Shown piece by piece: positions 1 through 64,000 of a DNA stretch of 64,000 bases. Under the pieces are notes generated by a model. The model was given only the letters and a program-made list of their open reading frames with translations, was not told where the DNA came from and made no database searches. The first letter of the stretch is position 1. The number at the start of each line of letters is the position of its first letter. The position numbers and the translations under genes were made by a program. Origin of the DNA: Paracoccaceae bacterium (lineage in GTDB: Bacteria; Pseudomonadota; Alphaproteobacteria; Rhodobacterales; Rhodobacteraceae); contig JAQWNW010000069.1 in the NCBI GenBank assembly GCA_029246285.1, positions 1 to 64,000 of the forward strand, in the 5' to 3' direction.

Positions 1-807
1 TTCCTCTGGAAGTAAAATGGATGCACTAATAAACGCTACAAGTACTTCAGACATCATTAAAATACCGACTCTTCCTGGAAATAGTATCTGCGATACTTTA
101 AATATTACGATAAAACCAGGTAACATAATGAATATGGACCAAATGGTGGCAGTGATAAAACCCATTTGAATATTTTCGATAGTTAGCATCGGATCAGAAT
201 AAAATAACAATGCGAAAATAATAGATATAACTGTTGTTGTTGTGTAAAGCAGCGTTGCCAAGGACAAAATAGAAACAGTATCTGAGTAACGTTTAAGAAT
301 GGATCCCCCAATAGCCCAAAAAATTCCTGACAAAACAGAAAGTAAATCTCCAATATTTAACGGTTGGCTAACATTATGTTTTTGGGACAACAAAAATAAT
401 AAGCCCAAAAAACCGATTGAAATGGAGATTATTCTTGCTTTGGTAAGCTTTTCTTTTAACCAAATAACACCAATTATGGTTGACCAAATTGGTGATAGAT
501 AAAAAAGCAATGTAGCCCTTATTACCGTGGTCTCTAAAAGCCCATAAGAATAAAAAGAAAATGCAAAACCAATCATTACTGCAGCAGAAGATGTTATCTT
601 CCAGTTCCCTTTAATTATTTTGAAATAAAGAATAAAAAGAGGCAATAATATTAAGAGTGGGCAAGCATTAAAAAATGGAACTGTCCATGAGCTTGGAATG
701 CCCATATCTTCTAAGGTTCGCAGTGGGACCCAATAAAGACCCCATGCAGCAGAACTAATAAATATTGCAAGACTTAGAGTATTTTCGGAATATTTGTGGT
801 TAAACAT
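1..807 (-). CDS. DMT (EamA) family transporter, 3' end cut by window edge
   Basis: Inner-membrane transporter of the drug/metabolite superfamily. The reading frame starts at the ATG read leftward from 807 and stays open to base 1, so 269 residues are visible and the end is missing. The translation is a run of hydrophobic segments. The N-terminus has the typical EamA opening (SAAWGLYWVPL), and the last visible residues (near LLPEE) resemble the end of the second EamA repeat. The gene follows the metallo-hydrolase stop by only 5 bases, so it is probably the last gene of the Rieske-SDR-hydrolase operon. It may export or import a metabolite of that pathway; the substrate cannot be read from the sequence. 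Confidence 0.8.
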   Translation of the reverse strand, partial: MFNHKYSENTLSLAIFISSAAWGLYWVPLRTLEDMGIPSSWTVPFFNACPLLILLPLFILYFKIIKGNWKITSSAAVMIGFAFSFYSYGLLETTVIRATLLFYLSPIWSTIIGVIWLKEKLTKARIISISIGFLGLLFLLSQKHNVSQPLNIGDLLSVLSGIFWAIGGSILKRYSDTVSILSLATLLYTTTTVISIIFALLFYSDPMLTIENIQMGFITATIWSIFIMLPGFIVIFKVSQILFPGRVGILMMSEVLVAFISASILLPEE

Positions 808-812
808 TTTTT

Positions 813-1595
813 TTACCAGTTTTGATCGCGATAATGGTCAAAATCTTTTTGAGATATTTCATTAAACCAAGTAACTGGATCGGACATGGCGTTTCTTCCA
901 TTTAAGTATTTCTGAATAACTTTGTTCATCTGGTTCTTATTAAATGATGGTTCATGTCCAGCATGAATTACTTCCACATCTAATTTTTGAAGTCTTTTCA
1001 TTGTTTCGCGGTAAACTGTTTTATCAGAATGGGGATGAGTGTCCAACAATACGCCATTATAGATTGCATCTCCTGAAAATAAGGTTTTATTCTTGAGATC
1101 TAACAAGCCAATTGAGCCAGGTGAATGCCCTGGAAGATGTAATATTTGAAAAGCGCGATCACCAAGGTCTAAAATATCACCTTCATCAAGGTAACCGGTG
1201 AGAGGTGCTGGTTTTACAGTGAATGTTTCAGTAGTAAAATCAGGGTGCTCATTTGGATTCACAATTTCTATTTTTGTCCAACCCCCACGATACATCGTTT
1301 CTGCTCTCCCTCCAGATGCAAAAGCTGCAGCTTCAGCTCGATGCCCTAATCGACATGAAAATTCATGCATACTCCCGGCGTGATCAAAATGTGAATGGGT
1401 TCCTATTGCTTTAATCGGCCGTTCTGTTTCCTTCATAACCCATTCTTTAAGTGGGTTAATTCCCATGCCTGTGTCGATAATAAGATCGAAGTCCCTACCT
1501 TTGACGTGCCATATGTTACAGCGCATGAAATTCGCAACACCAGTTTCTTGTATGCAGCTTATCCCATCATCAACCTTTATTTTCATTAACCCCAT
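813..1595 (-). CDS. Metallo-beta-lactamase-fold hydrolase
   Basis: Predicted cytoplasmic metal-dependent hydrolase of the glyoxalase II-like MBL superfamily, 260 residues from the chosen start. The metal motif THSHFDH lies at 66-72, followed by His157 in LPGHSPG, Asp176 in FSGDA and His211/His214 in HAGH, which is a complete binuclear metal set. A longer frame reaches 1661, but the ATG at 1595 overlaps the SDR stop as TAATG, so I use it. The gene sits in an operon behind a Rieske oxygenase and an SDR. It may hydrolyse a thioester, lactone or ester intermediate of that pathway, but the substrate is not known. Confidence 0.8.
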   Translation of the reverse strand: MGLMKIKVDDGISCIQETGVANFMRCNIWHVKGRDFDLIIDTGMGINPLKEWVMKETERPIKAIGTHSHFDHAGSMHEFSCRLGHRAEAAAFASGGRAETMYRGGWTKIEIVNPNEHPDFTTETFTVKPAPLTGYLDEGDILDLGDRAFQILHLPGHSPGSIGLLDLKNKTLFSGDAIYNGVLLDTHPHSDKTVYRETMKRLQKLDVEVIHAGHEPSFNKNQMNKVIQKYLNGRNAMSDPVTWFNEISQKDFDHYRDQNW

Positions 1596-2359
1596 TACCA
1601 GAGAGCTCCAGCGTTTATTTGGATATCTTCGTTGGTAAGAGCTGGGCAAGTTTCCCCACACGCAAAAGCCACCACTGACGCTATCTCACTTGGTTGTACA
1701 AGACGATGTTGAGGATTTGTATCCTTTAACTTTTCCTTAGCTTGTTCTGGGTCAATGTTGTTTTGTTTTGACTGTCGGATGGCCGCATTATCCATCATTG
1801 GTGTGTCAACCCATGTAGGACTTATAGAAATACATGAGATATTATGGGCTGCACCTTCAAGTGCAGTTACTTTACTTAGAGCTATTAGCCCTGCTTTCGA
1901 TGCACAGTAACCTGCATAACCAGAGGCGCCAACCTTACCTGCTGTTGAAGCAATATTTACTATCCTGCCGAACTTTTGTTTAATCATTTCTGGCATTAGT
2001 TCTTTTATCATTAAAAAGGGACCAGTTAAATTCACATCAAGCTGATCGAGCCAATGATCAATATCAGTGTTGGTTATTAAAGCTTCTTTATAAATACCAG
2101 CTGCATTCACTAATATATTTGGAGATCCAACCACCTCTTTAACTTTCATTACAAATTGCTTTACAGATGACCTGTTCCCAACATCAAGTTTAAAAAAATA
2201 AGAATTTTCTCCTAGAATTTTTTTAACTGAGAAAACGTCCTCACTATCACACCTGCGAGACCCAACAATAACTGTATTACCAGCTTTTTTTAATTCTTTG
2301 GCGCACTCAAGGCCAATTCCAGTTAAGCCGCCAGTTACAACTGCTATTCTTTTATTCAT
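1595..2359 (-). CDS. SDR-family dehydrogenase (3-hydroxybutyrate dehydrogenase-like)
   Basis: NAD(P)-dependent short-chain dehydrogenase of 254 residues, the classical SDR length. The Rossmann motif TGGLTGIG is at 9-16, NAAG at 85-88, and the catalytic set is Ser138, Tyr151, Lys155 (YCASK). The overall pattern resembles bacterial D-3-hydroxybutyrate dehydrogenases, which act on a short beta-hydroxy acid. The start overlaps the Rieske stop by ATGA and the stop overlaps the next gene, so translation is probably coupled. In this context it may oxidise a hydroxylated or aldehyde product released by the Rieske oxygenase, which is inference. Specific substrate unknown. Confidence 0.8.
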   Translation of the reverse strand: MNKRIAVVTGGLTGIGLECAKELKKAGNTVIVGSRRCDSEDVFSVKKILGENSYFFKLDVGNRSSVKQFVMKVKEVVGSPNILVNAAGIYKEALITNTDIDHWLDQLDVNLTGPFLMIKELMPEMIKQKFGRIVNIASTAGKVGASGYAGYCASKAGLIALSKVTALEGAAHNISCISISPTWVDTPMMDNAAIRQSKQNNIDPEQAKEKLKDTNPQHRLVQPSEIASVVAFACGETCPALTNEDIQINAGALW

Positions 2360-3498
2360 GCCATGGTTTTTTGCACTAATCGATGAAAATGGTGCAGTGC
2401 ATGCTCTCCTCGACCAGACATTTTAGAGTCTGCAATTAGTGGTCCTTGATTGTATCCTTTTGACTTTAAACCTTTTTGGACACTTTCACATAATGCTGTG
2501 TCTTCTGGCATTAAGGTATTAGCAGTATATTCCTGACGTCCTTTGTGAAACTCACCTGTTGCAGAAATTGAATGGCCTTCGAATAAGCATTTATCAATTG
2601 CTGTTGGTCTTACTATGGCAAAATTCAAAACTTCTGCGCCTGGTAGAATATTTATGGTCGTATTGGGCCATAAAAACCAGAATGCTGATTTTTTAAAGGG
2701 ATCATTTGGCTTTAATTTATAAGCTGTATTATCGTCTTTTATATCTTCACCTAACTGCCTCGCCCACAACCCAAATGTGTCATGTTGATAAGTATCCATA
2801 GAGATTATGTCACAGAAATCGGGATGTGCATGGTCACAATGGTAACATTCGACATAATTATCTACGACAACTTTCCAACCCGCGTTTATTTTTGTTAAAC
2901 CTAAATCATCTGCTACAAACCTTGCTTGAGGTTTATGCAATTTGTCGAAGAATGGAACGCGCTTCTTAATATCTTTTTCAAGATCGCCAGCTATTTCCGA
3001 AAGTGCAGTGGCGTTTGCATCTAGGTTTATAAAAGCAGAATCTAAAAACATTTCAAGACGCACAGGTTTCAGGGAAAAGTCGTCTCTATTAAAACTTGGA
3101 CGACTTTCGGATCGCGGAGCACCACGTAATTCACCAGATTTTTCAAATGTCCATGCGTGATAAGGACAAATAATTGCTCTTGCGACATTTCCAAACCCTT
3201 CCGGTAATAGTTCATGAGCACGGTGTTGGCATACGTTATAAAAAGCACGCAACTTATAGTCGTCTCCCATGATTACAAAAATATGCTGATCGCAAATCCT
3301 TAAAGTCTGATAATCTCCTGGCTTTGAGAACAGACTTTTGTGCCCTACATACTGCCAAGTTTTATAAAAGATTTTTTCTTTTTCTAATTCAAAAATCTCT
3401 GGATCGGTGTACATATATGAAGGTAGTGTGAAAGATTCTTCTGGTACATCTGATAATGGTTTTGAATATGAGCTGAGTGATTTATCTTGATCTAACAT
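2356..3498 (-). CDS. Rieske non-haem iron oxygenase, CntA/GbcA/choline-monooxygenase type
   Basis: Alpha subunit of a ring-hydroxylating-type oxygenase that in this subfamily attacks quaternary amines (carnitine, glycine betaine, choline, proline betaine). The 2Fe-2S Rieske ligands are Cys90, His92, Cys111, His114. The mononuclear iron site is Glu218, His220, His225 within NYVECYHCDHAHP, with Asp333 as likely third ligand. A bridging Glu in place of the usual Asp is a known mark of the CntA group. The C-terminus ESVQKGLKSKGY is also typical. The start has a GGGAG ribosome site. No reductase subunit is adjacent. proV lies 116 bases upstream on the same strand, linking oxygenation to osmolyte uptake. 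Substrate is unresolved; 380 residues fits the family. Confidence 0.82.
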   Translation of the reverse strand: MLDQDKSLSSYSKPLSDVPEESFTLPSYMYTDPEIFELEKEKIFYKTWQYVGHKSLFSKPGDYQTLRICDQHIFVIMGDDYKLRAFYNVCQHRAHELLPEGFGNVARAIICPYHAWTFEKSGELRGAPRSESRPSFNRDDFSLKPVRLEMFLDSAFINLDANATALSEIAGDLEKDIKKRVPFFDKLHKPQARFVADDLGLTKINAGWKVVVDNYVECYHCDHAHPDFCDIISMDTYQHDTFGLWARQLGEDIKDDNTAYKLKPNDPFKKSAFWFLWPNTTINILPGAEVLNFAIVRPTAIDKCLFEGHSISATGEFHKGRQEYTANTLMPEDTALCESVQKGLKSKGYNQGPLIADSKMSGRGEHALHHFHRLVQKTMA

Positions 3499-3614
3499 AA
3501 GTTACTCCCAAGTAATTAATTGATTAGCGCTTTAAGATTAAATTCTTTCTTTTTTTATTCTTTTCTGTTTACGACACGAACTATGGTATTAAAAATAATT
3601 ATTATGCGAAATGA

Positions 3615-4646
3615 CTAACTTCGGCTGTTCATAGCTTTCATAATTATTGAACGATCTATTTCACCAAGTATTTTTCCGGTATCACTACAAGTGACTGGAA
3701 GCGCTATGTCACTATCGGCACATATGTCTATCAAGCTATCAATTTTTGCATTATCTAATATTGGTTCATGACCCTTGGGGATCGACTTTTGCTTGGTGTT
3801 TCGCATTACTTTTCCTGCAGATAAGACTTTGTACCTAGGCACATCTTCTGTAAAATCACTTACATATTTATCTACTGGGTTTGCTACAATCTCTTCGGGT
3901 GTTCCGACTTGGCTGATTTGACCATCTTTCATAATAGCAATATTATCGCCCATTTTAATAGCTTCTAAGAAATCATGAGTAATGAAAACAAGTGTTTTCT
4001 GTAATTTGCTTTGTAGTTCTAACAGCTCATCTTGCATTTCTCTACGAATTAAAGGATCTAATGCAGAAAAAGGCTCATCAAAAATCAATATTTCTGGATC
4101 AACAGCCATTGCGCGAGCCAATCCCACGCGTTGCTGCATACCACCGGAAAGCTCTCTTGGGTACATCTGATCCCAACCTTCCAGTCCGACAAGTTTCAAG
4201 ATCTCCATTGCCTTATCAATTCGATCTAACTTTCCAACGCCTCGAACTTCTAAACCATAAGAGATGTTATCGATAACTCTTCTATGTGGAAATAATCCAA
4301 AATGCTGGAAAACCATGGCCATTTTGTGGCGTCGAAGGTTTCGTAACTCTTTTTTATCCATCATAGTTACATCTTCACCATTGATGATGACTTGTCCTCC
4401 AGTAGGCTCAATTAATCTTGAAATACACCTCACAAGTGTCGATTTTCCTGATCCAGATAAGCCCATAACAACGAAGCATTCACCTTTTTTAACTTCAAAA
4501 GAAACATCCTTCACAGCAACGACATGTCCAGTTTCTGCTTGAATCTCCGCTCTAGATTTTGATTGGTCATGGTTTTTCAAAACACGTTTTGGGTTGTTAC
4601 CAAATATCTTCCACACATTGTTACAGATTAATTTAGCTTCTGACAT
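3615..4646 (-). CDS. proV: Osmolyte ABC transporter, ATP-binding protein (ProV/OpuAA-like)
   Basis: Cytoplasmic ATPase of a glycine betaine/proline/TMAO-type importer, 343 residues. Walker [10 protein letters not shown] is at 62-70, the signature LSGGMQQR at 166-173 and Walker B LIFDEP at 187-192, with the ProV-type N-terminal extension before the core domain. The C-terminal region (about 265-343) is shorter than in E. coli ProV and has room for only part of a CBS pair, so ionic-strength sensing through CBS domains may be reduced. It is divergent from the permease gene across a 133-base intergenic region and reads toward the Rieske operon. Ligand could be glycine betaine, TMAO, carnitine or DMSP. 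Confidence 0.88.
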
Positions 4647-4779
4647 AATTTGGGTTCTCCACGTTTTATTCTAGTAAAGTTTGATAATTCCCTAAGGGCA
4701 AGTGTAAAAATTAAAATAATTACTTTACAAACAGATTTTTTAGTTAAATCTTATAGGTTACCAATTATTATGGATTGAT

Positions 4780-6915
4780 ATGAGTGAACTATCGTCAACT
4801 TTTGATTTCAAAAAACCATTTCTATTTGGTGGGGTTGATTATTCTGTCCCAGTTTATATCTTAATTGGCCTTTTAATTTCAATCATCGTTTGGTTCAGTA
4901 TCGGATTTAGATATGTCTTTCCAGAAGCTATTTCGGGTCAATTTGATTTTCAATTGATTATTAATAATGCTGAAACTTGGTTGCAAATTCATGCGAAAGT
5001 TTACACGCGAGCTGCATCTAACTTTGTAGGTTATTATTTGGAACAGCTAGAGATGTTCTTGTGGTTTAAACCATGGCCAGTTGTTACTTTAGCGTTGGTT
5101 TTACCAGCCTTGCATTATGGTGGTTTAAGGTTGGCGCTGTTTACATTGTTTGGCGTGTTGTTTTGGGGAATGATGGATATGTGGGATCCAGCAATGTCAA
5201 CTCTGGCATTAATGGGTGTTTCGGTTTTATTTTCATGTTTCTTTGGGATTATTTTAGGTATTCTTTGTTCTCAAAACGATGCGTTGGAAGCAAGTGTTCG
5301 ACCAGTTTTGGACACAATGCAGACAATGCCGTCTTTTGTATACTTGCTTCCAGCGATTGTATTTTTTGGCATAGGGGGCCCTCCCGCAGCAATGGCCATC
5401 ATTATTTATGCGATGCCTCCTGTTGTTAGGTTAACAAATCTGGGTATTCGTCAAGTTCCAGAAACAACTATAGAAGTCGCTGAGAGTTTTGGATCTTCAA
5501 GATTGCAAACATTATTCAAAGTTCAAATACCTCAAGCCTTACCTTCTATCATGTTAGGTATAAATCAAACTATTATGATGGCTCTGGGATTGGCAGTGCT
5601 TGCCGTATTCATTGGTGCTGGTGGTTTAGGAGAAGAAGTTTACAAAGCTTTAAAAAGACTGAAAGTAGGTTGGTCTGTTGAGGGTGGTTTATGTATTGTT
5701 TTCATGGCTATAATTTTTGATAGATTATCTCTTGCTATGAGCCATCCGAAAGAAAGTGATATGCTCAAAGATAATACAGAAATGAAGTTTCGTCTTCTTC
5801 CGCAGAGATTAGCACGAAATAAAATCGCAATTGCTTTTGAAAAATTAATAGACATTATTTGGTATAGTGTTGCGGTGTTAGGATATTATTTTGTCGAAGG
5901 TTTGGCAATTCTTAGTGAACGCCTAGTTAAAATTTTTAATAAAAATCTCGCATTATCTATTGGTATTCTTGTACGAAGTTTTCGTTTTTTATTGTCTAGC
6001 CTTTTTGTAATTATATTGGTTTTGATCTGGGATTCTTGGATAATGGAAATTGGATATTTTCCAAAAGATTGGCAGTTTACGATCCGAAAACCAATAGATA
6101 ATGCGATCGATTCTCTTATTGTTAATCCTTATTTTTATGGGTTCACAAAGGGTTTAAAGGAATTTATATTTTTCTATATTCTTAATCCCCTTGAAATATT
6201 CTTGATTGGTCTGCCCTGGTTATTTGTCTTGGGAGCTTTTTTTGTTATTTCATTTTTTTCAGCAGGAATGATTTTTGCTATGATAGCGGTATGTTTATTG
6301 TTTTTTACTGGTCTTTCGGGTGTTTGGGAGCTCACAATGCAGACTCTTGCTGCAATCGTTGCATCAGTTGTCGTCTGTGTTCTTATTGGATTGCCGTTAG
6401 GTATTTTGGCTGCGTACAATAAGACTGTTGATAATATCGTTAGACCGATCCTTGATACAATGCAGACAATGCCCGCGTTTGTTTATTTAATTCCAGTTTT
6501 GTATTTCTTTGGTGGAAATCGCGTAACAGCAGTAATTGCTACTGTCATATATGCATTGCCGCCAATGGTGCGAATGACCAACTTGGGATTGCGAGAATTG
6601 CCTAAGCAAATTAACGAAGTTTCAGATTCTTTTGGATCGACTGAAATTCAGAGTCTGATAAAAGTGAAACTACCAATGGCATCCCCCTCAATTATGCTCG
6701 GTGTAAATCAGGCGGTAATTATGGCGCTTGCGATGCAGGTAATTACTCCCTTGATTGCAGGAGAAGGTTTGGGCAAAGAAGTTTTTCGCGCAATGGAAAC
6801 AGCAGATACAGGGAGAGGTTTGATAGCAGGTATTGGTATAGTTCTGTTGGCTATTTTACTTGATAGACTTACTCAGGCCTGGACGGTCAATCAACGAAAG
6901 GCACTGGGATTGTAG
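4780..6915 (+). CDS. proW: Osmolyte ABC transporter, fused tandem permease (ProW-ProW / TmoW-like)
   Basis: Inner-membrane permease of the importer, 711 residues, about twice a single ProW. Two BPD permease domains are visible, roughly 130-320 and 500-705. Each contains the same conserved block (RPVLDTMQTMPSFVYLLP in the first, RPILDTMQTMPAFVYLIP in the second) followed by a matching cytoplasmic loop that docks the ATPase. The two halves are joined by an extra membrane stretch near 350-490. A single polypeptide can thus replace the usual homodimer. Similar double permeases occur in marine alphaproteobacterial betaine/TMAO systems, as I recall for TmoW. The binding-protein gene follows on the same strand. 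Confidence 0.88.
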   Translation: MSELSSTFDFKKPFLFGGVDYSVPVYILIGLLISIIVWFSIGFRYVFPEAISGQFDFQLIINNAETWLQIHAKVYTRAASNFVGYYLEQLEMFLWFKPWPVVTLALVLPALHYGGLRLALFTLFGVLFWGMMDMWDPAMSTLALMGVSVLFSCFFGIILGILCSQNDALEASVRPVLDTMQTMPSFVYLLPAIVFFGIGGPPAAMAIIIYAMPPVVRLTNLGIRQVPETTIEVAESFGSSRLQTLFKVQIPQALPSIMLGINQTIMMALGLAVLAVFIGAGGLGEEVYKALKRLKVGWSVEGGLCIVFMAIIFDRLSLAMSHPKESDMLKDNTEMKFRLLPQRLARNKIAIAFEKLIDIIWYSVAVLGYYFVEGLAILSERLVKIFNKNLALSIGILVRSFRFLLSSLFVIILVLIWDSWIMEIGYFPKDWQFTIRKPIDNAIDSLIVNPYFYGFTKGLKEFIFFYILNPLEIFLIGLPWLFVLGAFFVISFFSAGMIFAMIAVCLLFFTGLSGVWELTMQTLAAIVASVVVCVLIGLPLGILAAYNKTVDNIVRPILDTMQTMPAFVYLIPVLYFFGGNRVTAVIATVIYALPPMVRMTNLGLRELPKQINEVSDSFGSTEIQSLIKVKLPMASPSIMLGVNQAVIMALAMQVITPLIAGEGLGKEVFRAMETADTGRGLIAGIGIVLLAILLDRLTQAWTVNQRKALGL

Positions 6916-6966
6916 TGATGGTAGGATTGGTTTAGGGTGGGGACGATAATAAAAGAGATGTAAAGT

Positions 6967-6978
6967 ATTAACGTTAAT
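6967..6978. promoter_or_regulatory. Perfect 12-base palindrome upstream of the osmolyte binding protein
   Basis: ATTAACGTTAAT reads the same on both strands and lies about 43 bases before the binding-protein ATG, between it and the permease gene. The size and position suit a repressor or activator site, or a local promoter control that allows the binding protein to be made in excess. No regulator is identified; an AT-rich palindrome can arise by chance. Confidence 0.3.
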
Positions 6979-7021
6979 GATCGAATTATTTAAATTTTAA
7001 TAATCAACTGGGAGAAACTTT

Positions 7022-7960
7022 ATGAATTTAAAAAATAAATTAACAACAAGCCTTTTCGCAACATTGCTTGCGATTGGATTTGCTGGGTCAGCTTCGGCTG
7101 GTGGCATGCTTCGCGCACCCGTTCCTGATTGGACTGGTGGTGCAGTTACTTGTGAAGTAATCCATTATGTTCTCGAGAATGAGATGGGTTATAAAGTTAA
7201 ACGGATTACAATGCCTTCTGGCCCTGGTGTGGCCGAGGGAGAACGTGCTGGCGACATCGACTTTCATTGCGAAAGTTGGCCTTCGTATTCCACTACTAAT
7301 GATATTTATATCAAAGAATGGGGTGGAGATGGAAGTATTGTGAAACTAGGTGATGCTGGTCCTATCGGAACAAGTAGTTATTGGATTCCTTCATATTTGA
7401 TTGAAAAAAATGGTGGGCCAATCAAAAATGAGCCAAAGCTTACTGATCTAAATGATCACGTTGATCTTTTTAAAGGTATGGACACTGGTGCAAAGGGTCG
7501 CCTGTTAGGTTGTCCAACTCCAGCTTGGGAGTGCCGTGACCAGGATAGACTTGATATGAATGGCATCAATTTTAAGGCTATAGAGCTTGGCTCTGAAACA
7601 GCACATTGGGCGGAAGCACAAGCTGCGTATAAGCGTAAAGAGCCTTTTGTATTATATGCATGGACACCACATTGGATCTTCGCTGTATTAGATTTGGTAT
7701 CAGTAGAGCTTCCAGCATTTGGTAGTGTTGAATGGCCAGCGTCTGGTTGGGATGTTGATGTCACATATAATGCGGGTCGTCCGGGAATGTTAACCGAGCA
7801 TCCAGAGGCTTCGCAAATGATTATGAATGCTTCAATTACAAATGTGCAGCAGGCTGGAATGATCAAAGCCATTGACATTGATGGTCGTGATATCGAAGAA
7901 GTTGTAGCGGAATGGATGGAAGCAAATAGAGATGTTTGGTCTTCATGGGTTCCTGATTGA
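7022..7960 (+). CDS. Periplasmic quaternary-amine/TMAO-binding protein (ProX/OpuAC/TmoX-like)
   Basis: Substrate-binding subunit of the importer, 312 residues with a clear Sec signal peptide ending at ASA (residue 26). The mature protein is rich in tryptophan (for example PDWTGG, ESWPSY, WTPHWIF, EWPASGW), which in this family forms the aromatic cage for trimethylammonium groups. The central GRLLGCPTPAWEC block, with two nearby cysteines, is similar to OpuAC/TmoX-type proteins. A strong GGGAG site lies 7 bases before the ATG. The gene is followed by a hairpin terminator. The cage suggests glycine betaine, TMAO, choline or carnitine; I cannot choose among these from sequence alone. Confidence 0.85.
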   Translation: MNLKNKLTTSLFATLLAIGFAGSASAGGMLRAPVPDWTGGAVTCEVIHYVLENEMGYKVKRITMPSGPGVAEGERAGDIDFHCESWPSYSTTNDIYIKEWGGDGSIVKLGDAGPIGTSSYWIPSYLIEKNGGPIKNEPKLTDLNDHVDLFKGMDTGAKGRLLGCPTPAWECRDQDRLDMNGINFKAIELGSETAHWAEAQAAYKRKEPFVLYAWTPHWIFAVLDLVSVELPAFGSVEWPASGWDVDVTYNAGRPGMLTEHPEASQMIMNASITNVQQAGMIKAIDIDGRDIEEVVAEWMEANRDVWSSWVPD

Positions 7961-7984
7961 TCTGATACATATATTTCTGAAATT

Positions 7985-8011
7985 GGGCCTCTTTTTAGGG
8001 GCCCCTTTTTT
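7985..8011 (+). terminator. Rho-independent terminator after the binding-protein gene
   Basis: A GGGCC/GGCCC stem around a ten-base loop is followed at once by a run of six T. It lies 24 bases after the binding-protein stop and ends the rightward transporter unit before the next gene. Confidence 0.75.
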
Positions 8012-8025
8012 GAAAAGGTTATAAA

Positions 8026-8916
8026 ATGAGCTTAAAGATCAATAGTGATTTAATAGGAATTTTTTATATATTATTGGCTTCTTTGAGCGTTTCTATTTTG
8101 CCAAATTCAGCAAAATTTGCCATGTCTGATGGCGCTGGGATGATAACCCTGATGGTAACAAGAGGAATAATAGGGTTAGTTTTACTAATTAGTTTGTTAT
8201 TAATTACTCGTACTTCATTTTTTTTACCCAAATCTTTAATCTTAATATCAATTATCAATGGGTTATTAGCTTTGGGAATGATTGCAGCATTATATGCTGC
8301 CATTATATATATAGATATAAGCTTATCAATTTTAATTCTTTGTCTGTTTCCCGTGGTGATAGCCGTTATTTCACATCTAAGGGGTGTCGAAATTGTGAGT
8401 TTGATACAATGGCTCTGCATCATTTTTGTTCTAATTGGTTTAAGTCTTTTAATTCTGAGTGATAAATCTAGTATTAGTTTTCTTGGTATTTTTTTCAGTT
8501 TGATAGGAATGATTTTTGCAGTAATTATTACATTCCTATCAGAAAAAATGACCAAGGAAATTGGAGCATTAACGACAACGTTTTATTTGAATGCTTGGGG
8601 TCTATTATTTCTTTTATTAATACTAACCTCTTTTAGTAACTATCTTCCACCCCAATCAAATATGGGGTGGGTTGCAATGGCATTGAATGGAGTCTTTAAT
8701 ATAGGGGCTTGGGTATTTTTTTTCGCTGGCATGCAGAGAATAGGAGCAACTAGAGCTTCGATGCTTACGTCAGTTGATCCAATTTTTTCGGCTATTCTAG
8801 CCTACTTGCTTTTCAATCAATTTTTTTCAATTCCTCAATGGGTCGGATTTTTTTTGGTTATAATATCTTTATTTTGTTTTGAATATTTTAAGAAAAAAGT
8901 TAATATTCTTGGCTAA
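8026..8916 (+). CDS. DMT (EamA) family transporter
   Basis: Inner-membrane carrier of the drug/metabolite superfamily, 296 residues with about ten hydrophobic segments and two EamA repeats (about 10-140 and 150-290). The second half has the usual small-residue motif before helix nine (ATRASMLTSVDPIFSA). It starts 15 bases after the terminator T run of the previous unit. The last 17 bases overlap the end of the convergent serine hydrolase gene. The substrate is unknown; members of this family move amino acids, nucleobases and other metabolites. Confidence 0.8.
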   Translation: MSLKINSDLIGIFYILLASLSVSILPNSAKFAMSDGAGMITLMVTRGIIGLVLLISLLLITRTSFFLPKSLILISIINGLLALGMIAALYAAIIYIDISLSILILCLFPVVIAVISHLRGVEIVSLIQWLCIIFVLIGLSLLILSDKSSISFLGIFFSLIGMIFAVIITFLSEKMTKEIGALTTTFYLNAWGLLFLLLILTSFSNYLPPQSNMGWVAMALNGVFNIGAWVFFFAGMQRIGATRASMLTSVDPIFSAILAYLLFNQFFSIPQWVGFFLVIISLFCFEYFKKKVNILG

Positions 8917-10054
8917 TCTTCTCCATCATTTTTACCATATCGACGGAATAATCTAAGTCTAGAGCATCTTTGTTTTGCAAAACAGAAAAGAAAGAAACTG
9001 AGATGCCAGTATCCGGATTTGCTAGCATAAACTGACCGCCATAGCCGCCATGACCCAACCAGATGCCGTTCGTCATAGTCTGGTTTGAATAATTATAAAA
9101 GTCCTTGGGTGGAAGGTTTTTTGGTCCAGGATTTTTTCGTGTATCTTCTATATATTTCTTACTCCCAATTTGATTTCCATCTGCGCCCATACCAAATCGG
9201 CAAAACAGTTGACCAAAGCGGGCTAAGTCTCTTGCACACAGATTTACGCCTCCGTCAACAACAGGAAAGCCGTCTCGATCTGTATGCATATGCCAGTTTC
9301 CTTCGATTCCAATCGCCTCAACGATATTGATCATCCATTCCCGTAAGCTACGCTTGCTAACACTTTCTGCCACCCAAGCCAAAACATCCGTATTTGCAGA
9401 TTTATAGTCAGCATAGCCTGTTTTATTTTCTAATGACGGTCCTATCTGCTCGATCGAGGATAAAAAGGTTTTTTGATTTATCTCTGGAATTTCTTTTGAT
9501 GGCAAACGCCAACCTAAAGTTGTTTCATGGATAAAACTACTCGCAAATGGGTCAGAGTAATCCTCTGAATAGTTGTTAGATAGGTCCATATTTAATACTT
9601 GTTGGATTGTTGCTTCTGCATAACCTGTCCCAATTTCTGGCAGATATTCTTTTACTTTTTTGTTAGGATCCAAAAATCCCTGTGAAATTAATTCTCCACA
9701 AATTAGATTAAGGGTCATTTTGCTAATAGACATTATCGTATGCGGGTGTGTGTGGTGAAAATCTTCGGCATAACGTTCAAAAATTAATTCTTGACCTTTT
9801 AAAACCACCATTCCAGAAAAATGGTTTGTTTCAATCATTTTTTTGACATCAGGGCGCATGCCAATGCTTGCGTTAATATTTGTTTCTAGATGTAAAACTT
9901 TAGCTGCTCTAAATGATACGGAGTAACGGGGGATTCTATATAAATTATGAAATCCATGCCGTCTTGTTTTAGGTTGGTGCCATCTGGGTTTATTATCTTG
10001 AGTGACATGCAGATCTGGGTTGGGAAAGGTAACTATCGGCCCTAATTTCTTCAT
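8900..10054 (-). CDS. Serine hydrolase, beta-lactamase class C / NylB-like family
   Basis: Penicillin-binding-protein-fold serine hydrolase of 384 residues. The nucleophile motif SxxK is Ser109-Ile-Ser-Lys112, the second motif Tyr217 with Asn221 (YKSANTD) and a late HGGYGG stands in the place of the KTG box. This arrangement is that of esterases and amide hydrolases related to 6-aminohexanoate-dimer hydrolase more than true beta-lactamases. I see no signal peptide, so it probably acts in the cytoplasm. It stands alone, with a convergent transporter on one side and the divergent argH on the other. Substrate unknown. Confidence 0.75.
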   Translation of the reverse strand: MKKLGPIVTFPNPDLHVTQDNKPRWHQPKTRRHGFHNLYRIPRYSVSFRAAKVLHLETNINASIGMRPDVKKMIETNHFSGMVVLKGQELIFERYAEDFHHTHPHTIMSISKMTLNLICGELISQGFLDPNKKVKEYLPEIGTGYAEATIQQVLNMDLSNNYSEDYSDPFASSFIHETTLGWRLPSKEIPEINQKTFLSSIEQIGPSLENKTGYADYKSANTDVLAWVAESVSKRSLREWMINIVEAIGIEGNWHMHTDRDGFPVVDGGVNLCARDLARFGQLFCRFGMGADGNQIGSKKYIEDTRKNPGPKNLPPKDFYNYSNQTMTNGIWLGHGGYGGQFMLANPDTGISVSFFSVLQNKDALDLDYSVDMVKMMEKISQEY

Positions 10055-10297
10055 AATCTATCCTTTATACTTTGATCAGTGGATTTTGTAAGTTTGTACA
10101 TTTTCTATTTAGATAATCTAGGCATACCAAAATTATCAATCACTTTCTTGTTTTTCTTATCAATTGCTGTTTTTAAGGAATAACATAGCTGACAAATAAG
10201 TAGTCTTAATAATTTGCACCTTAGATCAACTCAAAGTATACGGTCAGTAGTTATGATAAGCAAAAGTAATTTTGGATTAAAGTTCTAGAGATGTGCT

Positions 10298-11695
10298 ATG
10301 GCTAAAAAAGTAAAAACCAATTTAATGTGGGGTGGTCGTTTTGATGAAGGCCCCGATGTACTAATGGAAAGAATTAATTCATCGATTAATTTTGATAAAC
10401 GTCTTTATAAGCAAGATATAGAGGGCTCTATTGCGCATGCAAATATGTTGGCAAAACAGGGAATTATTGAACTTGGTGAAGCTGATTTGATTTGTGAGGG
10501 ATTGGCTAAAATAAAACTTGAGATCGAAGAAGGTAAGTTTGAATTCAAACCTGCATTAGAAGACATTCACATGAATATTGAGGCTCGTCTCGCTGAACTT
10601 ATTGGAGGTACTGCTGGGAAATTACATACTGCAAGATCTAGAAATGACCAAGTTGCTCTGGATTTTAGAATGTGGGTTCGTGACCATATAGACTTAACCA
10701 TAAGAGATTTAAGAAAATTGATTGAAGCGTTTATAAATCAAGCTGATTTGAATAGTGATCTTATAATGCCAGGTTTTACACATATGCAGGTCGCACAACC
10801 AGTGAGCTGGAGCCATCATATGATGGCTTTTGTTGAGATGTTTGGGAGAGATCTTGCACGGTTTGAAGATGCAAGACGAAGACTAAATGAGTGTCCATTG
10901 GGCGGGGCAGCACTAGCTGGAACCTCTTTCCCAATCGATCGGTATAGTACTTCAAAAATACTTGGTTTTGATCGTCCCATGGCTAACTCTATAGATAGCA
11001 CTTCAGATAGAGACTTTGCTTTAGAATTTTTAACTTGCTCGGCAATCTGCGCAACACATCTAAGCCGGTTCTCAGAGGAACTGGTGATTTGGTCCTCTGC
11101 TCAGTTTAATTTTGTTGAAATATCAGAAAGATTTTCAAGTGGGTCTTCTATTATGCCTCAGAAAAAAAATCCGGATGCAGCTGAGTTAATTAGAGCAAAA
11201 GTTTCTCGAATTAATGGGTCTTTAGTGGCATTATTAACGACAATGAAAGGATTACCTCTGACATACTCAAAGGATATGCAGGAGGATAAAGAACAAGTAT
11301 TTGATGCAGTTGATACATTGCTTTTATCACTCAAGGTTATGACAGGGATGCTTAACGAGTTAAAACCAAATAAAACCAATTTGGAAAAAGCAGCGTCTGT
11401 TGGTTTTTCAACTGCAACTGATTTAGCTGATTGGTTGGTAAAAAATATAAATATACCTTTTAGAGAAGCCCATGAAATAACAGGTAAATTAGTAAAGCGT
11501 GCAGAAGAGAATAGTTGCGATTTAAAGGATCTAAGTCTTGATGATATGCAGGAAGTTCATAGTCTAATTAATAACGAGGTTTATTCTGTATTGAGTGCAA
11601 AGAATTCAGTTGCTTCCAGAAATAGTTATGGCGGGACATCGCCAGAAGAAGTTAGTAAGCAAGTTTCAACTTGGAGAAAGAAGTTATCTTTATGA
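10298..11695 (+). CDS. argH: Argininosuccinate lyase
   Basis: Cleaves argininosuccinate to arginine and fumarate, the last step of arginine synthesis, in the cytoplasm. The 465 residues match the family. The superfamily signature [11 protein letters not shown] is near residue 285, with the upstream catalytic region [10 protein letters not shown] near 110-120 and the [13 protein letters not shown] block near 165. The stop is overlapped by the start of a small lipoprotein gene, which is followed by lysA, an order often seen in proteobacteria. The 243-base region before it, shared with the leftward serine hydrolase, shows no further gene. Confidence 0.96.
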
Positions 11696-11799
11696 AATTG
11701 TTAAAAATAATACTTTTAGTTTCTTTTACTGTTTTGGTTTCTTGTGGTGTGGCTGGGGATCCGACTAGACCTGGCAGTTCTACAGAAATTAGCAGTTAA
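11692..11799 (+). CDS. lptM: Small lipoprotein, LptM/YifL-like
   Basis: A 35-residue protein: a charged start (MKLLK), a hydrophobic stretch and the lipobox LVSC with the lipid-attached Cys18, then a short tail [10 protein letters not shown]. Such tiny lipoproteins beside lysA are known as YifL/LptM, which in E. coli helps mature the LptD LPS export channel. It overlaps the argH stop by the ATGA arrangement and is followed 64 bases later by lysA. Identification rests on lipobox, size, tail and position, not on a long match, so the name is probable rather than certain. Confidence 0.72.
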
Positions 11800-11863
11800 A
11801 TTATTTTACAATTTTAAAGTTTAATCATAAACGACCTTTTAATTAAATACTAAGAAGAAGATT

Positions 11864-13126
11864 ATGGAAAATTTTACGTACAAGAAGAGAGAGCTTCACG
11901 CTGATGAAGTAGCTATTAGAGAGATTGCTTCTTCAGTTGGAACACCATTTTATGTTTATTCCCAAAGATCGATTGAAAAAAACTATCAATCTTTTTCAAA
12001 AGCATTTTCAAAATTGAATTGCTCGATTTCTTACGCTATGAAAGCTAATTCAAATCAAGCAATACTAAAGGTATTAGGAAACCTTGGCTCAGGAATGGAT
12101 GTTGTTTCAGGAGGAGAGTATTTACGTGCTAGGGCAGCAGGCATTCCAGGTGATCGCATTGTTTTTTCTGGCGTTGGTAAAACCAACGAAGAGATTCATT
12201 TGGCAATAAGTGGTGGAGTTAGACAGTTTAATGTTGAAAGTGAACCTGAATTAATTGAAATTTCAAGGATTGCTTCTAATCTTAATGTAACAGTTCCATT
12301 AACAATAAGAGTGAATCCCGATATTGATGCAAAAACCCATTCAAAAATATCAACTGGAAAATCTCAAAATAAGTTTGGTATTCCTATCATTAATGCGCGG
12401 GAAATTTATGCATTTGCAGCATCGTTACCATCAGTCAAAATTGTTGGGATTGATGTTCATATAGGAAGTCAGATATTAGATTTAGAGCCATACCGTGCAG
12501 CATTCTTAAAAATACGTAAGTTAACAATGGATTTGAGGTTGGATGGGCATGAAATTTCTAGGATAGATTTGGGTGGTGGATTGGGCATAGATTATGGGCT
12601 GAATGATACGAAAATACCTTCTCACTTAGAATATGGTGCTTTGGTTACTGAAATTTTTAAAGATTTAGGTTGCGAAATAGAATTAGAGCCTGGACGTTGG
12701 ATTGTTGGTAATTCTGGCTTGTTAATTAGCTCTGTAATTTACCTTAAGAAGGGTGAAGGGAGAGATTTTTTAATAGTCAATGCGGCTATGAATGATCTAA
12801 TTAGGCCTTCTCTGTATGAAGCTCACCATGAAATTATACCAGTTATGGAGACTGGGGAGAGTTCTTCTTCATTATATGATGTTGTGGGTCCAGTTTGCGA
12901 AACGGGAGATACATTTGCGGTTCAGCGGGAAATAGTCGATATGAAAAAAGATGATCTATTGGCTTTTAAATCTGCTGGAGCATATGCGGCGGTAATGGCG
13001 TCAGAGTACAATTCAAGGCCATTGGTCCCAGAGGTGCTTGTTAATGGTGATAAGTTTAAATTAATTAGAGCAAGACCTACTATTCAAGAAATAATTGATA
13101 GGGATCAGGTGCCAGATTGGTTGTAA
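11864..13126 (+). CDS. lysA: Diaminopimelate decarboxylase
   Basis: PLP enzyme that decarboxylates meso-diaminopimelate to lysine. The 420-residue sequence has the PLP lysine in YAMKANSN (Lys60), the phosphate-binding and substrate segments HIGSQI near 205 and DLGGGLG near 236, ELEPGR near 275 and the late GPVCETGD and GAYAAVMASEYN blocks from the two-chain active site. It follows argH and the small lipoprotein and probably shares their transcript. The last 22 bases overlap the end of the convergent tag gene. Confidence 0.96.
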   Translation: MENFTYKKRELHADEVAIREIASSVGTPFYVYSQRSIEKNYQSFSKAFSKLNCSISYAMKANSNQAILKVLGNLGSGMDVVSGGEYLRARAAGIPGDRIVFSGVGKTNEEIHLAISGGVRQFNVESEPELIEISRIASNLNVTVPLTIRVNPDIDAKTHSKISTGKSQNKFGIPIINAREIYAFAASLPSVKIVGIDVHIGSQILDLEPYRAAFLKIRKLTMDLRLDGHEISRIDLGGGLGIDYGLNDTKIPSHLEYGALVTEIFKDLGCEIELEPGRWIVGNSGLLISSVIYLKKGEGRDFLIVNAAMNDLIRPSLYEAHHEIIPVMETGESSSSLYDVVGPVCETGDTFAVQREIVDMKKDDLLAFKSAGAYAAVMASEYNSRPLVPEVLVNGDKFKLIRARPTIQEIIDRDQVPDWL

Positions 13127-13713
13127 CTTTGCTTGTGTTGAACTTCGGTATGCCGATGACAAGATATTAAGTGATTGTTTATCATACCAACCGCTTCCAT
13201 AAACGCATAAACAATTGTTGGACCACAGTAACGATAGCCAAGTTTTTTTAAATCTTTAGAAATTTTTTGTGACAACGGAGATTGAGTCTGAACATCTACT
13301 TGGCTAACTGCATGAGTTTGTAGTGGACTGAACTGGGTATATTCCCATAGAAAATTATTGAATCCTTTTTGTTTTTCAATGTCTAGGTATATTTTAGCGT
13401 TGTTAATTGTTGCTTCTATTTTACCTCGATGCCTAACTATCTCTTTGTTTTTTAACAAGGAGTTAATTTTCCTAACATTATAATTAGCAATTACCTCTGG
13501 TTGAAAATTATCAAAGGCGGTCCTGAATGCCTCTCTTTTTCTTAGGATAGTAATCCAGCTCAAACCGGCTTGAAAGCCTTCAAGTGTTAGCTTTTCCCAT
13601 AGCATTTTACTATCATGCTCTGGCACGCCCCATTCGTTATCATGATATGTAATATATAGAGGGTCATTTCCAGGCCAAGGACATCTTTCTTTCACATTAG
13701 CTCCTTCCGACAC
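13105..13713 (-). CDS. tag: DNA-3-methyladenine glycosylase I
   Basis: Base-excision repair enzyme that removes 3-methyladenine from alkylated DNA. The 202 residues carry the Tag pattern: RCPWPGNDPLYITYHDNEWG at the N-terminus (zinc Cys and His), FEGFQAGLSW-like block LEGFQAGLSWITILRKREA near 45-63, and a C-terminal CHRH that completes the zinc site. The gene ends inside the tail of lysA on the other strand. It is single and divergent from the phaA promoter region. Confidence 0.93.
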   Translation of the reverse strand: MSEGANVKERCPWPGNDPLYITYHDNEWGVPEHDSKMLWEKLTLEGFQAGLSWITILRKREAFRTAFDNFQPEVIANYNVRKINSLLKNKEIVRHRGKIEATINNAKIYLDIEKQKGFNNFLWEYTQFSPLQTHAVSQVDVQTQSPLSQKISKDLKKLGYRYCGPTIVYAFMEAVGMINNHLISCHRHTEVQHKQSYNQSGT

Positions 13714-13860
13714 TTCAAGTTGATAGTATTATTATGTTATAAATTCTGAACTTACATAATGTCAAAAAACAAAGAATAGTATATGAATTAAACAAAATAC
13801 CAAATTACCCTAACCAAAAAGAGAATATAATAAGTAATTTTATATGAGACAAAGTGTCTA

Positions 13861-13900
13861 AAACGTAATATTATTATTTATTTTTACATATAAACGTAAT
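13861..13900. promoter_or_regulatory. Paired AAACGTAAT direct repeats upstream of phaA
   Basis: The nine-base sequence AAACGTAAT occurs at 13861-13869 and again at 13892-13900, 31 bases apart, which is close to three helical turns and so on the same DNA face. It lies 68 to 107 bases before the phaA ATG. The second copy runs into GTAATTATGTTAC, a small inverted repeat. This may be an operator for the thiolase/reductase operon. No matching regulator is visible in the window. Confidence 0.35.
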
Positions 13901-13921
13901 TATGTTACTAGTAGAATCATT

Positions 13922-13952
13922 TTGTAAGTTTGGTGAAGTTTGGTGCTTACAA
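13922..13952 (+). promoter_or_regulatory. Tandem repeat and hairpin in the phaA leader
   Basis: The ten-base unit AAGTTTGGTG is repeated exactly in tandem (13926-13945) and is flanked by the inverted repeat TTGTAAG ... CTTACAA, which ends about 15 bases before the phaA ATG and just before its AAAGGA ribosome site. If transcribed, it would form a hairpin beside the start site. It may be an operator or a translational control element. Confidence 0.35.
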
Positions 13953-13967
13953 GAAAAGGATAAACTT

Positions 13968-15143
13968 ATGACGAATATTGTTATAGCTTCAGCAGCTCGT
14001 ACCGCCGTTGGCGCTTTTGGAGGCTCGCTCTCTAATGAACCAGCACATGAATTGGGAAAGGCAGTAATAGAAGAAGTTGTACTTAGATCGGGAGTGGATA
14101 AGGCTGAGGTATCTGAGACGATAATGGGGCAAGTATTGACGGCTGGTCAGGGTCAGAATCCAGCACGACAAGCTCATATAAATGCTGGACTACCCATTGA
14201 GAGTGCTGCTTGGGGGATTAATCAAGTCTGTGGATCTGGATTACGTGCTGTAGCAATTGGCGCTCAGCATATTCTCTTAAATGATGCATCAATTGTCGTT
14301 GCCGGAGGCCAAGAAAGCATGTCGTTAAGTCCACATGTGGCTCAAATGCGGTCTGGAACAAAAATGGGAGATGTGTCGTTTATCGATTCAATGATTAAAG
14401 ATGGTCTCTGGGATGCTTTTAATGGTTATCATATGGGAGGTACGGCTGAAAATGTTGCAAAAAAATGGCAAATCTCTCGGGATACACAAGATAACTTTGC
14501 TGTTCTTTCGCAAAATAAAGCTGAAGCAGCATCAAAAGACGGTAAATTTGCTGATGAGATAGTCCCTTATACTATAAGAAATCGAAAGGGTGACATTACT
14601 TTTGATACCGATGAATATATCCGACATGGGGTCACCCTTGAGAATATGCAAAAGCTTCGTCCAGCATTTTCCAAAGACGGCACTATAACAGCAGCTAATG
14701 CATCAGGGATTAATGATGGTGCGGCGGCAGTACTATTAATGAATGCTGATGAGGCAGAAAAAAGAGATATCAAACCATTGGCAAGGATTGTATCTTTTGC
14801 AACGGTTGGAGTTGATCCTGCAATAATGGGTATTGGACCAGTTTATGCCTCTAGGAAAGCATTAGCAAAAGCAAACTGGAGAGTTAATGATTTGGATTTG
14901 ATTGAGTCTAATGAAGCTTTTGCTGCTCAGTCTTGTGCCGTTAATAAAGAAATGGGCTGGGATCCAGCAATTGTTAATGTCAATGGCGGTGCAATTGCTA
15001 TTGGACATCCTATAGGGGCGTCCGGATGTCGGATACTAAATACCTTAATATTTGAAATGCAACGTAGAGATGTAAAAAAGGCGTTAGCGACTTTGTGTAT
15101 TGGGGGAGGCATGGGCGTAGCCATGTGCCTTGAAAAATTATAG
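13968..15143 (+). CDS. phaA: Acetyl-CoA acetyltransferase (beta-ketothiolase)
   Basis: Condenses two acetyl-CoA to acetoacetyl-CoA, or runs in reverse for butyrate/ketone use. Cys88 (NQVCGSGLRA) is the acyl-carrying nucleophile; His347 (GHPIGASG) and Cys377 (CIGGGMG) complete the active site. The frame is open from 13902, but the ATG at 13968 has AAAGGA 8 bases before it and gives MTNIVIASAARTAVG, the normal thiolase N-terminus, and the standard 391 residues. phaB follows after 21 bases. No PHA synthase is in the window, so a polyhydroxybutyrate role is likely but not proven here. Confidence 0.94.
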   Translation: MTNIVIASAARTAVGAFGGSLSNEPAHELGKAVIEEVVLRSGVDKAEVSETIMGQVLTAGQGQNPARQAHINAGLPIESAAWGINQVCGSGLRAVAIGAQHILLNDASIVVAGGQESMSLSPHVAQMRSGTKMGDVSFIDSMIKDGLWDAFNGYHMGGTAENVAKKWQISRDTQDNFAVLSQNKAEAASKDGKFADEIVPYTIRNRKGDITFDTDEYIRHGVTLENMQKLRPAFSKDGTITAANASGINDGAAAVLLMNADEAEKRDIKPLARIVSFATVGVDPAIMGIGPVYASRKALAKANWRVNDLDLIESNEAFAAQSCAVNKEMGWDPAIVNVNGGAIAIGHPIGASGCRILNTLIFEMQRRDVKKALATLCIGGGMGVAMCLEKL

Positions 15144-15164
15144 AAAAAATTTGAAAGGAACAAT

Positions 15165-15887
15165 ATGGAAAGAGTCGCATTAGTTACTGGTGGCACGCGC
15201 GGAATTGGGGCGGCAATTAGTAAAGCACTTAAGCACGAGGGCTACAAAGTTGCCGCAACTTATTTTGGTAATGAAGAGGCAGCGCGTAGATTTAGTACAG
15301 ATACTGGCATTGCAACCTACAAATGGTCAGTTTCTGATTATGAATCCTGCGTTGTTGGTATCAAAAAGGTTGAAGAAGAAATGGGTGCAATTGACATTTT
15401 AGTAAATAATGCCGGTATAACCCGTGATGCTATGTTTCATAAAATTACCTTTCAAGAATGGAAAGAGGTTATTGATACAAATCTTAATGGAGTTTTTAAT
15501 ATGACTCATCCTATTTGGAATGGGATGCGCGATCGAAAATTTGGACGGGTAATAAATATATCTTCAATCAATGGTCAGAAAGGTCAGATGGGGCAAGCCA
15601 ATTACTCTGCTGCTAAATCTGGTGACATTGGGTTTTCTAAAGCGTTAGCTCAAGAAGGTGCTTTTAAAGGGATAACGGTTAATACAGTTTGTCCAGGATA
15701 TGTGGCGACTGATATGGTAAATGCAGTGCCGGAACAAGTTAGAGATGTTATAATTTCTCAAATACCTGTCGGAAGGCTTGGAGAAGCATCTGAAATCGCT
15801 AGATGTGTGACCTTTTTAGCTTCTGATGAGGCAGGTTTTATTACAGGTTCTACAATTACAGCGAATGGAGGTCAGTATATAGTATAA
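15165..15887 (+). CDS. phaB: Acetoacetyl-CoA reductase
   Basis: NADPH-dependent SDR that reduces acetoacetyl-CoA to (R)-3-hydroxybutyryl-CoA. It has 240 residues with TGGTRGIG at 8-15, NNAGITRD at 81-88, and catalytic Ser134, Tyr147, Lys151. The block SSINGQKGQMGQANYSAAKSG is highly typical of PhaB. A clear AAAGGAAC ribosome site follows the phaA stop, so the two genes form an operon that makes the PHB monomer. Confidence 0.94.
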   Translation: MERVALVTGGTRGIGAAISKALKHEGYKVAATYFGNEEAARRFSTDTGIATYKWSVSDYESCVVGIKKVEEEMGAIDILVNNAGITRDAMFHKITFQEWKEVIDTNLNGVFNMTHPIWNGMRDRKFGRVINISSINGQKGQMGQANYSAAKSGDIGFSKALAQEGAFKGITVNTVCPGYVATDMVNAVPEQVRDVIISQIPVGRLGEASEIARCVTFLASDEAGFITGSTITANGGQYIV

Positions 15888-15917
15888 GTTTAATAACTGA
15901 GATTATAATTAATTGTC

Positions 15918-16091
15918 CTAATTATATCTAGTCTCCATTTTATAGATTTGTTCTTTAACCTTTAATTTAAGTTTTTTCATTAATGTAATACTTTCAGTCT
16001 TAATAGAGGGATTTTTCTGGGCATTGGAAATTTCAATTTTAAGAGACTGATGTTTCTTTTTTAATTCCTTAATATAATTACTAGCTACCAT
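15918..16091 (-). CDS. DUF465 (YdcH-like) small protein
   Basis: A 57-residue reading frame with AAGGAGC before its ATG. The sequence starts MVASNYIKELKKKHQSLKIE and is charged and helical, with a second half rich in Lys (LMKKLKLKVKEQIYKME). This matches the short helical-hairpin DUF465 proteins that are common in alphaproteobacteria and have no settled function. It converges with phaB and is followed on its left by the phaB end. Assignment rests on the helix-length, spacing of leucine and lysine and the ribosome site. Confidence 0.65.
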   Translation of the reverse strand: MVASNYIKELKKKHQSLKIEISNAQKNPSIKTESITLMKKLKLKVKEQIYKMETRYN

Positions 16092-16210
16092 TATTTTTCT
16101 GCTCCTTTTGTTATATTTTTAGTAAATACCAAAAATGGCAAATAACCTAAGACTTTTTTTACGGCGATATTTTTGGTGCAGAATATGCTTTCAATGGGTT
16201 TGATTAATTC

Positions 16211-16972
16211 TCATATTTTTAATGCAAAACCATTTTCTAAAATATTTTGTACATCATTAGTGAAACACTTAGAATTTTTCTGAATAGCTTTGTCTTGATG
16301 GACTATAAGTGGAGACTGCAACGAAAATACTCCATTTACGCCTTTTGTCATTTGAATTATCACTCTATTTGAATTCTCATTTATTCGAGAAGATATTGGC
16401 TTCACTCGAATATTCCCAAAATAATTTATGGCTTCGTTAATAATATCTGGAAGCCTTTCAGTTCCAACAATTATTGTGAACAGACCGCCTGGCTTTAAAC
16501 GCTTGGCAGAAATTTTTACCCATTCATTTAAATTGAGCTGCTCCCGAAGACTTAAATCTTTATCTAACATTGCCGAAGGAGTCCCGGCATTTTTCTTATA
16601 AAATGGTGGATTTGTAATTATATGATCAAAATTCTTATTTTTTATCTCTAAGGGTAAATTCTGAATATCACAGTGGTATGTCATTACGTTGGAATTTTTA
16701 TCTAAATTAATTTGAGCCAAATCGGCATATTTTTTTTGAATCTCCACACCATATAAACTTAGATTTGGTATTCGATGGTTTAAGCACATTAGTACTACCC
16801 CCGCTCCACAACCAAGTTCTAAAATGGTTTGATTTTCCTTTGCGGGCACCGAAGCTGCCAAAAAAACAGCTTCCATTGATGACCGGAAGCCAACTTTTGG
16901 TTGTAAAACCTGGATTCGGCCCCCTAAAAAAGCATCTTTGGAAAAATCCCTCATATCAATTTTTAATTTCAT
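16211..16972 (-). CDS. tRNA1(Val) adenine-N6 methyltransferase-like protein
   Basis: SAM-dependent methyltransferase of the COG4123/TrmN6 group, 253 residues. The SAM motif LELGCGAG is at 51-58 and the N6-adenine catalytic motif NPPFY at 121-125, with the N-terminal GGRIQVLQPKVGFRSSMEAV that is characteristic of this group. It probably modifies A37 of a tRNA. The start overlaps the upstream DUF2007 gene by ATGA, so the two are co-translated, and the spacing to the left is an unremarkable 119 bases. Confidence 0.85.
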   Translation of the reverse strand: MKLKIDMRDFSKDAFLGGRIQVLQPKVGFRSSMEAVFLAASVPAKENQTILELGCGAGVVLMCLNHRIPNLSLYGVEIQKKYADLAQINLDKNSNVMTYHCDIQNLPLEIKNKNFDHIITNPPFYKKNAGTPSAMLDKDLSLREQLNLNEWVKISAKRLKPGGLFTIIVGTERLPDIINEAINYFGNIRVKPISSRINENSNRVIIQMTKGVNGVFSLQSPLIVHQDKAIQKNSKCFTNDVQNILENGFALKI

Positions 16973-17181
16973 AGATAATCAATCTTATTATCGGAAAGTA
17001 CTCTTTTAGCTTTATTTAAGTGATGTTCTGATATCATTATTCTACGTGGTAGGATACCTATTGATCCTTCTAATACGCTCATATGGACGTCCAACTCAAA
17101 ATACTCTATGTTTTCGTTGGTCAAGAGTATTTTAACATGGGCAATGACAGCCAACTCATTTGTTCGGATAAGCTCTTTCAT
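16969..17181 (-). CDS. DUF2007 small protein
   Basis: A 70-residue protein matching the DUF2007 'putative signal transducing protein' pattern: an N-terminal MKELIRTNELAVIAHVKILL, then a cluster around FELDVHMS and IGILPRRIMI and a C-terminal DEDLAEAR-like helix (HLNKAKRVLSDN). The fold is small alpha/beta, seen in related proteins that may bind metal or regulators, but function is unknown. It overlaps the methyltransferase start and is divergent from the polyprenyl synthase gene, the usual alphaproteobacterial arrangement. Confidence 0.8.
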   Translation of the reverse strand: MKELIRTNELAVIAHVKILLTNENIEYFELDVHMSVLEGSIGILPRRIMISEHHLNKAKRVLSDNKIDYL

Positions 17182-17239
17182 AAAAATATTAAATGCAAAA
17201 CCTTTTAGATTGTCGATACAAAGTATTACAAAAAATTAA

Positions 17240-18235
17240 ATGAATAGCCAAATGGATAACCCAGCAAAAGTTTTAGGATCTGATTTTGAGGCGGAAATGC
17301 GATCGGTAGATCGAATACTTAATAGATATATGACCTCTGATTCAACACCAATTATTTCTGAATTATCGAGGCATCTTATTAATGCTGGTGGTAAGAGATT
17401 AAGACCATTATTAACTATAGCATCTGCGAAGATGTGTAATTATTCTGGTGTTGCTCATATTAAATTAGCAGCAGCTATCGAATTTATTCACTCCGCTACT
17501 CTTCTGCATGATGATGTTGTAGATGAAAGTGAGAAAAGACGTGGGAAATCAACTGCAAACTTTTTATGGAACAACCAGTCGTCAGTTCTAGTAGGAGATT
17601 ATCTTTTCTCAAAATCATTTCAATTAATGGTAGAAGCAGAATCATTAAACGTTTTATCAACTTTAGCTGATGCTTCTGCCACAATATCTGAAGGAGAGAT
17701 ATTGCAGTTAAGCGCAGTGAGAAATCTTAATACTAGTCAAGAGGTTTACTTCAAAATCATTGAAGGAAAAACAGCCGCTCTTTTTTCGGCTGCTACAAAG
17801 GTTGGTGCAATTATTGCAAATACGGAGAAAGAGACTGTCACGGCCCTTATGAATTATGGTAGATTTTTGGGATTATGCTTTCAGTTAACAGATGATTTGT
17901 TAGATTATACTGGAGATGAAGAAAGTTTTGGAAAAAAAATTGGGGACGACTTTAAGGAGGGAAAGTTAACTTTGCCCTTAATAAGGGCTATTGAAAAATC
18001 TTCATCAAAAGAGCGAGAATTTTGGAAAAACGCGATTCAGAGAAATTCCCCACTTGATGATGGCTTAGAGCAAGCACTATTTATTATGGATAAATATGAT
18101 ACCTTAGATTTTACACGAAATGAAGCTATAAAGTATTCTAGTAAGGCATCTGAATCTTTAGATGTATTTCCTAGAAGTGATCTAAAAGATACATTGAAAG
18201 AACTCGCGTCATACGTCGTTTCAAGAATTAATTGA
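17240..18235 (+). CDS. ispB: Polyprenyl diphosphate synthase (octaprenyl/decaprenyl type)
   Basis: Builds the long isoprenoid side chain of ubiquinone from IPP and an allylic primer. It has 331 residues with the two aspartate motifs DDVVD at 91-95 and DDLLD at 217-221, and GGKRLRP at 50-56 for pyrophosphate binding. Small residues before the first motif (HSATLLH) fit a long-chain product, but whether it is C40 or C50 cannot be read. Alphaproteobacteria usually make Q-10. The last bases overlap the end of convergent ispE. Confidence 0.9.
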   Translation: MNSQMDNPAKVLGSDFEAEMRSVDRILNRYMTSDSTPIISELSRHLINAGGKRLRPLLTIASAKMCNYSGVAHIKLAAAIEFIHSATLLHDDVVDESEKRRGKSTANFLWNNQSSVLVGDYLFSKSFQLMVEAESLNVLSTLADASATISEGEILQLSAVRNLNTSQEVYFKIIEGKTAALFSAATKVGAIIANTEKETVTALMNYGRFLGLCFQLTDDLLDYTGDEESFGKKIGDDFKEGKLTLPLIRAIEKSSSKEREFWKNAIQRNSPLDDGLEQALFIMDKYDTLDFTRNEAIKYSSKASESLDVFPRSDLKDTLKELASYVVSRIN

Positions 18236-19054
18236 TTCAGTAATTTCACACCAATAGTCAGGAAAATGTTTTTTCACATTTTTGAACGCTATTTTAGAAT
18301 TTTTTGAATTATCAAATAAACCAAAACAAGTAGTTCCGGAACCTGACATCTGCACGTAATTTACCCCACTTTGGGTTTTTAAAAAATTGATTATCTTTTT
18401 TATTTCAGGTTCATGATAAATCGCATTATGAAGTAAATCATTCCTTAGGAATTTTAAATGATTAAAAAATATATCTGGAGATTTGGTTCCAAGAAATACT
18501 GGCATTTCTGTGTTATTTTTATTTTCTAAGCTATTAAAAATTTCTATTGTGGATAAGCCAGTCTTTGGTTTTACTAAAATAATTTGTAAATTTTCTGGTA
18601 TTTCAACCGGAGTAATTTTTTCTCCAATACCTTTCATAATGGCTGGCTTGCTTTTGAGACAGACGGGGACATCTGCGCCAAGAGTTTCTGAGTAGTTTGG
18701 TATTGGAATTTTCCACAATTTTGATAATGAGCGCAAAGTTGCAGCCGCGTCTGCGGATCCCCCTCCAAGACCAGCTTGTACCGGTAAATTTTTTGTCAAT
18801 CTTATGTGGGCTGTCCCTTCAGGTGATAAAAATTTTGCCGCTTTTATTACAATGTTAGTTGCGTCTCTAGGTACTGCATGCGCAAATGGACCTGAAACAG
18901 AAAGCTTCAATTCGTTACTAAAAGTAACTTCAATTCTATCTTTGATGTTTGCAAATGTAACTAAGCTTTCTAAGTTATGATATCCATTCGACAAAACTCC
19001 CGTGACATGTAGGCCTAGATTAATTTTCGCACGCGCAGAAGCCTCAATCTTCAT
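18221..19054 (-). CDS. ispE: 4-diphosphocytidyl-2-C-methyl-D-erythritol kinase
   Basis: GHMP kinase of the MEP isoprenoid pathway, 277 residues. The N-terminus ASARAKINLGLHV holds the substrate Lys10, the glycine-rich ATP loop LPVQAGLGGGSADAAA is at 90-105, and the C-terminal QMSGSGTTCFGLF is motif 3. It supplies precursors for the neighbouring polyprenyl synthase. Its start lies inside the last 11 bases of the TPR gene, suggesting coupled translation, and its end overlaps ispB on the other strand. Confidence 0.93.
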   Translation of the reverse strand: MKIEASARAKINLGLHVTGVLSNGYHNLESLVTFANIKDRIEVTFSNELKLSVSGPFAHAVPRDATNIVIKAAKFLSPEGTAHIRLTKNLPVQAGLGGGSADAAATLRSLSKLWKIPIPNYSETLGADVPVCLKSKPAIMKGIGEKITPVEIPENLQIILVKPKTGLSTIEIFNSLENKNNTEMPVFLGTKSPDIFFNHLKFLRNDLLHNAIYHEPEIKKIINFLKTQSGVNYVQMSGSGTTCFGLFDNSKNSKIAFKNVKKHFPDYWCEITESINS

Positions 19055-20738
19055 TAATAGAAGCCTTCAAATTTTCTTCTGAGATTAGTACAGCATCGAG
19101 GCCAATATCTAATTTTTTATAGATTCTCTCTGCATCTTTCTTTTCTGGATCAAAACTAAGGGCGCGGTGCCATTGGAAGCGGGCTTCATTGCGACGGTTA
19201 ACGGCCCAGTACACATCTCCTAAATGATCATTTATAATTGGATCCAAAGGCATTAGCTCCACCGCCCTCTCCATGTGCATGACTGCTTCAGAATATTTTC
19301 CTAGGCGATATAGTGCCCAGCCGAGACTATCGGTAATATAACCATCATCTGGTTGTTTCTCTACTGCACGTTTAATCAATTGAAGGGCTTCGTCTAAGTG
19401 AACTCCTTTTTCAACAAGAGAATAACCGAAATAATTTAACAGAGATGGTTGGTTAGGATGTATTTTTAGGGCAATTCTAAAATCTTTTTCTGCCAGTGAC
19501 CAATTTCCCAAACGTTCATAACATATTCCTCTAGCATAATATTCAAACCAGCTCTCTAAGTTTTGTTCTCGTAAGAAATTAATGGATTTTGTATACGAAA
19601 TTACTGCCTCAGAGAATTTTAAGCTCCTTCGTAATGTATTTCCTAGAGTAGTTTGTAATTCCAAATTACTTAGATTGGATTTTGTTAAAGCCTTTAAAAC
19701 CTCAATAGCTGCGTCTTCTTTACCTTGCATGAACAGAGCATTTGCACGACCAACTTCAGCATTGATGTATTTTATATGATCTAACGGTATTTTAGCGTAG
19801 TTTTCTATAGCAAGTTCATATTGTTTCAATTTGACCAGATTTTCCGAAATTAATAAAATATTTTCGGGATTTTTATTATCAATATGATTAACTAATTGGG
19901 CGTATATAAGTGATAGTGAGTAATCATCTTCTTTATTTATAGCGTTTGCTATAGTGTATAGCGCTAATGCAGCGCCTTCTTTTGGTGATGACAAATAATC
20001 AAAACTAACAGGTGCTCCTGCATCAATGGCTCTCCTTAGTTTTGACATCTTATTATTTTCATTGCCTACTAAGAATTTATCTAACATTTTAACAGCTTCT
20101 TTGTTCTTTCCTAATTGAGCCATTATTTGGGCATGAGCAATTGCCATTTCCCGCCTATCTATTGATGCTCCGTTAGATGTTTTTGAAAGGACAAGGTCAG
20201 CTTTTTCAAAGTTGCCTACCAAGGCTAAAGCCAAGCCCAGATGATTTTGTGAGATATATCCCAAACGTTTAGCGTGCTCTGAGTTCTCAAAATAATCTAA
20301 ACCTTTCTCAATATTACCTGAACCTATTTCTATCCAACCCGTAAGTATAGTTTTTAAGAAAAAATTAAATTGATCTGGTTTTTCGAGTAACGATTTTGCT
20401 TTCTTGAAGTTTTCATTTTTAATTTCATCAGCAAGTATCATTAATGATGAGATTGGATTATCTGATCCTAGTTTGATTAAGTTTTTTGAATATAATTTAG
20501 CCTTATCAAATTTTCCGCTGCTAATACTTGATCTTATCGCACCTAGTAGAAGCTTCGGGTTAGAAGGTTCTATTTTTAAACCGTTACTATAGAATTGGGA
20601 AGCTGATATAAAATCAAATTTTTTCTCAGCATGGATTGCTGACAAATAAGAGCCAGCATGACTTTCTGCCGAAGCATTAGATAAATTTGTTAACCAGAAT
20701 ACCAATAGGTAGACGGAATAAATTGTGAATGACTTCAA
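19044..20738 (-). CDS. TPR-repeat protein, exported
   Basis: A 564-residue protein with a Sec-type signal (about 1-24, ending NASA) and tetratricopeptide repeats over most of its length, clearest at about 350-530 (for example NYFGYSLVEKG, DSLGWALYRLG, DHLGDVYWAVN). TPR arrays are protein-protein scaffolds; alphaproteobacterial genes of this kind lie upstream of ispE and are thought to act at the cell envelope. The specific partner is unknown. The gene overlaps ispE by 11 bases and follows ETF-QO by 93 bases on the same strand. Confidence 0.78.
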   Translation of the reverse strand: MKSFTIYSVYLLVFWLTNLSNASAESHAGSYLSAIHAEKKFDFISASQFYSNGLKIEPSNPKLLLGAIRSSISSGKFDKAKLYSKNLIKLGSDNPISSLMILADEIKNENFKKAKSLLEKPDQFNFFLKTILTGWIEIGSGNIEKGLDYFENSEHAKRLGYISQNHLGLALALVGNFEKADLVLSKTSNGASIDRREMAIAHAQIMAQLGKNKEAVKMLDKFLVGNENNKMSKLRRAIDAGAPVSFDYLSSPKEGAALALYTIANAINKEDDYSLSLIYAQLVNHIDNKNPENILLISENLVKLKQYELAIENYAKIPLDHIKYINAEVGRANALFMQGKEDAAIEVLKALTKSNLSNLELQTTLGNTLRRSLKFSEAVISYTKSINFLREQNLESWFEYYARGICYERLGNWSLAEKDFRIALKIHPNQPSLLNYFGYSLVEKGVHLDEALQLIKRAVEKQPDDGYITDSLGWALYRLGKYSEAVMHMERAVELMPLDPIINDHLGDVYWAVNRRNEARFQWHRALSFDPEKKDAERIYKKLDIGLDAVLISEENLKASINED

Positions 20739-20831
20739 AACTAGACCCTACATTTATAATAATAAGAAGTAGCGCTCTAATTATATCAAATCAACAATAT
20801 TGTTTAATTTAAATAATATACCATAGGTTAA

Positions 20832-22487
20832 TTACATATTAGGATAATTGGGGCCTTCTCCTCCTTGTGGAGTAACCCATGTAATATTTTGACTTGGATC
20901 CTTTATATCGCAAGTTTTACAATGAACACAGTTTTGCGAGTTAATTTGAAATATTGGATCAGATCCATTTTCTGTTTTTACGATTTCATAAACCCCAGCC
21001 GGACAATATCTTTGCGCAGGTTCATCAAATTTTGGCAGATTGACCCCAACTGGAACTGTATTATCCCTTAATTGTAAATGACAAGGTTGCTCTTCCTCAT
21101 GATTTGTAGCTGAGAAGCTAATATTAGTTAGGCGATCAAAACTTATTTCCCCATCTGGGCGGGGATAATTTAGTATTTTGTGTTTAGAGGCCTCTTCAGT
21201 TGACTCAGCATCATTTTTTCCGTGCTTCAATGTACCAAGGGGGTTCCAACCAGTTAGATTTGCAACCCACATATCAAAACCGCCTATTATAAGTGATGGC
21301 AGTAAACCAAATTTTGACCATAAGGGTTTCACATTTCTCACTCTTTTTAAATCTTTAGCAATTGGCCCAGAAAGTAATTTTGCTTCGTACTCTTCTAGTT
21401 CATCGCCGTATCTACCTGATTGAATAGCATTTGCTGCAGCTTCTGCAGCAAATATGCCTGATAACATGGCGTTATGATTTCCTTTTATTCTAGGAACGTT
21501 AACTAATCCTGCAGAACATCCTAATAATGCACCACCGGGAAAGGTGACTTTTGGGATAGATTGCCAACCGCCTTCAGTTATTGCGCGAGCGCCATAGGCG
21601 ACCCTTTTTCCACCTTCTAATAATTTTTTAATTTTCGGATGATGTTTAAATCTTTGAAATTCCATGTATGGAAACAAGTGTGGATTCTTATAATTTAGGT
21701 GAACGACAAACCCGACATATATTTGATTGTTATCAAGATGGTAAATGAAGGATCCACCACCAGCATTATTGCCTAAAGGCCAGCCCATTGTGTGAGTTAC
21801 AGTACCTTCTTCATGGTTTTCAGGAGAGATTTCCCATATTTCTTTCATACCGAGGCCGAATTTTGGAACATCTGAATTGCTATCCAATGCATATTTTTCT
21901 ATTACTTGCTTGGATAAAGATCCTCTGACCCCCTCTGATAGAAATACGTATTTTCCTAATAATTTCATACCAGGTTCATAACTGTCACTTACCGATCCAT
22001 CTTTATTTTTGCCAAATTCACCTGCTATCACTCCAGTTATTTCATTTTGTTCTCCAAATACTAAATCTGAGCATGCCATACCTGGAAAAATTTCAACCCC
22101 AAGTTCCTCGGCTTGCTCTGCCATCCATCGGCAAACGTTCCCCATTGATACAATATAATTTCCATGATTATTCATTAATGGAGGCATCGGAAAATTAGGT
22201 ATTCTTATACTACCAGCTGCCCCTAAAATAAGAAAATTATCTTTTTTTACTGGTACGTTTATAGGTGCACCTTTTTCTTTCCAGTCAGGTATAAGTAAAT
22301 CTAATCCACAAGTGTCTAGAACAGCCCCTGATAGTATGTGAGCACCAACTTCAGAACCTTTTTCAAGAACTACTACTCTTAGGTTTGTATCAATTTGCTT
22401 TAATCGTATAGCTGCTGATAAGCCAGCTGGGCCAGCTCCAACTATTACTACGTCATAATCCATACTTTCGCGTTCGATTTCAGACAT
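20832..22487 (-). CDS. etfD: Electron transfer flavoprotein-ubiquinone oxidoreductase
   Basis: Membrane-associated flavo-iron-sulfur enzyme that passes electrons from ETF (reduced by acyl-CoA and methylamine dehydrogenases) to ubiquinone. The FAD motif VIVGAGPAGLSAA is at 14-26 and the C-terminal 4Fe-4S cluster lies in CPAGVY and NCVHCKTCDIKDP, with the typical end GGEGPNYPNM. The 551 residues fit. It gives the electron outlet needed by the acyl-CoA dehydrogenase encoded at 38.8-39.9 kb. It is divergent from greA over 231 bases. Confidence 0.95.
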   Translation of the reverse strand: MSEIERESMDYDVVIVGAGPAGLSAAIRLKQIDTNLRVVVLEKGSEVGAHILSGAVLDTCGLDLLIPDWKEKGAPINVPVKKDNFLILGAAGSIRIPNFPMPPLMNNHGNYIVSMGNVCRWMAEQAEELGVEIFPGMACSDLVFGEQNEITGVIAGEFGKNKDGSVSDSYEPGMKLLGKYVFLSEGVRGSLSKQVIEKYALDSNSDVPKFGLGMKEIWEISPENHEEGTVTHTMGWPLGNNAGGGSFIYHLDNNQIYVGFVVHLNYKNPHLFPYMEFQRFKHHPKIKKLLEGGKRVAYGARAITEGGWQSIPKVTFPGGALLGCSAGLVNVPRIKGNHNAMLSGIFAAEAAANAIQSGRYGDELEEYEAKLLSGPIAKDLKRVRNVKPLWSKFGLLPSLIIGGFDMWVANLTGWNPLGTLKHGKNDAESTEEASKHKILNYPRPDGEISFDRLTNISFSATNHEEEQPCHLQLRDNTVPVGVNLPKFDEPAQRYCPAGVYEIVKTENGSDPIFQINSQNCVHCKTCDIKDPSQNITWVTPQGGEGPNYPNM

Positions 22488-22650
22488 TTGTTTTAACCTT
22501 CTCTAAAATTCAAAGTATTTATTTTGCTTAATTAAGCAGTAGAATAATATTGGATATAACTCCAATAAATATATTGCTTCAACAAGTCGCATCTATAACA
22601 TTATAAATATATATCAGAAATTTGTAATGTTATTGATTTTAAGCGTTAGC

Positions 22651-22679
22651 TTGACTTTAAAGACAATGCAAATGATAAA
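22651..22679 (+). promoter_or_regulatory. Probable sigma-70 promoter for greA
   Basis: TTGACT at 22651-22656 and GATAAA at 22674-22679 are 17 bases apart, giving five of six and four of six matches to the consensus, and lie about 40 bases before the greA start. The same intergenic region also serves leftward etfD. Confidence 0.45.
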
Positions 22680-22718
22680 ATAAAGGTATTATATAAATTT
22701 AGGAAGTTAGTTTTAATC

Positions 22719-23189
22719 ATGGAAAAAATCCCTATGACAGTGTCTGGTTACACCGATTTGGACATGGAACTCAAAAAATTACGTAGTTCAGAGCGACCTG
22801 AGATAATTAAGGCAATAGCAGAGGCCAGAGAGCATGGAGATTTATCTGAAAATGCTGAGTACCATTCAGCTCGCGAAAAACAGAGTTTTATAGAGGGCAG
22901 GATAAAGGAATTAGAATCTTTAATTGGATTAGCAGAGATTATAGATGTTTCTAAACTATCAGGGCCAATAAAATTTGGAGCTACTGTCACGCTTATTGAT
23001 GAAGATACTGAGATTGAAATTACTTATAAATTTGTTGGTGAGTTTGAAGCTGATTTAGAAAAAAATCTTCTTAACATTAAGTCTCCGTTAGCTAGGGCGT
23101 TAATAGGAAAAGATGTTGGTGATAGTGTGGATGTGAAAACTCCGGGTGGGCTAAGGAGTTATGAAGTTATTAAGGTAGATTATGTCTAA
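22719..23189 (+). CDS. greA: Transcription elongation factor GreA
   Basis: Rescues backtracked RNA polymerase by stimulating transcript cleavage. It has 156 residues with the N-terminal coiled coil carrying the acidic tip ([20 protein letters not shown] near 40-59, holding the key Asp and Glu) and a C-terminal FKBP-like domain ending [14 protein letters not shown]. An AGGAAG site precedes the ATG. It overlaps the following unknown gene by 8 bases. Confidence 0.96.
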
Positions 23190-24240
23190 ACTTAATCAGT
23201 TACATAATAAAATTCCTGAAAGATTTTCAGATTCGAAATTAGATCTTGGGATTTATGGGAAAGAAAATAATTCCAATTCAACAATTATCGATATTAGTAC
23301 AATATTTATAAGTATAGTGTGGGTAGTTTTCAGTATATTTTTTCTTACCTTTGGAGAGAATCAGACAGATGGAGATGTGGATAAAGTAAATTTTTTACTT
23401 AATTGCTTGGCTGTTTTTATCCCGGTTGTTGTTATTGTAACATTTTCGATCGTTCTAAAAATGTCTGGAAAATTAAAGGGTGAAGTGCTGAAGCTTCAAA
23501 CAGAAATTGATGCGATGCGAAGAACATATGTTACTCAACAGCAAGTTTCTGGCTTAACAATAAAGCCGGGTATCGAGAAAAAGATAAATGAAATTGAAGC
23601 AGCGCAAAAGAAAACCGAAAATGAGGTCGCAAAATTTTCCACCAGACGAGAAATAAATGAGCATTCTGATAAAAAGGCTGCAATATCTAAAAGTGAAGCA
23701 ACCTTTAAAAATGATGAACCGCCTTTACCTCTTGGGGTTAAAGAGTACGACGTTGGTGGTTCAGATTTATCTATTTTGATTGGCGATTTTATAAAAGCAG
23801 CTGATTTACCAAATAGTCCTAATGACAAGGAAGGCTTAGATGCGCTTAGGAAGGCTTTAGAGGATCGAGATTTAGCTAAACTTTTAAATGCTACCCAGGA
23901 TACTCTTCAAATTCTATCTAAAGAGGGAATTTATTTAGATGTCTTAGATGTTAAGCCAGGTGATGTTAAATTATGGCGTGATTTCGGAAAAGGAAAAAGA
24001 GGAAAATCACTTTCTGGTATTGTTCGTTTTTCTGAGGATGAAGTTATGGAGAAAGTAAATATGAGGTTTCGTACCGATACAGTATTTAAAGATGTTGTGC
24101 ATCATTTTTTGAGGCAATTTGATAGTGTATTTACAGAGTTTAATAATAATGCCTCTGATGATGATATTGCAAATTTCTCAAATACAAGAACAGCTATAAC
24201 ATTCTTAATTTTGGCAAGTGTTGCAGGAACTTTTGACTAA
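23182..24240 (+). CDS. Conserved membrane protein of unknown function, greA-linked
   Basis: I do not recognise a named family. The 352-residue protein has two hydrophobic helices near 36-58 and 69-92, then a charged coiled-coil-like segment (about 95-160: [15 protein letters not shown] and [18 protein letters not shown]), a linker, and a soluble C-terminal domain (about 190-352) that contains [19 protein letters not shown]. The layout suggests an inner-membrane anchor with a cytoplasmic alpha-helical domain. The gene overlaps greA by 8 bases, so expression is probably coupled to it. It may be an alphaproteobacterial scaffold protein, but this is a guess. Confidence 0.7.
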
Positions 24241-24267
24241 CAATATACTATTAAAAAGATAAACAAA

Positions 24268-25137
24268 TTATGATCTCACTAATTCCTCATATTCCTGAGA
24301 AATTGCTTTTGTTAATTTGCCTACGGTAAATTTGTGAGGTCCAATTTGGCCAACAGGTGTTACTTCTGCAGCTGTTCCTGTTAACCAGCATTGTTCAAAA
24401 CCACTTAATTCATTGGGTAGTATATGACGCTCATGAACGCTAATTCCTTTGGCGGTTAAAAGATCAATTACGGTTTGCCGAGTTATTCCATTGAGAAATG
24501 TGTCAGCAAGAGGTGTGTGAACTTTATTGTCCTTAACAAAAAAGATATTCGCACCAGTAGCTTCAGCCACATATCCACGATGGTCGTACATCATGGAGTC
24601 AGAACAACCTTTTGCTTCTGCGTCGTGTTTAGACATGGTACAGATCATATAAAGACCAGAAGCTTTGGCATGACAAGGAATTGTCTCTGGAGATGGTCGT
24701 TTCCATTTTGATATATCTAACTTCGCGCCTTTCATTTTAGCATCACCATAGTATGCCCCCCATTTCCAAACAGCTATAGCCATACGAACGGGATTTGCTG
24801 CTGACGCAACGCCCATATCCGTACCAGAGCCACGCCAGCAGATAACTCTTACATATGCGTCAGATAAGCCACTAATCTTTAATATCTCGTATTTTGCTGC
24901 TTCTATCTCTTCTACATTATAGGGTATTGGCATATCCAACATTTTTCCACTTTCAATTAATCTAGTAGAATGGTTTTTACTTTTAAATATTTTCCCATTA
25001 TAGGCACGTTCGCCTTCAAATACTGAACTAGCATAATGTAACGCATGAGTTAGAATATGTACTTGAGCCTTACGCCATGGAATAATTTCTCCGTCCAACC
25101 AAATAAAGCCATCGCGGTCATCATATGATTTTTCCAT
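24268..25137 (-). CDS. ilvE: Branched-chain amino acid aminotransferase
   Basis: PLP class IV aminotransferase that makes or degrades leucine, isoleucine and valine. The 289 residues include DGEIIPWRKAQVHILTHALHYASSVFEG at the N-terminus with the RxxR-type region, the PLP lysine in ASGLYMICTMSKHDAEAKGC-like segment near 158 and GITRQTVIDL plus TGTAAEVTPV at the C-terminus. It stands alone, divergent from the petP-petR pair over 145 bases, an arrangement also met in Rhodobacter relatives. Confidence 0.92.
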   Translation of the reverse strand: MEKSYDDRDGFIWLDGEIIPWRKAQVHILTHALHYASSVFEGERAYNGKIFKSKNHSTRLIESGKMLDMPIPYNVEEIEAAKYEILKISGLSDAYVRVICWRGSGTDMGVASAANPVRMAIAVWKWGAYYGDAKMKGAKLDISKWKRPSPETIPCHAKASGLYMICTMSKHDAEAKGCSDSMMYDHRGYVAEATGANIFFVKDNKVHTPLADTFLNGITRQTVIDLLTAKGISVHERHILPNELSGFEQCWLTGTAAEVTPVGQIGPHKFTVGKLTKAISQEYEELVRS

Positions 25138-25282
25138 CTTAATGTTCCTGTCTTAAATTTTATCCAAAAGCTATGAAGGGATTAAGCCCAAACTTTTTCA
25201 CCTCAAAGAGTGTAATTTTTGCATTCGAGCCTTGGAAAGTCAATAAGACTGACTTAATGTTGACCTTATTTAGGTGAGAAAA

Positions 25283-25789
25283 ATGAATGATAACAGGTCA
25301 AATCAACAAATTTTATTTCTAACAGATGAGCAACTAAGGTTAGGAATTGAGGCAATGTTTTTTGCTTACAAAGGGTTCACTTCTGATCCGGACAAAATAT
25401 TAGAGAATTATTCTTATGGACGTGCGCATCACCGCGCAATACACTTTATAAATCAATATCCTGAAACAACTGTTAAAAACTTACTGGATATATTGGGTGT
25501 TACCAAGCAGTCTTTAAATAGAGTTCTAAAAACCCTGGTAGATGATGGGCTAGTAAATGTAAGGGTTGGAAAAAATGATAGGCGGAAAAGAAATTTATCA
25601 TTAACAGACAAGGGAAAAATATTAGAAAAAGACTTGTCCACTGCTCAAAGAAATAGGATGCGGTTAGCTTATAAGGCTGCTGGACCAGATGCTGTGTCAG
25701 GTTTTAGGACTGTATTAGACTATATTATAAAGCCAAATTATCCCAAAATTGATGTCAATAATGCGTCAAATGAAATGAAAAGAAAATGA
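25283..25789 (+). CDS. petP: MarR-family regulator, PetP-like
   Basis: Winged-helix DNA-binding regulator, 168 residues. The helix-turn-helix lies near 67-95 (VKNLLDILGVTKQSLNRVLKTL) and the wing contains RVGKNDRRKRNLSLT. I choose the ATG at 25283, which has AGGTGAG before it, over a GTG nine bases upstream. It overlaps the following OmpR-type gene by ATGA. In Rhodobacter capsulatus the homologous PetP-PetR pair is needed for cytochrome bc1 expression and growth; the pairing and order are the same here. Confidence 0.82.
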   Translation: MNDNRSNQQILFLTDEQLRLGIEAMFFAYKGFTSDPDKILENYSYGRAHHRAIHFINQYPETTVKNLLDILGVTKQSLNRVLKTLVDDGLVNVRVGKNDRRKRNLSLTDKGKILEKDLSTAQRNRMRLAYKAAGPDAVSGFRTVLDYIIKPNYPKIDVNNASNEMKRK

Positions 25790-26487
25790 TTGATCAAAAG
25801 GCACATTTGTTACTTATTGATGATGATCAGCGAATATGCCTTTTATTAAAAAAGTTTTTGTGTAAAGCGGGATATCGGGTCACAGTAGCTTATGGTTCTA
25901 TGCAAGCTAGGGAACTTCTAAAGAGTATGCGTTTTGATCTATTAGTTTGTGATGTAATGATGCCTGGCGAAGATGGTATCTCACTAACTAAGTTTGTTAG
26001 AGATTCTTTAAATGTGCCAATTATATTATTAACAGCTAAGAGTGATATAAAAGATCGTATATCTGGTTTAGAAGCGGGATCTGATGATTATATTTCTAAG
26101 CCGTTTGAGCCTCAGGAACTATTACTAAGAATACAGGCAATATTGCGAAGGATTCCAAGCGATAGCAATAAGGTATCTGAAAAAAAATCTGTAAGGATTG
26201 GGGCATTTACATATAAAATAGATCGTAGAGAACTTTGGCATGGGTCGGATTTAATTCGACTGACGACTACTGAAATAATGTTAATGCAAATATTTTCTAA
26301 GAACCCAAACGTTCCTATAGATCGAACAAACCTAGTAGCAGCGCTAGGTAGAGATAGAGGACAAGCTCAAGAGAGAGCTATTGACGTACAAATTACAAGG
26401 TTGAGGAAAAAAATTGAGATTGATGCCAAGTCACCGCGGTATTTGCAAACAGTAAGAAGTGCTGGTTATATGTTTGTTCCAGATTAA
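25786..26487 (+). CDS. petR: OmpR-family response regulator, PetR-like
   Basis: Two-domain response regulator of 233 residues. The receiver domain (about 7-122) has acidic residues at Asp13-Asp14, the phosphorylation site Asp56 (CDVMMP), Thr83 and Lys105. The C-terminal winged-helix (about 138-232) has RAIDVQITRLRKKIE and ends TVRSAGYMFVPD. No histidine kinase is adjacent. In Rhodobacter capsulatus PetR works without an obvious cognate kinase and with PetP. The stop overlaps the convergent mlaC-like gene by four bases. Confidence 0.85.
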   Translation: MIDQKAHLLLIDDDQRICLLLKKFLCKAGYRVTVAYGSMQARELLKSMRFDLLVCDVMMPGEDGISLTKFVRDSLNVPIILLTAKSDIKDRISGLEAGSDDYISKPFEPQELLLRIQAILRRIPSDSNKVSEKKSVRIGAFTYKIDRRELWHGSDLIRLTTTEIMLMQIFSKNPNVPIDRTNLVAALGRDRGQAQERAIDVQITRLRKKIEIDAKSPRYLQTVRSAGYMFVPD

Positions 26488-27074
26488 TTAGTTTCCCACA
26501 AATGCGTTATTAATTGATTTATATTTCCTTTTCTTTTGTCTAACATAGCACCAATCTCAGTTTTTTCTGAAGAGCTAACATTTATTCCTTCAATAAATAG
26601 ATTAAACATTTTAGGCGTACCATCTTTACTTGCGACAAGCCATCTAACTTCAAAGGGAGCTTGATTATTCAACTCTACAATAGAAATTACCTCAAAAACT
26701 GAGTTTACTTTTCTCGATTTAGTCACGGTGATAACTCCACCAAGAAATTCCCTAAAACGTTTACCATATTTTATACTGAGGTAGTGCTCAAATGCTTTTT
26801 GGAAATCCTGCCGCTGTCTGATCGATGCCCGACGCCAATCAATACCTAATACTTTTTGTGCCATAATTTTTGTATCACCATATTTGGTAAGTATGGTTTT
26901 AAAATCTAGATACATATATGTGGGGGGTTTATTTGAATTAATTATTGTATTTATATCCTCTACTAGAGAGGTAATTAAGTTGTTTGCCTGTTTGGTTGTT
27001 AAGGCATGTGCTTCATAGGAAATAAATAATAATGATAAAAAACAAAACGCAAAGATTTTTTTAATCTGAAGCAT
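26484..27074 (-). CDS. mlaC: MlaC/Ttg2D-like phospholipid-binding periplasmic protein
   Basis: Periplasmic lipid chaperone that carries phospholipid between MlaA in the outer membrane and the inner-membrane MlaFEDB transporter. The start at 27074 (MLQIKKIFAF) gives a signal peptide ending near SYEAHA and about 196 residues; a longer frame reaches 27092. The family shows LGIDWRRASIRQRQDFQKAFEHYL and the late WLVASKDGTPKMFNLFIEGIN. It follows mlaA with a short overlap, so the two are co-transcribed. The Mla permease genes are not in this window. Confidence 0.85.
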   Translation of the reverse strand: MLQIKKIFAFCFLSLLFISYEAHALTTKQANNLITSLVEDINTIINSNKPPTYMYLDFKTILTKYGDTKIMAQKVLGIDWRRASIRQRQDFQKAFEHYLSIKYGKRFREFLGGVITVTKSRKVNSVFEVISIVELNNQAPFEVRWLVASKDGTPKMFNLFIEGINVSSSEKTEIGAMLDKRKGNINQLITHLWETN

Positions 27075-27801
27075 AAGGATCCTCATAAACACCAGGTTCT
27101 AATTTACCTTCAAGACTAAATCTCATTCGCTCAAGATAAATTTGTCTACTTTGGGCGTAGCTGTCATCACTATCGTATAGTACGCCTTCTATCGCATCAG
27201 CATATTTATGTCTTTTACCCATTAAATCTAATACTTTAGCGCTAATTGGTATAACCTCCCGAGCTCCGGTAAAGACTCCTTGATAAGGATTAACTGCAAA
27301 GTTTAGAATTAAACCTGCGGCACTTCTTTCGGTATTCGAACTAAAAAATGGCAACTCTGTGTAAGCACCTTCACCCATACCATAAGTGTATAAGGTTTCG
27401 TTGAAGTTGGTATTTTTCCCATAAATTTGAAGACTGGAAGCGACATCGAATATCCCTAAGAATCCGACTGAGGAGTTTATTAAAAATCGCCCAGTATTTT
27501 TTGAAACCCCTTCAAAATCTAATTGTAGTAATCCATTTAGTATCATAACGGGTATTTCTAGATTAGATGAAAAATTTGATACTCCAGTTACAACTGGTTT
27601 GGGTATAATAGCCACATACGTATCTGATGCCGGCTTTAATATAGCTTTATCCAAACCTTTGTTGAAAGCATGTGTTTTTCTGTTTGTTTTTTCATAAGGA
27701 TCGAAAATAACGGCGCCAGAAGTATTAGCTGTACATCCTGTTAGAGCGATACCTGCTAAAAGGGCTAACGTACAAAGAGTAATTTTAATTCTCGAATTCA
27801 T
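27061..27801 (-). CDS. mlaA: MlaA/VacJ outer-membrane lipoprotein
   Basis: Outer-membrane lipoprotein that removes misplaced phospholipid from the outer leaflet together with MlaC. The lipobox LTGC places the lipid on Cys23, followed by the hallmark DPYEKTNRKTHAFNKGLD near 34-51 and the domain through SSVGFLGIFDVAS to GMGEGAY. The 246 residues are normal. The overlapping mlaC gene downstream supports the role. The gene is divergent from the RidA gene across 219 bases that show no further feature. Confidence 0.92.
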   Translation of the reverse strand: MNSRIKITLCTLALLAGIALTGCTANTSGAVIFDPYEKTNRKTHAFNKGLDKAILKPASDTYVAIIPKPVVTGVSNFSSNLEIPVMILNGLLQLDFEGVSKNTGRFLINSSVGFLGIFDVASSLQIYGKNTNFNETLYTYGMGEGAYTELPFFSSNTERSAAGLILNFAVNPYQGVFTGAREVIPISAKVLDLMGKRHKYADAIEGVLYDSDDSYAQSRQIYLERMRFSLEGKLEPGVYEDPYASD

Positions 27802-28020
27802 ACTTTACGACTTACTTCCATTTTTTTTATTATCAAGGCTGTAAGTTTAAAAGAAAAGAAAAATGTACCTAAAATTCACAGATTATTTTGATAAAGCTAT
27901 TAAGTGTGGTAATTTGCCAAAAAATATAAATCGCTGTTCACAATAATCTTAATGACTTATATTATTAAACGTAAAGATAGAACCTAGCGCAATTTAATGA
28001 TTTTGAGTAAAAGGATGACA

Positions 28021-28479
28021 ATGAGCAATCTTGAAATGAAGCTAAATGAAATGGGTATAATACTCCCCAACGCCCCTCCACCAGCAGCTAATTATTTGCC
28101 TTTTGTGAAAGTTGATGAGATTGTCTATGTTTCTGGGCAAATCTCAGCTGACTCTGGAGCTTTAATTAAAGGACTTCTTGGAGATAATATGACAATAGAA
28201 GAGGGAAAGTTTGCAGCTAAGCAATGTGCAATTAATTTATTGGCTCAAGTTAAGATGGCATGTGATGGAGATCTTGACTGTTTGGAAAGAGTCGTAAAAT
28301 TGGGTGGATTCGTAAATTCGACGTCATTATTTTGTGATCAACCAAGTGTAATTAACGGTGCTTCAGATTTTCTTGTCGATTTCTTGGGTGAAAAAGGACG
28401 TCATGCAAGAACTGCAGTTGGTGCGACATTACCACTTGGCGTTGCTGTGGAAATTGATGGCATATTTCAAGTGAAGTAA
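28021..28479 (+). CDS. RidA/YjgF-family protein
   Basis: Member of the enamine/imine deaminase superfamily that removes reactive 2-aminoacrylate or related imines. The frame opens at 27997, but the ATG at 28021 has AAAGGA 7 bases before it and gives a 152-residue protein beginning MSNLEMKLNEMGI, close to the long RidA-like group. It holds VYVSGQISAD and the C-terminal RTAVGATLPLGVAVEIDGIF, with the family Arg. Next comes a GDPD gene whose ATG overlaps the stop. The fold is sure; the substrate is not. Confidence 0.85.
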   Translation: MSNLEMKLNEMGIILPNAPPPAANYLPFVKVDEIVYVSGQISADSGALIKGLLGDNMTIEEGKFAAKQCAINLLAQVKMACDGDLDCLERVVKLGGFVNSTSLFCDQPSVINGASDFLVDFLGEKGRHARTAVGATLPLGVAVEIDGIFQVK

Positions 28480-29243
28480 TGAAGATTGATTCGGAATTTT
28501 TTTGTACTCCAATAGCGCATCGTGGACTCCATAATGTAAGAGAGGGATTTCCAGAAAACTCAATTGAATCAATTGAAAGGGCTCTCAGAAAAGGTTATGG
28601 TATTGAAATTGATGTGCAAATATCATTGGATAAACAGGCTATAGTTTTTCATGATTACGAATTAGAACGCTTAACTAGTCAAAATGGATTAGTCGCTAAT
28701 AAGTCCGCCACTGAATTATCAAATATTAAATTACTTGGAGGACACTCTGGCTTACCCTTATTATTTGATATTTTAAACTTGGTTGATGGGCGCCAGGCTC
28801 TTTTGATTGAGATCAAAGATCAAGATGGTAAAATGGGAAAAAATGTTGGTGAACTGGAGAGTGAGGTTGCTAGGCTTTTAGAAAACTACAACGGCCCAGT
28901 TGCAGTAATGTCTTTTAATCCAAATTCAATCAATGCATATCGTTTATCTGGTGGCAAATGTGCCGCTGGGTTAGTTACCGATTCATTTAGTGAAATTTCT
29001 TGGCCAAATGTAGATCAGGAAGATTTAATTAAATTAAGAAAAATTGAGAGTTTTGAAAGTGTATCTGCAGATTTTATTAGTCACAATTTTAAAGATCTTC
29101 ATTCTATAGAAGTGGCTAAATTGAGGGAAAAGAAAGTTCCTATTTTAAGCTGGACTATAAAATCAGAAGCTGATGAAAAAATAGCGAGAGAGTGTTCAGA
29201 TAATATTACTTTTGAAGGATATTTGGCGAAACATGTCTGTTAG
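28479..29243 (+). CDS. Glycerophosphodiester phosphodiesterase
   Basis: Cytoplasmic phosphodiesterase of the UgpQ type, 254 residues, that splits glycerophosphodiesters into glycerol-3-phosphate and an alcohol. The family residues are visible: HRGLHNVREGFPENS near 14-28, EIDVQ near 47-51, and VFHDYELERLT near 59-69, then a conserved EIKD near 113. There is no signal peptide. It is within a run of RidA, GDPD, GNAT and pterin dehydratase genes on the same strand. Confidence 0.9.
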   Translation: MKIDSEFFCTPIAHRGLHNVREGFPENSIESIERALRKGYGIEIDVQISLDKQAIVFHDYELERLTSQNGLVANKSATELSNIKLLGGHSGLPLLFDILNLVDGRQALLIEIKDQDGKMGKNVGELESEVARLLENYNGPVAVMSFNPNSINAYRLSGGKCAAGLVTDSFSEISWPNVDQEDLIKLRKIESFESVSADFISHNFKDLHSIEVAKLREKKVPILSWTIKSEADEKIARECSDNITFEGYLAKHVC

Positions 29244-29270
29244 TCATTTTATTAGGGTATAAATAAAAAT

Positions 29271-30458
29271 ATGTCTGAAAAGAGTAAGGTTGATATTTCT
29301 GTTTTTGATCGCATTGATAAGATTAGTGAGCTAGATTGGGAAAGATGTGCGCAAAATGAAAAATCTAAGTTTCCCAAGGATCCTTTTACTACTTATAGAT
29401 TTTTAAAAGCTTTAGAGGATAGCGCTAGTGTGGGGGGTGTTAGCGGTTGGTTGCCTCGATACCTTGTTGCGAAGATTAATAGTTTAGTGATTGGAGTAGC
29501 TCCAATGTATGGTAAGACACACAGTCAGGGAGAGTACGTTTTTGACCATAGTTGGGCACATGCTTATCAAAGAGCTGGGGGGAGTTATTATCCTAAAATA
29601 CAAATTGCTGTACCTTTTACGCCTGTAACTGGGCGAAGATTTCTGGTTTGCGAAGGCTATGAGGAGCTTGGAATTGAAGCATTAATGAACGCAGCAAAAC
29701 AAATGTGCTTACAACACAATATTAGTGGTGTTCATATCACATTTTGTACAGAGTCAGAGGTTGAAATTGGAAAAGAGCAGGGCTTTTTATACAGAAAGGG
29801 CCAACAATTTCATTGGTTGAATAAAAAATACAGTAGTTTTGATGAATTTTTATCTAGTTTGGCTTCAAGAAAACGCAAGGCCATTCGCAAAGAGCGGCGA
29901 ATAGCTAATACATTTGGGGGTGAAATAGTTTGGTTAACTGGGGCTCAGATCAGTCTAGCAGATTGGCAAGACTTTTGGTTGTTTTATCAAGATACTAGTG
30001 CAAGAAAATGGGGACAGCCTTATCTAACAAAAGAATTTTTCTTCAAATTACATGAGGTAATGCGGAAAGATGTACTGCTTATAATGTGTAGACGAGAGGG
30101 AAAAAATGTTGCAGGAGCATTAAATTTTATCTCAAATGAAGTATTGTATGGCCGTTATTGGGGTTGTTTGGAAGATCATTCATTCTTACATTTTGAAGTT
30201 TGTTATTATCAAGCGATTGAATATGCCATTAATAATAACTTATCTAGAGTGGAAGCTGGCGCACAAGGCCATCATAAATTAGCCCGAGGTTATATGCCAG
30301 TATCAACTCATTCTTTGCACTGGGTAAAAGAAGATAATTTTAAAGACGCAATTGGTCAGTTTCTTGCGTCAGAAAGAAATGTTGTAGATGAAGAGAATGA
30401 AATTTTAACCAGTTATGGACCATTTAAAAAAAATAATCTGGAGGAAAATTATGATTAA
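29271..30458 (+). CDS. GNAT-fold protein, COG3146 family
   Basis: A 395-residue protein of the COG3146/DUF482 group, an acetyltransferase-like fold sometimes annotated as peptidoglycan biosynthesis-like because of similarity to FemAB. Typical blocks are [12 protein letters not shown] near 44-55, [19 protein letters not shown] near 90-108, and [30 protein letters not shown] near 315-345. The natural substrate is not known. It overlaps the following pterin dehydratase start by eight bases. Confidence 0.8.
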
Positions 30459-30744
30459 AAAAATAAACAAAAGTGAGCTGAAAACATTAATAGACAACGG
30501 TTGGATTTTTATGAATGAAAGAGCTGCCATTTCTAAGACCTATAAGTTTAAGTCTTTTAATCAGGCTTTTGCTTTTATGACTGGCGTGAGTTTGTACGCC
30601 GAGAAGTTAAACCATCACCCTGAATGGTTTAACGTATATTCACGTGTGGATGTTGTTCTGACAACGCACGATATTGGTGGATTATCTGAATTAGATATTA
30701 AATTAGCTAAACATATGGATAGTTTATCAACAAAATTAATTTAA
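30451..30744 (+). CDS. 4a-hydroxytetrahydrobiopterin dehydratase (PCD)
   Basis: Pterin-4a-carbinolamine dehydratase, 97 residues, that recycles the pterin cofactor of aromatic amino acid hydroxylases or acts in molybdopterin-related chemistry. The catalytic block [25 protein letters not shown] near 49-73 carries the family histidines. The start at 30451 has the GGAGG ribosome site 8 bases upstream, while a longer frame from 30415 has no such support. No phenylalanine hydroxylase is nearby, which is common for this small family. Confidence 0.88.
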
Positions 30745-30757
30745 ATTTTGTTGATAA
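30724..30757. terminator. 14-bp perfect inverted repeat between convergent genes, probable terminator
   Basis: TTATCAACAAAATT at 30724-30737 and its exact complement AATTTTGTTGATAA at 30744-30757 enclose a six-base loop. The repeat covers the pterin dehydratase stop and ends 8 bases before the convergent peroxiredoxin stop, so it probably ends one or both transcripts. The T tract after it is weak. Confidence 0.55.
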
Positions 30758-30764
30758 TATAGTT

Positions 30765-31253
30765 TTAAAGAAGTGCATGGATTGTTTCGCCTGCAGAAAG
30801 GTCACATGTTCCAGAATCTTCGTCCACATTAAGTACTTTAACTTTCTTATCTTCTACAATCATAGAGAAGCGCTTTGATCTATTGAAAAATCCGATCGGT
30901 GCTGCATTAAAGTTTAGTCCAATTTCTGAAATGAAAGTGCTAGCTGGATCACAAAACATTTCAATTTCAGCATCTACCGCTCCAGAGTCTATCCCCCAAT
31001 TTGCCATAACAAATGGGTCATTCACAGATATACAGATTACTTTGTTTACGCCACTTTCTTTAAATTTAGGCATTGTTCGTATAAAACTTGGTAAGTGTTT
31101 TTTGGAACACGTACGCGAGTAAGCTCCAGGTACACCAAAGATAATTGAGAGACCTGAAGGAATAATTTCATGTAGCTTTAAGTTTTCTAACCCATTTGTA
31201 CTAAATCGAGTTAATGTATGGTTTGGTAGTATGTCTCCAGCACTTATAGTCAT
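30765..31253 (-). CDS. Peroxiredoxin, Prx5/AhpC-like (redoxin family)
   Basis: Thiol peroxidase that reduces hydrogen peroxide and alkyl peroxides. The 162-residue protein starts at 31253, where GAGAGGG lies before the ATG; a longer frame reaches 31316. The peroxidatic Cys49 lies in GVPGAYSRTCSKKHLP; most Prx5 proteins read AFTPTC there, so the Phe-Thr-Pro before Thr is changed to Tyr-Ser-Arg while the catalytic Thr and Cys remain. The rest of the fold (NDPFVMANW, then ADPASTF-like CDPASTF) is typical. Confidence 0.88.
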   Translation of the reverse strand: MTISAGDILPNHTLTRFSTNGLENLKLHEIIPSGLSIIFGVPGAYSRTCSKKHLPSFIRTMPKFKESGVNKVICISVNDPFVMANWGIDSGAVDAEIEMFCDPASTFISEIGLNFNAAPIGFFNRSKRFSMIVEDKKVKVLNVDEDSGTCDLSAGETIHALL

Positions 31254-31341
31254 AGCCGCCCTCTCAATAATATGTTTTAGCTTGCCTGTAGTAATAGTAT
31301 CGATAATAATTAACAATAGTTTTTGTTGAAGGTAAAATAAT

Positions 31342-32550
31342 ATGTCAGGTGTAGTTGTAATTGGAGGCGGACAAGCAGGAGCTTCTGTCGTAATTAAATT
31401 GCGAAAATTAGGTTTTGAAGAAAAAATTACCTTAATCGGCGACGAGAAAATCCTTCCATACCAAAGACCACCTTTGTCAAAAGGATATCTATTAGGGGAA
31501 ATTTCTTTAGAAAGATTGTTTTTTAGACCACAGAGTTATTATGAAGAAAATAATATAAATTTAATGCTTGGACGTCAGGTTAATGAGATCGATCGGGAAA
31601 ATCAAACGATTTGTATCGGTAATGATAAATTAGAATATGATAATTTGGTTTTAGCAACAGGTTCTAAGCCAATTTTACTCCCGTCTGCAATTGGTGGAAA
31701 TCTGGGGGGCGTATATAGTATCAGAAGCTTAAACGATGTCGATCGTATGAAGCCTGAGTTTCTAAGTGGAAAAACTGTGTTAGTTGTTGGTGGAGGTTAT
31801 ATTGGATTAGAAGCAGCAGCTGTTGCAGCGAAAATGGGTTTGAAGGTAATTCTGGTCGAAATGGCTGATAGAATATTGAAGCGAGTTGCAGCGTCTGAGA
31901 CGTCAAATTATTTTCGAGATTTACATAAAGCTAGAAAGGTTAACTTAAGGGAGGGAATTGGCCTTAAAAGCCTTATTGGAAATAATTACGTATCGGGAGC
32001 GGTGTTAACAGATGGTACCGAGGTTAATGTTGATTTCGTAATATGCGGTATCGGAATAAATCCTAATACTGATTTAGCGGAAAAGTCTGGCCTGAAGGTT
32101 GATAATGGAATTGAAACAAATATTTTTGGGGAAACTTCGGAATCTAATATCTGGGCAGCAGGTGACTGCGCTAATCTACTTTTCAAGGGAAAGCGAATTC
32201 GCTTAGAAAGTGTCCAAAATGCAATTGACCAGGCCGAATGTGTTGCAGAAAATATAATGGGTGGGTCAAAGGAATATAAACCAAATCCTTGGTTCTGGTC
32301 AGATCAATATAGTACAAAATTGCAAATTGCGGGCTTAAACATTGGTTATAATAATATAATTACCCGTGCAGAAAATGACGAAATTGTTTCTTTTTGGTAT
32401 TTTAAGAATGAAGAACTTCTGGCGGTTGATGCGATGAATGATCCACGAAGCTATATGGTGGGTAAAAGATTAATAGAAATGGGAATATCCCCTGATGCGC
32501 AAGCAATAGGGGATAAAAATTTCAATTTAAAACTTTTATTAAAATCCTAA
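31342..32550 (+). CDS. Ferredoxin/rubredoxin-type NAD(P)H reductase (FAD dependent)
   Basis: FAD-dependent pyridine nucleotide-disulfide family reductase of the rhodocoxin/putidaredoxin-reductase kind, 402 residues. The first dinucleotide motif VVVIGGGQAGAS is at 4-15, the second VLVVGGGYIGLEAAA near 144-158 and the FAD site IWAAGDCA near 270. The PYQRPPLSKGYLLG box is a hallmark of this group, which feeds electrons to small iron-sulfur proteins that serve oxygenases. It could be the missing electron donor of the Rieske oxygenase at 2.4-3.5 kb, but a ferredoxin gene is not beside it. Confidence 0.85.
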   Translation: MSGVVVIGGGQAGASVVIKLRKLGFEEKITLIGDEKILPYQRPPLSKGYLLGEISLERLFFRPQSYYEENNINLMLGRQVNEIDRENQTICIGNDKLEYDNLVLATGSKPILLPSAIGGNLGGVYSIRSLNDVDRMKPEFLSGKTVLVVGGGYIGLEAAAVAAKMGLKVILVEMADRILKRVAASETSNYFRDLHKARKVNLREGIGLKSLIGNNYVSGAVLTDGTEVNVDFVICGIGINPNTDLAEKSGLKVDNGIETNIFGETSESNIWAAGDCANLLFKGKRIRLESVQNAIDQAECVAENIMGGSKEYKPNPWFWSDQYSTKLQIAGLNIGYNNIITRAENDEIVSFWYFKNEELLAVDAMNDPRSYMVGKRLIEMGISPDAQAIGDKNFNLKLLLKS

Positions 32551-32586
32551 ATTTGACTCAATTTTAATAAAATATACTATTTACTC

Positions 32587-33150
32587 ATGCGCATAATTTC
32601 TGGAAAAAACCGTGGTGTAAAGTTGGCTCAGCTTGGTTTAGGTGACATATCAAATAATCTGCGACCTACATCTGATCGAGTCAGGGAAAATATATTTAAT
32701 CTGCTGATAAATGGAACACTTAATTTATCATTAGAAGGCGCAAGAGTTTTAGATGTTTTTGCTGGAACTGGTGCTTTAGGGTTTGAATCCCTTAGCCGCG
32801 GCGCTCAGTGGGTTACCTTCATTGAAAAAAACAGTATTGCATTAGAGATATTAAAGAAAAATATATTTTTGTGCAAAGAAAGTAATTCATCCGAAATAAA
32901 ACAAGACGATGTTACAAAAATAAAGAAAAACTGTGGGAAGGCTTTTGATTTAATCTTCTTAGATCCCCCTTACGGAACTGGAGTAGGGGAGCAAGCATTA
33001 TTAAGGCTAATTCAAGAGGGATGGATTTCTAAAGATGCAACCATAGTTTTTGAAAATGATAGAGAAGTTGATTTAGAAAGGTTTAGGACGTTAGATTCTA
33101 GAAAATATGGGAAAACAATTATTAATATTTTAAGACCACTTGTACGATAA
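32587..33150 (+). CDS. rsmD: 16S rRNA (guanine966-N2)-methyltransferase
   Basis: Methylates G966 of 16S rRNA. The 187 residues begin MRIISGKNRGVKL as in RsmD, with the SAM motif VLDVFAGTGALGFESLSRGA near 54-73 and the catalytic DPPYGTG at 126-132. Start is the plain ATG; spacing to the upstream reductase is 36 bases. YggT follows after 126 bases. Confidence 0.93.
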   Translation: MRIISGKNRGVKLAQLGLGDISNNLRPTSDRVRENIFNLLINGTLNLSLEGARVLDVFAGTGALGFESLSRGAQWVTFIEKNSIALEILKKNIFLCKESNSSEIKQDDVTKIKKNCGKAFDLIFLDPPYGTGVGEQALLRLIQEGWISKDATIVFENDREVDLERFRTLDSRKYGKTIINILRPLVR

Positions 33151-33276
33151 AAAGTTTTTAATAATTGTGCTTCACCATTTTTTGGAGTCTAACTAAATGA
33201 CTAATTATTTACTTTTTTAATTGTTATTCATTATTCAGTTGGTATAACTTATAATTTTTATGATCTGGGATTTAAA

Positions 33277-33561
33277 GTGACTTCAGTTTTGCAGATAATC
33301 TTGATGGCATTAGATATTGCTTGGTTTATTATTCTTATTCATGTCGTAATGAGTTGGTTGATAAATTTTAGAGTTCTTAATTTAGAACAGCCACTTATTT
33401 TTCAAATTTGGCAAGGAATAAATCGGTTAGTAAATCCAGTTTATAGTAGAATTAGACAGTTTCTACCCAATACAGGAGGTCTTGATTTTGCGCCACTGAT
33501 AGCTCTGTTCGCAGTTTATGCACTGAGAATAGTTATTCAAAACAATTTATATAGTTATTAA
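33277..33561 (+). CDS. YggT-family membrane protein
   Basis: Small inner-membrane protein, 94 residues, with two hydrophobic helices (about 8-30 and 68-86) and the family signature VMSWLINFRVLN and NPVYSRIRQFLPNTGGLDFAPL. It probably acts in membrane protein or osmotic homeostasis, but function is not settled. The start is a GTG after TTAAA. It ends against the convergent msrA gene with one base between the two. Confidence 0.85.
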   Translation: MTSVLQIILMALDIAWFIILIHVVMSWLINFRVLNLEQPLIFQIWQGINRLVNPVYSRIRQFLPNTGGLDFAPLIALFAVYALRIVIQNNLYSY

Positions 33562-34203
33562 CTAATTTGAAATTAAGGCGTCAGAACCCCAAACTTCTTT
33601 GAGCCTTAAATCTCGCCCACAGCCTTTTCGATAATATTTGTAAGCTTTAGATTGTTTGATTAATCCATATCGAGTGATAACTAAATTTTCACCTTTATAG
33701 TAATCTTGGTGTGTTTCGTCTGCAGGATAAAAATTGATCAACTCTAAAATAGGAGTTAATATCTTATCTTTTAGTTTTTTTTGCGCCTCTAATTTTGAAA
33801 GAACGGCTATATCCTTTTCTATGCCGGATTTTACAAAAACAGCACTTTGATAACTGAATCCTCGATCACAAAATTGACCGTTTCCATCGGTTGGATCGAT
33901 GGTTCTCCAGAAAATATCGATCAGGTTTTTGTAGTTAATAACATCACTGTCATAAAAAATTTTGACTGCTTCAAAATGCCCAGTTTTTCCTTTAACCACT
34001 TCTTTGTAGGTTGGATTTTTTTTGTGACCTCCGCTAAATCCAGAGATTACTTCAATTACTCCAGGGATTTTTTCGAAATCAGCTTCGACACACCAAAAAC
34101 AACCACCTGCAACTACGGTGAATTCTACATTTTTGGAAAACACTTGAGTAGGTAAAACAAAAATCAATAGAGCAAAATAAAGATAAATCTGTAATTTATT
34201 CAT
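33562..34203 (-). CDS. msrA: Peptide methionine sulfoxide reductase A, exported
   Basis: Reduces methionine-S-sulfoxide in proteins. The catalytic Cys35 lies in AGGCFWCVEADFEKIPG, with the family GFSGG and later YKGENLVITRYG. The 213-residue protein begins with a hydrophobic signal (residues 1-23, ending VFS), so it may work in the periplasm or be membrane held, whereas most MsrA are cytoplasmic. Recycling Cys would be in the second half (GKTGHFEAV and GQFCDRGF). Confidence 0.92.
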   Translation of the reverse strand: MNKLQIYLYFALLIFVLPTQVFSKNVEFTVVAGGCFWCVEADFEKIPGVIEVISGFSGGHKKNPTYKEVVKGKTGHFEAVKIFYDSDVINYKNLIDIFWRTIDPTDGNGQFCDRGFSYQSAVFVKSGIEKDIAVLSKLEAQKKLKDKILTPILELINFYPADETHQDYYKGENLVITRYGLIKQSKAYKYYRKGCGRDLRLKEVWGSDALISN

Positions 34204-34315
34204 AGGCCTCTTACTATTAATAAAATTATTGTATCTATGGAATTAGTATTTAAAAGTTTAAAGACAAGTTTAAGATCAAACATTGAAGCTGTTAAACAGA
34301 AGAAGGTTAATGTTT

Positions 34316-35227
34316 ATGCTAGAAAAAATTACCACTCATCAATCTGAAGAAGATGTTCGTAACAGATCTATTTTCATATACATAGATGGTAAATTGGTAC
34401 CGCGAGAAAAGGCAACAGTAAACGTATACGACAGTGGGTTTATGTTGGGAGATGGGATCTGGGAAGGCCTAAGGTTATTAGATGGTTCATGGATATTTTT
34501 AGATGAACATTTAGATCGCTTGTTAGAAGCAGCATTAGCGATTGATTTAGATATAGTAATGGATAAAGAAGGTCTGATTGAAGCGTTAGAAATCACCCGG
34601 CAAAAAAATAAAATGTTTACGGATGCTCATGCTAGACTAATGGTAACTCGAGGAGTTAAAATAAAGCCATTTCAGCATCCGAGTTTATCGCAATCTGGTC
34701 CGACAATGGTCATTATAATGGAGCACTCTAAAGTATTATCTCAAAGAGCAATTCGTCTTGCAACGGTACCACATATCAGAGGATTGCCAATGTCTCAAGA
34801 TCCAAAACTGAATTCACATTCTAAATTAAATTGTGTTTTAGCTTGTATAGCAGCAGAGAAAGCTGGCGCTGACGAGGCGTTAATGTTGGATGTAAACGGT
34901 TTTGTTAATACAACGAACGCCTGTAATTTTTTTATTGTCAGGAATGATGAAGTTTGGACTTCTACGGGTGACTACTGTATGAATGGTATAACCCGTCGTA
35001 AGGTTATAGATATCTGTAGACTTAATGGTATCCCAACATTCGAGAAGAATTTTTCTTTGGTAGAAACTTACAGCGCTGATGAAGCTTTTATAACTGGAAC
35101 TTTTGGAGCTCAAACACAAGTTTCTGAGATAGACGGTAGAGTGATTGGTAACGGTAAGCTGGGTCCAATTACACAAAAAATCCAGGGTTTATACAAAGAC
35201 CTCATTGGGAGCGATAAAGTAAGATGA
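34316..35227 (+). CDS. Class IV PLP aminotransferase (D-amino acid / branched-chain type)
   Basis: A 303-residue PLP aminotransferase of the same fold as IlvE and D-alanine aminotransferase. It contains YIDGKLVPREKATVNVYDSGFMLGDGIWEGLR near 17-48 and the PLP lysine in NSHSKLNCVLA, then GITRRKVIDI and ITGTFGAQTQV. The frame opens at 34283 with TTG, but AGAAGG lies 9 bases before the ATG at 34316, so I use that. It is distinct from ilvE at 24.3 kb. A sulfotransferase-like gene starts within its last four bases. Confidence 0.85.
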   Translation: MLEKITTHQSEEDVRNRSIFIYIDGKLVPREKATVNVYDSGFMLGDGIWEGLRLLDGSWIFLDEHLDRLLEAALAIDLDIVMDKEGLIEALEITRQKNKMFTDAHARLMVTRGVKIKPFQHPSLSQSGPTMVIIMEHSKVLSQRAIRLATVPHIRGLPMSQDPKLNSHSKLNCVLACIAAEKAGADEALMLDVNGFVNTTNACNFFIVRNDEVWTSTGDYCMNGITRRKVIDICRLNGIPTFEKNFSLVETYSADEAFITGTFGAQTQVSEIDGRVIGNGKLGPITQKIQGLYKDLIGSDKVR

Positions 35228-35931
35228 TTTTGGCAATGTGGTCTGGCCCAAGAAACTTATCTACTACTATGATGTACAGTTTTGGAGCAAGAAAAGATTT
35301 TTCAATTTGGGATGAGCCTTATTATGCCGCTTATTTAAATACGACCGGTCTTGAGCATCCAATGAGAAAGGAAATATTAGCGCAGGGGATCTTGAATCCT
35401 GAGGAAGTTCGTTCAGCGTGTATTGGGAAAATACCAAATGGAAAATCCAATTATTTTCAGAAGCATCAAACCCAACATATGTTGCCTAGTTTTGATAGGA
35501 AATGGATAAAAAATGTAACAAATGTGTTCTTGATAAGACATCCTGCAAGAGTGATCGCTAGTTATGAGAAGAAGCGAGAGAATCCGACATTGGAAGATCT
35601 TGGTTTTAAGCAACAATATGAAATTTTTGACTATGTGTGTCAGAAAACTGGAAAAAAACCACCTGTTATAGATAGTTATCTTATTAGAAAGAATCCCGAA
35701 AGAGAATTGAGGCTACTATGTTCAAAAATTGATCTTAAGTTCGATTCTAGAATGTTAGAATGGCCATCTGGAGGGCATAAGAATGATGGAGTATGGGCCC
35801 CACATTGGTACAATTCTGTTTGGAGCTCGACAGGTTTCATTCTAGAAGAAGGATCTTTACCCGTTCTATCAAAAAAGATGCAATTACTTTGTGATAAAGC
35901 CTTGTTATTTTATGAGAAAATGAAAGTTTGA
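35224..35931 (+). CDS. P-loop sulfotransferase-like protein
   Basis: A 235-residue cytoplasmic protein with the sulfotransferase-type P-loop MWSGPRNLSTTMM near 5-17 and a second block VFLIRHPARVIASYEKKR near 101-118 that matches the 3'-phosphate binding region RxxxxxxxS. This group of proteins is often found beside class IV aminotransferases in alphaproteobacteria and is not functionally defined. Overlap ATGA with the aminotransferase indicates coupled translation. If it uses PAPS, the Sat-CysC enzyme encoded at 53.7 kb would supply it. It could equally bind another nucleotide. Confidence 0.75.
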   Translation: MILAMWSGPRNLSTTMMYSFGARKDFSIWDEPYYAAYLNTTGLEHPMRKEILAQGILNPEEVRSACIGKIPNGKSNYFQKHQTQHMLPSFDRKWIKNVTNVFLIRHPARVIASYEKKRENPTLEDLGFKQQYEIFDYVCQKTGKKPPVIDSYLIRKNPERELRLLCSKIDLKFDSRMLEWPSGGHKNDGVWAPHWYNSVWSSTGFILEEGSLPVLSKKMQLLCDKALLFYEKMKV

Positions 35932-35956
35932 GTTGTAAAATTGTTCCTTATCTAGC

Positions 35957-36742
35957 TCACTTGCCTTTCCATATAGGATCACGTTTTTCTGAAAAAGCTT
36001 TAGCACCTTCCAATTGATCTTCTGACGAATACAAATGGTCGATAGTGGGATATTGCCTCTTTGTAATTTTGTTCATGACGTCTTGAAATTTTTTATCTTC
36101 CGCATCACGGACAACCTCTTTTATAGCGGCATATACTAGAGGCGGTCCACTGACTAATAAAGTGGCCATCTCCCAAGCAGCTTTAGATAGTTCTTCCTGC
36201 TTTACAATTTTATTAATTAAGCCCCAACCTAGAGCTTCTTTGGCATCAAACCATCTTCCTGTTAACAATAATTCCATCGCGATATGATAAGGAATTCGTT
36301 TGGGAACTTTTACGCTTGCAGCATCAGCTATTGTTCCAGATCTAATTTCAGGTAAAGCAAAGGTCGCATTTTCGGAGGCTATTATTATATCTGCACTAAT
36401 CGCAACCTCTAAACCACCCCCACAGCAAATCCCATTTACAGCAGCTATAATTGGCTTATTCATGTCTCGCATTTCCTGCATTCCTCCAAATCCACCAACG
36501 CCATAATTTCCATCTACAGCATCACCGTCAGCAGCGGCCTTCAGGTCCCACCCAGGGCAGAAGAATTTATTTCCAGCTCCGGTTATAATTCCGACACGTA
36601 AATTTGGATCATCCCTAAATTTTTTAAATACTTCTCCCAATAATTGACTGGTCTTAAGGTCAATTGCATTTGCTTTAGGCCTATTAATTGTTACTTCGAG
36701 TATTCCATTTTCTTGGTGGGTCTGAATAGGGGAATTAAGCAT
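35957..36742 (-). CDS. Enoyl-CoA hydratase/isomerase, CaiD (carnitinyl-CoA dehydratase)-like
   Basis: Crotonase-fold enzyme, 261 residues. The catalytic glutamates are at 112 (GGGLEVAIS) and 132 (ALPEIRSG), in the positions of Glu111 and Glu131 of E. coli CaiD. The similarity to CaiD from memory is strong and runs through DRPKANAID-like RPKANAIDLKTS, FCPGWDLKAAADG and the C-terminal EKRDPIWKGK. Start: AAGGAG precedes two ATGs; 36742 has the better spacing, 36745 is possible. It is the last gene of the DmdA-like operon and fits hydration of an acryloyl- or crotonobetainyl-type CoA. Confidence 0.82.
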   Translation of the reverse strand: MLNSPIQTHQENGILEVTINRPKANAIDLKTSQLLGEVFKKFRDDPNLRVGIITGAGNKFFCPGWDLKAAADGDAVDGNYGVGGFGGMQEMRDMNKPIIAAVNGICCGGGLEVAISADIIIASENATFALPEIRSGTIADAASVKVPKRIPYHIAMELLLTGRWFDAKEALGWGLINKIVKQEELSKAAWEMATLLVSGPPLVYAAIKEVVRDAEDKKFQDVMNKITKRQYPTIDHLYSSEDQLEGAKAFSEKRDPIWKGK

Positions 36743-38766
36743 CATGATCTCCTTAATAATAAATCTGCAGCAATTGCTTTCTCGCGCCCGCAAATTAATG
36801 GATTTACTTCTATTTCTTCTATGGACTTTGAATTATCAATGACGAAATTTTGAATTGACATTATTGCATCTATTATAGCATCTAGATTTGCTTTTGAGTT
36901 ACCACGATATCCATTAATCAAACTATATATTCGTAATTTCTCAAGCGCTTTTAGGATTTCACCTTTCTCTATCGGGATAATAAGTGAAGTTGTATCCTTA
37001 ATTAGTTCCGTAAAGGTTCCACCTGCGGCGATACTTAAGATAAATCCATGCGCTGGGTCACGGACAACGCCAACTAATAACTCAGCAATATTGTCAGTTA
37101 TCATTTCTTCTAAAAGAAAAGATGTTGATTCAATGCGGGTGGCTTCTTTAATAACCTGCTCCTTATTCAAAATGTTAAGTACAACAGCATTAGCCTCTGT
37201 TTTATGAGCAAAACCTTCACCTTTTAATACCAAAGGAAAGCCGATTTCGCTTGATTTATTTGCCGCCTGATTTGGGGTTTTTGCTCGAGTTGATTTTGGG
37301 ACTGCCAATCCATAACTTGACAGAATTTCTTTAGCGCGCCCCTCTGGGATCAGTTGATTCTTTTTTGAACATAAAGGTTTTAAAATAGGCTTAATTAATT
37401 TTGGTGGTTTAATAGCTGCAGCTTCTGCAGCACTAATTGCCTCCTCAATTCCAAACATGGGCACAATCCCAGACATTATGAGTTTCTGAGAGATTTCCTC
37501 CGGTAACAATTCTGGTAGAGTTGCAACCACAGCAACATTAGTTTCAGTATTTTTCTTGGATGAAATTGCTGCATCAATAGCGCATTGCCAGTCCCTCGTG
37601 TCACATCTGTCAGGTCGTGGGAAGTCAAGAATTAACAATGTCAATGCAATGGAAGGATCCATAATCGCGCTCCAGGCTAGCGTCATTGCTTTTGTATCGC
37701 GCCATATATAAGTGTGGTAATCTAATGGATTAGCAAGGGCAACCATTGGTCCTAGTGCTTCACGTAAGTCGTGAGTTTGCCGATCATTCAGTTCAGGAAA
37801 TACTACTTCGTACCCACAAGCAATGTCCGCTACTAGTGACGCCTCACCTCCAGAACAACTGACGGAAGCTAGATTTTTTGACTTCAAAGGCCCCGTTACA
37901 TGTAAAAGTTTTAAGGTCTCTAAAAAAATTGGTAGATTTTTAACCCTAGCTATACCTAAGCGTTTAAATAGTGCATTTGCGCCAGCTTCAGTTCCTGTTA
38001 ATGAGGCGGTATGAGATATTGTTGCTAATTGAGCTTGCTTGGATAAGCCAACCTTTAATACAATTATGCGTTTTTTTAATTTGAGCGCCATTTTTGCTAA
38101 TTCTTCAAAAGCCGAAAGATCTTTTATGCCTTCAATGTGGATTCCTAGGGCTGTTATTCTGTCGTCCTGAAGCAAGTTAGACCCAATTGTAGCGATATCT
38201 ATTTGCGCTTGATTTCCAGCGGCCACCAATGCGGCTATTGGCAGCGCGCGTTGTTGCATAGAAATATTTATCGCGATATTAGAGGACTGTGTAATTATCC
38301 CAACCCCACGATTAACTCTGATTCCACCATGTTGGTCTGGCCAAAGTAAAATTCCATCTAGATAATTTATGAATCCATAACAATTGGGTCCCAAGATAGG
38401 CATATGTTTTGCCGCTTTTAGTAATTTTTGTTGCAAATCCTCAGCATCTGTGTCCTCAGTTTTTGCTTCTAAAAAGCCACTGGCGAAACAAACTGCTCCA
38501 CCAGCGCCAAATTTGGATAATTCTTTAACAATTTCGATTGTTTGAAACCTGTTAACACCAATGAAAGTGGAATCTGGCGCATAAGGTATGTCATTAAGAT
38601 TTTTAAAAGATTTGATGCCACTAATTGACTCTCTTTTGGGATGAATAGGCCAAATTTCTCCATTAAAGTTAATTTTTTTTAATTGTTTAATTACGGACTC
38701 ACACCAAGAACCGCCACCGACAACAGCAATTGATTTTGGTTTGAATAATCTATTAAGGTCTTTCAT
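36742..38766 (-). CDS. ADP-forming acyl-CoA synthetase (ACD superfamily)
   Basis: A 674-residue single-chain ADP-forming CoA ligase: CoA-binding domain (about 1-130), two succinyl-CoA-ligase-like domains (about 150-430), and ATP-grasp domain (about 455-674). His252 in TISHTASLTG is the phospho-histidine; GPNCYGF at 126-132 is also typical. It converts an acid to its CoA thioester. DddX, an ATP-dependent DMSP lyase, belongs to the same superfamily and makes acryloyl-CoA, so two functions are possible: CoA ligase in place of DmdB, or a DddX-like lyase. It overlaps the hydratase start by a base and lies 18 bases after the acyl-CoA dehydrogenase. Confidence 0.85.
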   Translation of the reverse strand: MKDLNRLFKPKSIAVVGGGSWCESVIKQLKKINFNGEIWPIHPKRESISGIKSFKNLNDIPYAPDSTFIGVNRFQTIEIVKELSKFGAGGAVCFASGFLEAKTEDTDAEDLQQKLLKAAKHMPILGPNCYGFINYLDGILLWPDQHGGIRVNRGVGIITQSSNIAINISMQQRALPIAALVAAGNQAQIDIATIGSNLLQDDRITALGIHIEGIKDLSAFEELAKMALKLKKRIIVLKVGLSKQAQLATISHTASLTGTEAGANALFKRLGIARVKNLPIFLETLKLLHVTGPLKSKNLASVSCSGGEASLVADIACGYEVVFPELNDRQTHDLREALGPMVALANPLDYHTYIWRDTKAMTLAWSAIMDPSIALTLLILDFPRPDRCDTRDWQCAIDAAISSKKNTETNVAVVATLPELLPEEISQKLIMSGIVPMFGIEEAISAAEAAAIKPPKLIKPILKPLCSKKNQLIPEGRAKEILSSYGLAVPKSTRAKTPNQAANKSSEIGFPLVLKGEGFAHKTEANAVVLNILNKEQVIKEATRIESTSFLLEEMITDNIAELLVGVVRDPAHGFILSIAAGGTFTELIKDTTSLIIPIEKGEILKALEKLRIYSLINGYRGNSKANLDAIIDAIMSIQNFVIDNSKSIEEIEVNPLICGREKAIAADLLLRRS

Positions 38767-38784
38767 TTTTTTACCTTAAAATTA

Positions 38785-39945
38785 TCATGCACCTAGAGGT
38801 CTCAATAGGTCACGACTAATGATATGTCTCTGAATCTCGGATGTTCCGTCCCAAATTCGTTCTACCCTGGCATCTCGCCAGAATCTTTCAAGAGGGTAGT
38901 CGTCCATAAGTCCCATCCCACCGTGAATTTGAATAGCTGTATCAGTTACTCTTGCAAGCATCTCTGTAGCAAATAGTTTTGCACTCGCAATTTCTCGATT
39001 TGATGGTAGTCCTTTGTCTAAGCGGTCTGCGGCTGCTAGCGTTAAAAGATCGGCTGCATCAATTTCTGTTATCATGTCTGCTATTTGAAAACTTACCCCT
39101 TGAAATTTACCAATTTTCTGTCCAAATTGCTCTCTCTCAGAAGAGTAGTTGAGCGCATAATCAAATACCCGCCTAGCGCGACCCACGCAGTTGGTAGCAA
39201 CGGTAAGACGAGTAGCATATAGCCAAGTATTCATTACTGCAAACCCACCATCTACTTCTCCTAAAACTTGCGAGTTTGGAATCCGACATTCATCAAATTC
39301 CAAAATCATATTCTTATACCCTCGGTGACTTACAGATTTATATCCTTCCCGTATGGTAAACCCAGCTGTTCCTCTATCGACTAAAAATGTAGTAATTCTT
39401 TTTTTAGGGCCCTTTGGTGTTTGGTCTTCTCCGGTAGCTACAAACACAATCACAAAATCTGCATGCTCGGCACCACTAATAAAATGTTTAGTACCGTTTA
39501 TAATCCAATCCTCTCCATCTTGCGTGGCAAAACATTTCATTCCTCTAACGTCTGAGCCGGCATTTGGTTCTGTCATGGCTAAAGCATCCATTTTTTCACC
39601 TTTTATCGCAGGTAAAAGATAACGTTCTTTTTGCTCAGAGTTACATGCCATCAAGATATTTTGTGGGCGGCCAAAAAAATGGCACAAAGCCATTGAACCT
39701 CTACCGAGTTCTCGCTCAACTAGAGTAAATTCTTTATGATTTAAACCTGCTCCGCCCACCTCTTCCGGAAAATTACAAGCATAAAATCCTAAATCAATTG
39801 TTTTTTGCTTTATATCTTGAGCAATTTCTTTTGGTACGGAACCTGTTTTTTCAACTAATTCTTCGTGAGGATATATTTCTTTTTCCACAAATGACCTTAC
39901 CGTTGAAACGATCATTTCTTGTTCTTCATTTAAGCCATATTGCAT
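38785..39945 (-). CDS. Acyl-CoA dehydrogenase
   Basis: FAD-dependent alpha,beta-desaturating dehydrogenase of 386 residues, the common short/medium-chain length, not the roughly 590 of DmdC. FAD and CoA regions are plain: LAMTEPNAGSDVRG near 124-137, IINGTKHFISGAEHADF near 147-163, and QIHGGMGLMDDYPLERFWRD near 337-356. At the position that carries the catalytic Glu in medium-chain enzymes (YEGT) this protein has Asp366 (WDGTSEIQ). ETF and ETF-QO would take the electrons; ETF-QO is at 20.8-22.5 kb. It follows the DmdA-like gene by 17 bases. Confidence 0.9.
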   Translation of the reverse strand: MQYGLNEEQEMIVSTVRSFVEKEIYPHEELVEKTGSVPKEIAQDIKQKTIDLGFYACNFPEEVGGAGLNHKEFTLVERELGRGSMALCHFFGRPQNILMACNSEQKERYLLPAIKGEKMDALAMTEPNAGSDVRGMKCFATQDGEDWIINGTKHFISGAEHADFVIVFVATGEDQTPKGPKKRITTFLVDRGTAGFTIREGYKSVSHRGYKNMILEFDECRIPNSQVLGEVDGGFAVMNTWLYATRLTVATNCVGRARRVFDYALNYSSEREQFGQKIGKFQGVSFQIADMITEIDAADLLTLAAADRLDKGLPSNREIASAKLFATEMLARVTDTAIQIHGGMGLMDDYPLERFWRDARVERIWDGTSEIQRHIISRDLLRPLGA

Positions 39946-39962
39946 TTACAAATTTCCAATTC

Positions 39963-41075
39963 TTAAAGAAACGGTAGCGCTACCACTTGACAATTGCACT
40001 TACCATTAATTGTTTTAACCACAGCACTGTCACCGATTTTTACATTTATATCAATTAAGCTTAAACCAATATTTCTTTCTAAGCGGCGAGACCATACACC
40101 ACTAGTCATTGAGCCAATCTTTTTTCCATCTTGTTCAATATCTAACCATTCAGCCACAACATCAGAAGGAGTATTTCCCTCTAAAATTACTCCAACCTGA
40201 TGTCGCTTCGGACCATCTGATGCAATTTTTCTGAGTGCTTGTATGCCTATCGTATCATCTGGAATATCTAAATCTATATATTTTCCCATACGAATTTCAT
40301 AGGGATTAGTGTTGTCGTCAGTGTCAGAGCCATAGGACAGCAATCCGCTTTCGATACGTTCACTCATGTTGGGATTTCCTGGCCCAATATTCCACGGTTT
40401 ACCAGCTTCACGTACTAAATTCCAAAGTTCCGATGCTTTGCTTCCATCCATAAGGTATAATTCGAAACCACCTTGTTTGGACCATCCAGATCTTGCCACC
40501 TGTAGGGGGATTCCACTTATCTCTGTTTCTTTAAACCAGAAATATTTTAATTCTCTAACCCAGTCGCCGAATATACTTGCTATTACATTTTCTGCTGCTG
40601 GGCCCTGTACTGCCAAGGGAGAAACATCTGGCTCAAATACGTCAACATCTAGGTTTCTCTCAGCGGCTATTGCTCTTGCAAATAATACGATATTATTATC
40701 GGCAATCGATAGCCAATAACGACTCCTTGAAAGCTTTAGGATGATTGGATCGTTAATTATTACTCCGCTATGATTGCATAATGCAACGTATTTGCCCTGC
40801 CCTTCCTTGCATTTTTGTAAATTTCGTGGACAGAGAATTTGCGCTAATTTTTCTGCATCGGGTCCATTTAGCTCGACTTGTCTTTCAACTGCTACGTCCC
40901 ACATTGAAACACCATTAATAATACGCCAGTACTCTTCTTCTGGGTATCCAAACCCAGTTGGCATTAACATATTATTATACGGGTAAAATCCAGTCACTCC
41001 TTCTCGCACAGTAGCATCAAAAAAAGGTGAACGTCTTAAACGGGTGGTAGGGCTAATTTCAAATTTTCTAGTCAT
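39963..41075 (-). CDS. dmdA: DmdA-like methyltransferase (GcvT family, DMSP demethylase type)
   Basis: Tetrahydrofolate-dependent aminomethyltransferase-fold enzyme of 370 residues. The motifs match DmdA rather than GcvT: WDVAVERQV at 59-67, ND at 109-110, SPLAVQGP at 152-159, VARSGWSKQGGFE at 193-205, and ESGLLSYG at 242-249. DmdA moves a methyl group from DMSP to THF, leaving methylmercaptopropionate. Start at 41075 (ATG); a TTG at 41096 is less likely. It heads an operon with acyl-CoA dehydrogenase, CoA ligase and hydratase. Some DmdA-like proteins act on other substrates, so the gene symbol is provisional. Confidence 0.7.
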   Translation of the reverse strand: MTRKFEISPTTRLRRSPFFDATVREGVTGFYPYNNMLMPTGFGYPEEEYWRIINGVSMWDVAVERQVELNGPDAEKLAQILCPRNLQKCKEGQGKYVALCNHSGVIINDPIILKLSRSRYWLSIADNNIVLFARAIAAERNLDVDVFEPDVSPLAVQGPAAENVIASIFGDWVRELKYFWFKETEISGIPLQVARSGWSKQGGFELYLMDGSKASELWNLVREAGKPWNIGPGNPNMSERIESGLLSYGSDTDDNTNPYEIRMGKYIDLDIPDDTIGIQALRKIASDGPKRHQVGVILEGNTPSDVVAEWLDIEQDGKKIGSMTSGVWSRRLERNIGLSLIDINVKIGDSAVVKTINGKCNCQVVALPFL

Positions 41076-41172
41076 TAAATAATTCTCGTTAATCAATTAC
41101 TTTAAATATGTTATAAGGTCATTAAAATTAATATTGTAAATGTCAATTTATAATCATCGATTTATTATGATT

Positions 41173-42054
41173 TCAGCTTTCGACGTTTCGTGAAAATTGT
41201 ACAGCTATAATTCCAATGGAGATTATTATAACACCAATGTAATCTGATGTAGTGATATTCTCTCCTAAAATAATGTAAGCAATTAGAACCCCAAAAAACG
41301 GATTCAAGAAATGGAAGGAAGCTCCCCTAATGGCGCCTACTTCGGATACTAGTATAAACCAAATCCAAGTAGCCAATAAACCTGGTATTAAAGTTGTGTA
41401 GAAAAAAGCAATTATTAAAGAGAATGACCAGGTTATATTTATGTCTTCAAATAAAATTGCAAAAGGGATCAAGGCAAGGCTTCCAATTATCATCTGATAG
41501 CCGATAATTATCCACAAATTTCCACCGGATGTGGCATTTCTAAGGAAAAGTGTTGCTATTGCCAGTGAAATAGCCCCGATCACGCAAAATACTATCCCTA
41601 ATAGGTTGTCCATATCTTCAATACGGTTATTAATTATGAGAAAAACACCGAGGAAACCCAAGGTTAACCCAAAAACGGAAATCAATGTTAGCTTATCTCT
41701 AAATAGACTCCATCCTAAAAAGGCAACAATCAGCGGCATAGTGCTTGCAATAATAGCTGCGATAGCGGCTTCTACTCTCTGCATTGCTATAAAATTGAGC
41801 CCCAAATAAATTGAATTCTGACATATTCCAAAAATTAATGTCGCTTTCCACTGGCTTTTGTTGAGTTTTAACGATTGACCTACCATCCAGCCAATTAGAA
41901 CCGCTATCAATCCAGAAATAATAAATCTAATTGATAAAGCGGATAGAGGGGGAGCGCTATCAACAATTATTCTTGCGGAAGTGAAGGCACTCGACCACAT
42001 AAAAGCAAAAGTTATACCTAATACAAAAGCTCGCAAGCTATAAAATCTCTCCAA
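41173..42054 (-). CDS. DMT (EamA) family transporter
   Basis: Inner-membrane carrier of the drug/metabolite superfamily, 293 residues, ten hydrophobic segments in two EamA repeats (about 8-140, 152-288). The repeat end motif LNPFFGVLIAYIILGENIT is plain. It lies 97 bases before the DmdA-like gene on the same strand, so it could be the first gene of that operon or a separate unit. A terminator separates it from HU. The substrate is unknown, but import or export linked to the demethylation pathway is plausible. Confidence 0.82.
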   Translation of the reverse strand: MERFYSLRAFVLGITFAFMWSSAFTSARIIVDSAPPLSALSIRFIISGLIAVLIGWMVGQSLKLNKSQWKATLIFGICQNSIYLGLNFIAMQRVEAAIAAIIASTMPLIVAFLGWSLFRDKLTLISVFGLTLGFLGVFLIINNRIEDMDNLLGIVFCVIGAISLAIATLFLRNATSGGNLWIIIGYQMIIGSLALIPFAILFEDINITWSFSLIIAFFYTTLIPGLLATWIWFILVSEVGAIRGASFHFLNPFFGVLIAYIILGENITTSDYIGVIIISIGIIAVQFSRNVES

Positions 42055-42058
42055 AATA

Positions 42059-42087
42059 AAAAAGGTCGCTGGATTGGCGACCTTTTT
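42059..42087 (-). terminator. Rho-independent terminator after HU
   Basis: GGTCGC and GCGACC form a stem with A-rich and T-rich flanks (AAAAAGGTCGC ... GCGACCTTTTT) around a seven-base loop. On the minus strand the T tract follows the stem, so it ends the HU transcript 36 bases after its stop. It is nearly symmetric and could also act on rightward reads. Confidence 0.75.
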
Positions 42088-42122
42088 AAATTTATTCTAA
42101 ACTAAAATGTTAAATAAAAAAA

Positions 42123-42413
42123 TTAGCTATTTACGCTATCTTTAAGCGCTTTTGCTATTGTCATTTTAACAACTTTGTCTGCGTCTTTATGCATTTGCTC
42201 GCCAGTTGCAGGGTTTCTAACCATTCGCGCAGGACGTGCTCGGCAATAGATTTTTCCAACACCTGGAAGAGAAACTGCCCCTCCACCTGATACTTCGCTG
42301 GTAATAAGCGCACATAACGCTTCCAGTGAGGCTCCTGCTGATTTTTTGTCTGAACCTGTTGCTTCTGCCAAGGTGGCGATCAACTGTGATTTTGTCATAG
42401 GCTTCTGTGCCAT
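42123..42413 (-). CDS. hup: HU-family DNA-binding protein
   Basis: Histone-like nucleoid protein of 96 residues that binds and bends DNA. The body matches HU: MTKSQLIATLAEATGSDKKSAG, a conserved GVGKIYCRARPARMVRNPATGEQM which includes the DNA-gripping arm, and the C-terminal helix KMTIAKALKDSVN. Start ATG with GGGAG upstream. It may be an HU beta-like or IHF-like form but the RNPATGE block points to HU. Its own terminator follows. Confidence 0.92.
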   Translation of the reverse strand: MAQKPMTKSQLIATLAEATGSDKKSAGASLEALCALITSEVSGGGAVSLPGVGKIYCRARPARMVRNPATGEQMHKDADKVVKMTIAKALKDSVNS

Positions 42414-42530
42414 ATAGCTGCTCCCTAAAGTTAGGTCTCAAAATGAGACTATTAAAATTTATTAAAACCGAATTATTTGTCTTGTATAACAATTTGTATG
42501 CTTAGACACCAATAAAATAAAGAGTTTTTT

Positions 42531-43973
42531 TTAAAGGAATGCAGTTTCTTCAAAACTTCGTAATTTTCGCGAGTGTAATTGCTCTAAAGGCATCAGTTTG
42601 AGGGATTCCATTGCCTTGATTCCAATACTTAAATGCCTTTTAACTTGTGTATTGTAAAATTCAGTTGCCATACCTGGCAATTTTAGCTCACCGTGTAAGG
42701 GCCTATCTGAAATGCATAGCAAAGTCCCATATGGGACTCTAAAGCGAAATCCATTTGCAGCTATAGTGGCGCTTTCCATATCTAAAGCAATAGCTCTGCT
42801 TTGGGAGAGCCGTTGCACAGGTCCTGACTGATCTCGCAGTTCCCAGTTTCTATTGTCTATTGTGGCCACTGTGCCCGTTCGCATAATATTTTTTAACTCA
42901 AATCCAGCTAGTTTCGTAATATCTTTAACTGCTGTTTCCATAGCAATTTGAACTTCAGCTAATGCAGGGATAGGGACCCAAACAGGAATATCTTCATCTA
43001 ATACATGATCTTCTCTGACATAGGCATGGGCAAGTACATAATCACCTAATCTTTGGGAAGCCCTCAACCCAGCACAATGACCCAACATTATCCATGCGTG
43101 GGGTCGCAATACGGAGACATGATCAGTGGCAGTTTTTGCATTTGATGGTCCAATACCAATATTAACTAAAGTTATTCCACTTCCATCAGGACCCTTAAGA
43201 TGATAGGTGGGCATTTGCGGTAATTTTTTATTAAGTTCTTTTGCATTAGATTTAATATCAATTATTTTATTTCCTGGTCCAACTAACTCAAAGTAATCGT
43301 TTGAATTATCCTCAATTGCCAAATTTGCGTATTTAATGAATTCCTCGACATAAAATTGATAATTGGTAAATAAGATATGATTTTGAAAGTGTTTGGGTTC
43401 GGTGGCGGTATAATGTTCGATTCTAGCCAATGAATAGTCAATCCGTTGAGCTGTGAAAGGGGCTAAGGGTTTTTCATTAGACTTTTTTAATGTACCATTT
43501 ACGATATCATCATTTGTATTTGATAAATTTGGGACGTCAAAATAATCTCTCAATGTAAAGTTAAGGCTACTAGTATTGATATTGGTAGTCAGTTTTTCTT
43601 TTAAGGCAAAATGTATCGGTATCGGGGTATTAGAGTACTCTATTTGAATTGGAACATTATGATTTTTTATTAGTAATGATAATTGCTGAATTAAGTACTG
43701 TTCAAATAATTTTGGTCTAGTGATAGTTGTTACATAAATTCCTGGCCCATTCACATGCCCGAATGCTAAGCGACTATCGATTGCTACAAAGCTATCAATT
43801 TTTATTTTGATTTGTGGATAATATTCTTGAATTTTATATTTTGGAGGCGAGCCTTTCACTGCAACTTCAAAAGCTTCTTGAAGATTTTTTATGGAGTGAT
43901 CATATAAGTGTTTTAATTGTTTGACGGCCTCTGTCGCATCATTAAAAATATAATTTTTCTTTTTCGAGTTCAT
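42531..43973 (-). CDS. amn: AMP nucleosidase
   Basis: Hydrolyses AMP to adenine and ribose 5-phosphate, controlling the adenylate pool. The 480-residue protein has the N-terminal Amn domain (about 1-170) and the nucleoside phosphorylase-type catalytic domain (about 265-470) with GIGPSNAKTATDHVSVLRPHAWIMLGHCAGLR near 275-305 and LDMESATIAANGFRF near 407-421. It overlaps the adenine deaminase gene upstream by ATGA, and the two enzymes act in series: AMP to adenine to hypoxanthine. Confidence 0.93.
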   Translation of the reverse strand: MNSKKKNYIFNDATEAVKQLKHLYDHSIKNLQEAFEVAVKGSPPKYKIQEYYPQIKIKIDSFVAIDSRLAFGHVNGPGIYVTTITRPKLFEQYLIQQLSLLIKNHNVPIQIEYSNTPIPIHFALKEKLTTNINTSSLNFTLRDYFDVPNLSNTNDDIVNGTLKKSNEKPLAPFTAQRIDYSLARIEHYTATEPKHFQNHILFTNYQFYVEEFIKYANLAIEDNSNDYFELVGPGNKIIDIKSNAKELNKKLPQMPTYHLKGPDGSGITLVNIGIGPSNAKTATDHVSVLRPHAWIMLGHCAGLRASQRLGDYVLAHAYVREDHVLDEDIPVWVPIPALAEVQIAMETAVKDITKLAGFELKNIMRTGTVATIDNRNWELRDQSGPVQRLSQSRAIALDMESATIAANGFRFRVPYGTLLCISDRPLHGELKLPGMATEFYNTQVKRHLSIGIKAMESLKLMPLEQLHSRKLRSFEETAFL

Positions 43974-45790
43974 AATGATTCCACTAATTCGGTAATTTCA
44001 AATTTTGTCACATCTACTAAACCTAAATCAGAAATGCGAAGTTCTGGAATTACTGCCAGTCCTAGTAGTGAATGTTGCATATATCCGTTATTAATATTAC
44101 AGCCACATTCTTCCATTGCTGAAACCATATCATTTGCTTGATCTGCGACTATTCTGGCTGAAGAATCTGACATTAGACCAGCGATCCGTAAAGATACGGT
44201 TGCAAGTTCCTCCCCGTCTTTAAACACCGTTACCCCACCACCAATTGACGCTAAATGGTTGCCCGCTAATGCCATATTTTCATGGTCTGTGCCAACAATA
44301 ATCATATGGTGACTGTCATGAGCAACTGTAGAAGCGACCGCGCATTTTGTACTGTATCCAAATCCAGATACAAACCCATTCACAATATTCCCTGAGCCTT
44401 GATGTCTTTCAACTAGTGCAACATGGCAGATATCTTTTGATAGGTTGCTACAAATATAGCCGTTTTTAATTTGTAAGACCTCAGTCATTAATTTTGTTGG
44501 GGCTTGGTTTTCAATAACACCGATTATTTTCACTTTGACAGAATTTTGTTTGTTAGTAGCAGGGATTAGAAAGTCTTTGTGATTTAATTCGTTCTTTAGG
44601 TTAACAGTATTTTTTACTTCATTTGGCCATTCTAAAAGGATTGGGTCAATTAAGGTCTTGCCATTTTCTGCTACAATATTTCCTCGAGCTAACACAACCT
44701 CTATTGGTAGTTCTGTTAAGTTACTTGTTAATATAAGATCTGCTCTTCTTCCGGGTGCAATCGATCCAATTTCTCTTTCAAGGCCAAAGTGAGTGGAAGT
44801 ATTTAGAGTAGCCATTTGAATTGCTTCAATTGGATTGCATCCACATTCTATGGCGTGACGTACTACTCTATTCATATGGCCATCATGAACGATTGTTCCT
44901 GAGTGACAATCATCTGTACAAAGAATGAAATTTCTTGAGTCTAGGTTTTTTTCAGTAATCGCCGTAATCTGTCGCTTTACATCATACCATGCGGATCCTA
45001 GCCTCATCATTGGTTTTATTCCCTGCCTTGCCCGCGCTATAGCGTCTTCTTCTGTAGTTCCTTCGTGATCATCTGCTACCCCACTTGCAATATAGGCATG
45101 AAAATTAATACCTAGATCAGGGCTCGCGTAATGACCACCAACGGTCTTTCCAGCAGCTTGAGTAGCAGTGATTTCTGATAAAAGATTGCTGTCCCCTCTT
45201 ATGATACCTGGAAAATTCATCATTTCTCCCAGTCCAATTATTCCCGGCCATTTCATGGCTTCTTCTACGTCTTTTGGGGTTATTTCAAATCCAGTAGTTT
45301 CAAGACCTGGGGCTGAAGGTGCGCATGAAGGCATTTGTGTAAAAATATTTATGGGTTGCAAAATAGCTTCATCGTGCATGAGTTTTACGCCTTTTAAGCC
45401 TAAGACATTCGCAATTTCGTGAGGATCCGTGAACATCGTTGTTGTTCCATGTGCAATTACGGCGTTGGCAAACTGTCCTGGTGTCAGCATTCCGCTTTCA
45501 ATATGCATATGGGCATCACAAAGTCCTGGAATGGCAAACCTGCCATCAGCCTCAATAATTTTGGTATTCTTACCAATGCAGTGTTTAATTTCAGTACCAC
45601 AATAGGCAAATCTACCATTTTTAATGGCGATGTTATAATTTGATAATATTTCTCTGGTATGAACATTTACCCAAGAGCAGTTTTTTATAACTGTATCTGC
45701 GGGTTTTTTTCCAGAGGCGACGGCTATTAGATTGGCTGCGCTGTCTGCCCAAGTCATAAAATTATTATTTTCCATATACAATTCTGACAT
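43970..45790 (-). CDS. ade: Adenine deaminase
   Basis: Metal-dependent amidohydrolase-fold enzyme that deaminates adenine to hypoxanthine. Its 606 residues carry the metal ligands His94 and His96 in CDAHMHIESG and the ADE C-terminal domain with HDSHHMIIVGTDHENMALA near 515-533. An alternative start is five codons later. The gene is just upstream of amn with coupled translation, forming a purine salvage or AMP breakdown unit. It is divergent from the ImuB-like gene over 104 bases. Confidence 0.93.
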   Translation of the reverse strand: MSELYMENNNFMTWADSAANLIAVASGKKPADTVIKNCSWVNVHTREILSNYNIAIKNGRFAYCGTEIKHCIGKNTKIIEADGRFAIPGLCDAHMHIESGMLTPGQFANAVIAHGTTTMFTDPHEIANVLGLKGVKLMHDEAILQPINIFTQMPSCAPSAPGLETTGFEITPKDVEEAMKWPGIIGLGEMMNFPGIIRGDSNLLSEITATQAAGKTVGGHYASPDLGINFHAYIASGVADDHEGTTEEDAIARARQGIKPMMRLGSAWYDVKRQITAITEKNLDSRNFILCTDDCHSGTIVHDGHMNRVVRHAIECGCNPIEAIQMATLNTSTHFGLEREIGSIAPGRRADLILTSNLTELPIEVVLARGNIVAENGKTLIDPILLEWPNEVKNTVNLKNELNHKDFLIPATNKQNSVKVKIIGVIENQAPTKLMTEVLQIKNGYICSNLSKDICHVALVERHQGSGNIVNGFVSGFGYSTKCAVASTVAHDSHHMIIVGTDHENMALAGNHLASIGGGVTVFKDGEELATVSLRIAGLMSDSSARIVADQANDMVSAMEECGCNINNGYMQHSLLGLAVIPELRISDLGLVDVTKFEITELVESL

Positions 45791-45894
45791 GAGTTTGGAT
45801 GTTGCACAACCCTAGTACAAAATTAGATGTTTTAAAATAAAGCCTAGACCGCTAGTATTTACTATGGAATAATAGAACAAAAAGTGAACAAATT

Positions 45895-47547
45895 ATGATG
45901 AGAAAGCGGTTTCTATCGTTATGGTTTCCATATTTAGGAATTGAACATATTTTTCGTTCAAAAAGTGATTTCAATAAGGCTCCTTACGCAACTGTGACAA
46001 AAAATAATAATTTATTTTTTATTAGTAGCGTATCTCTTTTTGCTAAAAATAAAGGCCTTTATATCGGACAATCACTGAATGATGCTCAGATTTTATGCCC
46101 TAATTTACAAATTAAAGAAGCAGATATTTTTATAGAAAACCGTTTTTTAAAAAATTTACAAAGATGGGCAGAAAAATTTTCCCCTTTGGTGAGTATAGAC
46201 GGTAAAGCGGGTCTAATCTTAGATATAACAGGGTGTGGAAATTTATTTGGGGGGGAGAGTAGTTTAATCAATAAAATTGAACAGGATTGCATCAATATGA
46301 AGTTGACCGTTATAATAGGGGCAGCTGATACAATAGGTGCTGCCTGGGCGTTGGCTCATTATGAAGATTCAAATAGCCAATCATACCGTAATGGTGATTT
46401 GATTGATCAAGAAGCAAGAGCTACTAGATCTCGTTCTTTTAAGCGAAGGATTGGAGCTCGTTTAATGTGTGGTCCAATCAATACAATATTTTCATCAAAT
46501 AAAAGAATAGCTAAACCTGGTGAAGTTGGTAATGTTTTAAATGCGCTGCCCATATCTTTGTTGAGGCTCTCACAGAAAGAAGTTTCTGAATTAGTACAAC
46601 TTGGAATTTCTAATGTAAAAGAGTTGGAAGTTTTGCCTCGTGGGCCGTTGGAGCGTCGTTTTGGATTGAATATTTTAAAAAGACTAGATCAAGCTTTTGG
46701 GAGGTGTTCTGAACCAATATCGAATATAGAGCCAAATATATATTTTAGTGTAAGAATGACTTTTCCAGAGCCGATTGAATTGCAAAAAGATATTCTTGCT
46801 GTAACAGAGCGCTTACTAACATCTTTGGGAGAAAAAGTAAGCAAGAGTGGTAAAATTATAAAAAGGTTACAATTGCATTTTTATCTCATTAATCATGAGG
46901 AAAAGATAATAGAAGTTAATCTTTCTCAAGCCACTGTGAGTATGGAAAAGATCCTTAATTTATTCAAATTACAGATAGAAAAGCTTAATTTATTTTTTGG
47001 CGTAGATCGTATGAGGATTTATGTATCTGAGATAGAGCCGTTAAATTTAAAACAAAAAGATATCTCTTTAGACAGTAAAATAGCTTTAAATTGTAATATG
47101 AAGACAGATACTCTTTTTCATGATTTAATAACGCGTATAGGAGCGCGAATTGGCCTTAATAGAATTGTAAGATTAGGGCCAGCAGATAGTAATATTCCTG
47201 AGAAGACAGTAAATGTTTTTTCAGTGGCGTGGTCAAAACCAATAATGGAATGGCCTGTGAGTTTTTTATCTCGCCCAATTCATATTTTTCAACCAGAGCC
47301 TATTATTCCAATTTGCTTAAAGCATACTTTGAAGACTTTTCGGTGGAGATCAGTTGATTTTGAAATAATACATGCTCGTGGCCCTGAACGTATTGCACCA
47401 GAATGGTGGTTAGACGATAAAAATTGGAGAACAGGAGTAAGGGACTATTGGAAAGTTATTACAAATCGTGGTGAAACACTCTGGATTTATAAAGCTCATG
47501 GAGGCACAGTTTCTGGAGAGTGGTTTTGTCATGGAAATTTTGGTTAA
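45895..47547 (+). CDS. imuB: ImuB-like Y-family DNA polymerase paralogue
   Basis: A 550-residue protein of the Y-family with the opening LSLWFPYLGIEH that in ImuB replaces the catalytic MDxDxFFA of true polymerases, plus SIDGKAGLILDITGCGNLFGGE near 100-121. ImuB is a catalytically dead scaffold that joins ImuA and DnaE2 in SOS mutagenesis. The later part has the little-finger-like region and a C-terminal extension (WRSVDFEIIHARGPERIAPEWW near 480-501, DYWKVIT) typical of ImuB. Neither imuA nor dnaE2 is beside it here, unlike the usual three-gene cassette. No LexA box was searched for with certainty. Confidence 0.82.
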   Translation: MMRKRFLSLWFPYLGIEHIFRSKSDFNKAPYATVTKNNNLFFISSVSLFAKNKGLYIGQSLNDAQILCPNLQIKEADIFIENRFLKNLQRWAEKFSPLVSIDGKAGLILDITGCGNLFGGESSLINKIEQDCINMKLTVIIGAADTIGAAWALAHYEDSNSQSYRNGDLIDQEARATRSRSFKRRIGARLMCGPINTIFSSNKRIAKPGEVGNVLNALPISLLRLSQKEVSELVQLGISNVKELEVLPRGPLERRFGLNILKRLDQAFGRCSEPISNIEPNIYFSVRMTFPEPIELQKDILAVTERLLTSLGEKVSKSGKIIKRLQLHFYLINHEEKIIEVNLSQATVSMEKILNLFKLQIEKLNLFFGVDRMRIYVSEIEPLNLKQKDISLDSKIALNCNMKTDTLFHDLITRIGARIGLNRIVRLGPADSNIPEKTVNVFSVAWSKPIMEWPVSFLSRPIHIFQPEPIIPICLKHTLKTFRWRSVDFEIIHARGPERIAPEWWLDDKNWRTGVRDYWKVITNRGETLWIYKAHGGTVSGEWFCHGNFG

Positions 47548-47615
47548 TGTTGTTTAAAATACTATATAACTAATAATATAGAATTAATTCAGATCTATTT
47601 AATGGGAGGTTTTTA

Positions 47616-48389
47616 GTGTTAGTAGTAATATCGCCAGCAAAAAAATTAAACTGGGATCCAGTTAATTTTACTAATGTAACTTCGCCAATTTTTGAAAAGG
47701 AAGCGTTTGAACTTAGTCAAGTAGCCAAAGATTTAAATCAAAAGGAACTGAGTGACCTGATGGGCATTAGTGCCAATCTTGCAAAATTAAATTACGATAG
47801 ATTTAATTCTTTTGAAAATAAAGCTTCAGACAAAAACGCCCGCCCAGCTTCGATAGCTTTTGCAGGGGATACTTATGTTGGCTTGGAAGCAAAAACATTA
47901 GATCTCGATTCATCTCAATACGCTCAAGATCATTTAAGGATATTGTCAGGACTTTATGGGTTGCTAAGACCTTTTGATTTAATTCAACCATATAGGTTAG
48001 AAATGGGTAGCAGTCTTAAGACAAAAAAGGGAAATTCTCTGTATGAATATTGGGGAGATGTGATTTCTGTTGAGTTAAACAAGCAAGCAAAAAGGGTTAA
48101 TTCAACTATATTGGTAAATTGCGCTTCAAATGAGTATTTTAATGCAGTTGATAACACTAAATTAAATTTAGAGGTGATCAATCCAGTGTTTTTAGAAAAC
48201 AAGGGTGGAAAAACCAAGGTCATTAGTTTTTTTGCCAAAAGAGCACGGGGAGCAATGGCAAGATTTATTATTGAGCAAAGGGTCGATAAAGTTATAGGTT
48301 TGAAGGATTTCGATATTGGGGGTTATAAGTTTCAACCTAAAGAATCGACTAACAATAAGATGGTGTTTTTACGTGATCATACCTCATAA
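47616..48389 (+). CDS. yaaA: YaaA peroxide-stress family protein
   Basis: A 257-residue protein of the DUF328/YaaA family that in E. coli limits iron toxicity under peroxide stress. The hallmark opening LVVISPAKKLNWDPV and the later FAGDTYVGLEAKTLD, LSGLYGLLRPFDLIQPYRLEMGS and FFAKRARGAMARFII blocks are all present. The start is GTG with GGGAGG six bases before it, a strong site that decides the start. It stands between imuB and the transglycosylase on the same strand. Confidence 0.93.
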   Translation: MLVVISPAKKLNWDPVNFTNVTSPIFEKEAFELSQVAKDLNQKELSDLMGISANLAKLNYDRFNSFENKASDKNARPASIAFAGDTYVGLEAKTLDLDSSQYAQDHLRILSGLYGLLRPFDLIQPYRLEMGSSLKTKKGNSLYEYWGDVISVELNKQAKRVNSTILVNCASNEYFNAVDNTKLNLEVINPVFLENKGGKTKVISFFAKRARGAMARFIIEQRVDKVIGLKDFDIGGYKFQPKESTNNKMVFLRDHTS

Positions 48390-48404
48390 AAAATAATTAG
48401 AAGC

Positions 48405-49706
48405 TTGATCATTTTGACTCAAAAAAGAATATTTAAAATTCATGGATATTTGTTATTATTATTTATTTTTACTCTCATTATAAATTTGCCAATAGCCTCT
48501 TTTTCGAAAACTGTAGAAAAAAGTATAAGACCTAAATCTATTTTTCAAGAAAATCGAATTTTATCTAAACCTGATTCTAATGAAATTGATTTAGAGTTTA
48601 GAGATTGGATTTCTAAGTTTAGAATAAAAGCTTTAGCTGCTGGTGTTTCGCCTAAATTTTTCGACAAGTTAACGCCAGAAATTAAATATAATGAGACTTT
48701 GATAAAATTAGATCGAAAGCAATCTGAATTCACTAAGCAGATTTGGGAATATTTAGATGTAGCAGTATCTGATACTAGAATTAAGAATGGGAAAAGAGCA
48801 TATCAAGAAAATAAAGAAGTTATCCAGGAAATAGAAAAATATTACAGTGTAGATGCTAAAATAATTGTTGGAATATGGGGGTTAGAAAGTGCTTACGGTG
48901 TTCAAAAAGGGAATGTGAAAACGATTGAAGCGCTTGCTACTTTAGCTTTTGATGGTCGAAGGCGAAAGTTTTTTGAAGAACAACTTATAGCAGCCTTAAA
49001 GATCTTAGAGCGAGGTGATATATCATTTAGTGAGATGAAAGGGAGTTGGGCGGGTGCTATGGGGCATACTCAATTTATACCAACATCTTATTTAGTATAT
49101 GCTCAAGATTTTAATAGCGATGGAAGAGCTGAGATTTGGTCAAACGACCCAACTGATGCCTTGGCATCAACCGCTTATTATTTAAATAGACATGGCTGGA
49201 TTAGTGGACAACCTTGGGGTTTAGAAGTTCGCTTACCAGAAAATTTTAATTATCATTTAATAGGTAAGAAAAAAAAGAAAAATACCATCGACTGGTCTTT
49301 ATTGGGTGTCCGAATGATAAATGGAGACAGTTTGCCTAATTATGGTGGCGCTTCAATTATTTTGCCAGCTGGACATACGGGTGTAGTTCTAATGATTTTT
49401 GATAACTTTCACGTATTGGAAAAATACAATGCATCTTTGGCGTATGTGTTGGGTGTGGGCCATTTGGGTGATAGAATAATGGATGGACAATCATTTTATC
49501 ATAAATGGCCAAGAAATGAGGAGGCTTTGTCGACTAACGAAAAAAAAGAATTGCAAGAGTTTTTGTTAAAAAGTGGCTTTAATATTGGTAAGGTTGACGG
49601 AATGATTGGTCCGAAGACAATAGAAGCAATTAGATCTTTACAAAGCAAATTAGGAAAAATACCTGATGGGTTTGCAACTAAGGATTTTTTAAAAGGGCTG
49701 AAATAA
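48405..49706 (+). CDS. Lytic murein transglycosylase (MltB-like) with peptidoglycan-binding domain
   Basis: Cuts peptidoglycan glycan strands with formation of anhydro ends. The 433 residues start with a hydrophobic export segment (about 10-31), followed by the SLT-B catalytic domain with GIWGLESAYG (catalytic Glu near 159) and SWAGAMGHTQFIPTSY, then a C-terminal peptidoglycan-binding domain (about 375-432: SGFNIGKVDGMIGPKTIEAIRSLQ). The start is TTG, or TTG nine bases later; neither has a clear ribosome site. It follows yaaA by 15 bases. Confidence 0.9.
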   Translation: MIILTQKRIFKIHGYLLLLFIFTLIINLPIASFSKTVEKSIRPKSIFQENRILSKPDSNEIDLEFRDWISKFRIKALAAGVSPKFFDKLTPEIKYNETLIKLDRKQSEFTKQIWEYLDVAVSDTRIKNGKRAYQENKEVIQEIEKYYSVDAKIIVGIWGLESAYGVQKGNVKTIEALATLAFDGRRRKFFEEQLIAALKILERGDISFSEMKGSWAGAMGHTQFIPTSYLVYAQDFNSDGRAEIWSNDPTDALASTAYYLNRHGWISGQPWGLEVRLPENFNYHLIGKKKKKNTIDWSLLGVRMINGDSLPNYGGASIILPAGHTGVVLMIFDNFHVLEKYNASLAYVLGVGHLGDRIMDGQSFYHKWPRNEEALSTNEKKELQEFLLKSGFNIGKVDGMIGPKTIEAIRSLQSKLGKIPDGFATKDFLKGLK

Positions 49707-49785
49707 TTTTTGTCTTTCAGGTTTAGGGCTTTAATTGATATGTCAATTTGTTAAAGTTATGCTAACTTTTTGAATCGAGGATTTT

Positions 49786-51729
49786 ATGTCTGATATCTTA
49801 CATCAACCTTCACTGGCCTTTTCAAGGAACGCGCACTTAGATGAATCTCAATATGAAGCGCTGTACAAGCAATCTATAACGGATCCTGAAAGCTTTTGGT
49901 CTAAGCATGGAAGACGGCTGGACTGGATAAAAAATTATTCAAAAATAAAAAATGTTTCATTTGAACATTCAAATGTTTCTATTAAGTGGTTTGAGGATGG
50001 TGTTTTAAATGTGAGTGCAAATTGTATTGATAGACATTTAAGCACGCGAGGAGAGCAAACTGCAATTATTTGGGAGGGTGATAATCCCTTGGAAGAAAAG
50101 CATATTAGTTATTCCGAATTATATGAAAAAGTATGTCGATTAGCTAATGTTTATAAATCTTTAGGATTGGGTAAAGGTGATCGAGTAGTTTTATATATGC
50201 CGATGATTCCTGAGGCAGCTTATGCAATGCTGGCGTGTGCCCGAATAGGAGCTGTCCATTCAATTGTATTTGGTGGATTTTCTCCAGACGCTTTAGCATC
50301 GAGAATTACTGATTGTTCAGCAGCACTTGTCGTAACGGCGGATCAAGGGCCAAGAGGGGGGGCTATGATACCGTTAAAAGAGAATGTCGATAAGGCTTTA
50401 GAGATCTGTGGTGATGTGCAAGTCTTAATGGTTGAACGAACTGAAGCTAAAGTAAATGTAAAAGAGGGTAGAGACCATTCTTATAATAATTTAATGAAGG
50501 AAGCTTCAGCTACTTGTGATCCAGAACCGATGGCTGCTGAGGACCCACTATTTATTCTTTATACTTCGGGTTCAACGGGAAAGCCAAAGGGGGTATTACA
50601 CACTAGTGGTGGATATCTTGTATACGCTTCGATGACTCATCAATATACTTTTGATTATCATGACGGTGATGTATTTTGGTGCACTGCTGATGTAGGTTGG
50701 ATTACAGGACACAGTTATATTGTTTATGGACCTCTTGCCAACGGTGCTACAACTTTGATGTTTGAAGGTGTTCCTACGTTTCCTGATATTGGAAGGTTTT
50801 GGGCTGTCTGTGAAAAACATAAAGTTAATCAGTTTTATACTGCACCAACGGCAATTAGAGCCTTAATGGCTCATGGTAGTGCACCTGTAAAAAAATATAA
50901 TTTGGATGCTATAAAAGTTCTTGGGACTGTTGGAGAGCCAATAAACCCTGAGGCGTGGAATTGGTATAACGATGTAGTTGGTAAAGGGAAAAAACCTATC
51001 GTAGATACGTGGTGGCAGACGGAAACAGGTGGTCACTTATTAACACCAATTCCTGGAGCGATAGCGACTAAGCCAGGATCATGCACATTACCGTTTTTTG
51101 GCATAGAACCAGTGATTTTAGATCCTTCGACGGGTGCAGAAATTAATACACAAGAGGCAGAGGGGGTTCTCTGTATTAAAGATAGTTGGCCCGGTCAAAT
51201 GAGAACGGTCTTTGGGGATCATGAGAGATTTGTGTCTGCATATTTTTCTGACTTTAAAGGTTATTATTTTACTGGAGATGGATGCAAAAGAGACGCAGAT
51301 GGTTATTACTGGATTACGGGACGAGTAGATGATGTTATCAATGTATCTGGTCATAGAATGGGAACGGCTGAAGTAGAAAGTGCTTTGGTAGCTCATCAAA
51401 AGGTTAGTGAAGCGGCAGTTGTGGGTTTTCCTCATGATATCAAAGGGCAAGGAATATATTGTTACATAACATTAATGGCTAACGAAACCCCAACTGAAGA
51501 ATTGAGAATTGAATTAAGAAACTGGGTTAGAAAAGAAATTGGCCCAATTGCAAGCCCTGATGCTATTCAATGGGCGCCAGGATTGCCAAAAACTCGGTCT
51601 GGCAAGATTATGCGAAGAATATTGCGAAAGATAGCTGAAAATGATTTTGAGTCATTAGGAGATACTTCAACATTAGCAGATCCAATTGTTGTCGATAGCT
51701 TGATTCAAAATCGACAAAATACAAATTAG
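49786..51729 (+). CDS. acs: Acetyl-CoA synthetase (AMP-forming)
   Basis: Converts acetate, ATP and CoA to acetyl-CoA. The 647-residue protein carries the AMP-binding motif [42 protein letters not shown] and the C-terminal lysine in [13 protein letters not shown] that is regulated by acetylation in other bacteria. The length and sequence fit Acs rather than propionyl- or MMPA-CoA ligases, but close relatives use other short acids. It could supply acetyl-CoA to phaAB. The ATG has GAGGA upstream. Confidence 0.93.
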
Positions 51730-51935
51730 TTAAAGTTATTTAATTTGAATAAATCAGATTCGTAAATTAATGAAAAAATGACGCGTTTATTGATAATCAA
51801 AAGGTAAGTTTCCAATGCGCTTAATACCTTTTAGATTAGAGAGTTCCTTAACTGAGTTATAATATTCAAGTTGACACCTGTTTCAAAAATAATTCTTAGT
51901 ATGGAATTACAATGTAATTAATTTAAGGTTCTTAA

Positions 51936-52433
51936 ATGTCTGTCACTAATAAAATTGTTTCTGATTTTAAAAATAATAAAATTGAATTTATTACTTCTGT
52001 TCCATGTAAACAATTAGCAAGCGTATTGACAGAAATAGACATTAGCCCTGAGATTCTACATGTACCATGTAACAAAGAAGATGAAGGCATCGGGCTATGT
52101 GCTGGAGCTTTTATGGGGGGGAAAAGGCCTGCTATAATTATGCAGAATACTGCATTGGGAGTGGTCATTAATAGTTTGGTAACTCTCACACAATTCTATA
52201 GAATGCCTTTGCCTATGCTGATTAGCTATAGAGGGGAGGTCGGGGAACCGGTAGCATGCCAAGTTGAGATGGCGGTCCATACTAAGGCTCTATTGGAACA
52301 GTTAAGAATTCAAACCTATCATTTTCATAGCGAACAAGACGTATCTGAGTTTGATGCAATTCTTAAACATTGTTTTATGAGTAAGAGGCCAGTAGCCATA
52401 TTGACGGATGCTAACTTTTGGAATGGATACTGA
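51936..52433 (+). CDS. comD: Sulfopyruvate decarboxylase, alpha subunit (ComD-like)
   Basis: The 165-residue N-terminal-type subunit of a ThDP decarboxylase. Its opening EFITSVPCKQLASVLTEI and central HVPCNKEDEGIGLCAGAFMGGKRPAIIMQN are close to ComD of methanogens; the Glu of KEDEG is the ThDP-activating residue. Together with ComE it makes sulfoacetaldehyde from sulfopyruvate, as in coenzyme M synthesis and in bacterial sulfolactate/dihydroxypropanesulfonate breakdown. The phosphonopyruvate decarboxylases are related but usually one chain. No sulfolactate dehydrogenase or Xsc is next to it. ComE follows by two bases. Confidence 0.85.
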   Translation: MSVTNKIVSDFKNNKIEFITSVPCKQLASVLTEIDISPEILHVPCNKEDEGIGLCAGAFMGGKRPAIIMQNTALGVVINSLVTLTQFYRMPLPMLISYRGEVGEPVACQVEMAVHTKALLEQLRIQTYHFHSEQDVSEFDAILKHCFMSKRPVAILTDANFWNGY

Positions 52434-52435
52434 TA

Positions 52436-52996
52436 ATGATAAGATATGATATTATAAAACAAATTTTACCCCTTATCGAAGATCAATTTGTAGTTTGCAA
52501 TATTGGGTTGCCTAGCCAGGAGCTTTACCAATTAAGTGATCAGCCAACGAATTTTTATATGCTAGGAACTATGGGATTAGCGTCATCAATTGGATTAGGT
52601 TTAGCATTAGTACAAAAAAAGAAGATACTTGCTATTGATGGCGATGGTTCGATTTTAACTAACTTGGGTACATTATCTACTATTGCTAATAATGTAGCTA
52701 ATAATTTTATTTTATTAATTATAGATAATGGTAGCTATGGTTCTACTGGGGATCAACTTACTTACGCAGGAAAAAAAACATCCCTTAAAGAGATTGCCGT
52801 AGCTTGTGGTTGTGAGAATGTTTTGGAGTGCCAAGCAGAGGAGACTGCGGGTGTTCTTAAATCAGCTTTAGAAAATGATAAAATGACGATTATTGTTTCA
52901 AAATGCGAAAGTGGAAATGTTAAGGTTCCCGTTGTGGAACTTGATCCTGTAATAATTAGGCACCGATTTATGACTAAATTAAAGAATGAAAATTGA
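52436..52996 (+). CDS. comE: Sulfopyruvate decarboxylase, beta subunit (ComE-like)
   Basis: ThDP-binding subunit, 186 residues. The cofactor motif starts at GDGS (69-72) and ends at Asn98 in IIDNGSYGSTGDQ, with TMGLASSIGLGLAL near 45-58. This matches ComE. The chosen ATG is at 52436, just after the ComD stop; the frame is also open from a TTG at 52418. Neither start has a strong ribosome site, so translation is probably coupled. Product is sulfoacetaldehyde, if the substrate assignment is right. Confidence 0.85.
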   Translation: MIRYDIIKQILPLIEDQFVVCNIGLPSQELYQLSDQPTNFYMLGTMGLASSIGLGLALVQKKKILAIDGDGSILTNLGTLSTIANNVANNFILLIIDNGSYGSTGDQLTYAGKKTSLKEIAVACGCENVLECQAEETAGVLKSALENDKMTIIVSKCESGNVKVPVVELDPVIIRHRFMTKLKNEN

Positions 52997-53010
52997 ATTA
53001 ACTTTCTGCC

Positions 53011-53694
53011 TTATATCCAAACCCCAAATTTCTTAGTTACGTGGCTTGCTGCTGCTTTATTTAAGTCAGCCCGTTTCTTAGAGCTGAATAATGTGTTTTG
53101 CAGTGCATGATCGTCAGCTATACTGACAAAATATAATTTTGATGCTTCTTCATTTTTTAAAATTTTTATTTTATTTTTGCATAAGCAAGCAGAAAACCAA
53201 ATATCATCTACCCAAGAAAATTGTTTATCAATTATCAGATCTGTTTTAGTAAAAAATTTTTTCCGAACTAAAACACCACCAAATCCTTGAATGATTACAC
53301 CATTTTTTTTCCCCAAACGTTCGACACTAAAGGTACTTGCAGCAATAGCAGATGTCTTTTTACGAGAATGAAATACAAAGCTTTCTGCCCAAGTGGGCTT
53401 GTACTCCCAGTCATCGTCACAATATAGAATATAGTCCTTCGAAGCAGTGTTTTTTAATGTTGGTATTAATTTTGATGCTGGTCCTAGGTCGTCATTAATT
53501 CTTTTAATTGTTATACCTTTTGGAACTTTTGGTAAAACACCATCCCAATTTGGGAAGCGTTTGTAACTTTTGGGTATGGTTAACCAAATATTTTTTATTT
53601 CTACTGTTTGACGCAGTAATGACTCTAATGTCTCGCCAACTCTTGAAAATCTTGGAGGAATAGATGTGAGTGAAATATCTGTGAAATCCGCCAT
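53011..53694 (-). CDS. Glycosyltransferase-like protein (GT-A fold)
   Basis: A 227-residue protein that opens like family 2 type transferases (DISLTSIPPRFSRVGETLESLLRQT) and holds an acidic metal motif CDDDW at 92-96, where the nucleotide-sugar metal would bind. It then has FGGVLVRKKFF and WVDDIWFSACLC, a late acidic pair seen in many GT-A enzymes. No membrane helix is present. It lies six bases after sat-cysC on the same strand, so is co-transcribed with it. Acceptor and sugar donor are unknown. Confidence 0.65.
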   Translation of the reverse strand: MADFTDISLTSIPPRFSRVGETLESLLRQTVEIKNIWLTIPKSYKRFPNWDGVLPKVPKGITIKRINDDLGPASKLIPTLKNTASKDYILYCDDDWEYKPTWAESFVFHSRKKTSAIAASTFSVERLGKKNGVIIQGFGGVLVRKKFFTKTDLIIDKQFSWVDDIWFSACLCKNKIKILKNEEASKLYFVSIADDHALQNTLFSSKKRADLNKAAASHVTKKFGVWI

Positions 53695-53700
53695 ATACTA

Positions 53701-55404
53701 CTAGGGGTTTCCAGACCCTTCAATTAAACCCATATTTTCTAGTTTTAAAATAATTTGTAGGGCACATTCATCTACTGTATGACCTTCGGTTTTAATGGTG
53801 AGTTCTGGATTTTTGGGCGTTTCGTAAGGATCTGAGATACCTGTAAATTCTTTTATTTTTCCTTCACGAGCCAGTTTGTAAAGTCCCTTTCTATCTCTTT
53901 TTTCACACTCTTCTAGGGATGTTGCGACATGTATTTCAATAAAGACACCATAGTGTTCAATTTCGGATCTTACAGTTTTTCGTGTATGCTCATATGGTGC
54001 TATCGGGGCACAAAGAGCAATACCACCATTTTTAGTGATTTCTGATGCAACATATCCGATCCGTCTTATATTTAAATCTCGGTGCTTTTTAGAAAAACCC
54101 AGTTCGGAAGAAAGGTTTTGTCTAACAACGTCTCCATCCAATAATGTAACTGGTCTACCACCTAATTCCATCAATTTAACCATTAAGGCATTTGCGATAG
54201 TAGATTTTCCAGAACCTGACAATCCTGTGAAGAAAACAGTAAACCCTTGCCTGGTTTTAGGGGGATGAGATTTTCTTAACTCCTCTACAACTTCTGGGTA
54301 ACTAAACCAATTTGGGATTTCGAGTCCTTCTTGGAGTCGTCGCCTGAGCTCTGTCCCAGAAATACTTAGATAATTGTCATTTGGTCCTAAAGTATCAATC
54401 TGCTCATATTGTGCTCTTTTTTCAATATAAACCATATTCTTGAAGCCTACCATTTTAATCCCCATTTCAGAGCTTAATGCTTCAAATAATTCTAAAGCTT
54501 CGTAAGGGGCATAAAAGTCTTTGCCATGCTTATTTTTTCCAGGCCCAGCGTGGTCTCGACCTACAATAAAATGAGTGCAGCCATAATTTTTCCTAATTAA
54601 GCCATGCCATATGGCTTCTCTGGGCCCAGCCATTCTCATAGCTAAGTTGAGTAGTGACAGTGAGGTTGTTGATTTTGGATAGTGATTAAGTACCGCTTCA
54701 TAGCATCTGACCCTTGTGAAATGATCAATATCCCCAGGTTTTGTTAACCCAATTACAGGATGAAGCAGTAAATTAGCTTGAACATCTTTAGCAGCTTGAA
54801 ATGTCAACTCTTGATGAGCACGGTGCAGAGGATTTCGTGTCTGAAAAGCTACTATTTTTTCCCAACCAAGCTTTCGAAAGTAAGAACGTAATTCATTTGG
54901 GCTATTTCGGCGCTCCTTGAAGTCATAATGGTTGGGAGATTCCAAACCTTGTATTTCTCCTCCTAAGTAAACGGCCCCGGTGCTATTAAATAAATAGTCT
55001 ACCCCTGGATGTGAATCGTCAATAGATCCATAAACTTCTTGTGCTTCAAGCTTTTTATCTGGAACCCATAGATCAGAAATTATCATTTTAGCGAGAATAA
55101 CACCCTCTTGATCACAAAGAGCAATACTTTTGCCAATGGAAATGCTTCTAGCAAAATCTTCTGTTACATCTAAAATTATTGGAATCGGCCATAAAGAACC
55201 GTCCGCAAGTCTCATGTGGTTTAGAACATTTTCATAATCAGTTCTGGTTAGAAATCCCTTTAGTGGGCTGAACGCACCATTCATAAGTAATTCCAAATCA
55301 CATATTTGCCTGGGAGTTAAATCCCAACGTCTTAGTTCTATTGCACTATTTCTAATATGTGAAAGCTCAGATTTTTTAACATATAATTCATCTAAGTCTT
55401 CCAT
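53701..55404 (-). CDS. sat-cysC: Bifunctional sulfate adenylyltransferase / APS kinase
   Basis: A 567-residue fusion. Residues about 1-380 are ATP sulfurylase (Sat) with RNPLHRAHQE (190-199) and GRDHAGPG (282-289), which makes APS from sulfate and ATP. Residues 385-567 are APS kinase with Walker A GLSGSGKS at 394-401, ISDPYETP near 528, and the DGD near 421, which makes PAPS. PAPS feeds sulfate assimilation or sulfotransferases. It follows trxB by 17 bases and precedes the glycosyltransferase-like gene, all leftward. Fusions of this order occur in alphaproteobacteria. Confidence 0.94.
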   Translation of the reverse strand: MEDLDELYVKKSELSHIRNSAIELRRWDLTPRQICDLELLMNGAFSPLKGFLTRTDYENVLNHMRLADGSLWPIPIILDVTEDFARSISIGKSIALCDQEGVILAKMIISDLWVPDKKLEAQEVYGSIDDSHPGVDYLFNSTGAVYLGGEIQGLESPNHYDFKERRNSPNELRSYFRKLGWEKIVAFQTRNPLHRAHQELTFQAAKDVQANLLLHPVIGLTKPGDIDHFTRVRCYEAVLNHYPKSTTSLSLLNLAMRMAGPREAIWHGLIRKNYGCTHFIVGRDHAGPGKNKHGKDFYAPYEALELFEALSSEMGIKMVGFKNMVYIEKRAQYEQIDTLGPNDNYLSISGTELRRRLQEGLEIPNWFSYPEVVEELRKSHPPKTRQGFTVFFTGLSGSGKSTIANALMVKLMELGGRPVTLLDGDVVRQNLSSELGFSKKHRDLNIRRIGYVASEITKNGGIALCAPIAPYEHTRKTVRSEIEHYGVFIEIHVATSLEECEKRDRKGLYKLAREGKIKEFTGISDPYETPKNPELTIKTEGHTVDECALQIILKLENMGLIEGSGNP

Positions 55405-55421
55405 TGGTCAAAAAATCCCTT

Positions 55422-56363
55422 CTATGTTTTTTCGGCTAAAAACTTCTCAGCTTCTAAGGCAGCCATGCACCCCATACCTGCTGAGGTCACGGCCTGTCTA
55501 TAAATATAATCTGTTAAATCACCAGCTACGAACACTCCAGGAATTGATGTAGCAGTACTGTTTGCGTTAGTAACAACATACCCACCCATATGTGTTTCTA
55601 GTTGACCCTTAACTAAGCTATTTTCTGGGGCATGTCCTATTGCTACGAAAACCCCCTTGCAGCTTAAATGGCTTATTTTATTTGTCTTAACATTTCTAAC
55701 ATTTAAACCTGTAACTCCTAAAGGATTATCATCACCTAAAATTTCGTCTACTTCGTGAAACCATAATGTTTCAATTTTTGGATTTTTAAAAAGTCTGTCT
55801 TGTAAGATTTTCTCTGCTCTAAGCTCGTCTCTGCGGTGAATCAATGTAACCTTTGAGGCAAAATTAGTTAAGAATAGCGCTTCTTCTACAGCAGTGTTGC
55901 CACCACCGATTACTACAACATCTTCACCCTTGTAAAAAAAACCATCACACGTCGCGCAAGCTGATACGCCAAAGCCCTTGAATTTGTCTTCAGATTCCAA
56001 ACCCAACCATTTTGCCTGGGCACCGGTTGCCAAAACAACCGCATCTGCAACGTATGTATCGCCTGACTGACCAGTCGCTAAGAATGGTCTTTTAGAAAGA
56101 TTAATTTTATCAATATGGTCAAAAATTATATCTGTTCCTACTGATTTAGCGTGAGCCTCCATATTTACCATGAGATCAGGCCCTTGTATTTCTTTTTCGC
56201 CGGGCCAATTTTCGACTTCAGTCGTGATTGTCAATTGTCCTCCAGGTTGGATACCTTGGATTAGGATTGGATCTAACATAGCCCTGCTCGCATAAACTCC
56301 AGCTGTATATCCAGCTGGGCCAGAACCAATTATTAATAAACGAGTGTGTTTCTCTTTGGGCAT
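55422..56363 (-). CDS. trxB: Thioredoxin reductase
   Basis: FAD enzyme that reduces thioredoxin with NADPH. The 313-residue form starts at 56363, with GAGG seven bases before it; an open frame to 56393 lacks such support. The FAD motif IIGSGPAGYTAG is at 11-22, the redox pair CATC at 136-139, the NADPH motif VVIGGGNTAVEEA near 152-164 and GVFVAGDL near 281. It lies at the head of a leftward operon with sat-cysC, and thioredoxin is the reductant of PAPS reductase, so the linkage makes sense. It is divergent from the Lrp regulator. Confidence 0.94.
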   Translation of the reverse strand: MPKEKHTRLLIIGSGPAGYTAGVYASRAMLDPILIQGIQPGGQLTITTEVENWPGEKEIQGPDLMVNMEAHAKSVGTDIIFDHIDKINLSKRPFLATGQSGDTYVADAVVLATGAQAKWLGLESEDKFKGFGVSACATCDGFFYKGEDVVVIGGGNTAVEEALFLTNFASKVTLIHRRDELRAEKILQDRLFKNPKIETLWFHEVDEILGDDNPLGVTGLNVRNVKTNKISHLSCKGVFVAIGHAPENSLVKGQLETHMGGYVVTNANSTATSIPGVFVAGDLTDYIYRQAVTSAGMGCMAALEAEKFLAEKT

Positions 56364-56451
56364 TATTATCCTCATAAATAAATAAGTCTTCACATATCTT
56401 TTACAATTAATAACTGAAAGGCCAAGTGGTAATTCTTGTAAAAGTATTATT

Positions 56452-56487
56452 ATATGAAAGAAATTTTGTTTCTTATATTTGAAATAT
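56452..56487. promoter_or_regulatory. AT-rich dyads in the trxB/lrp intergenic region
   Basis: ATATGAAAGAAA and TTTCTTATAT (56452-56478) form an imperfect inverted repeat, followed by the perfect ATATTT-G-AAATAT at 56475-56487. They lie between trxB and a divergent Lrp/AsnC gene, where autoregulatory Lrp-type sites are expected. The region is AT-rich, so chance is possible. Confidence 0.3.
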
Positions 56488-56542
56488 TATTGCGCATTCA
56501 ATCAGTAATTTGTAATGTTTTATTAGAATGTGAGGATTCGTT

Positions 56543-57043
56543 ATGGGAATTTCAAAATTAGATGCCGTTGATCGTAAAATTTTAGCAGAATTACAAAATG
56601 ATGGCCGTATAACTAATGTAGATTTAGCTGGCAAAGTTGGCATTTCGGCTCCCCCATGTTTGCGTCGGGTACGAACTCTTGAAGAAAAAGGTTTCATAAA
56701 CGGCTATCATGCTGAGGTAAATTCAAGGGACTTAGGTTTTGAGGTGCAAGTTTTTGCAATGGTAGGTTTACATTCTCAAGCGGAGACTGATTTGGCGTCG
56801 TTTGAAGTACAATGCATGAACTGGCCTTTGGTTAGAGAATGTCACATGTTAAATGGAGAAATAGATTTTATTCTAAAATGTGTGGCTCCTGATCTCAGTA
56901 CATTTCAAAGCTTTCTAACTGGCCACTTAACATCTGCTGAAAATGTTGCGAGTGTTAAAACATCGTTGGTCATTAGATGTGCAAAAGACGAGCCAGGTGT
57001 GCCTTTTGATATCTTGGAAGAAAGATTATTAAAGGATTCTTAA
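56543..57043 (+). CDS. Lrp/AsnC-family transcriptional regulator
   Basis: A 166-residue feast/famine regulator. The N-terminal winged helix (about 5-60: KLDAVDRKILAELQNDGRI and LAGKVGISAPPCLRRVRTLEEKG) is followed by the RAM sensor domain (about 70-155, with the conserved LNGEIDFILKCVAPD). Such regulators sense amino acids. Its upstream dyads, and the adjacent divergent trxB, are candidate targets. The end overlaps the convergent pgeF stop by four bases. The effector amino acid is not known. Confidence 0.9.
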   Translation: MGISKLDAVDRKILAELQNDGRITNVDLAGKVGISAPPCLRRVRTLEEKGFINGYHAEVNSRDLGFEVQVFAMVGLHSQAETDLASFEVQCMNWPLVRECHMLNGEIDFILKCVAPDLSTFQSFLTGHLTSAENVASVKTSLVIRCAKDEPGVPFDILEERLLKDS

Positions 57044-57801
57044 TTTTCTAACATTATAGTTGAAATTAATCGTCCATAATCCGTCTCAGATTTGTGAACG
57101 GACCTTCGATAAGAAAAATATAAATCAGAATTTTCATAGGTGCAGAAACCGATAGTATCTACTGTATTTATACCAGCCTTTATTAACCGTGAGACATTAA
57201 ATTTACTTAAGTTAAAATGATAATTATCTTGAGGCCCTTTCGAAAAATATTTTTTATTTGATCTATCTTTTTGGTGGAATAACTCATAAAACTCCGGCCC
57301 GACTTCGTAATTTTTTTGATTGATAGTTGGTCCCACAGCTGCGGATATCTTATTTGTTTCTGCTCCAATATTGACCATACTAATGATGGTATTTTCGAGG
57401 ATGCCATTTAGCGCACCCTTCCAGCCGGCATGTGCAGCACCGATTACCCCATTCTCATTGTCAACAAAAAGAACCGGCTGACAATCAGCTGTTAAAATAC
57501 AAAGAACAATGTCTCTGTTAGAGGTAACTAGTGCATCACCCTTTTTAACGTGACTTAGATATTTATTAGCCGTTACAACATCTGATGAATGATGTTGATG
57601 AACAAACATTAAGGCGGAAGGAGAGACATTCATTGATTGGGCGACTAATGAGCGATTTTGATTGACGAGCTTGGAATTATCATTTGAACCTAATCCACAA
57701 TTTAAACCTTTATAAATTCCAGAAGATACCCCACCTTTTCTTGTATAAAAACCGTGTTTCGCTCCTAATAAATTCCTACTTTTGTGATGATAGATAGTCA
57801 T
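57040..57801 (-). CDS. pgeF: Peptidoglycan editing factor PgeF (YfiH/laccase-domain)
   Basis: Copper/zinc-dependent protein of 253 residues in the YfiH (COG1496) family, which in E. coli removes misincorporated serine from cell-wall precursors. The conserved histidine-cysteine set is visible in FVHQHHSSDV, CILTADCQPV and AHAGWKGALNGI. The start overlaps midA by ATGA, part of the lgt-midA-pgeF operon, an order widely kept in alphaproteobacteria. lgt is also an envelope gene, so the context agrees with the proposed cell-wall role. Confidence 0.9.
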   Translation of the reverse strand: MTIYHHKSRNLLGAKHGFYTRKGGVSSGIYKGLNCGLGSNDNSKLVNQNRSLVAQSMNVSPSALMFVHQHHSSDVVTANKYLSHVKKGDALVTSNRDIVLCILTADCQPVLFVDNENGVIGAAHAGWKGALNGILENTIISMVNIGAETNKISAAVGPTINQKNYEVGPEFYELFHQKDRSNKKYFSKGPQDNYHFNLSKFNVSRLIKAGINTVDTIGFCTYENSDLYFSYRRSVHKSETDYGRLISTIMLEN

Positions 57802-58859
57802 ATATTAAATCCAACTGGTAAAGCTGTTTTTGAAGGTACCAATGCAATCGCCTTAAATAAGTTGCCCATCTGAGATGAGTGGATAAGGCGGGTTTCATCA
57901 GATCGAAGTTTAAGTTTCTGAATTTCTGGTAGATCTCTTACAAGTCTTTCAAACCTTTCTGAAATACCCAATTTTCTTAATAATAAGCCTTGAGTGGTAG
58001 TTTTTGAAACCACAACATTTGTGGCATAATTTGATAGATCATTAAAGTTAACGTGTGCAGTCAAATCGCAATCACCAGGATGTTTTAAGGGGTCAATTTT
58101 TTTGTGATTTTTGACCGCTTGAAAAGTATTACCTACTAAATTGTCACTTCCGTAATCAATAATTATCGCACAACCTCCAAACATTTTAATTCTTTTAGAT
58201 AATTCTTCCATCATTGGTTTTGCAGCCTCACAGATTTCAACAATATCCCCTATTTCTGTATCTTTTATACGATGAGCTATAGTGTGTAGGGGTATTTTAT
58301 TTCCTAAAAAATAACTTAATTTATTTTTCTCTATCCCGATTAAAATTTCTCTCCAGCCTAGCTTATCCTTTCTAAATTGCCTTATGGGAAGGGCATCGAA
58401 AAATTCATTCGCAATAAAGAAAACTGGCTTTTGTGGGAGAGATTCAATTGTTTCGTGCCACTCAACATTGTATTTAGATAATTGCTCATCTTGAATTCTT
58501 ATTAACGTTTGACTTTTTTCAATGAGATGAATTGTCATGCTTTGATGAAATCCCGGTATTGATGTCGTAGCACGAAGGATATCTGTCATTAGAGTTCCCC
58601 GCCCAGGCCCTGCTTCCACCAAAGCAAATGATGGCGTGCCTTGATCAAGCCAGTTTTGAGCCAAACATAGACCAAGTAATTCTCCAAAAACTTGACTGAT
58701 TTCAGGGGAGGTAACGAAATCTCCTTTTTTTCCAAAGGGATCTTTCTTGCTGTAATAACCGTATTTTGGATGCATCAAGCAAATTTCCATAAAATCTGAA
58801 ATGCGTATTGGACCAGCACGATTTATTTGCTCTAAAAGAATAGTCGAAATCTCGTTCAT
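57798..58859 (-). CDS. SAM-dependent methyltransferase MidA/NDUFAF7-like
   Basis: Class I methyltransferase of the COG1565 group, 353 residues from the ATG at 58859 that overlaps the lgt stop (ATGA); the longer upstream frame runs inside lgt and is not used. The N-terminus IRISDFMEICLMHPKYGYYSKKDPFGKKGDFVTSPEIS and the SAM motif VEAGPGRGTLMTD are family signs. The mitochondrial homologue NDUFAF7/MidA methylates complex I subunit NDUFS2. In bacteria the target is not firmly known but may be the same NuoD. Confidence 0.88.
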   Translation of the reverse strand: MNEISTILLEQINRAGPIRISDFMEICLMHPKYGYYSKKDPFGKKGDFVTSPEISQVFGELLGLCLAQNWLDQGTPSFALVEAGPGRGTLMTDILRATTSIPGFHQSMTIHLIEKSQTLIRIQDEQLSKYNVEWHETIESLPQKPVFFIANEFFDALPIRQFRKDKLGWREILIGIEKNKLSYFLGNKIPLHTIAHRIKDTEIGDIVEICEAAKPMMEELSKRIKMFGGCAIIIDYGSDNLVGNTFQAVKNHKKIDPLKHPGDCDLTAHVNFNDLSNYATNVVVSKTTTQGLLLRKLGISERFERLVRDLPEIQKLKLRSDETRLIHSSQMGNLFKAIALVPSKTALPVGFNI

Positions 58860-59743
58860 TTTATTTTTATTACTTTTGACATAATCGCAATCCCGATTAT
58901 AATCATCGGAATGGACAAAACCTGTCCAGATGAAAACCCCCAATTTGAGATTTGTATCATATATCCAGATGGGTTTAAGTCTGTTACATAGTAATAATCT
59001 GGTTGTCTGAAAAACTCTATAAAACATCGCGAGATACCATAACCTGTAAAGAAGACACCAACTGATAGGCCTGGAACCTTTAACCATGATTTAAAAAATG
59101 CACCCCAGAATAATAATAATCCTAAGATGAGACCTTCAAATATCGCTTCATATAGTTGAGAGGGGTGTCGTGAACAAATTTCTACAAAGTTTATTCCACA
59201 ATCTTGATTGTTCTGATTGGGAAATATTACAGCCCAAGGTAAACTTGAGGGTTTGCCAAAAAGTTCACCGTTAATAAAATTTGCGATTCGTCCTAAAAAT
59301 AGGCCAATTGGAGTTGTGACGGCAATTAAATCTCCAACTGATAAAATTGACAATTTATTCCTACGGCAGAAGATAATGCCACTAATAATTACACCAATAA
59401 AGCCACCGTGAAACGACATCCCACCTTTCCAAACCATTGGTATTTCAAGTGGGTTATGTAAATAATAATTTGCTTGATAAAATAATACGAAGCCCAGTCG
59501 ACCTCCAATTATTACGCCAAATATCATCCAAGTTAGCAACTGCTCTGGATGATCTTTTGTCATGGGCGCTGTCTTATTTTTCCAAAGGTTGGGCTGTGCT
59601 GTCATTCTTACTATTATTTGCCAAGCTGATAATAATCCCACGATATACGCCACGGCATACCAACGTAGTGTGAAAGATATAACGCCAATATCAAATGTAA
59701 AAATTTCTGGAGATAAGTTTGGTAAATGAATGACGTGTAGCAT
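58856..59743 (-). CDS. lgt: Prolipoprotein diacylglyceryl transferase
   Basis: Polytopic inner-membrane enzyme that adds diacylglycerol to the lipobox Cys of prolipoproteins (here for example LptM-like and MlaA). The 295 residues have seven hydrophobic segments and the Lgt signature GRIANFINGELFGKPS near 150-165 plus SFHGGFIGVI near 112-121 with the conserved His. The stop overlaps midA. It is the first gene of the leftward operon and is divergent from ubiK over 97 bases. Confidence 0.95.
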   Translation of the reverse strand: MLHVIHLPNLSPEIFTFDIGVISFTLRWYAVAYIVGLLSAWQIIVRMTAQPNLWKNKTAPMTKDHPEQLLTWMIFGVIIGGRLGFVLFYQANYYLHNPLEIPMVWKGGMSFHGGFIGVIISGIIFCRRNKLSILSVGDLIAVTTPIGLFLGRIANFINGELFGKPSSLPWAVIFPNQNNQDCGINFVEICSRHPSQLYEAIFEGLILGLLLFWGAFFKSWLKVPGLSVGVFFTGYGISRCFIEFFRQPDYYYVTDLNPSGYMIQISNWGFSSGQVLSIPMIIIGIAIMSKVIKIK

Positions 59744-59840
59744 TTGAAATTAAATTTTCTTTTTACTGTGGTATTAAAGCACTCTTGGCAATTTTGTTTT
59801 ATAACAATATATAATTGTCATACTTCGAATGAGGCTTGAA

Positions 59841-60092
59841 ATGCAAACACGCAATAAAATATTTGATGATTTATCTGAATTGATGACCAATGCACTTGGT
59901 GTAGCTCAAGGTGCCAAGGATGAGGCTGATACCGCCATAAGAGGAGTTATTGACCGCTGGTTGGCTGATAAAGATTTAGTAAGTAGAGAAGAATTGGAAG
60001 TACTTAAAATTATGTCTAAAAAACTCAGTAAAGAAAATGCAGATTTAAAATCGCGCATTGAGATCCTTGAGAAGCAAAATAGCAAAACATAA
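59841..60092 (+). CDS. ubiK: Ubiquinone biosynthesis accessory factor UbiK-like
   Basis: An 83-residue BMFP/YqiC family protein from the ATG at 59841 (GAGG lies about 8 bases before); an earlier ATG at 59829 is also possible. The sequence MQTRNKIFDDLSELMTNALGVAQGAKDEAD, then VIDRWLADKDLVSREELEVLKIMSKKLS and a coiled-coil end are standard. It helps the aerobic ubiquinone synthesis complex. It stands alone, and the 168 bases after it have no visible gene. Confidence 0.85.
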   Translation: MQTRNKIFDDLSELMTNALGVAQGAKDEADTAIRGVIDRWLADKDLVSREELEVLKIMSKKLSKENADLKSRIEILEKQNSKT

Positions 60093-60260
60093 TTATCATT
60101 TTCTAAAACGCTTAAATTTCTGTGGATAACTATAGAAAAGTTCTTTACAATGGTAAGGTTTTTCACACAATATATGGTGTAAGATTTTTATGATTTACGA
60201 GATATAGCGTTACTGCCTAAATATAGTTATACGGTTTAAGTGATAGTGGAAAGATAAACT

Positions 60261-60764
60261 TTGCTAATTAACAGTTATAACCAGATTGACGAGATTCAGC
60301 ACCCTTTAGACATGGTAGAAGAACTAGCAACGTTAAATTCTTGGGATTTTAATAGAATTACAGATGACAAAATCGTTATGAACGTAGAAGCTTTATGGCG
60401 GAATTATGTCCTAACACTGGCTATATCAGAGGAAGATAAAATTCTGAAATTAGTATGTTCATTTGAGATTAAGGCATCTAAACATTCTTTAAGTAAGATT
60501 TATGAAACATTAAATATTATTAATGATTTGATTTGGTCTGGTGCATTTACTTATTTACCATCGGAAAATATCATCATTTACAAATATGGATTGTTATTAA
60601 ATCATGATAACGATCTAACTGACTTTCAAATTGATCAAATTTTGTCAGATGCCTTGACAAATTGTGAGGGATTTTACCCTTCTCTACAAAAAGTTGTTTG
60701 GGGAGGAGCTTCACCCTCTGAAGCGATAGGAATTGCTATGATGCCAACTCAGGGCGAAGCTTAA
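60261..60764 (+). CDS. YbjN-domain protein
   Basis: A 167-residue protein of the YbjN family, a fold similar to type III secretion chaperones, with function unsettled. Typical elements are DEIQHPLDMVEELATLNSWDFNRI near 10-33 and ALWRNYVLTLAISEEDKILKLVCSFEI near 45-71, then a C-terminal FYPSLQKVVWGGASPSEAIGIAMM. The start is TTG with GGAAAG upstream; a later ATG at 60312 would drop the first 17 residues. It overlaps no gene but lies 14 bases before proC, hinting at an operon. Confidence 0.75.
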   Translation: MLINSYNQIDEIQHPLDMVEELATLNSWDFNRITDDKIVMNVEALWRNYVLTLAISEEDKILKLVCSFEIKASKHSLSKIYETLNIINDLIWSGAFTYLPSENIIIYKYGLLLNHDNDLTDFQIDQILSDALTNCEGFYPSLQKVVWGGASPSEAIGIAMMPTQGEA

Positions 60765-60778
60765 ACTTAGGAATAGTT

Positions 60779-61594
60779 ATGTCGATTGAATTAATTAACT
60801 GTAATAATTTAGTCTTGATAGGATGTGGTAAGATGGGATCAGCTTTATTGAAAGGCTGGTTAGACAACGGAATTAAGCCGGAATCTATTTTTGTTAATGA
60901 GCCAAATCCTTCGTGTTGGCTGTTGAGTTTGTCAGGTATTAATTTGAATGAAAGTTTGCCAAATAATGCTGCTGTTTGTGTTTTGGCGGTCAAACCCCAA
61001 ATAATGAAAACTGCTTTACCGCAAATAACAAAATTCAAGAATTCAGAGACAGTTTTTCTGTCTATAGCAGCAGGATCTACAATCAAAATGTTTGAGGAGG
61101 AGTTGGGGAAAACTTCTAGAGTTGTTAGGGCAATGCCAAATACACCCGCTTCTGTTAACAAAGGAATAACAGCGATTATAGGAAATAATTTTTCTAGTGA
61201 AAGCGATCTAACGTTATCAGAAAGCTTAATGAATAGTGTTGGACAAACATTGCGGTTAGAAAGTGAAAGTCAAATGGATGCTGTAACGGCCATATCTGGG
61301 TCTGGTCCAGCCTATGTATTTTACTTAATAGAATCTCTCGCTCTGGCAGGGGAGGAGCAAGGCTTATCATCTGGTTTATCTATGAAATTAGCACAATCTA
61401 CAGTAATTGGTGCTGGCGCCTTGTCGGATGATTCTCCTGAAACCCCCAGTGAGTTAAGAATAAATGTAACTTCTCCAGGTGGAACAACCCAAGCAGCCTT
61501 AGAGGTTTTAATGGATGAAGAGTTAGGGCTGGCCCCGCTTCTAAGTAGAGTAGTAGAAGCAGCAACTAAGCGGGGAAAAGAATTAGGAAGCTGA
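60779..61594 (+). CDS. proC: Pyrroline-5-carboxylate reductase
   Basis: Last enzyme of proline synthesis, NAD(P)H-dependent, 271 residues. The Rossmann GCGKMGSALLKGWL is at 15-28, VRAMPNTPASVNKGI near 117-131, and the C-terminal GSGPAYVFYLIESLALAGEE plus VTSPGGTTQAALEV fits the family. An ATG follows AGGAATAGTT. It precedes csaA by two bases. Confidence 0.94.
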   Translation: MSIELINCNNLVLIGCGKMGSALLKGWLDNGIKPESIFVNEPNPSCWLLSLSGINLNESLPNNAAVCVLAVKPQIMKTALPQITKFKNSETVFLSIAAGSTIKMFEEELGKTSRVVRAMPNTPASVNKGITAIIGNNFSSESDLTLSESLMNSVGQTLRLESESQMDAVTAISGSGPAYVFYLIESLALAGEEQGLSSGLSMKLAQSTVIGAGALSDDSPETPSELRINVTSPGGTTQAALEVLMDEELGLAPLLSRVVEAATKRGKELGS

Positions 61595-61596
61595 GT

Positions 61597-61935
61597 ATGA
61601 ATATAATTTCATTCAATGATTTTCAAAAAATTGAAATAAGAGTGGGTAGAGTAATCGAGGTGGATCAATTCCCGGAAGCGCGCAAGCCAGCGCTAAAGCT
61701 AAAAATTGATTTTGGTGACGCTATTGGGATTAAAAAAAGCTCTGCTCAGATAACACATCACTATAATTTGGATAATTTATTAGGAAAAAATGTATTAGCG
61801 GTTGTAAATTTTGAACCTCGTCAGATAGGAAAGTTTATGTCAGAAGTTTTGGTACTTGGTATATCTGATGGTGATGGAAATATTGTTTTAATTAAACCTG
61901 ATAATGAAGTTCCACTCGGGGCTAAACTACATTGA
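61597..61935 (+). CDS. csaA: tRNA-binding protein, CsaA-like
   Basis: A 112-residue OB-fold protein that matches the EMAP/Trbp111-type CsaA: IEIRVGRVIEVDQFPEARKPALKLKIDFG, then SSAQITHHYN and VVNFEPRQIGKFMSEVLVLG. It binds tRNA or acts as a chaperone in protein export. Start ATG two bases after proC. It overlaps the hydroxyacid dehydrogenase start by four bases. Confidence 0.9.
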   Translation: MNIISFNDFQKIEIRVGRVIEVDQFPEARKPALKLKIDFGDAIGIKKSSAQITHHYNLDNLLGKNVLAVVNFEPRQIGKFMSEVLVLGISDGDGNIVLIKPDNEVPLGAKLH

Positions 61936-62900
61936 AAAAAAAATTGTTTATCACGAGACCTCTCCCAGAAAAGGTCATTAAAAAGGCAGAGAAGTATTTT
62001 TCTGTTACTATTCGAGAGTCTGTTTTACCAACGAAAAAAGAAGAGTTAGTTTATGCTTTGCAGAATTTTGATGCTATAATTGGCGCCATTGGTGATCAGT
62101 TCAGCTTGGGAGTGTTTTCAACGGCCAAAACCACTAGAACTAAGATTATTTCAAATTTTGGTGTCGGATATGATCATTTAGATTTGAATGCCGCTAAAGA
62201 TTTAAAAATTAAAGTAACAAATACTCCGGATGTTGTGACAAATGCGACTGCAGATCTTGCGATGGCATTAATTTTAATGGCTGCTAGAAGAGCTGTGGAG
62301 GGTGATCGTTTGGTTCGTAGTGGAGATTGGAAAGGTTGGAATCCAATGCAAATGTTAGGTACCCATGTATCTGGAAGTACTCTGGGAATTATTGGGATGG
62401 GTAGAATTGGAAAGGCAATTGCAAAACGAGGTAACTTAGGGTTTGGAATGCCTGTTTTATATTACAACCGGTCAGAAGTCTCTAATGAAGGTTTGCAAAA
62501 TTCGCGTCACGTAAAAAGCTTGGATGATTTGTTGTTTAATGCTGATATAATAGTTGTCTCATTACCTGGTGGTCCAGAAACCTATCATCTTATTGATAAT
62601 AAATCTTTTGAAAAAATGAAATCTACATCCATTCTAATTAATATTGCTAGAGGAGAAATTGTAAAAGAAAGTGATCTAATAGTTGCTCTAAAAAATAAAT
62701 CGATACGAGGTGCTGGTTTGGATGTTTATGAATTTGAGCCAAGTGTTCCAAAGGCTCTTATTGATCTTGAAAACGTTGTTTTATTACCGCATCTTGGAAC
62801 GGCAGCATTATCAGTTAGGGAAAAGATGGGTGATTTAGCCTTGGAAAATATAATAGCATTTTTATTAGATCAAAAAGAACCACCCAATTTAATTAATTAG
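61932..62900 (+). CDS. D-isomer-specific 2-hydroxyacid dehydrogenase (glyoxylate/hydroxypyruvate reductase-like)
   Basis: NAD(P)-dependent dehydrogenase of 322 residues with the N-terminal catalytic domain and GMGRIGKAIAKRG near 155-167, INIARGEIVKESDL (Arg) near 236-249, the acid pair around EFEPSVPKAL and the C-terminal catalytic His in LLPHLGTAA near 284-292. It acts on a short 2-oxo acid such as glyoxylate or hydroxypyruvate. The start is TTG overlapping the csaA TGA stop. Its last 8 bases overlap the end of the convergent tdk gene. Confidence 0.88.
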   Translation: MKKKLFITRPLPEKVIKKAEKYFSVTIRESVLPTKKEELVYALQNFDAIIGAIGDQFSLGVFSTAKTTRTKIISNFGVGYDHLDLNAAKDLKIKVTNTPDVVTNATADLAMALILMAARRAVEGDRLVRSGDWKGWNPMQMLGTHVSGSTLGIIGMGRIGKAIAKRGNLGFGMPVLYYNRSEVSNEGLQNSRHVKSLDDLLFNADIIVVSLPGGPETYHLIDNKSFEKMKSTSILINIARGEIVKESDLIVALKNKSIRGAGLDVYEFEPSVPKALIDLENVVLLPHLGTAALSVREKMGDLALENIIAFLLDQKEPPNLIN

Positions 62901-63489
62901 TCTTTTTTGATTGTTTAAAAAAAGAATCTCGCCAGTGGCGTCTACATAATGAGGTATATGTTTCATTCCCACCAATTTGGATTTGATCCCCTTCGTTAAT
63001 TACGTTTCCATTTTCGTCCGACCTGATTACCATGGTAGCTTTCTTACCACAGTGACAAATAGTTCTTACTTCTCTCATTTCATCCGCAAGAGCCAAGAGA
63101 GTAGCTGAGCCAGGAAACAATTCACCTCTAAAATCAACTCGTAAGCCAAAGCACATTACCGGAATTTCGAGGTTATCAACAACAGTTGCTAATTGCCAAA
63201 CTTGTTCTTTTGTTAGGAAATGTGACTCGTCAACAAATATACATGCGCATTCGGAGCTTACTAAGTGTAGTTTTATTTTTTTAAATAGGTTTTCACTTTT
63301 CTCAAATGTCTCTGATGCCTCACTTATTCCAATGCGAGACGCAATTCTTGCAGTACCGGCTCTTTTATCAATGGCAGCAGTTAAGAGGTAAGTCTGCATA
63401 CCTCGCTCGTGATAGTTATGAGAGGCTTGTAGAAGAACAGTAGATTTACCAGCGTTCATTGTTGAATAATGAAAATATAATTTTGCCAT
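62893..63489 (-). CDS. tdk: Thymidine kinase
   Basis: Type II thymidine kinase, 198 residues, salvage of thymidine to dTMP. The P-loop STMNAGKST is at 9-17, the Walker B region IFVDESHFL near 89-97 and the C-terminal zinc site is formed by CHCGKK and the late Cys-Arg-Arg-His. This matches the bacterial TK family. It is upstream of nothing on its strand except tuf, from which 103 bases separate it. Confidence 0.93.
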   Translation of the reverse strand: MAKLYFHYSTMNAGKSTVLLQASHNYHERGMQTYLLTAAIDKRAGTARIASRIGISEASETFEKSENLFKKIKLHLVSSECACIFVDESHFLTKEQVWQLATVVDNLEIPVMCFGLRVDFRGELFPGSATLLALADEMREVRTICHCGKKATMVIRSDENGNVINEGDQIQIGGNETYTSLCRRHWRDSFFKQSKKTN

Positions 63490-63552
63490 GATTTTGTTAT
63501 GGAATGAAACCTAGTTGAAGGTCAATTAAGCTTTTTAAAAGAATGAGAGGTG

Positions 63553-63572
63553 GGGCGGAATTTATTCCGCCC
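63553..63572 (-). terminator. Probable Rho-independent terminator after tuf
   Basis: GGGCGGAA and TTCCGCCC pair around the four-base loop TTTA. Read on the minus strand it follows the tuf stop by 20 bases; a T-rich stretch (TTCTTTT) lies a few bases further on. Thus it should end tuf transcription before tdk. Confidence 0.65.
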
Positions 63573-63592
63573 ACATCGAACTATATTTACGC

Positions 63593-64000
63593 TTACGCGT
63601 TGATTTTTGATACTACACCGGAGCCGACTGTTCTGCCCCCTTCACGGATCGCAAAGCGTAAACCTTGCTCCATTGCGATTGGTGCTATGAGTTCTACATT
63701 AAACTTAAGGTTATCTCCAGGCATCACCATTTCTGTGCCTGATGGCAACTCAACCGTTCCAGTAACGTCAGTTGTACGGAAGTAAAACTGTGGTCGGTAG
63801 TTTGCAAAGAATGGTGTATGACGACCACCCTCATCTTTAGTCAAGATATAAACCTCTGCTTCAAACTTAGTGTGAGGTGTAACAGAGCTTGGCTTACATA
63901 AAACTTGTCCACGCTCAACTTCTTCACGTCCGATACCACGTAGCAAGACACCTACGTTATCACCAGCTTCACCACGATCTAGCAATTTGCGGAACATCTC
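63593..64000 (-). CDS. tuf: Elongation factor Tu, C-terminal part (gene cut by window edge)
   Basis: The last 135 residues of EF-Tu are present; the N-terminal GTPase domain lies beyond base 64000. The visible part begins in domain II ([21 protein letters not shown]) and runs through [35 protein letters not shown] and the final [15 protein letters not shown]. Codon use in this gene is more GC-rich than in its neighbours, as expected for a highly expressed gene. The reading frame is open at the window edge. Confidence 0.97.

Follow-up and report, generated by a model that had tools for sequence, protein, structure and literature searches.

We read the four-gene operon described here, with a probability of about one half, as a gene set for gamma-butyrobetaine catabolism that probably includes an added, putatively folate-dependent onium demethylase, all acting within one osmolyte programme. 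The operon lies on the reverse strand of a stretch of 64,000 nt, in the following called the window, which comprises positions 1–64,000 (forward strand) of contig JAQWNW010000069.1 from a Paracoccaceae bacterium (assembly GCA_029246285.1). In the direction of transcription, the first gene (39963..41075) encodes a demethylase that belongs to the DmdA family but to a non-canonical lineage, C1 below, with GCV_T and GCV_T_C domains and 370 amino acids if counted from ATG; its longest reading frame begins with a TTG codon at 41096. Next follow an acyl-CoA dehydrogenase of 386 amino acids (38785..39945; PF00441/PF02770/PF02771), proposed to be a gamma-butyrobetainyl-CoA dehydrogenase, and a single-chain ADP-forming CoA ligase of 674 amino acids (36742..38766; CoA_binding_2, Succ_CoA_lig and ATP-grasp_5 domains, phospho-histidine H252), a candidate gamma-butyrobetaine:CoA ligase. 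The last gene (35957..36742) encodes a CaiD-like crotonase of 261 amino acids from ATG (ECH_1 domain; TTG start of the longest reading frame at 36793), a presumptive crotonobetainyl-CoA hydratase. The genes are separated by 17 and 18 bases, and the last two overlap by one base (TGATG). These reading frames, their coordinates and spacing agreed with the first-pass annotation, and domain and family matches bore out the four functional classes it had assigned. We refer to the dehydrogenase, ligase and hydratase genes together as the trio.

Upstream of the demethylase gene, at a distance of 97 bases and on the same strand, lies a gene for an EamA-family permease (41173..42054), which is possibly co-transcribed with the operon; an EamA gene is also present in the stretch at 16 of 60 sampled trio loci. 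Just upstream of this reading frame, a 13-pair two-way terminator-like hairpin (42059..42087), found by pattern match only, may mark where the transcription unit is bounded upstream. Such hairpins match at 10 sites in the window against 6.1 expected, and a promoter scan was uninformative (13 promoter-like sites, 20.7 expected). The same four-gene order recurs in other genomes: it was found in all three genomes searched in the genus, at four loci (the window, L201, L202 and L203), indicating that the arrangement is more than chance. L201 and L202 belong to a single bin (G577; completeness 82%, contamination 7%) as separate contigs, and this bin is possibly a mixture of two strains.

To place the trio, we sampled 60 loci from other bacteria in stretches of 11–20 kb. 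All three genes are present at 59 of them, the exception (L068) lacking the dehydrogenase at a locus that starts at a contig end, and a DmdA-like gene occurs in none of the 60. A carnitine 3-dehydrogenase gene (a representative scoring 720 bits against a cut-off of 592) lies within the stretch at 19 loci and a gene of the dehydrocarnitine-cleavage family BKACE at 20, on the same strand and either adjoining the trio or a few genes away. Orthologs of the trio are thus located inside carnitine operons. On plasmid p42c of Rhizobium etli (RHE_RS23475-23515), the genes for BKACE, carnitine 3-dehydrogenase, acyl-CoA dehydrogenase, ligase, carnitinyl-CoA dehydratase and an ABC transporter follow in a row, with the trio in the same order as in the window and 73, 50 and 70% identity for dehydrogenase, ligase and hydratase. 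The order is the same in Ruegeria pomeroyi (SPO_RS21280, 21275 and 21265; 85, 52 and 75% identity), with a DJ-1/PfpI gene between ligase and hydratase. In contrast to both, the window trio has no adjoining carnitine dehydrogenase or BKACE gene but a DmdA-family gene in front, and a GlxA-type regulator, present in the stretch at 33 of the 60 trio loci, is not among its immediate neighbors. A class II aldolase lies near the trio at 20 loci and a carnitine-type substrate-binding protein near only five, the R. etli protein being 43–48% identical to the others. We count this last figure, and the finding of C1 next to the trio in one genus only, against our reading.

The association with carnitine genes extends to whole genomes. 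Among 196 related genomes, 137 hold the trio together with carnitine 3-dehydrogenase, none the trio only, 23 the carnitine dehydrogenase only and 36 neither. Carnitine 3-dehydrogenase was counted at an E-value of 1e-120 or better (160 genomes, 156 of these above the cut-off), and four genomes (G066, G110, G133 and G159) had been excluded from the trio set beforehand because their sole ligase matches were paralogs of 32–37% identity. Because the trio was never found in these genomes without carnitine 3-dehydrogenase (137 of 137), we rejected it as a DMSP module; the earlier suggestion that these enzymes substitute for DmdB, DmdC and DmdD is not supported. The window proteins keep 118 of 122 (hydratase), 169 of 172 (dehydrogenase) and 122 of 126 (ligase) near-invariant columns. 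With nearly all of these residues kept, conversion of gamma-butyrobetaine to carnitinyl-CoA is the most likely function predicted for the trio. The deviations (4, 3 and 4) are at the upper end of those in single other rows (0–5), which also counts against us.

The individual enzymes do not resemble those of the known demethylation pathway: an AMP-forming ligase, a DmdC of ~590 amino acids and a DmdD-type crotonase were not found in the trio. The dehydrogenase scores 163.7 bits against a CaiA cut-off of 540. The hydratase scores 301.9 bits with the CaiD equivalog NF002936, below the cut-off of 500, yet this crotonobetainyl-CoA hydratase model is its best in NCBIfam and its orthologs are annotated as carnitinyl-CoA dehydratase, in keeping with the CaiD-like assignment made earlier. 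Both missed cut-offs weigh against the preferred reading. The ligase has the CoA-binding and ATP-grasp domains and the phospho-histidine of the ACD superfamily, to which it had already been assigned; H252 aligns with His292 of DddX, and all 60 relatives share it. DddX is also the best PDB match (7cm9, 185 bits), and a DddX-type DMSP lyase would make the operon a DMSP cleavage route. According to the available text on DddX (PMC8163506), however, Glu432 is catalytic and Trp391 and Phe435 provide cation-pi contacts, and the window ligase has T390, H351 and W393 at these positions. The histidine is shared, but on these active-site residues we rejected the assignment as highly improbable.

A gamma-butyrobetaine pathway with a BcoAB ligase was reportedly described for Sinorhizobium meliloti in a J Bacteriol paper of 2019, and we know of no demethylase reported for it. 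It is likewise a CoA-ligase route from gamma-butyrobetaine, with a ligase that differs from the single chain found here in being a two-part enzyme, a distinction drawn from its name alone. PMC8364193 names BcoAB as a gamma-butyrobetaine:CoA ligase, employed there together with ATP and CoA. Among the papers listed by our literature search, which covered little of the subscription literature, we found no description of such a single-chain ligase acting on gamma-butyrobetaine, which we count against our reading, nor of a DmdA-like gene combined with a gamma-butyrobetaine/carnitine set; the terms "DmdA", "ADP-forming" and "demethylation" together matched the DddX paper alone. Comparison with relatives nevertheless lends good support to a route in which the ligase would autophosphorylate on H252 and form gamma-butyrobetainyl-CoA, the dehydrogenase would oxidize this to crotonobetainyl-CoA, and the hydratase would add water to yield carnitinyl-CoA. 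Thioester cleavage, followed by carnitine 3-dehydrogenase and BKACE encoded elsewhere in the genome, would then lead towards glycine betaine.

The first gene product had been called DmdA-like in the first-pass annotation, which named a position outside all DmdA clades as decisive against its reading of the operon, and that is where our tree places it. Canonical DmdA, represented by the SAR11 protein (3tfh) and the type encoded on contig C47 of the host genome, forms one supported clade excluding the window demethylase, although it shares the Pfam domains, the NDP motif and the residues W198, E205 and Y207. Uniting both lineages was rejected by an AU test run after the tree was seen (p-AU 0.013), with SAR11 DmdA being a long branch and the sole proven DmdA in the tree. 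The demethylase matches 3tfh with 271 bits and the NCBIfam DmdA model NF009133 with 371.5 bits, below the cut-off of 410, though no other NCBIfam model fits better. The three residues, Trp for DMSP and Glu/Tyr for tetrahydrofolate, were mapped by taking W171, E178 and Y180 of PMC7487153 as SAR11 W197, E204 and Y206. They are not diagnostic of DmdA because, in the available text of the same paper, the Trp is also present in non-DmdA clades. Judged by sequence, the protein is not a canonical DmdA, and its lineage is placed as sister to DmdA. Of the 131 near-invariant columns of C1, the genus retains 127 (the exceptions being N127, F132, A214 and V294), with L161, L106, L176 and L139, which fall outside C1, set aside from these counts. 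We dropped the idea of a shifted pocket, as no argument can be built on four columns without ligand coordinates.

Outside the genus, we compared 78 C1 loci with 22 non-C1 DmdA-family controls. DmdD is encoded near C1 at nine loci (at least 55% identity) and DmdC types at six (at least 40%; also near two controls); the genomes concerned are alpha- and gammaproteobacterial apart from one actinobacterial bin (L296). Clusters of C1 with an AMP-binding ligase, a DmdC type and DmdD occur in G062 (L170), Marivivens sp. LCG002 (L345, identical to L167 of G132 as judged by length and coordinates) and a Beijerinckiaceae bin (L316). In the latter two, the C1 demethylase (60% identity) is followed by ligase, dehydrogenase and hydratase as in the window, which has the gamma-butyrobetaine trio instead of these types. 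Such neighbors make a DMSP-type substrate possible for the first gene alone; we count them against our reading, as they point to DMSP/MMPA for the lineage.

They also favor a route in which C1 demethylates DMSP, yielding MMPA, and the trio, through a moonlighting or retuned activity, stands in for DmdB, DmdC and DmdD in forming MMPA-CoA, methylthioacryloyl-CoA and its hydrate. G062 and G132 have just two matches each at an E-value of 1e-60 or better, neither of these in the canonical lineage, and no close DmdD was found in the genus (best 31%). The text available for PMC5395565 describes DmdB and DmdC as broad. In that available for PMC10746254, a SAR92 cluster (dmdA-acuH-dmdB-dmdC) contains a divergent but functional DmdA with 38–40% identity to R. 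pomeroyi DmdA; going by its description, it shares the four enzyme classes with our operon but differs in its DmdB-type ligase and gene order. We nevertheless consider this route unlikely: the trio residues are nearly those of relatives that all have carnitine 3-dehydrogenase, DmdD (4izb) is absent among the best 60 of 212 PDB matches of the hydratase, and the genome holds a canonical DmdA (552.9 bits) on contig C47, which also encodes a DmdB-like ligase (737.6 bits of 822), and three DmdC-size dehydrogenases (37–44% identity to the L170 protein).

The same genes, together with the nearly unchanged trio and the conserved C1 columns, are consistent with a shared transcript only, in which C1 acts on a DMSP-type substrate and passes MMPA to DmdB and DmdC encoded elsewhere, the trio degrades gamma-butyrobetaine separately, and algal osmolytes induce both. 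The tight 17-base spacing, which usually indicates one pathway, and the canonical DmdA already present leave this possible but rather doubtful.

All three genus genomes encode a carnitine 3-dehydrogenase above the cut-off and BKACE; in the host genome (G000) these are on a contig that happens to be named C1 (666.5 bits against 592, and 314.8 bits). The carnitine dehydrogenase thus lies outside the window operon, a further point counted against our reading. Links between the C1 lineage and carnitine-type genes also appear elsewhere. Carnitine-type substrate-binding proteins, 59–63% identical to one from a trio/carnitine locus, are encoded within 5 kb of C1 at L264, L267, L273 and L321 (4 of 78; controls 0 of 22). 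At L273, a class II aldolase gene lies 36 bases upstream of C1 with 77% identity to the trio-locus aldolase; at a minimum of 45%, such aldolases are near C1 at two loci and no control. Carnitine 3-dehydrogenase was found near C1 once (L321) and BKACE at none of the 78. This link is weak because one control (L197) has both carnitine 3-dehydrogenase (56%) and BKACE (63%) in its stretch, so we no longer treat carnitine genes as specific to C1 and count this, too, against our reading. A 3-hydroxybutyrate dehydrogenase signature, suggested by an SDR cluster in 16 loci at first clustering, was discarded because only three of 78 loci matched the true enzyme at 50% or more.

These links and the position at the head of the operon in all three genus genomes would fit a narrower form, in which C1 demethylates gamma-butyrobetaine, or crotonobetaine or carnitine, onto tetrahydrofolate and the trio handles the dimethylamino acid, via dimethylaminobutyryl-CoA, with dimethylglycine as end product. 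To our knowledge, however, it is not established that a quaternary ammonium can pass a methyl group directly to tetrahydrofolate without cobalamin. The DmdC/DmdD neighbors of C1 point to sulfonium substrates, and the genome has eight matches to the MTTB family, including contig-end fragments, whose proteins could perform ammonium demethylation. With these there is no evident gap for a glycine betaine demethylase either, a role for C1 that we rejected. A precedent for demethylating gamma-butyrobetaine, though a cobalamin-dependent one, is MtyB of a gut bacterium (PMC8604678). Altogether, we regard demethylation of gamma-butyrobetaine-type acids as improbable. This form and the shared transcript overlap with the preferred reading, so that the likelihoods do not add up to one.

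The analysis establishes gene anatomy, conservation, co-occurrence and phylogeny, and the enzyme roles are predicted from these. In the preferred reading, the demethylase gene would have been added, in this genus, in front of a conserved gamma-butyrobetaine-to-carnitine module. C1 would be a tetrahydrofolate-dependent methyltransferase that passes a methyl group from an onium carboxylate to give methyl-tetrahydrofolate, a step less firmly supported than those of the trio. Its substrate may be an omega-onium acid whose uptake accompanies or resembles that of gamma-butyrobetaine; chemically, a sulfonium (for example DMSP or a homolog) would be the easiest. C1 most likely acts in the osmolyte programme of the trio rather than opening a DMSP route with the trio in place of DmdB, DmdC and DmdD. 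The earlier fallback guess of another methylated osmolyte and carnitine-type substrates is supported.

In a group of uncultured ocean bacteria, the demethylase gene heads a set of genes whose counterparts in other bacteria very likely serve to convert gamma-butyrobetaine into carnitine. A likely gene set for gamma-butyrobetaine use was found in 137 related genomes out of 196. Since the DmdA model is their best NCBIfam match, C1-type genes may be mistaken for dmdA and so enter tallies of marine DMSP demethylation; their surroundings here point to a nitrogen osmolyte route, and counts resting on this family therefore need to be split by lineage. As a lineage, C1 is a candidate second demethylase for DMSP or related onium compounds. 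If the narrower form with gamma-butyrobetaine as substrate were true, it would be the first case of a methyl group passing straight from a quaternary amine to tetrahydrofolate with neither cobalamin nor oxygen required; in a broader form, C1 would be a second widespread onium demethylase lineage that pairs with CoA oxidation sets suited to its substrate.

The demethylase gene (39963–41075) heads a leftward row of four genes in the window. It is followed by an acyl-CoA dehydrogenase (38785–39945), a single-chain ADP-forming CoA ligase (36742–38766) and a CaiD-like crotonase (35957–36742), separated by a 17-base gap, an 18-base gap and a one-base overlap, respectively. The open reading frames and the domain assignments, with which our domain search agreed for each gene, match the first-pass annotation. 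The source genome (G000) comprises 2.27 Mb in 87 contigs, and the MAG ‘Rhodobacteraceae bacterium isolate SAT2’, a counterpart from the genus, carries a 96–97% identical demethylase on two contigs. The four-gene order is identical in all three searched genomes of the window genus, but none of 60 sampled loci with the three downstream genes (in the following called the trio; stretches of 11–20 kb) contains a DmdA-like gene. The trio hence appears older than the demethylase at the operon head. This demethylase lies at the joint between the trio and an adenine deaminase/AMP nucleosidase/EamA block (41173–45790). The block is also near the trio in a number of the sampled loci, but here its gene order and its strand are the opposite of theirs when read against the trio.

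These loci were taken from a ligase search of 196 genomes of the order, which yielded matches in 141, of which 137 had orthologues (at least 43% identity); the four genomes with distant ligase paralogues were excluded from the trio set. The sample consisted of the 40 best loci after the window and 20 lower-ranked ones. Dehydrogenase, ligase and hydratase occurred together in 59 of them, the exception (L068) beginning at a contig end. Carnitine 3-dehydrogenase lay within the stretch in 19/60 loci, a representative scoring 720 bits against a curated cut-off of 592, and the dehydrocarnitine-cleavage family BKACE in 20/60. Across the 196 genomes, 137 had both trio and carnitine 3-dehydrogenase, 23 carnitine 3-dehydrogenase alone, 36 neither and none the trio alone. 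The whole set stands in a single row with an ABC transporter on Rhizobium etli p42c, whereas in the window genus carnitine 3-dehydrogenase and BKACE are present at a separate site in the genome. The trio hydratase of Ruegeria pomeroyi is annotated as carnitinyl-CoA dehydratase, with no carnitine dehydrogenase within the 18-kb stretch around that locus. Furthermore, Sinorhizobium meliloti BcoAB is described in PMC8364193 as being employed as a gamma-butyrobetaine:CoA ligase. Because of this co-location, the co-occurrence in 137/137 genomes, the R. etli row, the R. pomeroyi annotation and the BcoAB precedent, the trio very likely constitutes a module that would convert gamma-butyrobetaine to carnitinyl-CoA.

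Other genes recurring near the sampled trio loci (L039–L098) encode a GlxA-type regulator (33/60), a class II aldolase (20/60) and a small SelT-like protein, named from its sequence (9/60). Two near-parallel clusters exist elsewhere in the source genome, on contigs C26 (~91.6–100.2 kb; L221) and C42 (~0.5–9.0 kb; L222). Both encode an ADP-forming ligase, an acyl-CoA dehydrogenase, a BKACE protein, a protein of 312 amino acids that resembles carnitine dehydrogenase, and a CaiD-like crotonase. The next two genes encode proteins that look, by sequence, like a monooxygenase of the luciferase type and an aldehyde dehydrogenase. The clusters represent a putative relative of the gamma-butyrobetaine route, possibly for another substrate.

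The trio appears scarcely altered in the window genus. At near-invariant columns, defined by one residue in at least 97% of the other genomes, the window hydratase kept 118/122, the dehydrogenase 169/172 and the ligase 122/126, with mostly conservative changes; other single rows differ at 0–5 such columns, placing the window genus in the upper part of that range. We also considered DddX as an identity for the ligase. Both have the phospho-histidine, but the window ligase differs in the alignment at the DddX lyase residues, with residue roles as given in PMC8163506, and this candidate was rejected.

The demethylase itself is not a canonical DmdA. Its DmdA-model score of 371.5 bits falls short of the cut-off (410), compared with 552.9 bits for a protein on contig C47 of the same genome. 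When 72 members of the family were placed in a tree, the C47 protein clustered with SAR11 DmdA, the sole proven DmdA in the set, and the window protein fell into a different supported group of 18 rows (in the following called C1). A constraint joining the DmdA rows with those of the window genus in one clade was rejected with p-AU 0.013, in a test run after the tree was seen and with SAR11 forming a long branch. By our own mapping of positions from PMC7487153, the window protein retains the DMSP-contact tryptophan and the folate residues, which are not diagnostic. Its ~40% identity to proven DmdA is compatible with activity, because SAR92 DmdA is active at 38–40% according to PMC10746254. Related genomes repeatedly carry a third DmdA-family lineage, represented in the source genome by L161 (contig C52; ~44% identity to the window protein, DmdA-model score 363.3 bits).

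One reading proposed in the first-pass annotation was that the demethylase acts on DMSP and that the trio substitutes for DmdB, DmdC and DmdD. We consider this unlikely, as carnitine 3-dehydrogenase accompanies the trio in all 137 trio genomes and the near-invariant trio residues are nearly all kept. Moreover, the source genome possesses the canonical DmdA and, on the same contig, a DmdB-like ligase (737.6 bits, cut-off 822), while three dehydrogenases of DmdC size are encoded on different contigs. A close DmdD is lacking there (best match 31%), which favors a substitute, but AcuH can stand in for DmdD, as stated in PMC5395565 and PMC10746254. With these genes at hand, the genome could hold a second, substituted DMSP route but would not require one. 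For a small genome, genes for one-carbon metabolism and demethylation are apparently numerous: nineteen matches to the GCV_T domain exceed the cut-off, and the MTTB family has eight matches, fragments among them.

Among 80 named C1 loci, the best of at least 577 relatives, 78 lie outside the window genus. DmdD matches (≥55%) occurred in 9/78 of these stretches, 0/60 trio loci and 0/22 non-C1 controls; DmdC-type matches (≥40%) in 6/78, 0/60 and 2/22. Genome G062 and Marivivens sp. LCG002 share the order C1, AMP-binding ligase, DmdC type, DmdD, the ligase scoring 305–311 bits versus the DmdB cut-off of 822. In a quick tree of C1, such contexts are scattered over several positions, and the window genus forms a separate deep branch not nested among them. 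Four of the 78 loci (L264, L267, L273, L321; 0/22 controls) encode, within 5 kb of C1, a substrate-binding protein that shares 59–63% identity with a counterpart from a trio/carnitine locus, and in L273 the trio-associated class II aldolase (77% identity) lies 36 bases upstream of C1. These links count against a pure DMSP reading. They are thin, however, because the binding protein is near just 5/60 trio loci, and both carnitine 3-dehydrogenase and BKACE also occur at L197, one of the 22 controls. Further neighbors include FAD oxidoreductases, a 3-oxoacid CoA-transferase, and a VanA-type Rieske oxygenase with a ketopantoate hydroxymethyltransferase-like protein. The latter pair recurs near C1 in L168, L169, L171, L172 and L190 (families searched on L168 and L169), and in four Planktomarina-related bins (L300, L304, L312, L318) both CoA-transferase subunits follow C1. 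Given such varied neighbors, the C1 lineage probably comprises onium demethylases with several substrates.

Taken as a whole, we give a probability of about 0.5 to a gamma-butyrobetaine module to which a C1 demethylase was added that would act on an onium acid within the same osmolyte programme. Two narrower alternatives, that C1 acts on gamma-butyrobetaine or that the genes share a transcript only, overlap with this reading. Judged by its genes, the operon is of a known type, the predicted gamma-butyrobetaine module, and its new part is the added C1 demethylase, from a lineage that is widespread and easily confused with DmdA.
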